A stretch of 23,926 nt of DNA from a virus. Of this stretch, positions 1 through 23,926 are shown one piece after another. The stretch is from positions 1-23,926 of IMG/VR virus record IMGVR_UViG_3300046782_000455, one strand, 5' to 3'. The notes under the pieces are model-generated. The model searched no databases, was not told where the DNA came from, and was given only the letters and a program-made list of their open reading frames with translations. The position numbers were made by a program, and so were the translations under genes. Every line of letters begins with the position of its first letter. Positions within the stretch are counted from its first letter, which is position 1.

Positions 1-203
1 ACAGCGGCCCCCTGAAGGTTGCCGTCCGGGAGTTGGACGATGCAACGATGCCCAGGGCGGCAGGAGAGTTGCCCGCCAAGGTTAATCATGTTCAGCGCCG
101 TCCAGCACGCGCCGAGGCGGCATTGCGACGGGTCATTAGACGAGTCCACGCCCAGGAAGAACGTGCCGTCATAGTCGAGGATTCGTGAGCCTGCTTCACC
201 CAT
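1..203 (-). CDS. Partial tail protein, probable beta-propeller (stabilisation-protein-like), N-terminal 67 residues
   Basis: The reading frame opens at an ATG at 203 and runs open to the window edge, so only the N-terminus is visible. The start overlaps the TGA of the upstream HNH gene by 8 bases, and an AAGGGGGA Shine-Dalgarno lies about 10 bases upstream, which decides the start. The visible peptide has the pattern FLGVDSS.DPSQ, then ALNMINLGGQLSCRPGHR, then LPDGNLQG. From memory this order (a 'solved the puzzle of N points' opening, N-M-x-N-x-GG, then RPG and LPxGxLQG) is typical of phage tail proteins built as beta-propellers that sit below the neck of short-tailed phages. Its place directly after a neck-like gene and the endonuclease fits. 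The assignment is by pattern only; the length and C-terminus are unknown. Confidence 0.6.
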   Translation of the reverse strand, partial: MGEAGSRILDYDGTFFLGVDSSNDPSQCRLGACWTALNMINLGGQLSCRPGHRCIVQLPDGNLQGAA

Positions 204-816
204 TCCAGGTATCCCCCTTACTTCGATTTTCAAACACCGTTTTGGGCTGCGCGTTCGAAAAATGAAAACACACTCGCTGCTGGTCTGGGTCGGTCAGGTC
301 AAATCTGGCGCACGGTTTAATGTGGTCAATTTCCCAATACGAACCGTAATTTTCGCGCGTCATTCCCGGTTGAAATTGTTTCTCCAGGTGCGCCCAGTAT
401 TCCTCAACGCTGCACCCTATCAGGGACAGGGTATCGGCGGTCTTATTGGCCCCAGCCTCATTCAGTGCCCACCAAATACGGCATCGAATGTTTTTTTCGA
501 TTTGATATGATGGCGAGCTTTCCAACTTTCGGTAATGGTGAGCGAGTTTGTTTGCGTTGGCTCGCTCCCGGTTTTCTGTTTGCCACTCATTAGCCCGTTC
601 AAGTGCCTCTTCACGGTGCGCCTCCACATAGCCCGCCCATTGAGGCGACCCACGAAATTTATTCTGTGCGGCCTTCGCCCGAGCCCCGCCCTCCGGAGTA
701 GCTCGCACCGCCCGTGCATGAGTTCGCGCCTTAAATTTTTCAAAGGCTTTTGGGTCCTCTTTTATGGTTAAGAGACTCTGCGCAAAAAACAAAGTGATGA
801 TTTCACTATTCGTCAT
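196..816 (-). CDS. HNH homing-type endonuclease
   Basis: A 206-residue protein whose last 50 residues carry a clear HNH/beta-beta-alpha-metal nuclease site. It has W-E-I-D-H at 161-165, then FDLTD, then Q-Q-x-x-C-F-H-F-S-N-A-Q-P at 179-191, and ENRSKGD at 196-202. D164/H165, H185 and N197 are the likely metal and catalytic residues. The N-terminal 110 residues are charged, Arg/Glu/Ala-rich and helical, probably for DNA binding. It probably makes a site-specific double-strand cut, as free-standing phage HNH enzymes of this family do. It sits alone between two tail genes, a usual place for such a mobile gene. The last 36 residues of a second gene at the far end of the window show the same C-terminal motif. 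Confidence 0.85.
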   Translation of the reverse strand: MTNSEIITLFFAQSLLTIKEDPKAFEKFKARTHARAVRATPEGGARAKAAQNKFRGSPQWAGYVEAHREEALERANEWQTENRERANANKLAHHYRKLESSPSYQIEKNIRCRIWWALNEAGANKTADTLSLIGCSVEEYWAHLEKQFQPGMTRENYGSYWEIDHIKPCARFDLTDPDQQRVCFHFSNAQPKTVFENRSKGDTWNG

Positions 817-861
817 ACTTTATTATATCACACATTCGTTTGATTCGAGGCACCTTTAATG

Positions 862-1869
862 TCAACGAATATCGTAGTCGAATTTGTCACGCGGGTTGCT
901 CATGTCGATGACCTGCACCGGCATGAATAACGGCGGCTCACTCATTTGCTGCGCTTCAATTTCCAGCCGGGCAGCGTCCGCCTCGTAGGCGTGCGCGTCG
1001 GCAATCTGAAGGTCTGCGTAATGTTTCCGAGCCTGCATAGCGAGCAAGAAAGCGACGCGGCTTTTCAAGGCGATATGGTCGAAGCGACTGAAGAAAACTG
1101 GATTGGTCTTACGGTAGGCAATGCGCGCCCAGTTGCAAGAGCGGTTGAGTTGAATCCGCCGGTATTGCGGGTTCTGTTCGTCCGGCTCGTAAATTCCCAG
1201 GAGGGTGCCGGTGGTGCCGCTGTCATCCGTAGTGCTGAGCCGGACATTGCCCACAGTTCGGTCTTTGAAAATTCCGGTGATGCGCGCAATTTCGGGAGCG
1301 CCCACGTCCGGGACTGCGACGCCGTAAATCGTTGGGACCCGATAGCCGTTTAACACCTGCCCGCCCTCCGTGTGGCGCAGGACATTGCCCTTGCTATCGA
1401 ACCCGTAAACTATGAAAGTTTTGCCGTTGTCTTCCGGCGTCTGAAGATACGCGACAAGTTGCGCCGGATGCACAAGGTCACGAAAAGTAAAATGGTAGCC
1501 GCCCTGGTCCATCCACTTCCATTCGCAGATTGTCCGGCAGCTTCCGGGGCCGTTCAAATGGAACTCGAAAAGCTGAGCCATGCCAAGCACGGGTTGCCCG
1601 CCGATGTTCACACCGATAACCATTTCCACCTCCCGAGGAAGCGTGATACAGCGCCGTCCACAGCCGGAGGGGTTGTTGCAAATGCTTCCGATTTTGTCGC
1701 ACCCGCTGCAACCGGCGGAGCAAATGTCGATGAAACCTTTCCAGCCTTCCAGGTCGGCCTTATTCGAAATTAAGGTGACCGCGTCGCCGCACCAGCGAAA
1801 AAGTTTGGTGTCGTCGCAGATGCCAATGATTTTTTTGGCCTCGTCGTAAATATCGTCTACGCGGAACAT
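862..1869 (-). CDS. Neck / head-tail adaptor-like structural protein
   Basis: A 335-residue protein without a confident family name. The first 45 residues (M-F-R-V-D-D-I-Y-D-E-A, then a W and GW near 40) resemble the opening helices of short-tail adaptor or tubular-A type proteins, which bind under the portal. Residues 50-74 hold six cysteines (50, 54, 57, 64, 70, 74), followed by ITLPREVEMVIGVNIGGQP and FEFHLNGPGS. The middle is beta-rich, and the C-terminal 60 residues are a long Ala/Glu-rich helix. Its ATG shares bases with the TAA of the upstream acidic gene (TAATG), so translation is coupled. Position between that gene and the propeller-like protein supports a connector role. The Cys cluster could bind zinc or form disulfides; that is inference. 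Confidence 0.5.
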   Translation of the reverse strand: MFRVDDIYDEAKKIIGICDDTKLFRWCGDAVTLISNKADLEGWKGFIDICSAGCSGCDKIGSICNNPSGCGRRCITLPREVEMVIGVNIGGQPVLGMAQLFEFHLNGPGSCRTICEWKWMDQGGYHFTFRDLVHPAQLVAYLQTPEDNGKTFIVYGFDSKGNVLRHTEGGQVLNGYRVPTIYGVAVPDVGAPEIARITGIFKDRTVGNVRLSTTDDSGTTGTLLGIYEPDEQNPQYRRIQLNRSCNWARIAYRKTNPVFFSRFDHIALKSRVAFLLAMQARKHYADLQIADAHAYEADAARLEIEAQQMSEPPLFMPVQVIDMSNPRDKFDYDIR

Positions 1870-2231
1870 TAATCGTTCTCCTCGTCGTCCTCGTCGTCCT
1901 CGTCGTCTTCCGCCATGTGTTCAGCGGCCAGCTTATCCAGGGCGTCCCCGGCTTCGTCCATCCGCTTCGAGGGCGCTTCGACTTCGGGCTCCGCAGAAAT
2001 TATCCGCTTGAGTTGCACGTCGCAGGCGTAGTGCTCACCGGCGGCTGTGGTCGTCTCCACCACCCGCGTAACGCGGTAGTGAACAAGCATGGTGCCGTGC
2101 GCCGGGATTTTCAACTCTTCGTCGCCCTCATAATGGAACGTCGGAAAAGAAGTGTTGTCCTGGTTCTGACTGTCCTGAAGCGGACTGCCGAGAGTGGGCT
2201 CTCCCATTGCTAAGCTCTGGTCAATTTTCAT
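1869..2231 (-). CDS. Small protein with highly acidic C-terminal tail
   Basis: A 120-residue protein I cannot name. Residues 30-80 look like a small beta domain (F-H-Y-E-G-D-E-E-L-K-I-P-A-H-G-T, then VHYRVTRVVE and YACDVQLKRI). The C-terminus, from about residue 108, is an uninterrupted Asp/Glu run. That run is encoded by a tandem 9-base repeat (GACGACGAG-type) around 1875-1910, which may expand or contract by slippage. The ATG at 2231 lies only 5 bases after promoter-like site A and has no Shine-Dalgarno, so the message may be leaderless. It overlaps the neck-like gene by one shared base (TAATG). It is probably a head or neck accessory protein, judged by context alone. Confidence 0.6.
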   Translation of the reverse strand: MKIDQSLAMGEPTLGSPLQDSQNQDNTSFPTFHYEGDEELKIPAHGTMLVHYRVTRVVETTTAAGEHYACDVQLKRIISAEPEVEAPSKRMDEAGDALDKLAAEHMAEDDEDDEDDEEND

Positions 2232-2236
2232 CGTCT

Positions 2237-2268
2237 TAAATAGTCTCTGTTTCCTGCTAGTTTGTCAC
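2237..2268 (-). promoter_or_regulatory. Promoter-like site A (GTGACA-N20-TATTTA with GAGAC)
   Basis: Read on the minus strand, GTGACA is followed by exactly 20 bases ending in AGAGAC and then TATTTA. It is one of six sites in this window with the same layout. Taking GACTAT as the -10 box, the spacer to the -35-like box is 17 bases, as in sigma-70 promoters. The start codon of the 120-residue gene follows 5 bases after TATTTA. The -35-like box overlaps the last codons of the preceding 55-residue ORF. Confidence 0.6.
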
Positions 2269-2424
2269 GTTCGGGTCAGGCAGGTTTATGACCTTTAGAA
2301 CGTATTCCGGCGCGCCTGCCGTCTTCGCCCCACCACGGGGCGATTTGCACCGGCTGGAATAAACGTGCTCCTTATCCCGGAGGACCGGGATGGCGCATGA
2401 CTTGTTGCCTTTCGAGCAGCCCAT
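2257..2424 (-). CDS. Small protein of unknown function, 55 aa (or a structured RNA region)
   Basis: A 55-residue open frame fills the gap between the collagen-like fibre gene and the acidic-tail gene. Its ATG comes 3 bases after the fibre gene's TAA. The product is basic in the middle (CKSPRGGAK), with Cys at 3, 10 and 26 and a hydrophobic end (YVLKVINLPDP). No known family is recognised and the Shine-Dalgarno is weak. The DNA also contains two perfect short hairpins (2325-2343 and 2374-2391), so the stretch might work as RNA instead of, or as well as, coding. Confidence 0.45.
   Translation of the reverse strand: MGCSKGNKSCAIPVLRDKEHVYSSRCKSPRGGAKTAGAPEYVLKVINLPDPNVTN
2325..2391. repeat. Two perfect short inverted repeats inside the 55-aa ORF
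   Basis: TCGCCCC/GGGGCGA (7-bp arms, 5-base loop) lies at 2325-2343, and ATCCCGG/CCGGGAT (7-bp arms, 4-base loop) at 2374-2391. Neither is followed by a T-run on the minus strand, so they do not look like intrinsic terminators. Confidence 0.6.
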
Positions 2425-2427
2425 AAA

Positions 2428-3540
2428 TTACTGGATTCGAAAATAGCTAAGCGTAGTGCCCTGCCACATTATCGAGGCGTGCGCTGCTGTGCTGCACTCG
2501 CCGTAGAGCGTGATTGTCTGGTTCGGGTTGAGTGTTTCCACGATAGCGTTGAGCACGATTTGACGATACTGGCCCGCCGTCGCAGTCTCCCATCCGGAGA
2601 TAGTCTGCTGGCTGCCGACAACGTCCGCCGCAGTGCTATCGTTAACGAGCTTCAAAGAGCAGAAATCAGCGAGGGTAATTAACGCCGCGTCTGCGAGAAT
2701 CATCGCGGTAACGGAGACGAAATATTTGCCCACGTCCGTCGCCAAAAATTGAGGACTAGACGTGATGAAATCAACCGCCTGAAAAGGAAACGGTAGCGGA
2801 AAATTAGTTCCCGCCGTGGCAGTGTAAACGCCGTTGTTCGTGGTGAGCGGAGTGCCAGGGTCGCCCTTGTCTCCCTTATCGCCTTTGATGGAGTCGCCCT
2901 TGTGCCCCTGCGGGCCAGGGACGCCGGACTCGATGACCAGCTTGCCAGCCGCAATCGTTGCCGGTGCGGACGAGAGCGCCTGAACCAAGGTAAGAAAAAG
3001 CGTGCCCGCGCCGTCTGCGCTGTTGACCACATACCACCCGGACGTGTCGATAAACAGATACGTTCCGGTCAGATTAATCGCCGGGTTGTTCGCCGTGTAG
3101 ACTGCGACAGTCGGCGCGGAGAGTGTCGGCTGAATGAACGAGGAGAGCGTCACCGTGTAGGCGTTGTTGCCGTTCGTGCCTAGGTCGCCTTTGTTGCCTT
3201 TGTCGCCCTTCAGGCCAACGATGCCATCCATGAACAGGCGGAGGAAATAGCAGGCCAGACCTTCGTCGATTCCGCGCGGGTTCGCCGGGAGACCTACGTC
3301 GAGGCTGCACGGCAGAGACCAGACCACTTTGCCGTCCACTTCGGTCTTGATTACTTCACCGAAAAATTGCGTGGTGAAATTACTGATTTGGCTCGGAAGT
3401 GATTCGCACTTGGCCGAGTTGTGCGGACCCCTGCCGCACGGATTTTCGCAGCCCAGGTTTTCCCGGCTGCAACCGTCGAGGAAATTTTCCTTGCGGTCGC
3501 CGTCGTCGCCGCAGTTCGAACATTTGTGCGTGTCGCTCAT
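2428..3540 (-). CDS. Collagen-like tail fibre protein with Cys-rich N-terminus
   Basis: A 370-residue protein with two blocks of Gly-X-Y collagen repeats, at about 109-125 (GLKGDKGNKGD...) and 206-231 (GVPGPQGHKGD...KGDPGTP). Phages use such GDKG-rich repeats to build trimeric fibre shafts. Between and after the shafts are two beta-rich segments, the second (232-370) probably the trimeric tip. The N-terminus has cysteines at 7, 10, 24, 31, 35 and 45, a possible zinc knot or virion anchor. It stands 1 base after the lipoprotein gene's start-side neighbour in the same block and ends 3 bases before the 55-residue ORF. The likely role is host-surface binding; the receptor is unknown. Confidence 0.75.
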   Translation of the reverse strand: MSDTHKCSNCGDDGDRKENFLDGCSRENLGCENPCGRGPHNSAKCESLPSQISNFTTQFFGEVIKTEVDGKVVWSLPCSLDVGLPANPRGIDEGLACYFLRLFMDGIVGLKGDKGNKGDLGTNGNNAYTVTLSSFIQPTLSAPTVAVYTANNPAINLTGTYLFIDTSGWYVVNSADGAGTLFLTLVQALSSAPATIAAGKLVIESGVPGPQGHKGDSIKGDKGDKGDPGTPLTTNNGVYTATAGTNFPLPFPFQAVDFITSSPQFLATDVGKYFVSVTAMILADAALITLADFCSLKLVNDSTAADVVGSQQTISGWETATAGQYRQIVLNAIVETLNPNQTITLYGECSTAAHASIMWQGTTLSYFRIQ

Positions 3541-3541
3541 A

Positions 3542-4303
3542 TTACTTAATCAAGTTGTCTACCACAGCTTTCACGTCGTGGTCTTGCGCAGTCTTTTGCG
3601 CCGTCGTAAAAGCGTCTGCGATTTTCGCCTTTAGCGCAGGGTCAGAAACTTCCTTTTCCACCCAGGTCAAAAATGATTTGCCGCCGTTGACCACCTGGGT
3701 AAATCCCTTACCGGCCAGGGTGCCAGCGACATTCATCGCGCCAACGCCCACGGCTGCCCCAGGATTCGCCGCCGATGCAACGGTCAGTGCAGTTTTTGCC
3801 AGATGCCAGAAAATAAACAGCACCAGCACTACGCCACCGGCGTATAGAAAATATGGAACAGAAATCAAGCCGGTGCCTTCAATTTTCTTTCCGGCGTTCT
3901 GGTTATTGTCTTCCGCGAAGGCGTCCACCTTCTTCTCCAGCTTCGCAATCTGCGCGCGCAGCGAATTGACCAGCTTGTCGGTCTCCAGGTTCGCCGTCGC
4001 TTTCGCGGGAGCGCCTACCGATTCCGCCACGACCGCAGTGAGTTTTTCAGTCTCCACAGCAGGGGCAAGAATATTAGTGCTAGACCCCTCAACCAGAGCG
4101 GCGTGCAGGGTATCAGCCGCTCGCTCATTGGCCTTTTGCGCGGCCTCTCGTTGCAATTCTTTCTGTGCCTGAGTAGCCGCTGGAACCTTATGAACCTTGT
4201 CCTGGAAAAATTCAACGGGCTTCGGTATCAGACTGGTGCAGCCTACTACGCTTATCGCGACGACGGCGGCGAGAAGAAACGCCTTTACGCTCTTTAGATT
4301 CAT
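3542..4303 (-). CDS. Lipoprotein with one membrane span, unimolecular-spanin-like lysis candidate
   Basis: A 253-residue protein. The ATG at 4303 is preferred over an in-frame upstream start because it gives a good AAGGA ribosome site and puts a clean lipoprotein signal at the N-terminus (MNLKSVKAF..., lipobox VVGC, lipidated Cys at 22). A long Ala/Glu/Lys helical region follows (about 40-140), then one membrane span at about 147-168 (FLYAGGVVLVLFIFW), then about 85 residues with small-residue and charged helices. A lipid anchor plus a downstream membrane span is the layout of unimolecular spanins, which link outer and inner membranes. The start lies inside the holin-like gene, which supports a lysis role. 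The long C-terminal extension is unusual for that family, so this remains a candidate. Confidence 0.6.
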   Translation of the reverse strand: MNLKSVKAFLLAAVVAISVVGCTSLIPKPVEFFQDKVHKVPAATQAQKELQREAAQKANERAADTLHAALVEGSSTNILAPAVETEKLTAVVAESVGAPAKATANLETDKLVNSLRAQIAKLEKKVDAFAEDNNQNAGKKIEGTGLISVPYFLYAGGVVLVLFIFWHLAKTALTVASAANPGAAVGVGAMNVAGTLAGKGFTQVVNGGKSFLTWVEKEVSDPALKAKIADAFTTAQKTAQDHDVKAVVDNLIK

Positions 4304-4475
4304 ACTTTCCTTTGACAATGTGATATATGGTGTAGAGCCCTGCAATTAGCTGAACAAGAATGAGCAGGGTGGACATGATAGGAGTGATTTTCGTGATAAC
4401 ATCGTGAATGCCTTGTAAAGTGATGTTCACTCCTGCGAGAGTGATTAGCCGGTCATTGAACTGCGGATTGCTCAT
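4212..4475 (-). CDS. Holin-like small membrane protein
   Basis: An 87-residue protein with an amphipathic N-terminus (LITLAGVNITLQGIHDVITKI), one strong membrane span at about 33-56 (MSTLLILVQLIAGLYTIYHIV) and a very basic tail with five Arg in a row. Size, single span and charged tail fit the small holins that open the inner membrane at lysis. The last 92 bases overlap the lipoprotein gene in another frame, an arrangement common for holin and spanin genes. It starts 3 bases after the TAG of the upstream gene. No endolysin is visible nearby, so the assignment rests on topology and context. Confidence 0.55.
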   Translation of the reverse strand: MSNPQFNDRLITLAGVNITLQGIHDVITKITPIMSTLLILVQLIAGLYTIYHIVKGKYESKERKGVSSRRRRRDKRSRLHQSDTEAR

Positions 4476-4478
4476 ACG

Positions 4479-5150
4479 CTAGGCGAGTAGCACGACTGCT
4501 AGGTCGCAAATTTCAGGGGAAGCCGAAGCATTATTCCACCAGCATTGTGCGGTGTTGAGCACGCCGTTGGACTCACTGAACGCAATGGTTTTTGCTCCGT
4601 TGGTTGCAAAACTATATCCCACTAACGCGGGCGCTCCTGATTGCACTTGTGCCAAAAACGTAGCAGCGGATTGGTCTCCCGCAGCAGTAGCGGCAAACGT
4701 ATCAATAGTAAAATTGGGGCTACCCTTGGTTATATCTACAAAAAACAATACTCGGTCAGCCGTAGCCGCGACGTTACCCGAAATAAATTTCGTATTGTTG
4801 TTGTCCAAGGCACTTCCGAGAGTCAGCGTAGTGCCAACTCGCGTAGCAGGAAACGGCTGTATATTGGTAAATTTTGAACCGTCGTTGGTCCAATTTCCGC
4901 CCCAAACCACCCCGATAAAATTCGTGGTAGAAACGTCTCCGATAATCGCCGCCGTTCCCGAACCGAGCCCGAGACCTAGATGGACAGACGAGTCCAACGC
5001 GCTACCCGGAACAATATGCAGCCGAACACCTACGCGAACCTTAGACCACGTCGAAGGCAGCGTGATGGGCCTTGCCCAAGACGAATTCACCATGCTAACC
5101 GCAGTCTCCGTCACCGCGCTGATTGTTCTCGTGATTATTGTAGAAGCCAT
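4479..5150 (-). CDS. Tail-associated beta-rich protein of unknown function
   Basis: A 223-residue protein starting MASTIITRTISAV at the ATG at 5150. The open frame extends further upstream, but that part only shadows the preceding gene. The start lies 4 bases after that gene's TAA, with GGAGGA about 13 bases upstream. The sequence is rich in Ser, Thr, Ala, Gly and Asn with beta-strand patterns (VGVRLHIVPGS, HLGLGLGSGTAAIIGD, TKFISGNV, RVLFFVDITKGSPNFTI). It looks like a lectin- or jelly-roll-like virion surface protein. Being sandwiched between an Ig-containing protein and the lysis pair suggests a tail-fibre or decoration role. I do not recognise a family. Confidence 0.6.
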   Translation of the reverse strand: MASTIITRTISAVTETAVSMVNSSWARPITLPSTWSKVRVGVRLHIVPGSALDSSVHLGLGLGSGTAAIIGDVSTTNFIGVVWGGNWTNDGSKFTNIQPFPATRVGTTLTLGSALDNNNTKFISGNVAATADRVLFFVDITKGSPNFTIDTFAATAAGDQSAATFLAQVQSGAPALVGYSFATNGAKTIAFSESNGVLNTAQCWWNNASASPEICDLAVVLLA

Positions 5151-5154
5151 AAAA

Positions 5155-6516
5155 TTAAACGAATCCTCCGCCGAATGATGTTCGCAACGCTTGGACGGCG
5201 TTATATAACGCCTGCCCCTGGGTCGTGGTAAGCCCGTCGATAATTCCCACGATAGAAATCCTCTGGGGGCAGCAGCCATAAGTCGCCGTGGAAAGGGCAC
5301 CACCAGCCGCAACCTTATTCGCCAAAGGCACGTTGCTATTTACTGAACTATTTGACCCAAGTGACGCCCACGCAACGGATGAGTTAGCAAAGTAAATATT
5401 ATGCACATTCGTCGCCGTCCGGCTTGACACGTAGAATCCTCCAACCTGCGTGTGCGCGCCCACTGCACTTATTGAAGAAAACCACAGATACGACCTAGCA
5501 ACTCCTCCGTCGTATGCGACGATTAGAAAACCCGTCGATGTTCCGTCGAAAGACCCCACTATGGAATTAGGTGTATTTGTAGGCACGGGGTCCGATACAT
5601 AAACGCATAAGCCGCCATTCCCCGTATTGAAAGATGAGACTGCGCTCGGTGTGACGCCAGTGTCATATGCATTACCGTTCGTTGTGGAAGCCGAACTTAG
5701 CAATCCGTTTACCGTCAAAGATTCTCCTGCTCCAGTTCCTACAACTTTCTTCACCCAGGGGTCCAACCCTATGCCCACCACTAGGGGAGTATAGGATGCA
5801 ATCAAACTATCGGGCGCGATAATATTCAAATATTTTATTTTTCCAACTATGCCCGCTGAAATCACCGCAGACCAAAAAGTGTTAATCGCGGTTACCGTGC
5901 CAGCAGCCGGGGCGGCTCCTCCGTTCGTTTGCACCCTCGCGGCCCAATCTGCCCCGCGAGTGTTGCTAGTTGCCACGCATCCGTTTGAAGCGAATATACG
6001 CGAAATGTTGTCTGTCGCCTCAAAGGTGTATGTTCCATCATCGCCAGACGCGTAGCCGGTGATAGTCAAGGTCAGCGTAGTCACTCCGGAATATTCTCCT
6101 GCGTTGGAGAGAGCAATTCCATTCTTTTTCCATTGATACGAAAGGGGAGGAATTCCCGTTCCGGTAATGGTCGCGGTTATGGTGACGGTCTCCCCAACAA
6201 ATGAAAGCATCGTTGCAGGAATGCTCGGTAGCGCGTTGTCTCCGGCATACGAAGCGGGCCATCCAGTTCCGCCACTGAGCGGAATCAATTCGGTTCCGGT
6301 TGTGTAGGACTCCATCGTGTCGAGGGATACAATCCCAACGTAATTTGTCCGGTCCACGTAGGACGCAGTCTTACACCAGCCGGTTCCTTGGTTCAGCCCG
6401 TTAAGTGCGGCACCGTTCGTATAAGACTCCATCGTATCGAGAAGGAGCCCTCCGGTGAGCAGCACAGGACAGCGAAACTTTCCGCCGGGTCTGCGATTTA
6501 TTACCGGGTTAGGCAT
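5155..6516 (-). CDS. Virion surface protein with Ig-like domain and duplicated DTMESYT module
   Basis: A 453-residue protein. The start at 6516 (MPNPVINRRPGGK) shares bases with the TAA of the upstream gene (TAATG); a longer in-frame start would run through that gene. Residues 26-47 and 65-86 are two copies of an L-D-T-M-E-S-Y-T...L..G-T-G-W module. Residues 95-170 form an Ig-like domain (VTITATITG, YQWKKNG, GVTTLTL, DDGTYTFEATD) in which the usual second Cys is replaced (Y-T-F). Residues 180-453 are a Gly/Ser/Asn-rich beta domain resembling the end domain of metagenomic surface proteins (LTTTQGQALYNAVQAL near the C-terminus). It is probably displayed on the tail or capsid and binds cell-surface glycans; that function is inferred. 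Confidence 0.65.
   Translation of the reverse strand: MPNPVINRRPGGKFRCPVLLTGGLLLDTMESYTNGAALNGLNQGTGWCKTASYVDRTNYVGIVSLDTMESYTTGTELIPLSGGTGWPASYAGDNALPSIPATMLSFVGETVTITATITGTGIPPLSYQWKKNGIALSNAGEYSGVTTLTLTITGYASGDDGTYTFEATDNISRIFASNGCVATSNTRGADWAARVQTNGGAAPAAGTVTAINTFWSAVISAGIVGKIKYLNIIAPDSLIASYTPLVVGIGLDPWVKKVVGTGAGESLTVNGLLSSASTTNGNAYDTGVTPSAVSSFNTGNGGLCVYVSDPVPTNTPNSIVGSFDGTSTGFLIVAYDGGVARSYLWFSSISAVGAHTQVGGFYVSSRTATNVHNIYFANSSVAWASLGSNSSVNSNVPLANKVAAGGALSTATYGCCPQRISIVGIIDGLTTTQGQALYNAVQALRTSFGGGFV
6259..6441 (-). repeat. Direct repeat encoding two L-D-T-M-E-S-Y-T...G-T-G-W modules
   Basis: Two copies about 117 bases apart (6376-6441 and 6259-6324) are nearly identical around the DTMESYT codons (GACTCCATCGTRTCGAG on the plus strand). 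This shows an internal duplication in the surface-protein gene. Confidence 0.7.
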
Positions 6517-7160
6517 TAGTCCTGCAAGATGCCGAAGGTTACTTGAACGTCGGTGGTCGCCGCAAAGGTCGGTGTGCCTGAAGTGACCACGGCAGCCCAC
6601 AGAGTGGTGCCGGACGCTTTGAGCGCGATGCCCAGACTAGTCTCGTGCGCAATCGCTTTGCTATTCACGGTGACGTAGTCAGCAGCCGCCACGGAAACGT
6701 GCGCTATGACTTTCAGGTCATCAGTAGAAAAAACGAATGCGGTTTTGTCCGCGAGAGTTGCAGCCGTTGGGTCTGCGTCGAAAATGAAAATGTCCAGAGC
6801 GGCCTTTTGATTGGCCCGGTCCAGAACGATGATGGACTCTAAAATGCCGGTGCCTACCGAAGTAAGCGCTCCGGTTAGAGTGCGTTTGCCGCCCACTGCA
6901 TTGCCCGCGCTGTATGCGCCTGCTGTGACTGCGGACGTGTCTTTGATTACAGTGGTCTTGCCGCCCACGTTGCCGGTTACGGCAGCGTTGAGTTGCGAGC
7001 CCGTAGGCTGGACGACTGTGACGTTACCCGTGACGCCTACATTGCCGGAGACAGTTGTGCCCGTGCTTCCGCCGGTGCCGCCTGTGCCGTTTAGCGTATC
7101 GAGAATTTTTCGGAGGATATTGTATTGGTTGTCCCCCTGTCTGAAGGTTGTGTCTGACAT
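6516..7160 (-). CDS. Gly/Thr/Val-rich virion protein of unknown function
   Basis: A 214-residue protein. The N-terminus (MSDTTFRQGDNQYNILRKILDTLNG) is a short helix of the kind that docks small phage structural proteins. Residues 25-65 are a low-complexity Gly/Thr/Val linker (GTGGTGGSTGTTVSGNVGVTGNV). Residues 70-214 form a beta-rich globular domain with a repeated strand pattern (ALTSVGTGILESIIVLD, ALDIFIFDADPT, VTSGTPTF, VQVTFGILQD). The gene lies just after the capsid terminator. Its TAA overlaps the next ATG, so it is coupled to the Ig-like protein. It is probably a fibre, decoration or fibre-attachment protein. No enzyme motif is visible. Confidence 0.6.
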   Translation of the reverse strand: MSDTTFRQGDNQYNILRKILDTLNGTGGTGGSTGTTVSGNVGVTGNVTVVQPTGSQLNAAVTGNVGGKTTVIKDTSAVTAGAYSAGNAVGGKRTLTGALTSVGTGILESIIVLDRANQKAALDIFIFDADPTAATLADKTAFVFSTDDLKVIAHVSVAAADYVTVNSKAIAHETSLGIALKASGTTLWAAVVTSGTPTFAATTDVQVTFGILQD

Positions 7161-7193
7161 AGTGGTCTAACTTGAAAAAATTGATTGTTGATG

Positions 7194-7222
7194 AAAGGGG
7201 CGGCAGTGTTGGCTGCCGCCCC
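7194..7222 (-). terminator. Intrinsic terminator after the capsid gene
   Basis: On the minus strand a perfect 10-bp stem GGGGCGGCAG/CTGCCGCCCC with a 6-base loop is followed by TTTCAT. It lies about 27 bases after the capsid stop codon. The T-run is short, so some read-through into the fibre genes is likely; no copy of the recurrent promoter motif is seen between this hairpin and those genes. Confidence 0.7.
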
Positions 7223-7249
7223 TCAGTGTTCCCCTACCCCTAAGAGCGG

Positions 7250-8566
7250 TTACAGAGTCGGAACGCCCGGCCCGATGACCGGCGACTCATTGTCTCCGCA
7301 AACCCCAATGTCTACGAAGCTGTCAGCCCCGCTGAAGTTGCTGGAGCTAGGATTGGCGCAAGCCACGAGACCCAGGTCCGCAGTGCAGCGGCTATACAGA
7401 ATCGGCACGATGTGCTGCGGGCGCAGAGGCCGGTAAGCACGGGTAATCTGGTATTTGTGCCAGCCGAAATCGCCCCACTGATTGCACTGATTGTCAATCT
7501 GGTAGTGCCATTCCAACTCGCCCATGTGAAGCTGCGGCGCGAACTTGAACGAGCCTTCGCCGACATACTTCTCGGGAACGAGCCGTTCAAAGCTGCCGTC
7601 AGCAATGAGGATGCCCACTTCATAGGCTGCATTCAGCCAAGCGGGATTGGGTTTCGCGAACGCCACGCCACGCGCCGGATTAGCGACGATGGTCACAGGG
7701 TCAACGAGGGCCAGGGTGCCGTCAGCATTGAAGCCGGTAGCACGGAGAGGCCGCTGGTCAACGCCGAAGGCGATGCCACGGTAAGCGGGCGACTGCTCGA
7801 ACGAATAAGCGGTCAGAGTGGTTTCACCCATCTTGTAGCCGCCGGTGGTCAGAGCAACCATGACGTTCTGGACGCCAACTTCCGAGCGGAAATATTCCAC
7901 TTGGTCAGAGCCGCCGATGAAACGGAAATGCGGCATGCCCTGGTCTTGGGAATACCATTCCGCGAAAAGCACTTCGCGCATATACCGGGCGATGAAGTGC
8001 AGAGCCTTGAAGGTCATGGGACCGGTAGGCAACAGGGGCGCGAATTTGACGCCCAGGTCGGTTTCGAGCCCGCCGGTGAACAGCGAGTTGAAATCGTAAT
8101 TGGCGTTAGCAGTGAACTTGCTGGCGGACCGGAGATACAGTTGCGCGCGAATGTCGGCGTTGATGTATTGGACCACGAGCTTTTTCAAGCTGTCTTCGGC
8201 CATGACGTAGCTGCCTTTGAAAGCGGCGTAGCCTTTCTTGACGCAGATATTCGGACCACGGCCACGGAACGATTCCAGGCGGAGGGTGAATTCCACGGTG
8301 TCAGTCAGGTCTTGGTGACCGGTCTGTCCGCAAATGTCGGTGTCGCAAACGAAGGTCGGGATGGCGAGAGAATCGCCAGGAGCCGCCTGCATCTGAACCA
8401 CGGAACGAATCGCGTCAGACGTGCCAGAGGGGAATACTCCGCCCTGGATGACGTTCATATAAGGAGCATTGGCAGCGAGTGCCTTTGCAATGGTGCCTAC
8501 GATACGGTTTGTATCTTTGGAGGCAATGTCCGAGAGAGCGCTCGGGTCGTCGCAGAAAAAAGCCAT
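7250..8566 (-). CDS. Major capsid protein (probable)
   Basis: A 438-residue protein in the capsid position: downstream of portal and scaffold-like genes and expressed from its own promoter-like site with its own terminator, as expected for the most abundant virion protein. The sequence has long mixed alpha/beta stretches, no catalytic motif, a helical N-terminus (MAFFCDDPSALSDIASKDTNRIVGTIAKAL) and later strands such as FRFIGGSDQVEYFRSEVGVQNVMVAL and GIAFGVDQRPLRATGF. The C-terminus ends in a Cys-containing tail (CTADLGLVAC, VDIGVCGDNES). AGGA lies about 11 bases before the ATG. The call is from position, size and expression layout; the HK97 fold was not demonstrated. Confidence 0.75.
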   Translation of the reverse strand: MAFFCDDPSALSDIASKDTNRIVGTIAKALAANAPYMNVIQGGVFPSGTSDAIRSVVQMQAAPGDSLAIPTFVCDTDICGQTGHQDLTDTVEFTLRLESFRGRGPNICVKKGYAAFKGSYVMAEDSLKKLVVQYINADIRAQLYLRSASKFTANANYDFNSLFTGGLETDLGVKFAPLLPTGPMTFKALHFIARYMREVLFAEWYSQDQGMPHFRFIGGSDQVEYFRSEVGVQNVMVALTTGGYKMGETTLTAYSFEQSPAYRGIAFGVDQRPLRATGFNADGTLALVDPVTIVANPARGVAFAKPNPAWLNAAYEVGILIADGSFERLVPEKYVGEGSFKFAPQLHMGELEWHYQIDNQCNQWGDFGWHKYQITRAYRPLRPQHIVPILYSRCTADLGLVACANPSSSNFSGADSFVDIGVCGDNESPVIGPGVPTL

Positions 8567-8714
8567 ACTAAAAGTTTCCTAACAAGAAGCTGATTTATCC
8601 CCGCTTCATCGGGCGTCTCAATATGACTGGAGACTCAGTTTCGATTCTTGGCCATTGAACCGTTGTTAGGCCGTTCCCCCCGCCGCCGATTGGGAGACCG
8701 TTTTTAGGCGTCAG

Positions 8715-8746
8715 AAAGTAGTCTCGGTTCCAGAGGAAATTGTCAA
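8715..8746 (-). promoter_or_regulatory. Promoter-like site B (TTGACA-N20-TACTTT with GAGAC), ahead of the capsid gene
   Basis: This site has the best -35 box of the set: TTGACA on the minus strand, 20 bases ending CGAGAC, then TACTTT. It begins just after the last glycosyltransferase stop and leaves a 148-base leader before the capsid ATG, unlike the other sites. The 182-base gap 8567-8748 holds this site and that leader and no convincing gene. Confidence 0.65.
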
Positions 8747-8748
8747 GC

Positions 8749-9495
8749 TCAAGAAATGCCGTGCGCTTGCTTGTATGCGAGCCGGGCGCGCGCGATGGCG
8801 AGGAGGGGCTCAATAGACTTCACCGAGTGGACGAAAATTTTCCCCTTCTCGCGGACAAGCTCCGTCATTAACTGGAGCCCGTGCGGGTCCGCGCTGGTCG
8901 AACAGGACGCGCCGTCCGGAAATCCTTTGTAAGCGAGCCCGGCGCGCACTGTCCACGCCATCATACACCAGTCAATGAACGGGCTTCGAATATCGGCCTT
9001 CACTGAATCCGCCACGGCGACGATTTTCTCCACTGCCGTTCGGTGCATGAAATACGGCGGCTGAAAAGCGAGTTGCGGCCAGGGATACGCCGGGTCGTAT
9101 TTGTGGCGCTCTGAAAGTGGATGCACGCTAGAATCGTCCACGATATTTGACCAAACTATGTTCGGGTCCTGATAAACGTAGTCCGGGATTTTCGGCGAGA
9201 GGCACACGGAGTCCGAGTCATTCATCAGAAACCACGCTTGCGGGTAGTGGCGCAACAAAAGCTCCATCTGAAGCCGCTGCCGGTCGAGCGAGTCCTGACC
9301 GATGTAAGCGCGTTTGCCTGCGGAGCGAAAACTGACTTCCCGGCGCACGGAGACCTGGAGCGCCCCAATGGGAGAATCCACCGGCGACAAAACCGCAATC
9401 GGGCACTGATGATGCAGCATGTAGGGCAACAGCAACTTTATTTGGTGCGCGTCGCCGCCGTAGCCGTGCGCTGTTACCAGGGTATTTTCATTCAT
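8749..9495 (-). CDS. GT-A type glycosyltransferase candidate 3
   Basis: A 248-residue soluble protein with an alternating alpha/beta pattern and an acidic metal-binding motif after a hydrophobic strand: W-F-L-M-N-D-S-D-S, with D93-S-D95 as the DxD-type motif that holds the nucleotide-sugar diphosphate through a metal. The N-terminus (TLVTAHGYGGDAHQIKLLLPYML) resembles the nucleotide-binding start of such enzymes, and C-terminal residues DWCMMAWTVRAG could form the acceptor side. No signal peptide or membrane span is seen, so it acts in the cytoplasm. The ATG overlaps the TGA of candidate 2 (ATGA). The family is not named; sugar donor and acceptor are unknown. Confidence 0.6.
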   Translation of the reverse strand: MNENTLVTAHGYGGDAHQIKLLLPYMLHHQCPIAVLSPVDSPIGALQVSVRREVSFRSAGKRAYIGQDSLDRQRLQMELLLRHYPQAWFLMNDSDSVCLSPKIPDYVYQDPNIVWSNIVDDSSVHPLSERHKYDPAYPWPQLAFQPPYFMHRTAVEKIVAVADSVKADIRSPFIDWCMMAWTVRAGLAYKGFPDGASCSTSADPHGLQLMTELVREKGKIFVHSVKSIEPLLAIARARLAYKQAHGIS

Positions 9496-10238
9496 AGTAT
9501 AGGAACGTCCATGTAAAGTTTTCCAAGCTCAATCAAGTCGTTTGATTTGTCGCCGTGAACCCAAATTAAATTCTCTTCGCGCATCTTCCGGTATTGCTCA
9601 ATCGAAAAATGCGGCGAGTTGTAATAGCTGCGCATGCCGGGCACGTTGGCCCATCCTCGCTTTTGGAACTCACCGGCATAAAGGTAGTCCCACCCACCCC
9701 AAACCGGGATTTCGCCGATGCGTCGAGTGAGGAAATCCAGAAATTTTTTGTCGCAGGACAACATGCAGTTGCCGTTAATGTGCAAATTGATGCCGGGACC
9801 CGAAACCATAGGCCCGGCCTGCACCACTGGCCCCTTTGCGTTGGCGTCATCCCACGCCTGCGAGAGCCGGGCAACCCAATCTCGAAAAATAGGCCCTCCG
9901 TCTGCCTCGAAACAGAATATTGCCTTGTAGTGCGGCACTTTCCTCGCCAGAATCATCGAAGCCGTCCACTCCATCGTTGAGCGCCAAAGGTCGTTGCACC
10001 CGTTGGGCCATCCGGTGCCCTTTCGGCGGCTCCGGTAGGCGTAAAGGTTGAATTTTCGAGACAGGGTGTCTAACACCTTGCGGTCTTCATCAGACACGAC
10101 GGTATCGAAGCGCTGGACGAGCAAAAAATCAGCAATTTCACAGTGCTTCGGCTCCAGGCTCGCCAAATAGTGAGCGAGCTTGATTGCGGCGTCCTTGTCG
10201 CCCTGCCAGAACTGAAGTGCGAGGAGAATTTTGTTCAT
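9492..10238 (-). CDS. GT-A type glycosyltransferase candidate 2
   Basis: A 248-residue protein starting MNKILLALQFWQGD at 10238. That ATG shares bases with the TAA of candidate 1 (TAATG); a longer in-frame start would only shadow the neighbour. Key motifs are R-K-G-T-G-W-P-N-G-C-N-D-L-W (73-85), a pattern of phage and bacterial glycosyltransferases that precedes the donor site, and a hydrophobic strand ending F-C-F-E-A-D-G-G-P at 108-116, where E111-A-D113 takes the place of DxD. Residues 155-165 (NGNCMLSCDKKF) and GGWDYLYAGEF (181-191) fit the acceptor half. It is coupled to candidates 1 and 3. Substrates are unknown. Confidence 0.65.
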   Translation of the reverse strand: MNKILLALQFWQGDKDAAIKLAHYLASLEPKHCEIADFLLVQRFDTVVSDEDRKVLDTLSRKFNLYAYRSRRKGTGWPNGCNDLWRSTMEWTASMILARKVPHYKAIFCFEADGGPIFRDWVARLSQAWDDANAKGPVVQAGPMVSGPGINLHINGNCMLSCDKKFLDFLTRRIGEIPVWGGWDYLYAGEFQKRGWANVPGMRSYYNSPHFSIEQYRKMREENLIWVHGDKSNDLIELGKLYMDVPIL

Positions 10239-11113
10239 TAATAGATGGCATTTCCAACGTGACCGCACCGCAGACCCAAATCTACGTGCGGGGTGTGTCC
10301 TGCGGCCTGCGCGCGGAGGCAAAAACTCACGTCTTCGCCCACTCCCAGCGGGTTTTCGAACGCTGCCGCAGCAAGGGCATGCTCCAGGCCATCCAGGAGT
10401 TGATAAGCCTCCACGCCGGTCAAGGATTTGCCCCTCATACCGTCCTTCAGCTTCGTCAGCGTATCAATTAAACTCGCCTCCGTGCTGGTGAACCAATTCC
10501 CGCCGAGCCCGTCGCCTTTGCGCGCGAGCCGGGGGAAGCGTTTTTCAATGTCCAGGAACACTTTTCGATGAATTAGCATGCAGCCGGTGCCCACCCAGCG
10601 CGTCGGTTTGCAAATGTCGTGCGGTCCGGCCTTCGCGTGCGCGTCTTCCTTCGGGTTTGCGCCCGCTTCGTTGTAGACCATCTTGGCGTCCGGGTGCCTT
10701 CCCTTGTAAAGCGCGCCAACCAGTGACTTCCCGTGGCTCAACAGCCGGTCGATTGCGTTCCAGGCCATAAATTTCTCCTGAAAATTGAACCGGGAATACT
10801 GCTTATACCACTCAGCGTTTCCAAAAGGCACAATCATGTCGTCATCCACCGTCAGCATCCAGTCGCAATCCGATTTAAGGAATTGGTCGGCGCAGGTGTT
10901 ACGCGTGTGGGCCACAAAAGCGTCGCCGTAGCTGAGCGCTGAGTATGTCCGTCGCCGGTCATGTAGCTGAGCGACACAAAAAGCCGTGAGCGGATGAAGA
11001 TTTTTCTGCCAGGGGGAGACCAGAAAAATCTTTTTCTGCAAGGGCGTGACTGCGCCGGGCGGCGAAACCGCAATCGGCACAATTCCCGCCCCGTGGTCGG
11101 AGGGAACGACCAT
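10238..11113 (-). CDS. GT2-like glycosyltransferase candidate 1
   Basis: A 291-residue protein and the clearest of the three. It has a strand KIFLVSPWQ, then AFVAHTRNTCADQFLKSDCDW, then M-L-T-V-D-D-D-M-I-V-P with D90-D-D92 as the DxD metal site. The spacing (A-R-N-x helix, then S-x-C-D strand, then DDD) is typical of GT-A family 2-like enzymes in phages. Near the C-terminus, G-V-G-E-D-V-S-F-C-L-R-A-Q-A-A-G has the ED motif that supplies the catalytic base region, followed by GLRCGHVG. No membrane segment is seen. It starts 1 base after the scaffold gene's TAA in transcription order and heads the three-gene cassette. Donor sugar and acceptor are not determinable from sequence. Confidence 0.75.
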   Translation of the reverse strand: MVVPSDHGAGIVPIAVSPPGAVTPLQKKIFLVSPWQKNLHPLTAFCVAQLHDRRRTYSALSYGDAFVAHTRNTCADQFLKSDCDWMLTVDDDMIVPFGNAEWYKQYSRFNFQEKFMAWNAIDRLLSHGKSLVGALYKGRHPDAKMVYNEAGANPKEDAHAKAGPHDICKPTRWVGTGCMLIHRKVFLDIEKRFPRLARKGDGLGGNWFTSTEASLIDTLTKLKDGMRGKSLTGVEAYQLLDGLEHALAAAAFENPLGVGEDVSFCLRAQAAGHTPHVDLGLRCGHVGNAIY

Positions 11114-11114
11114 G

Positions 11115-12476
11115 TTATTGCCCCTTCGCCGCGCGCTCTTCCATGACAGTCTTCATCAGATTGTCAAGGGATTCAGTCGCCGGTGTGGTGAACTGGTTTG
11201 CGGGCTTCGCCTGGGGCAGTGCTCCTCCCGGAGGCGCGCCACTTTCTCGCAGGCGGGACGTGCCCGCCTTCTTCACAGCCGTCCACTTGGCCGACAGGTC
11301 CGCGTGTTCCTTCTTCAGCGCTGCTAATTCAGTAGTCATAGACGCATTGTCGCGTTGAAGGCGACACATATTCGCGTAGCTCGTCAGGAGGACGGCGCGC
11401 ATTTGCGGCGAATCGTCCTGGAGACCCTGGTTCACTTCCGCCTGCACCTTCTCCAACCACTTGTTATGCTCCGTAGCGGCTGCCTTCGCGGCGTCGTCGC
11501 CGGTGACTTCCTTGGGCTTCGCCCATTCGAGCGCGCCCAGGTATTTCGTAAGCTCGCCCTGCGTGACGGTCGTGTGCTGGGTCGCGGCGTCAATGTAGCT
11601 CTTTTCCTTTTCCTTCAGGTAGCTCTCCATGTTCTGCTTCGTCACCGACAGAGCTTGGTCTTTCTGGTATCGAATCTGCGCGTTCTCCGCGATTTTCGAT
11701 TCCACAATTCGCTGAAGTGTCGGGTCCGCGATGGACTCGAAAAGCTTCGAGAGATTGCACTTGTCCGGCCCGCCGTATTTCTTAATCTGCTCGATTACAT
11801 CAGCACCCACTGCCGGGGACTTCATCAGTTGCGCGTAGATGAAAGCCTCGTTCTGCGCTACCTGGGTGTCGAACTTTTTGAAGGCCGGGTCAAATTCCAC
11901 GTCCAGCTTGGCGCGGAAAAGGCGAAGCTCTTCCAGTTCTTTCTCCTTCTGGAGTTGCTCCGGCGTCGGATTCTTGGTCCGCTCTTCAAACTCCGCCAGC
12001 TTCTTCTGCGCCTCTGCGAGCTTGGTGTCGCGAGCGGCGATTTCAGCAGCGGCTTTATCCCGCAGCGCCTTCCAGTTGTCGCGGGCCTTCTGGCTCGCGC
12101 CCTCGGGCTCCTGGACTTCCTTCAGCGGGTCCGGAGTGGTGGTCTCGTTCTTCGCAGCGGCAGCAGCGTCGTCGGCGGCTTTCTTGGCAGCGGCTTCGTC
12201 TGCGGCCTGCTTCTCTGCGGCCAACTCGTCCGCTGACTTGGCCGATGACTGGTCCGGTGACTTGGCCGGTTCGATTATCGGGTCCGGTTTCTTTTCCGGA
12301 ACTGCCGCCGCGAGCTTGTCGAGCGCCGAAGAAGCCTCTTCGAATTCGCCCGGCTTGCCAGCGGTCGAGTGACCGGCGGCGTCCTGCGCAGCTTGGCGCG
12401 CGGCGATTTCCGCGTTATGCGCGGCAGCATCCGCCTGGGGCGGGTTCAAGGGATTGATTACAACAGGGTCGGGCAT
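11115..12476 (-). CDS. Scaffold-like capsid assembly protein
   Basis: A 453-residue, highly charged Ala/Glu/Lys/Asp-rich protein with long predicted coiled coil. Residues 1-125 are low complexity and probably disordered (AADEAAAKKAADDAAAAAKNE). About 128-190 is a heptad-rich helix (AEIAARDTKLAEAQKKLAEFEER), and about 280-420 has further helices. The C-terminus ends in a short basic and polar region (MKTVMEERAAKGQ). Length, composition and the place between portal and capsid fit a scaffolding protein that templates the procapsid and leaves before packaging. No protease motif is visible. It starts 2 bases after the TAA of the 103-residue gene. The family is not identified by motif. Confidence 0.65.
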   Translation of the reverse strand: MPDPVVINPLNPPQADAAAHNAEIAARQAAQDAAGHSTAGKPGEFEEASSALDKLAAAVPEKKPDPIIEPAKSPDQSSAKSADELAAEKQAADEAAAKKAADDAAAAAKNETTTPDPLKEVQEPEGASQKARDNWKALRDKAAAEIAARDTKLAEAQKKLAEFEERTKNPTPEQLQKEKELEELRLFRAKLDVEFDPAFKKFDTQVAQNEAFIYAQLMKSPAVGADVIEQIKKYGGPDKCNLSKLFESIADPTLQRIVESKIAENAQIRYQKDQALSVTKQNMESYLKEKEKSYIDAATQHTTVTQGELTKYLGALEWAKPKEVTGDDAAKAAATEHNKWLEKVQAEVNQGLQDDSPQMRAVLLTSYANMCRLQRDNASMTTELAALKKEHADLSAKWTAVKKAGTSRLRESGAPPGGALPQAKPANQFTTPATESLDNLMKTVMEERAAKGQ

Positions 12477-12478
12477 AT

Positions 12479-12790
12479 TTACTCAGGGGTTAATTTTTGA
12501 CCGTCGTTCCATTTCGAGTCGTCTTCGAGTGGGACGTATTCGGTCGCGTCGTTCGTTTCAACTTTAGGTGCCGGGTGAGCCAGCACTAAAATACTTTGGA
12601 CCACCATTTGGTAGCCCCTTAATTCGCCGGAGCGAATGAGGATTGCGTTGACATGCCCTCGGTTCAGGAGGGTCGGAGCGGATTCAACCAGCTTGGGAAT
12701 AAATCTTTTGCCCGTCTCTGTGTCCAGAAACTTCGCAAGATTTTCTTCGTCTATGGTTGTCCAGTCTAAGGGGCCAGCTTGTATTTCCAT
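12479..12790 (-). CDS. Small acidic protein between portal and scaffold, 103 aa
   Basis: A 103-residue protein I cannot name. It starts MEIQAGPLDWTTIDEENLAKFLDTETGKRFIPKLVESAP. The first half is helical with a patterned D-T-E-T-G-K-R-F-I segment, the middle has an NRGHVNAILIRSGELRGYQMVV strand-helix unit, and the end is acidic and polar. It sits 18 bases after the portal stop and 2 bases before the scaffold ATG, so it is part of the head-assembly block and is probably a virion or assembly accessory protein. The ribosome site is weak (no GGAG before the ATG), so translation may be coupled to the portal gene. Confidence 0.6.
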   Translation of the reverse strand: MEIQAGPLDWTTIDEENLAKFLDTETGKRFIPKLVESAPTLLNRGHVNAILIRSGELRGYQMVVQSILVLAHPAPKVETNDATEYVPLEDDSKWNDGQKLTPE

Positions 12791-12808
12791 TGGGGTAACA
12801 CTGTTTTG

Positions 12809-14953
12809 TTATTGTTGAGGGGGACCAGCTACGGGGGCCGCTTCTCCGGGTGCCGGAGGAGGGCCGCTTAAAAGTGCTCCTTGCGCGTGCGCGTCGTGCA
12901 TCTGCGAAAGTTGTCCGGCCATCGCGTCGTGCTGTTTCAACTGCTGAATGGCGGGACCCATTTTCTTCACCAACTCCGCCACGTCCGCCAGCTTGTCCTT
13001 GGGGACGCCCTGGTGAATTGCGTTATTGTAGTGCTCGTTGATGTGGGCGAAAACTGCTTCGAGAACTTCAGTAGTCATCTGCCCATCCATAATGTGCTGC
13101 GCGATTTGCTGCGCGGCTGGCATGATGACGCTCAAATGGATTTCATGATTGTCCCTGGGGGAAACTGGCACCGGCTGCCCGTGCATCAGCAAGCCGAGTT
13201 CCAAGTTTTGCATCCGGTCGTTCTCCGCGTGCTCGGTCGGGTCCGCATCAGGCAGCAAAACCTTGTCCACGAAATCAGAACTGACCCGCGCGGTCAAGTC
13301 TTCCACTTCGAGGGCGCGCTGATTGTAAAGCGGGTTGCCTTTCTTCTCTGCGGCCACGGACACAATCAACTGGCGCTGCATCGGCGTCAAATCCTTGACT
13401 GTGCCGGAAGCGGCCTGCTCGGAAAGTTCGTCGAGTTCCTCTCGGGTCATTATCTGGAGAAGCTCTTTTTGCATCAGCTTTGCATCCTCGTCGTCGGTCT
13501 CAGAGTCACAAAGGCGCTTCTGCATGGTGCCCATCATCGTTGAAAACTGTTCGAGGAAGCGGGAGATTCGAACGTCCTGGCCTTCCTCTTCCCGTTGGGC
13601 GAGGAGATTCCACGCCGCCGGGCTCCTCATGGCTTCGCCGCCCTGTTGCTGCGGCACGGACGTAGAGCCAATCAACTGATTGACCAACTGGTTGAAATAA
13701 ACGTCCAGCTTCAAAAAGCCGTCCACGTTTCCGTCCATCTTGCGCTCCAGAATATCCCAGCCGGAGGGGAAAATACAGGTCGCGCCAATCACGGACATTT
13801 TGAAAGTGTGAATTCGCTTAACGTCGCCCTGGACGATAGTTTTGCCGCTCATGATTAGCCGGTCAACAACTTCGTTGCGGGTGCGGTCAATCATCCCAGC
13901 GAGTTCGTAAATGTCACGGCCAACGCCCTTTGACCCGTGCAGAGTGCCGTTACCTTTCTGAAAGCTGAAAAACGAAACCGTATCCTCCATTGACTCGAAA
14001 CGGTCATCTCGGGAAAAGATTTCAAGCATTTCCGGCCCGGCCATTCGATAATGAGACACTTTGCCGGATACTTCACGCGCCAGGAGGGTATAGACAACCA
14101 CAACCGAATTCCCGGCCATGTAGCTTGCACCAATAGTAAGTTCCCGAAGCGCGTTTTGATACCACGTCTCCAAGGTGCCGCCCACATTGAGCCGGTCACG
14201 AATTTGAATTGGACTGGCGCGATTGATGGCGTCGATTGTGTTCTTGAGATTCCAGCCAGCCGTTTCAGCAGCTTCGCGGTCTTTGATATGGGCGAAAAGT
14301 TCATGGGGGAGAAAAACTTCCTTCAGCACGCAGATTTGAGCCATGCGCGGGTCTGCTTTGGTGCCGTCCGCGACGAAGCTTTCGTCCTGCTTGAAGTGAA
14401 AGGGGAACCAGTGATATTCATCGAGCCACGCGACGATGGTGTGACCGAAAAGCGCGTTGTCGAAAGCAATGTCCTCTATCAGGGTGCGCCAGCCTTTGCG
14501 GCCCCGGCAGACCTTGGTGATGGCGGCGCGGAAGCGTTCCGTTTTCTCGGTCGCGTTCTGCCACTTGGAACTGAGGGCGGAGTTGGTAAGATATTTCACG
14601 CCGTCGATTGCGGCCACGAAGCGCGGCCCCACTTTTTCAATCATCGAGGGCAACGGCTTCGTGGTGAAGTTCGAGCGCCAGCCTAGTCCTTCAGCCTCCA
14701 GCTTGTAGGCGTCATAAGGACGCTCCGCATTATACTTCGCCAGGATGCGGGAGTTGACGATGGACCGATTCCTACCGGCCATGATGACCGTCTTGACCAC
14801 GTCGCGAGCCATGCCAATATCGCGAATGCTTTTTTGCGTCGGCTCGCCCTTGGAGTCGAGCATGGGAGATTGAATGACCGAGCCCAGGTAGTTTTGAGCG
14901 TAAGGCATTACGCCGCCAAGTCCTGCGGTCGGTTGATAAGAAGGTGACGGCAT
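12809..14953 (-). CDS. Portal protein (head-tail connector), podovirus-like
   Basis: A 714-residue protein. Size, position directly after the terminase block and content fit the dodecameric portal through which DNA is packaged. It has an N-terminal alpha/beta region with a conserved helix (DVVKTVIMAGRNRSIVNSRI), a mixed middle (GWRTLIEDIAFDNALFGHTIVAWLDEY, 154-180), a helical stem-like stretch (YELAGMIDRTRNEVVDRLIMSGK), then a long C-terminal helical part with Gln-rich barrel-like sequence. The pattern PRDNHEIHLSVIMPAAQ near 600-620 recurs, from memory, in portals of T7-like and related short-tailed phages. The end is Pro/Ala/Gln-rich (APGEAAPVAGPPQQ). GAGGA lies 7 bases before the ATG, and promoter-like site C is 10 bases upstream. 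Confidence 0.8.
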   Translation of the reverse strand: MPSPSYQPTAGLGGVMPYAQNYLGSVIQSPMLDSKGEPTQKSIRDIGMARDVVKTVIMAGRNRSIVNSRILAKYNAERPYDAYKLEAEGLGWRSNFTTKPLPSMIEKVGPRFVAAIDGVKYLTNSALSSKWQNATEKTERFRAAITKVCRGRKGWRTLIEDIAFDNALFGHTIVAWLDEYHWFPFHFKQDESFVADGTKADPRMAQICVLKEVFLPHELFAHIKDREAAETAGWNLKNTIDAINRASPIQIRDRLNVGGTLETWYQNALRELTIGASYMAGNSVVVVYTLLAREVSGKVSHYRMAGPEMLEIFSRDDRFESMEDTVSFFSFQKGNGTLHGSKGVGRDIYELAGMIDRTRNEVVDRLIMSGKTIVQGDVKRIHTFKMSVIGATCIFPSGWDILERKMDGNVDGFLKLDVYFNQLVNQLIGSTSVPQQQGGEAMRSPAAWNLLAQREEEGQDVRISRFLEQFSTMMGTMQKRLCDSETDDEDAKLMQKELLQIMTREELDELSEQAASGTVKDLTPMQRQLIVSVAAEKKGNPLYNQRALEVEDLTARVSSDFVDKVLLPDADPTEHAENDRMQNLELGLLMHGQPVPVSPRDNHEIHLSVIMPAAQQIAQHIMDGQMTTEVLEAVFAHINEHYNNAIHQGVPKDKLADVAELVKKMGPAIQQLKQHDAMAGQLSQMHDAHAQGALLSGPPPAPGEAAPVAGPPQQ

Positions 14954-14962
14954 ATTATGTCC

Positions 14963-15226
14963 TCAAATAGTCTCTTCCCGGCGCTGTTTTGGCAACCACA
15001 CCCTCTTCCACTTTCCAACCGGGCACTTCTCCGTCGCCAGCATCACTTTTGCCATAATCAGACAGCCGCACTTGCCGCAAACACCCTCCTTCGCGAAGTC
15101 GCAGCCCTCGCACATTCGGCCCCGCCCGGTGATTACGTGCGCGGGGGCGATAGGGTCGTAGCCATACCATTTTGCATACTGGTTGAGGAAAAACGCTTTT
15201 ACGAAGGTTAGAAAAAGCATAATCAT
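14963..15226 (-). CDS. Small Cys-rich zinc-ribbon-like protein, 87 aa
   Basis: An 87-residue protein starting MIMLFLTFVKAFFLNQYAKW at 15226, where ATGA overlaps the stop of the previous gene; the longer open frame upstream is only a shadow. An N-terminal hydrophobic helix (about 3-16) could anchor it to a membrane or pack in a core. Residues 38-72 carry C-x2-C-x6-7-C-x2-C-x-C and a later C-P-x-G-x-W (MCEGCDFAKEG, CGKCGC, KCPVGKW), a zinc-binding pattern. The two Cys-rich genes form a pair between terL and the portal. Function is unknown; a role in packaging or regulation is a guess. Promoter-like site C lies in its last bases. Confidence 0.7.
   Translation of the reverse strand: MIMLFLTFVKAFFLNQYAKWYGYDPIAPAHVITGRGRMCEGCDFAKEGVCGKCGCLIMAKVMLATEKCPVGKWKRVWLPKQRREETI
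14964..14995 (-). promoter_or_regulatory. Promoter-like site C (TTGCCA-N20-TATTTG with GAGAC), ahead of the portal gene
   Basis: On the minus strand TTGCCA is followed by 20 bases ending AGAGAC and then TATTTG, leaving 10 bases to the portal ATG. GAGGA within those bases can serve as ribosome site. The site overlaps the 3' end of the Cys-rich gene. Confidence 0.6.
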
Positions 15227-15786
15227 ATTGAGCGCCTCCGCCAGCAGCAGCCGGGCAGTTCCGGATTGTCCACCGTCTGGCTTTCCAGGTGAACGGTAGT
15301 GGGCAGGTCTTCTCCCAGCACTTCGCACGCGTGCAGCCGCCCGTCCTGGAAGCGCTTCTGAATTATTTCCTCCCGCAGCACTTTGACTGCGGCCTTGCAA
15401 GAGGCGCACCCACCGGGCAGCGAAGTATTTTTCGGGCACCCGGCACACACCTGCGCGCGGTCGCGGGCAAGTTGCGTGTCCACAAATTGATTCCATTTGT
15501 CGGCCTTCAGTTTATTCAGCCATTGAATCACGCGGGTCTTCAGCGATGCCTTTTTCGTCTGGACCGCAGTAAGCCCGTTGTCATCCCGGCAGAGGACCGG
15601 GTTGCGCTGGCACGCTTGGGCTACAACTTCATTGGGCGGGTCACCTGGGGGCAGCCCGGCGCGCTTACGATACGCTATCACGCGCGCGATGACTCCCTGC
15701 CACGTTTGGCCAAAGAGGCGCGCGCCGTCGCTGTCTAAAAAATAATATCCGCCGTGCGGATACACGTTTGGATTGAGTGTCTTCAT
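15223..15786 (-). CDS. Cys-rich phage protein downstream of terL, 187 aa
   Basis: A 187-residue protein. The N-terminal 65 residues contain a pattern I have seen next to phage terminases (Y-F-L-D-S-D-G-A-R-L-F-G-x-x-W, then V-I-A-Y-R-K-R-A-G-L-P-P-G-D-P and V-V-A-Q-A-C-x-R-N-P). The C-terminal half holds a Cys cluster (V-C-A-G-C-P-K-N, then GGCASCKAAV, and HACEVLG), a probable zinc site, followed by PGCCWRRRSI. It starts inside the terL stop (ATGA) and its own stop overlaps the next Cys-rich gene, so the three genes are translationally coupled. Function is not known; DNA binding in packaging is one possibility. No catalytic motif is visible. Confidence 0.65.
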   Translation of the reverse strand: MKTLNPNVYPHGGYYFLDSDGARLFGQTWQGVIARVIAYRKRAGLPPGDPPNEVVAQACQRNPVLCRDDNGLTAVQTKKASLKTRVIQWLNKLKADKWNQFVDTQLARDRAQVCAGCPKNTSLPGGCASCKAAVKVLREEIIQKRFQDGRLHACEVLGEDLPTTVHLESQTVDNPELPGCCWRRRSI

Positions 15787-17738
15787 AAAATTGGTTCCAT
15801 TGAACCGGGCTGCCGCATGCTGGTATCGAGATAGTCCGACATATTGGTAGCGTCGATTCTCACTCCATTAGAAAATCCTGGCACTGGCCAGTCGTCGGTG
15901 TCATCCACCCCGTCAGGAACGTCCACCGATTTCCCGCGCATGGACAAAATGATTCCGCTGCCCTTCCTGGCGGCGTGAACTAAAAGGCTCAGCGCATCCG
16001 CTTCGTTAGGCGAGCCAAATCCGCGCGACTCGTAATCGCGTTTGCTTTCCACTTTCGATTTCCCGTTGAGGACCCGGAAGCGTCGATTGGTGAGTTGTTG
16101 AGAAAGCTTGGACATATCAAGTTGAGGAGCCAGCATGAGATACCCAAATTCTCCCCACTGCCGCATCGCAAACCACAGGACTGAATACATTCTTTCAAAT
16201 TGTTCATTTGCTTTCTTTGAGTCCTCCAACATTATTTTCTCTTCGCCCGCGCCCTCCGAATAGTTCACGTCGTGAATGATTGAGGACCACTCGTATTTGA
16301 TAAGGTCCGCAACGCCTGCGCCGTGGCCGGTTCGGTCGCACGCGTAATACTCCGCCTTGACTCCCGCTTTGCGGTTCATGTCGAGCACAGATTTTTTCAT
16401 CGCGACGGTGTCCCCCTTGGGGAGAACGAAAAGCTGGTTCGCTTGCAGGCCCCACCTGGGGACAACTCGGTCTCCAGGATTCGGCCCTTTGAACATCACC
16501 TTGCGCCCGTTCGGAAATTCCAGACTCGGAGGAAGTTTTATTCCGCTGGCGAGGCCCCACTGGCCCACGATATGAATTGCGTCGTCGCCGCCCTCAAGTG
16601 CAAGGTCCGTTGCTGACACCGGCTCCGGCTCACGATACCAAATGAACTCGCCGCGCCACTTGTCCAGCATCCCCGGCGGTATCACGGTAGCTTCGAGGCC
16701 CATCGTCGGATACATGCCGCGCCCCATCGTCCGGTAGCCGCTGCCGTTCCTGCCGCCCGCGTTGGCGGCAATGCTGGCCAGACCTTCCTGCGTTTGGAGA
16801 CCTGGGTAAACTATCCGGCCCTGGAGAACGTTTTCGCATTGCTCCCCGTCGATGCGGACCACGTCCCACCCACGGGTAGATTTCCATCGGTAATCTTTAT
16901 CCTCGTCCAGGTTTGACCAACCAGCGGGAGGCTCCGCGCGCTGAGCCACTTTGCTAGAGGCATCCGTTGGGTTATAAGCACCAAAAATTTTGAATCCGCC
17001 CACGCCCTTCGCTTCGATTTCGGAAAGGACGTTGTCAATGTCGAGCCAAATACCATCAGGGACATTTTCGATTTCATCGAGAAAAATAAAGAGTCGTGAG
17101 AGAGGGCCAAATTTCGGGTGAGGCTGCGGACGCGGTCTCCGGTGTTGCCCCTGAAGTCGCCCGGCCTTTTTGACATTCCCCTTCGGGATGACCACGCCGG
17201 AAATCGAGGAGAGCAAATCGCGCCGGTTCATTCCAATAAACAGGTCGCCAATCTGGCCGGGCATCGGGAGAGTTGCGTTTGCGTGCAGCGCTACAATGTG
17301 AGAGAAAAGATTCTGCTCCAGGTGGTTTTCGCTGGGGCCTACCACGCGAATCGTCGTCCACTCCGGGTCCCGGACCCATTCAAGAAAAAGCCGGACGCCC
17401 ATCCCGTAGGATTTGCCCATTTTGGCCGCGCCCATGATGAGGCCCATGTCCGCCGTAGCGAACAAGTCCCAAACCTGTTTCACGGAGTGCGGGTCCGGCG
17501 TAAATTGGTTTGGAGACCAAAGCATCTGCGCCGCTTCCTCCATTCCGTTCGCCTCCATAATGGAGTGCAGAAAATTAATCAGAATCGGGTGCGCTTTTTC
17601 CGGGTCGTCCTGCGGCTTCAGTGCGCACGGAAGGCCCACGAAATCGGACACGAGCCGGGCGGCGTCGATATGCTGCTGCTTGTGCAGTAGCGCAGCGACG
17701 GCGAGGGCGGCGTCATGCGTTGGCTTATGTGGTAACAT
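15783..17738 (-). CDS. terL: Terminase large subunit (ATPase and nuclease)
   Basis: A 651-residue protein, the motor that packages DNA into the procapsid and cuts concatemers. The ATPase domain has Walker A G-A-A-K-M-G-K-S at 103-110, a hydrophobic strand and Walker B L-F-I-F-L-D-E-I-E at 216-224 (D221/E222), and a coupling motif G-A-Y-N-P-T-D at 253-259. The C-terminal RNase H-like nuclease shows acidic residues in the expected order: D378 (ATDLAL), D468 (YACDRTGHG) and D581 (SPNEADAL). An N-terminal extension of about 90 residues precedes the ATPase. The start at 17738 overlaps the 97-residue gene by 14 bases. No small terminase subunit is recognised in the window. This is the most secure gene of the region. 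Confidence 0.95.
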   Translation of the reverse strand: MLPHKPTHDAALAVAALLHKQQHIDAARLVSDFVGLPCALKPQDDPEKAHPILINFLHSIMEANGMEEAAQMLWSPNQFTPDPHSVKQVWDLFATADMGLIMGAAKMGKSYGMGVRLFLEWVRDPEWTTIRVVGPSENHLEQNLFSHIVALHANATLPMPGQIGDLFIGMNRRDLLSSISGVVIPKGNVKKAGRLQGQHRRPRPQPHPKFGPLSRLFIFLDEIENVPDGIWLDIDNVLSEIEAKGVGGFKIFGAYNPTDASSKVAQRAEPPAGWSNLDEDKDYRWKSTRGWDVVRIDGEQCENVLQGRIVYPGLQTQEGLASIAANAGGRNGSGYRTMGRGMYPTMGLEATVIPPGMLDKWRGEFIWYREPEPVSATDLALEGGDDAIHIVGQWGLASGIKLPPSLEFPNGRKVMFKGPNPGDRVVPRWGLQANQLFVLPKGDTVAMKKSVLDMNRKAGVKAEYYACDRTGHGAGVADLIKYEWSSIIHDVNYSEGAGEEKIMLEDSKKANEQFERMYSVLWFAMRQWGEFGYLMLAPQLDMSKLSQQLTNRRFRVLNGKSKVESKRDYESRGFGSPNEADALSLLVHAARKGSGIILSMRGKSVDVPDGVDDTDDWPVPGFSNGVRIDATNMSDYLDTSMRQPGSMEPIL

Positions 17739-18018
17739 TGCGCCCGCAGGTCAAAATCTGGTCCAGCTTCCCGCTCGGGAACTTCACCAGCTTCGCGCGC
17801 TGCCATCCCTTACGGCCATACACTGCAATCCTCCGGCGCTGCCCTGGGCGGCATCCGAAGTTGACCACCCGCGAATCCATCATAACGGAGCCGCGCTTTG
17901 GCCTGGGGGTCGTCCTGGGGAGATAGAGCCGGGCGCGCCATCCGTTCGCCGTCCAGCTTTGCGCAATCAGCCGGAGCGCCTCCAGGTGGCGCTGGTTGTA
18001 AACTAGGAACACGTTCAT
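17725..18018 (-). CDS. Small conserved-looking phage protein before terL, 97 aa
   Basis: A 97-residue protein. The first 35 residues (MNVFLVYNQRHLEALRLIAQSW..NGWRARLYL) read like the nucleotide-binding start of a glycosyltransferase or nucleotidyl-binding fold. The rest, R-V-V-N-F-G-C-R-P-G-Q, AVYGRKGWQRAKLVKFPSG and CGRN, is short and basic. No catalytic DxD is present, so any activity is doubtful. It overlaps terL by 14 bases, so it could be a packaging accessory protein, although it does not resemble a small terminase I know. The ribosome site is poor. Confidence 0.55.
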   Translation of the reverse strand: MNVFLVYNQRHLEALRLIAQSWTANGWRARLYLPRTTPRPKRGSVMMDSRVVNFGCRPGQRRRIAVYGRKGWQRAKLVKFPSGKLDQILTCGRNVTT

Positions 18019-18036
18019 AAAATTAAAGGCGGGGCT

Positions 18037-18064
18037 GTAACAAAAACTAGGCAGTTTTTCTTAC
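18037..18064 (-). terminator. AT-rich inverted repeat between two small genes, weak terminator candidate
   Basis: GTAA-G-AAAAACT/AGTTTTT-G-TTAC with a 4-base loop, 18 bases after the stop of the 50-residue gene in transcription order. The T-rich half lies within the stem, so it may attenuate transcription before the 97-residue and terL genes, or be a protein-binding site. Confidence 0.4.
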
Positions 18065-18082
18065 AAGCGCCCGTTGATTTGG

Positions 18083-18235
18083 TTACAGTTTGGTCGCGGC
18101 TTTGTCCACAATGACATTGACTTGCGCCTGCTTCGCCGCATTCCTGCGGTAGAAGAGGGTAACGCCAATAGCACCAGATACAGCGCCGACAACAAGGAGG
18201 GCAACGCCCCCCACAATACTAGCAAGGATTACCAT
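18083..18235 (-). CDS. Small membrane protein, 50 aa
   Basis: A 50-residue frame below the usual length cut-off. It starts M-V-I-L-A-S-I-V-G-G-V and forms one strong membrane helix rich in Gly, Val and Ala (about 2-28), followed by FYRRNAAKQAQVNVIVDKAATKL, a basic cytoplasmic-looking tail. Its ATG is 6 bases after the TATAGA of promoter-like site D and has no Shine-Dalgarno, pointing to leaderless or unusual translation. It is the first gene of the terL transcription unit. It could be a small holin-type, superinfection or regulatory peptide; I cannot tell which. Confidence 0.55.
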   Translation of the reverse strand: MVILASIVGGVALLVVGAVSGAIGVTLFYRRNAAKQAQVNVIVDKAATKL

Positions 18236-18241
18236 ATACAC

Positions 18242-18273
18242 TCTATAGTCTCTGTTTCAACGACAAAGTGTAG
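18242..18273 (-). promoter_or_regulatory. Promoter-like site D (GAGAC-TATAGA; poor -35 box)
   Basis: On the minus strand it contains AAACAGAGACTATAGAG; the 13 bases AAACAGAGACTAT are identical to site A. The upstream box is only CTACAC at the standard distance, or CCTACA with one extra base, so the -35 match is poor. It lies just after the terminator 18285-18317 and just before the 50-residue gene. Confidence 0.5.
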
Positions 18274-18284
18274 GAACAAAATGC

Positions 18285-18317
18285 AAAAAGAGCCGGTCCT
18301 CGAAAGGCCCCGGCTCT
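18285..18317 (-). terminator. Intrinsic terminator after the recombinase block
   Basis: On the minus strand AGAGCCGG pairs with CCGGCTCT around an inner CCT/AGG helix and TTCG loop, followed by TTTTTG. Stem, stable tetraloop and T-run make it the clearest terminator of the window. It separates the recombinase block from the terL block. A 12-base palindrome CTCTAGCTAGAG (18314-18325) overlaps its upstream arm. Confidence 0.85.
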
Positions 18318-18344
18318 AGCTAGAGTTCTCTGTTTAAACGATGA

Positions 18345-18536
18345 TTACTTCATTGGTTTCCCTTTCTCCTGGCTATGGCTAGGCCAGGGGCCATTTTGGT
18401 GACTTGGTTCCTTGCCGTTCGCGATGCGCGCGAGCCGCAACTCGCACTGCTCTTTGCGGAGAGCATTCGCCTCGTCCACTGCGTCCAGTCCGGTCGCCCG
18501 GCTGGCCAATCTTTCTTGAAACCGTCCGCCTCTCAT
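18345..18536 (-). CDS. Small charged protein coupled to the recombinase, 63 aa
   Basis: A 63-residue protein starting M-R-G-G-R-F-Q-E-R-L at 18536. The ATG overlaps the recombinase TGA (ATGA), and AAAGGA lies about 10 bases upstream, so translation is well supported. The sequence is rich in Arg, Glu and Ala with an amphipathic helix (DEANALRKEQCELRLARIANG) and a polar Pro/Ser/His/Lys end. No family is recognised. It could be a small DNA-binding or recombinase-modulating protein; that rests only on the coupled position. It is the last gene before the terminator. Confidence 0.6.
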   Translation of the reverse strand: MRGGRFQERLASRATGLDAVDEANALRKEQCELRLARIANGKEPSHQNGPWPSHSQEKGKPMK

Positions 18537-19225
18537 ACTGCTACGTCCTTTCGATGCGAGCGGAGACCCCATCCGTTGAGAATCTGCCGCACGCCTTTTT
18601 GTTTCCAGAGCTTGCCGGTCCGGGTTCGGTAATTGCCAGCATTCAAAGTGCCTGCAATCGTGTTGTCGTTTTCTCCCGCTTCGCGCAACGTGCGCATAGC
18701 GTTCAAAGTTTCCCACTCTCCCGGCTGGGTGCCGTAGGGAGTGTTGCCGCCGCAGTATTCACCACGGGCGCGTTTCTCGTCGCGGGCCTTTTTGAGCTTC
18801 ATAACGAGGACGGATTTCTCCCACTGCGCTACGGCTCCAATGACTTGCCGGATTAAAATCCTGGTCGGGTCGGCCTGATTACTTGCTTGGTCATAAAGCC
18901 CGCCTTGGTCAGTCGCGAAAACCTTAATCCCGCGCTGGCGGCATTCCTTCAGAATAAATTCTTGAATCATCAATTCGCGGGCGAGCCGGTCAAGCCGCTC
19001 AACCACGATTGCGTCGCCGGGTTGCGCGGTCGCTAAGAGCTTCACGAGCGCGGGCCGGTCCATACCATCCACCGTGCCAGAGACCGCAGCATCGAAAAAT
19101 TTTTCGAAGTGCAAATCCAGGATATTCACCCGGCAGAATTCCACGACAGCGTCGCACTGCCGCCGCTCGCCGTCGCCGTCGATTTGAGAGTGTCCGCTTA
19201 CGCGGAGATACGCAAAAGTTTTCAT
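18533..19225 (-). CDS. Small serine recombinase (resolvase/invertase type)
   Basis: A 230-residue member of the serine recombinase superfamily. The N-terminal catalytic domain has the nucleophile in Y-L-R-V-S (Ser10), the Q-R-x-Q-C-like segment ERRQCDAV, D-A-A-V-S-G-T, and E-R-L-D-R-L-A-R (76-83) with the arginines that activate the DNA phosphate. A dimerisation helix follows (RILIRQVIGAVAQWEKS), then PYGTQPGEW and a C-terminal helix-turn-helix-like part (TLREAGENDNTIAGTLNAG, VRQILNGWG). It is far shorter than large phage serine integrases (usually over 400 residues), so it more likely resolves, inverts or moves DNA than integrates the phage. It overlaps the membrane-protein gene upstream (ATGA) and the 63-residue gene downstream. 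The recombination site is unknown. Confidence 0.9.
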   Translation of the reverse strand: MKTFAYLRVSGHSQIDGDGERRQCDAVVEFCRVNILDLHFEKFFDAAVSGTVDGMDRPALVKLLATAQPGDAIVVERLDRLARELMIQEFILKECRQRGIKVFATDQGGLYDQASNQADPTRILIRQVIGAVAQWEKSVLVMKLKKARDEKRARGEYCGGNTPYGTQPGEWETLNAMRTLREAGENDNTIAGTLNAGNYRTRTGKLWKQKGVRQILNGWGLRSHRKDVAV

Positions 19226-19539
19226 TGATAATACGTGCGATGAATTTTGTCTGAAATTTCGGCAGCGAGGGAGCGCTTCGGATTTCGGCTAAACCAGTCG
19301 TGCAGCAGCCGGGGGCCGACAAAAACGCACTGGGTTATGATGCACGCCGCCGCCAGCCCCAGCACTGTTAGAATCCCTTCCCAGTAACGTGCGACAAGCC
19401 ATACAATCCCGCCGGTCAGAGCGAGCCAAAAGGCCAGCTTCACTAAGGTCCAGACCGTCGAAAGCATCCCGTCAGCCAGCTTTGACCATCCGGGGGACGT
19501 AACGAGAATCAGCACTAGCAACAAGGTAATCGTGTTCAC
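19222..19539 (-). CDS. Membrane protein with two to three spans, 105 aa, GTG start
   Basis: A 105-residue hydrophobic protein. It has an N-terminal hydrophobic segment (TITLLLVLILVTSPGW, about 3-18), a second span (about 30-50, LVKLAFWLALTGGIVWLVA) and a third (about 55-75, ILTVLGLAAACIITQCVFV), then a basic tail (WFSRNPKRSLAAEI). The start is GTG at 19539, overlapping the TGA of the small upstream gene (GTGA). The gene is coupled to the recombinase downstream. The family is not recognised. A holin-like, superinfection-exclusion or anchoring role is possible; nothing in the sequence chooses among these. Confidence 0.6.
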   Translation of the reverse strand: MNTITLLLVLILVTSPGWSKLADGMLSTVWTLVKLAFWLALTGGIVWLVARYWEGILTVLGLAAACIITQCVFVGPRLLHDWFSRNPKRSLAAEISDKIHRTYYQ

Positions 19540-19682
19540 AGGGTCACCGGCCTTCCACAGTAGAACGCCGCCAGCCGGGCAACGTCCGCGTTGCGCTTGG
19601 CCCGAATCTGCGCGGCCCTTGCGAGCCGGTCTCGGAATTCTTTTTCTCGGGCTGCCTGAGCCGCTTTTTCTTTTTCATTCAT
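19536..19682 (-). CDS. Small Arg/Ala/Glu-rich protein, 48 aa
   Basis: A 48-residue frame starting MNEKEKAAQAAREKEF at the ATG at 19682. A longer version would need a TTG inside a hairpin and is not preferred. The product is one long charged helix, rich in Ala, Arg and Glu, ending FYCGRPVTL, and could form a coiled coil. The stop shares bases with the GTG of the membrane-protein gene. It is the first gene after the hairpin at 19715-19740 in this block. Function is unknown. Confidence 0.5.
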   Translation of the reverse strand: MNEKEKAAQAAREKEFRDRLARAAQIRAKRNADVARLAAFYCGRPVTL

Positions 19683-19714
19683 GTCTAAGCTTCGCACACC
19701 GTCCGGCAATAGCA

Positions 19715-19740
19715 AGCCCCTCAAATCACTTTGAAGGGCT
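19715..19740 (-). terminator. Hairpin after the fibre-like gene, weak terminator candidate
   Basis: AGCCCTTCAAA pairs with TTTGAGGGGCT (11 bp, one G-T pair) with loop GTGA. The following TTGCTATTG is not a good T-run, so it may attenuate transcription or protect an mRNA end. The stretch 19683-19793 contains this hairpin and a small CACC/GGTG stem but no gene. Confidence 0.45.
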
Positions 19741-19793
19741 GCTTATTCACCATTTAAGGTGTATTACCTGGGGCTGATTATTCAGTGGCCCGG

Positions 19794-20540
19794 TCAATCC
19801 GTAAAGACGGAGACTCCCCGTCCTATTAAAGTTGCTTTGTCCGCGATGCCCTGGCCAGTCGGAGGAGCCGGGATATTCTGCTGAAGGCCGACACTGCCAG
19901 TAACAAAAGCAGGATTGGCCACGCACCGCGCTAGAATCGCGTTCACTTGGGCAGACGGCAAAAAGTTGCTCTGGATGATTACGTGTTGCCCGTTGCCCGG
20001 CAAAAAGTTTGGTAGGTTCACCGCCGTCAGCGCGCCGTTGTTTTGAATCGAAATATTGTTTCCTGCCCCCACGGTCGTAAGCAACGGAAAGTCAATCGTC
20101 TTCAGAATAGCGTTGTCTGTGATGGTGATGCCGCTGCCGCCGTTCTGAGCGTTCAACGGGTCTATCTGCGTGAGATTCGGAAAACGGATTTCAAGGAGCC
20201 CGGCAAAAAACGCAAGGAAAAATCCGCCGAGACTTTCCGTCATCGTGAACGTGAGCACGCTGGACATACCCGGAGCGTCCCCGTATAAATTGTATCCGAT
20301 TAGGTCAGTGCTCACCCCGATAACTGGAGGAGTTGCTACCTTGGAGCCGAGATACTTAATTAATTTGCAAAGCCAATTCATAGAATCAATCCCAAGGTCG
20401 CTGTTTGCTGGGTTAAGGGTGCCGTCAGAAAGTGCCACGATGACGCGTTGCATCCGGTCCACTGTGTCGCCAGTGGTAATCAAGTCCCCATACTGACCGA
20501 AGTCAGCAATGAGGGCGTCCAGGTCAGCCGCCGCAGACAT
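19794..20540 (-). CDS. Fibre-like protein with leucine-rich/beta-solenoid segment
   Basis: A 248-residue protein. Residues 1-65 are helical (DLDALIADFGQYGDLITTGDTVDRMQRVIVAL). A middle segment has hydrophobic strands and a Gly/Phe-rich stretch (LTFTMTESLGGFFLAFFAGLLEIRFPNL). Residues about 115-200 show a repeat of about 20-24 residues: LLEIRFPNLTQID, ITITDNAILKTIDFPLLTTVG, NISIQNNGALTAVNLPNFLPG, HVIIQSNFLPSAQVNAIL. Such L-x-x-I/V-x-x-P-x-L ladders occur in phage fibres and receptor-L-like solenoids that bind surface targets. It lies far from the tail block, after promoter-like site E. The role is inferred from repeat pattern. Confidence 0.5.
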   Translation of the reverse strand: MSAAADLDALIADFGQYGDLITTGDTVDRMQRVIVALSDGTLNPANSDLGIDSMNWLCKLIKYLGSKVATPPVIGVSTDLIGYNLYGDAPGMSSVLTFTMTESLGGFFLAFFAGLLEIRFPNLTQIDPLNAQNGGSGITITDNAILKTIDFPLLTTVGAGNNISIQNNGALTAVNLPNFLPGNGQHVIIQSNFLPSAQVNAILARCVANPAFVTGSVGLQQNIPAPPTGQGIADKATLIGRGVSVFTD

Positions 20541-20546
20541 AACCGG

Positions 20547-20777
20547 TTAGGGTTTGCCGATGAAGGCGATGAAATTCAGCAAGGTGGAAATCGGATTCAG
20601 TTTGCAAGCTTCCAGGAACGCGCCGCTCGAAGCAGCGAATCCGGAGGAAACTGCAACCACTGCCGTTCGCTCGATGATAGTCGAATCGAAAGGAAGTTCC
20701 GTCGCGCTCGTCAAGGTCATCGCCTGCGAGGCCGCAACCAACTTGTTGTATTCAGCCGTTGAGAATGTGTGTGCCAT
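20547..20777 (-). CDS. Small protein of unknown function, 76 aa
   Basis: A 76-residue protein starting MAHTFSTAEYNKLVAAS. The middle is a Ser/Ala/Thr/Val-rich segment (TLTSATELPFDSTIIERTAVVAVSSGFAASSG) and the C-terminus is hydrophobic (NPISTLLNFIAFIGKP), which may be a short membrane or packing helix. The ATG lies 5 bases after the TACTTA of promoter-like site E, with a GGAGG too far upstream to act, so a leaderless message is possible. It ends 6 bases before the fibre-like gene and is in the same block. No family is recognised. Confidence 0.55.
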   Translation of the reverse strand: MAHTFSTAEYNKLVAASQAMTLTSATELPFDSTIIERTAVVAVSSGFAASSGAFLEACKLNPISTLLNFIAFIGKP

Positions 20778-20781
20778 ACGT

Positions 20782-20988
20782 CTAAGTAGTCTCTCCTCCG
20801 GAAGAAAATGTCAGGCTCGAAAAATTAACGCCGAGGACTGATGGAGTTTTACCGCTCGCGATTTCAGTATTCGAATGCATTCCTGATGCCTGCCCCGGCG
20901 AGCGGCGTCGCGACTGTTCATTACGTTGCTGGTCGGCTTTCGGGCATACGTATCCCACAGCACGGAGGCAGCTATTCGCAGCTTCCAT
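20782..20988 (-). CDS. Possible small protein, 68 aa, overlapping promoter-like site E
   Basis: An open frame from an ATG at 20988 to a TAG at 20782, between the tRNA and the 76-residue gene. A longer version would begin inside the tRNA at a GTG and is rejected. The end (TPSVLGVNFSSLTFSSGGETT) reads like phage protein, but the ribosome site is weak and no motif is seen. If it is not a gene, the 260-base stretch 20778-21042 holds only promoter-like site E. Confidence 0.3.
   Translation of the reverse strand: MEAANSCLRAVGYVCPKADQQRNEQSRRRSPGQASGMHSNTEIASGKTPSVLGVNFSSLTFSSGGETT
20783..20814 (-). promoter_or_regulatory. Promoter-like site E (CTGACA-N20-TACTTA with GAGAC)
   Basis: On the minus strand CTGACA, 20 bases ending AGAGAC, then TACTTA; five bases later comes the ATG of the 76-residue gene. 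The stretch AGAGACTACTTAGACG closely matches AGAGACTATTTAAGACG of site A. Confidence 0.6.
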
Positions 20989-21042
20989 CTCTGCTTTTAG
21001 CGAACGGTTTGGTCCAAGTTTGCTCTTGGCGTCGCTGGAAGT

Positions 21043-21118
21043 TGGTTGCGGGAGGAGGACTCGAACCACCAACCTTCGCCTTATGAGGGCGACTATCTGA
21101 CCCTTGATATACCCCGCA
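21043..21118 (-). tRNA. tRNA with anticodon CAT (Met elongator or Ile2)
   Basis: A 76-base cloverleaf with the 3' CCA encoded. The acceptor stem is TGCGGGG/TCCCGCA (one G-U), the D stem TATC/GATA with an 8-base loop, and the anticodon stem TCGCC/GGCGA with loop CTCATAA, giving anticodon CAT at 21083-21085. The variable loop is AGGTT, and the T stem GGTGG/CCTCC (one T-T mismatch) has loop TTCGAGT and discriminator A. It lacks the initiator signature (unpaired first pair, three G-C in the anticodon stem), so it is an elongator Met tRNA or the Ile2 type whose C34 is modified to lysidine. The sequence cannot separate these. It stands alone among the small genes. Confidence 0.93.
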
Positions 21119-21129
21119 AATTCAAAGAA

Positions 21130-21249
21130 TTAAAACCGTTTCGACTGGCGCATCAGAAACCAAACCGCGCCAGTAATCAGGACCACCTTGCCAGCGAAGG
21201 CGACAGCGGCCACAATCAAAAAGAGCATTATGCTCGGAGCTTCAGTCAT
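21130..21249 (-). CDS. Tiny membrane protein, 39 aa
   Basis: A 39-residue frame: MTEAPSIMLFLIVAAVAFAG begins it, a continuous hydrophobic helix covers about 7-33, and it ends M-R-Q-S-K-R-F. Short N-terminus, one span and a basic tail give a predicted N-out orientation. There is no clear Shine-Dalgarno; the ATG overlaps the end of a still smaller frame (21242-21313), which might couple translation. It ends 11 bases before the tRNA. Function is unknown. Confidence 0.5.
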   Translation of the reverse strand: MTEAPSIMLFLIVAAVAFAGKVVLITGAVWFLMRQSKRF

Positions 21250-21313
21250 ACAATAGATTAGTTTGCTGTGTTGAAAATTGCAGCGCTTTTTTATAACGTG
21301 AGCGCCACGGCAT
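21242..21313 (-). CDS. Possible leader peptide, 23 aa
   Basis: A 23-residue frame M-P-W-R-S-R-Y-K-K-A-L... directly after promoter-like site F. Its TGA overlaps the ATG of the 39-residue gene (ATGACTGA), as in coupled leader peptides. The GGAGG abuts the ATG with no spacing, so a normal ribosome site is absent. Weak. Confidence 0.2.
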   Translation of the reverse strand: MPWRSRYKKALQFSTQQTNLLYD

Positions 21314-21316
21314 CCT

Positions 21317-21348
21317 CCAATAGTCTCTTGAAGAGACTAATAAGTCAA
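21317..21348 (-). promoter_or_regulatory. Promoter-like site F with a perfect 19-base palindrome
   Basis: On the minus strand TTGACT, 20 bases ending AGAGAC, then TATTGG. Uniquely among the six sites the GAGACTA core is mirrored: TAGTCTCTT-G-AAGAGACTA at 21321-21339 is a perfect inverted repeat with 9-bp arms. It is therefore both a promoter-like copy and a possible operator for a dimeric regulator, or a short hairpin. It lies between gmd and the small-gene/tRNA block. Confidence 0.55.
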
Positions 21349-21350
21349 CC

Positions 21351-22292
21351 TTACAAATCCGCGTCCACCATCATTCGGACAAGCCCGTCAAAGGTCACCT
21401 GGGGACGCCAGTCCAGCAGCACCGCCGCTTTGGTCGCGTCCCCCAGCAGGTCGTCAACTTCAGTCGGCCTGCACAGGTCCGGGTTTGTCACCACATATTT
21501 TTTCCAGTCCAGGCCAACGTGTTTAAACGCTGCCTCTGCGAACTCCCGCACGGAGTAATGCTTCCCTGTGGCGACGACAAAATCCGTTGGCGATTCCTTC
21601 TGCAACATCAGCCACATAGCCTTCACGTAGTCACCGGCGAAGCCCCAGTCCCGCCGGGCGTAAATATTGCCGAGTTCCAACTCGTCTTGCTCTCCGCGCC
21701 GGATTGCGCCTATCGCTTTGGTGATTTTCCGGGTGACAAAGTTCTCTCCCCGGAGAGGAGATTCATGATTGAAAAGGATTCCGTTGCTCGCGTGCATCCC
21801 ATACGCCTCCCGGTAATTCACCACCGAGTTGTAGGCAAAGACCTTAGCGCACCCGTAAGGTGAGCGCGGGTGAAACGGCGTCTGCTCATGCTGAGGGGGA
21901 GGCGTCGAGCCGAACATTTCACTGCTGCTCGCTTGATAAAATCTGGTGACGGAGTTCTTCAGCATTTCCAGCAGCCGCGTTACCCCGGTGCCGGTCACGT
22001 CGGCGCAGTAGACCGGGTTTTCAAAAGAGACTTTCACATGGGACATTGCGCCCAGGTTATAAACTTCGTCCGGTTCTGAAATGTCGATGGCGCGCTCCAG
22101 AGAGTTCGCATCGGCTAAGTCAGCATATATCAATGTGACCGCGTCCTCAATGTTCAATCTCTGAAGCCGCCACAAGTTCGGTGTGCTTGCCCGGCGCATG
22201 GTGCCGAAAACTTTGTAGCCTTTGGAGAGGAGTAGCGACGCAAGATACGCGCCGTCCTGCCCGGTGATTCCTATAATGAGTGCTCTTTTCAT
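21351..22292 (-). CDS. gmd: GDP-mannose 4,6-dehydratase
   Basis: A 313-residue extended short-chain dehydrogenase that turns GDP-D-mannose into GDP-4-keto-6-deoxy-D-mannose, the first step to GDP-L-fucose, in the cytoplasm with NADP. The Rossmann motif G-I-T-G-Q-D-G (8-14) is the family signature. T-M-R-R (31-34) follows the second strand and fits NADP binding. The catalytic set is S-S-S-E-M at 122-126 and Y146-x3-K150 (SPYGCAK). Family motifs NHESPLRGENFVTRKI (175-190) and GNIYARRDWGFAGDYVKAMW (208-227) are intact. It is slightly shorter than usual (about 345-370). The ATG at 22292 overlaps the fcl TGA; an upstream in-frame start is not preferred. Paired with the next pathway enzyme, so the assignment is firm. 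Confidence 0.93.
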   Translation of the reverse strand: MKRALIIGITGQDGAYLASLLLSKGYKVFGTMRRASTPNLWRLQRLNIEDAVTLIYADLADANSLERAIDISEPDEVYNLGAMSHVKVSFENPVYCADVTGTGVTRLLEMLKNSVTRFYQASSSEMFGSTPPPQHEQTPFHPRSPYGCAKVFAYNSVVNYREAYGMHASNGILFNHESPLRGENFVTRKITKAIGAIRRGEQDELELGNIYARRDWGFAGDYVKAMWLMLQKESPTDFVVATGKHYSVREFAEAAFKHVGLDWKKYVVTNPDLCRPTEVDDLLGDATKAAVLLDWRPQVTFDGLVRMMVDADL

Positions 22293-23218
22293 TGGCGAAA
22301 AATAAAGTCCGTGTATGCACACGCAAGGCCAACCGTGAAACTGATTTCCGGTTTCCAGCCAAGCTCTAAAATTTCCGAGTTGTCCAGATACCTAGCGGGC
22401 GTCCCGTTGGGCATCGTGGTATCCCAGCGAATTTCTCCGTGGTATCCTACGGTTTGGGCGATGAAGTTTGCAACATGGCGTAGCTCGAAAACGTTCGCGG
22501 GGTTCCCGATGTTGACCGGCTCCGCTCCTGAATAGCCACGCATAAGGATAATGAGCCCTCTGGCCAAGTCCTCCGAATAGAGAAACTCTCTGACCGGACT
22601 GCCGTCTCCCCACAAAGTGACACTGTGGTCCCCTCGCTCTTTCGCCTCGTGAAATCGGCGAAGCATTCCAGGTATAACGTGTGAGTCTTCGAGCGAGTAG
22701 TGGTCTTTGGGTCCATAAAGGTTTGTGGGAATGCAGGAGATAAAGTTATCTCCGTATTGTCTTCGGTAAGCTTGACACATTTCTATGCCAGCTAATTTTG
22801 CCATCGCGTAGGATGAGTTAGTCGGTTCGAGTGGCCCGGTCAAAAGGTATTCCGGCTTGAGCGGGTTTGGTGCAACCCTGGGATAGATGCACGCACTGCC
22901 GAGAAACAAAAGCTTCTGGACAGCATAGGCGTGAGCGTAGCGGAGAAGGTTGTCTTCAATCCGCAAGTTCTCCCCAATGAACTCAGCCGGAAATCTATTG
23001 TTGGCATTAATGCCGCCGACACGCGCCGCACACGCGAAAACATACTCCGGCCTGTGGACGGAGAAAAACCAGCGGACCGCAATCGGGTCTGTCAAGTCTA
23101 CTTCCTTCCGAGTGCAGGTGACCGTGTTCTTGTATCCCTGGTCATACAACACCCGCAGCAACGCGGAGCCCACGAGACCCGTGTGACCGGTAACGAAAAT
23201 TTTACTTTCTTTTTCCAT
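22289..23218 (-). CDS. fcl: GDP-L-fucose synthase
   Basis: A 309-residue epimerase/reductase that converts GDP-4-keto-6-deoxymannose to GDP-L-fucose. It has the NADPH-binding G-H-T-G-L-V-G at 11-17, the family segment A-A-R-V-G-G-I-N-A-N (64-73), the catalytic G-S-A-C-I-Y-P (107-113, Ser108) and S-S-Y137-A-M-A-K141. Further signatures are NLYGPKDHY and WGDGSPVREFLYSEDLARG. Length matches the family (about 310-320). The start MEKESKIFVTG at 23218 is chosen for its AAGGA ribosome site and because the longer frame is only a shadow. It overlaps the metallopeptidase gene by 17 bases upstream and gmd by 4 bases downstream, so the three are in one operon. Confidence 0.93.
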   Translation of the reverse strand: MEKESKIFVTGHTGLVGSALLRVLYDQGYKNTVTCTRKEVDLTDPIAVRWFFSVHRPEYVFACAARVGGINANNRFPAEFIGENLRIEDNLLRYAHAYAVQKLLFLGSACIYPRVAPNPLKPEYLLTGPLEPTNSSYAMAKLAGIEMCQAYRRQYGDNFISCIPTNLYGPKDHYSLEDSHVIPGMLRRFHEAKERGDHSVTLWGDGSPVREFLYSEDLARGLIILMRGYSGAEPVNIGNPANVFELRHVANFIAQTVGYHGEIRWDTTMPNGTPARYLDNSEILELGWKPEISFTVGLACAYTDFIFRQ

Positions 23219-23450
23219 GACGGTATCCTTCGCGCCACAAAACTTTCGCAAGGCCGGTTGCGATTTCCTCGACATAGGGCTCGTCAATGAAAGGCGCGAA
23301 ACAGTGAATCAATTCGTGCAGCAGAGTGTCCAGGTGTTGCTTTGGTGTCAGGCTGGGGTCCAGTTCAATCAAGTCACGACCTTTTGCATTGGGCGTAAAT
23401 TGTCCCATCTGCAAAGGCCGCTCGACTACTCGGGGGAGTTTACGCGTCAT
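23202..23450 (-). CDS. Minimal HELIH zinc metallopeptidase-like protein, 82 aa
   Basis: An 82-residue protein with the zinc-protease motif H45-E-L-I-H49 (TLLHELIHCFAPFIDEPYVEEI); E61 or E62, 12-13 residues on, could be the third ligand, as in gluzincin-like folds. The N-terminal 30 residues give two short strands (QFTPNAKGRDLIELDPSL). Small phage proteins of this kind occur widely; their substrates are mostly unknown. GGGAGA lies about 8 bases before the ATG. The gene overlaps the small basic gene upstream and fcl downstream. It might mature or degrade a protein, or only bind DNA or metal; the sequence does not decide. Confidence 0.75.
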   Translation of the reverse strand: MTRKLPRVVERPLQMGQFTPNAKGRDLIELDPSLTPKQHLDTLLHELIHCFAPFIDEPYVEEIATGLAKVLWREGYRHGKRK

Positions 23451-23592
23451 AAGCCGTTTCTCCCTGGCATCCGGTGAATTTTTTCATTGCTGGTGTCTTG
23501 CGAGTCGCAGCCATTCGAGAAACCACTCTTCGTCCCACCAATTTTTTTTCTGTTCCACTTGGAACAGTCTGGCGCTTGCGTTGCTTTGTCAT
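23440..23592 (-). CDS. Small very basic protein, 50 aa
   Basis: A 50-residue frame beginning M-T-K-Q-R-K-R-Q-T-V. It has many Lys and Arg in the first 37 residues and ends FTGCQGETAYDA. It resembles small nucleic-acid-binding peptides by charge only. Its stop lies within the start of the metallopeptidase gene (ATGACGCGTAA), which supports coupled translation, and it begins 3 bases after the previous stop. No family is recognised. Confidence 0.5.
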   Translation of the reverse strand: MTKQRKRQTVPSGTEKKLVGRRVVSRMAATRKTPAMKKFTGCQGETAYDA

Positions 23593-23595
23593 ACG

Positions 23596-23802
23596 TCAGC
23601 TTAACACACGGCGCGGCACCCATGCAGCGCTTAGTTGCCGCCGGACGCCTTCCTTGTAAATATCCCTTGCAAGCAGCGACACGGAATTATAAGGGGCTGC
23701 GAGTCTGAAGGCCAGTCGCTTGTGGCCTGAACGCCACAGCCTCGCCGGGGTTACGAAGCCAGGGGCTAAATGCCGGTCCAGTTCCAATTCTTTATTTCTC
23801 AT
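23596..23802 (-). CDS. Small basic protein of unknown function, 68 aa
   Basis: A 68-residue frame starting MRNKELELDRHLAPGF at the ATG at 23802; the longer frame upstream only shadows the HNH gene. AAGGTAAG lies 8-15 bases before the ATG. The product is rich in Arg and Leu and has no clear domain (ARLWRSGHKRLAFRLAAPYNSVSLLARDIYKEG). It begins 13 bases after the stop of the truncated HNH gene and ends 3 bases before the next small gene. The assignment as a gene is moderate. Confidence 0.45.
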   Translation of the reverse strand: MRNKELELDRHLAPGFVTPARLWRSGHKRLAFRLAAPYNSVSLLARDIYKEGVRRQLSAAWVPRRVLS

Positions 23803-23815
23803 GGTGAAGCTTACC

Positions 23816-23926
23816 TTACGGGAGACCGGAGTGCAGCGCTTTGTCCCGCTTGGCAAAGTTTTCTTCGGCCCAAAGCGGTTGCAGGTTTGTGTAGTGAAAT
23901 GCTTGACGCCGTTCCGCTTCGCAGGT
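23816..23926 (-). CDS. C-terminal end of an HNH endonuclease, cut by the window edge
   Basis: Only the last 36 residues are visible: ERRQAFHYTNLQPLWAEENF followed by AKRDKAL, then a TAA. The pattern F-H-Y-T-N-L-Q-P-L-W-x-x-E-N-x-x-K is the C-terminal part of the same HNH subfamily as the complete gene at 196-816 (FHFSNAQP...ENRSKGD). It is therefore a second HNH endonuclease, with the catalytic DH motif outside the window. Confidence 0.75.
   Translation of the reverse strand, partial: TCEAERRQAFHYTNLQPLWAEENFAKRDKALHSGLP

Follow-up and report, generated by a model that had tools for sequence, protein, structure and literature searches.

A small serine recombinase beside the terminase gene of uncultured phages, possibly a resolvase that closes or monomerises the packaged genome

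This study found that a small serine recombinase is a near-universal gene, fixed in position, of a widespread, diverse and apparently uncultured phage lineage. The gene was examined in a linear virus record of 23.9 kb (the whole stretch of DNA that was analysed, hereafter the window), which is 99.99% identical over 18.1 kb with part of a 69.7-kb record. Within this lineage, the recombinase looks like standard genome-handling equipment rather than a switch or a passenger. It may be a resolvase acting on a terminally redundant genome packaged by headful, which it would close or monomerise; we give this reading, with its presumed site, reaction and role, a probability of about 0.4. The features of the window are collected in Table 1; genes and gene starts were taken from simple in-house ORF picking.

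Table 1. Features of the window around the recombinase gene
Feature	Position	Strand	Remarks
Conserved 714-aa protein	12809..14953	minus	"portal" by position only
Terminase large subunit	15783..17738	minus	relatives' PHROG matches and predicted structure
97-aa gene	17725..18018	minus	directly upstream of terminase; in 10 of 13 compared records
Imperfect copy of GTTTAAAC: GTTTCAAC	18254..18261		
Intrinsic-terminator-like hairpin	18281..18317	minus	after the two-gene unit
GTTTAAAC palindrome	18332..18339	none	6 nt after the 63-aa ORF; one copy of a site over-represented genome-wide
63-aa ORF	18345..18536	minus	motif LRLARIxNG; no known family
Small serine recombinase, 230 aa	18533..19225	minus	ATG start; catalytic domain, long helix and short C-terminal DNA-binding domain
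105-aa ORF	19222..19539	minus	membrane-like by eye; only a sub-threshold Pfam match
Fibre-like gene	19794..20540	minus	proposed switch target; sub-threshold Recep_L_domain match
tRNA-Met(CAT)	21043..21118	minus	

The recombinase ORF has exactly the coordinates assigned to it in the earlier note and the Ser10 and ERLDRLAR motif (residues 76-83) reported there; its strand is newly given here. In a Pfam search, the protein matched the Resolvase family PF00239 at 7.5e-26 and, under the cut-off (18.9 vs 21.1 bits), positions 3-50 of the 102 positions of PF07508; PHROG_95 (integrase, 6e-34) and PHROG_125 (invertase) were also matched. In an alignment of 50 sequences, A3, S10, E76, D79, R80 and R83 are invariant, and Y6 and R8 are conserved in at least 90%. 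The protein has the nucleophile Ser and the conserved Arg, Tyr and Asp residues of the serine recombinase superfamily, residues that we take to be catalytic. Its 230 residues, with a helix at 120-153 followed by three helices, correspond to the architecture of the small serine recombinases (resolvases and invertases, about 180-250 residues). PF02796, presumably the classic helix-turn-helix family of resolvases and invertases, was unmatched in the Pfam search (E up to 0.1), which returned solely PF00239 and the sub-threshold PF07508. The same search revealed neither a zinc ribbon nor a coiled coil, and the protein stops at residue 230. Assignment to the large serine integrases was rejected, since the PF07508 match is partial and under the cut-off and the further domains are absent; the earlier view that 230 residues are too few for a typical phage serine integrase holds. 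The dN/dS ratio was 0.13-0.31 in the six of seven pairs in which it was computable, with dS above 1 in four of those six. Judging by these ratios, the recombinase is more than a chance ORF and is under purifying selection.

An AlphaFold2 model built from 50 sequences (mean pLDDT 90.7, pTM 0.63) contains the catalytic fold, the long helix at 120-153 and a three-helix C-terminal part. The top Foldseek match of this model was Bxb1. Aligned as a whole with Bxb1 (9iu2_A) in VIA-align, the protein gave a Z of 14.1 with 219 residues aligned at 6.5 A; with gamma-delta resolvase (1zr2_B), Z was 13.4 with 182 residues aligned at 3.9 A, spanning residues 2-220. Residues 157-229 aligned with Bxb1 154-288 at a Z of 7.1, which is middling by the tool's scale (73 aligned, 3.2 A). 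On the predicted structure, we interpret the protein as a small serine recombinase in which DNA binding falls to a part resembling the compact recombinase domain of large integrases without the zinc ribbon. The resolvases of gamma-delta and Tn3 and the invertases Hin and Gin have in common with it the catalytic fold, the long helix, the size and a single small C-terminal DNA-binding part. However, the C-terminal part of the present enzyme matches the start of PF07508 and not the invertase helix-turn-helix family, the res or hix sites of those systems were not found here, and the gene is near-universal in a phage lineage rather than part of a transposon or a fibre cassette.

The likeness to Bxb1 bears on the main rival explanation, namely that the enzyme is a miniature integrase: the phages would be temperate, the recombinase would insert the genome into the host chromosome, and the 60-aa protein encoded beside it would be a directionality factor. 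The best matches of the recombinase include the N-terminal parts of large serine integrases (PHROG_95, Bxb1), the alignment of its C-terminal part with Bxb1 points in the same direction, and operator-like GTTTAAAC sites, which overlie some of the promoters, are what a temperate phage could well have. There are also precedents. ORF14 of phiRSM, a resolvase-like small serine recombinase, is reported to be the proven integrase of a filamentous phage, with an attP matching the 3' end of a tRNA-Ser beside the gene (PMC3816273); the likeness is by description, not sequence, and in contrast to the tRNA-Ser attP of that filamentous phage, tRNA placement is inconsistent here. Integration is also described for phage JC1, in which the attP and a predicted serine recombinase are 41 bp apart, the attP being upstream (PMC9144972). 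Large serine integrases such as Bxb1, TP901-1 and phiC31 (about 500 residues) have the catalytic domain and the compact recombinase domain in common with the present protein, which, by contrast, is less than half as long, lacks the zinc ribbon and the coiled coil, and is accompanied by no prophage or att evidence in 84,980 species genomes. A search of these genomes for the portal returned one match, a 12.7-kb phage-like contig with no host part seen; the search used short conserved peptide patterns followed by tblastn, so that it depends on those peptides. This contig (L121), from a Candidatus Peribacteraceae MAG, carries the same recombinase, terminase and portal (46% portal identity); it may be a phage contig that was binned wrongly, or else it gives a hint of the host. 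A single-sequence scan of the species genomes with the recombinase gave two loci and no relative. Furthermore, no viral contig among those listed exceeds 75.3 kb. The integrase explanation is therefore considered unlikely on the evidence of these searches and of the tRNA placement described below.

The tRNA-Met gene was rejected as an attachment site because of its variable placement. The earlier statement that the recombinase does not lie beside a recognisable attachment site holds. Of 47 further loci scanned, 23 have no tRNA-Met near the recombinase and 24 have one, which in 14 of these 24 lies 0.9-1.4 kb downstream of the recombinase start; among 23 loci, its placement relative to the recombinase varies between -5.9 and +1.4 kb. 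The body of this tRNA, with examples in relatives such as L114, L061 and L066, presumably resembles that of a bacterial initiator tRNA. A U-A pair at 1:72 was seen in 10 of the 21 examined and GGG:CCC anticodon-stem pairs in none of the 21; the tRNA may be an elongator that descends from an initiator, or else an initiator able to evade defences that cut tRNAs.

The recombinase is coupled to its neighbours. As had been described, it lies between a membrane-protein gene, the 105-aa ORF, and a 63-residue gene, and it overlaps each by 4 nt, the former at its start and the latter at its stop. A profile of the 63-aa ORF matched 35 of 54 recombinase loci, 29 of which had built the profile, and gave no match in decoy segments taken from 53 loci; four members of the family gave no convincing match against Pfam or PHROG. 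A terminator-like hairpin follows within 220 nt of the two genes in 30 of the 54 loci; shuffles lead one to expect 2.4, and two control segments inside the terminase have such a hairpin. A near-leaderless sigma-70-like promoter, with transcription from or near the start codon, was found at the recombinase with a score of at least 13 in 20 of 52 loci, compared with 1.25% of control starts. No such promoter precedes the recombinase in the window (score 7.5), where the gene is joined to the 105-aa ORF. By these sequence features, the recombinase and its partner of about 60 residues form a self-contained unit with a terminator and often a promoter of its own.

Two observations on transcription signals were made alongside. 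Consensus -35/-10 boxes 4-9 nt before start codons, which would suggest leaderless transcripts, occur at 26 of 27378 ORF starts in 13 records, where the control rate predicts about 20; enrichment is clear only at the recombinase and is barely over background genome-wide. In 11 of the 53 intervals that separate the recombinase unit from the terminase, the coding strand contains the sequence CACTGTTT (0.4 expected), which may be a late promoter element; in G012 it occurs at 9705, 13409, 25091, 27745 and 37045.

The terminator, and the frequent promoter, at the boundary of early and late genes would also suit a protein that now serves chiefly as an architectural or regulatory DNA-binding protein at this boundary or at pac, with recombination no longer its main role. 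This is improbable, since the invariance of S10, E76, D79, R80 and R83 in 50 sequences argues for retained cleavage chemistry.

The near full-length records of the lineage are 68-75 kb long and largely collinear where a gene-by-gene comparison was made; among other proteins, they encode helicases, a family-A DNA polymerase, a sigma-70-like factor and an RNA ligase. The terminase protein of the window has no direct family match in Pfam or PHROG. Among its 20 aligned relatives, four match PHROG_2 (best 2.9e-8) and one matches PHROG_5713, both of which are terminase large subunit families. Its AlphaFold2 model is closest to Sf6 gp2 (Foldseek E 7.2e-15, TMq 0.28), and T4 gp17 and others were also matched. 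The 714-aa putative portal has no family match, and none of 10 relatives matches PHROGs. Profiles of the terminase and the putative portal found no match among PDB sequences, and tblastn with both against 50,697 phage records (1e-5) gave none. Overlapping contig ends were seen in 8 of 13 records, seven of these 8 being lineage members, and in three of eight further ones the overlap is exact; the overlaps fall at differing map positions, consistent with a circular or circularly permuted map. Terminases of the Sf6 type package by headful, which yields permuted, terminally redundant DNA. Thus, with a terminase model nearest Sf6 gp2 and contig ends consistent with it, the lineage probably packages by headful, a mode that, like the position of pac, is inferred.

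The position of the recombinase relative to the terminase was examined from three directions. A portal-first search, run to avoid a recombinase-first bias, gave 188 loci, of which the best 80 were kept; 34 of these 80, with less than 1.5 kb upstream of the terminase or no terminase start, were set aside. In all 46 portal-first loci with at least 1.5 kb there, several of which are near-duplicates, the recombinase lies upstream of the terminase on the same strand. Four portal-first loci show 1.0-1.5 kb upstream of the terminase; the recombinase is present in two and absent from L189 and L018. The gap between recombinase and terminase is 363-3856 nt (median 834) in the 50 loci showing both. A search with the recombinase profile gave 132 loci, the best 80 of which were kept. 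The recombinase-first set comprises 54 loci: from a total of 81 (the window, L048-L120 and seven others retrieved previously), 27 near-identical ones were removed manually ahead of the counts; L010 and L011 (42-43% identical) stand outside it. The terminase follows 0.1-3.4 kb downstream on the same strand in 53 of the 54, the exception being L120, and the gaps for L051 and L088 are inflated by fused ORF calls. In the terminase-first search, the recombinase or part of it was found in 14 of 20 loci. It is absent upstream of the terminase in L017, with 2.0 kb present, and L018, with 1.4 kb; L019, L020, L028 and L029 have less than 0.75 kb upstream and no recombinase in that stretch. The location that the earlier note gave as inside the structural region is better worded as the upstream edge of the packaging genes, directly before the terminase.

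Exactly one PF00239 gene is present in each of 21 near full-length records, 20 of which are lineage members (the two PF00239 pieces listed for G014 and for G021 are one frame each). In ORF clustering, the recombinase cluster covers 19 of the 20 lineage genomes, and a family search finds the gene in all 20. The tyrosine integrase family PF00589 was found in none of the six records searched. Distances between recombinases correlate with those between terminases (Mantel r 0.543, 49 loci); none of 2000 permutations reached this value, the maximum being 0.262. An unrelated phage, G015, without the lineage terminase, carries a recombinase relative that is 40% identical over residues 4-216 and lies, by eye, in the replication region; among the clusters listed, G015 has solely the recombinase in common with the lineage. 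In L006 (16-591), the recombinase is 74% identical to that of the window while the adjoining terminase is 97% identical, which suggests local replacement or a faster change of the recombinase.

The relative in G015 and the difference in L006 would be expected if the gene were cargo of a transposable unit, as the earlier note had offered, or a recently acquired selfish gene. Plasmids also carry such genes: the three plasmid matches opened (Streptomyces, Rhodococcus and Solidesulfovibrio) encode 225-274 residues with 30-34% identity. Against this stand the fixed position in nearly all relatives, the presence in every near full-length lineage record, the correlation with the terminase and the purifying selection, and no transposase was found among the 10 window proteins scanned. 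The gene is thus hardly likely to be a passenger. A different part of the window does seem to have moved: in the window species, a sugar-nucleotide-type gene pair (gmd/fcl-like by eye), at 21351-23287, is found upstream of the recombinase, and the same pair adjoins glycosyltransferase-like genes in G003 (14357-16275) and G004 (12499-14366); these differing contexts indicate a cassette that moved.

No res- or lox-like site was identified around the recombinase, where no consistent dyad or repeat set was seen, and palindromes upstream of the gene are sporadic among relatives. Promoter dyads were rejected as a general resolution site, with only 2 of 23 loci reaching 9 points; dyads of at least this score occurred in 0.3% of shuffles and in none of 66 control promoters, and those in L061 and L072 are suggestive. 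In 13 records, the palindrome GTTTAAAC, whose 10-bp core is YGTTTAAACR, occurs about 15 times more often than expected (136 copies observed, 9.1 expected). In 18 of 20 lineage genomes, each with 7-17 copies, no other 8-bp palindrome is as strongly over-represented. Of the 136 copies, 117 lie within ORFs of at least 110 aa; in a few cases, two flagged and others by eye, a copy directly follows the -35 box of a promoter-like sequence. These copies look like dispersed operators or stoperators. They were rejected as the recombinase site: the conserved unit is merely 10 bp, and GTTTAAAC is not obligatory for the gene because G003 and G018 retain it with zero copies and one copy, respectively. No gene tracks GTTTAAAC well, the best cluster (a 197-aa ORF) being present in 12 of 18 carriers and neither of the two others.

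Long imperfect inverted repeats were observed 3-11 kb upstream of the recombinase, near a divergent junction, with arms of up to 71 bp and loops of 36-176 nt. They were noted without a shuffle control at G003 70036-70242, G004 69192-69376 and G019 71641-71882, and also in L053, L058, L064, L087, L093 and L106. The structure recurs while the sequence mostly differs, and a replication origin or a structured RNA is possible.

These hairpin-like repeats, found in many relatives, together with the nearby fibre-like gene and with the size and catalytic class of the enzyme, would fit a DNA invertase acting as a switch on a segment with a tail fibre or a promoter. The hairpins were rejected as an invertible switch, given their loop lengths and arms that differ between most genomes, and look like folded structures rather than recombination sites. 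Among the matches listed between near-identical assembled contigs, in groups of up to nine from different samples, none is inverted. Inverted repeats in 18300-21350 are at chance level (one pair against 0.62 expected, with the best score reached by 48 of 100 shuffles), although this test could miss weak sites or sites elsewhere. With the position of the gene conserved in relatives as well, the option of switching a fibre gene, raised in the earlier note, comes up against the refuting condition stated there so far as contigs can reveal it, and an invertase is very improbable.

Of the three roles first proposed for the gene, the resolution of genome multimers fits best, even though no res site or repeat set was found among the dyads and palindromes searched. 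The resolvase reading is supported by the fixed position, the single PF00239 gene per record without a tyrosine integrase in the six records searched, the overlapping contig ends, the likeness of the terminase model to Sf6 gp2, the dN/dS ratios and the co-variation with the terminase, the self-contained unit, and the small serine recombinases of other phages described below; evidence against it is that no site was found, that the G015 relative occurs without the lineage terminase, and that L017, L018 and L189 lack the gene. In this mechanism, the packaged genome would be terminally redundant. A recombinase site close to its own gene, with a packaging start near the terminase, would then lie within the redundant ends. 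By joining two direct copies of this site, the recombinase would close the infecting genome into a circle or cut dimers to monomers, and the coupled protein of about 60 residues may be an accessory or control factor. In P1, Cre-lox beside pac closes or monomerises the genome and is thus a working analogue of the proposed job; Cre, however, is a tyrosine recombinase.

Small serine recombinases are found in other phages as well. They have been listed (PMC8026635) for phiCD38-2 and D6, whose prophages are proven plasmids, and there the proposed job is the same. However, a ParA-type plasmid prophage was rejected for the present lineage and is unsupported because PF13614, the partition family searched, is absent from all 21 records, and no plasmid-prophage evidence was seen here. 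Myoviridae sp. ctjtQ328 (MW202879), an unrelated circular phage of 36.5 kb, encodes a 222-aa "gamma delta resolvase" one gene from the terminase small subunit and near repA. Proximity to the terminase is common to both, but this protein is 24% identical and belongs to a different phage, where it is near repA. It is one of the four annotated phage matches opened, all 24-30% identical; the others are a 213-aa protein of Arthrobacter phage 1191A and two large recombinases, from NIIg3.2 (494 aa) and Marinitoga camini virus 1 (484 aa). A literature search found no description of such a recombinase module beside the terminase.

In sum, a small serine recombinase in a phage is commonly interpreted as a transposon passenger, a fibre switch or a degraded integrase, and the near-universal occurrence of the present one in a diverse lineage points to a site-specific step of genome circularisation or monomerisation by a serine recombinase. 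More speculatively, and with a rather low likelihood, the stripped-down recombinase and its dedicated partner of about 60 residues would be an independent, lineage-defining module that circularises or monomerises a headful genome beside the terminase. It would correspond to Cre-lox but be built on a serine recombinase; its DNA-binding architecture would be new, and a directionality factor may be part of the module. If true, this would provide a compact recombinase that lacks a zinc ribbon and comes with its own natural partner. It would also offer, for phages in which no Cre-like enzyme is recognised, a way of turning terminally redundant DNA into a circle that can be tested.
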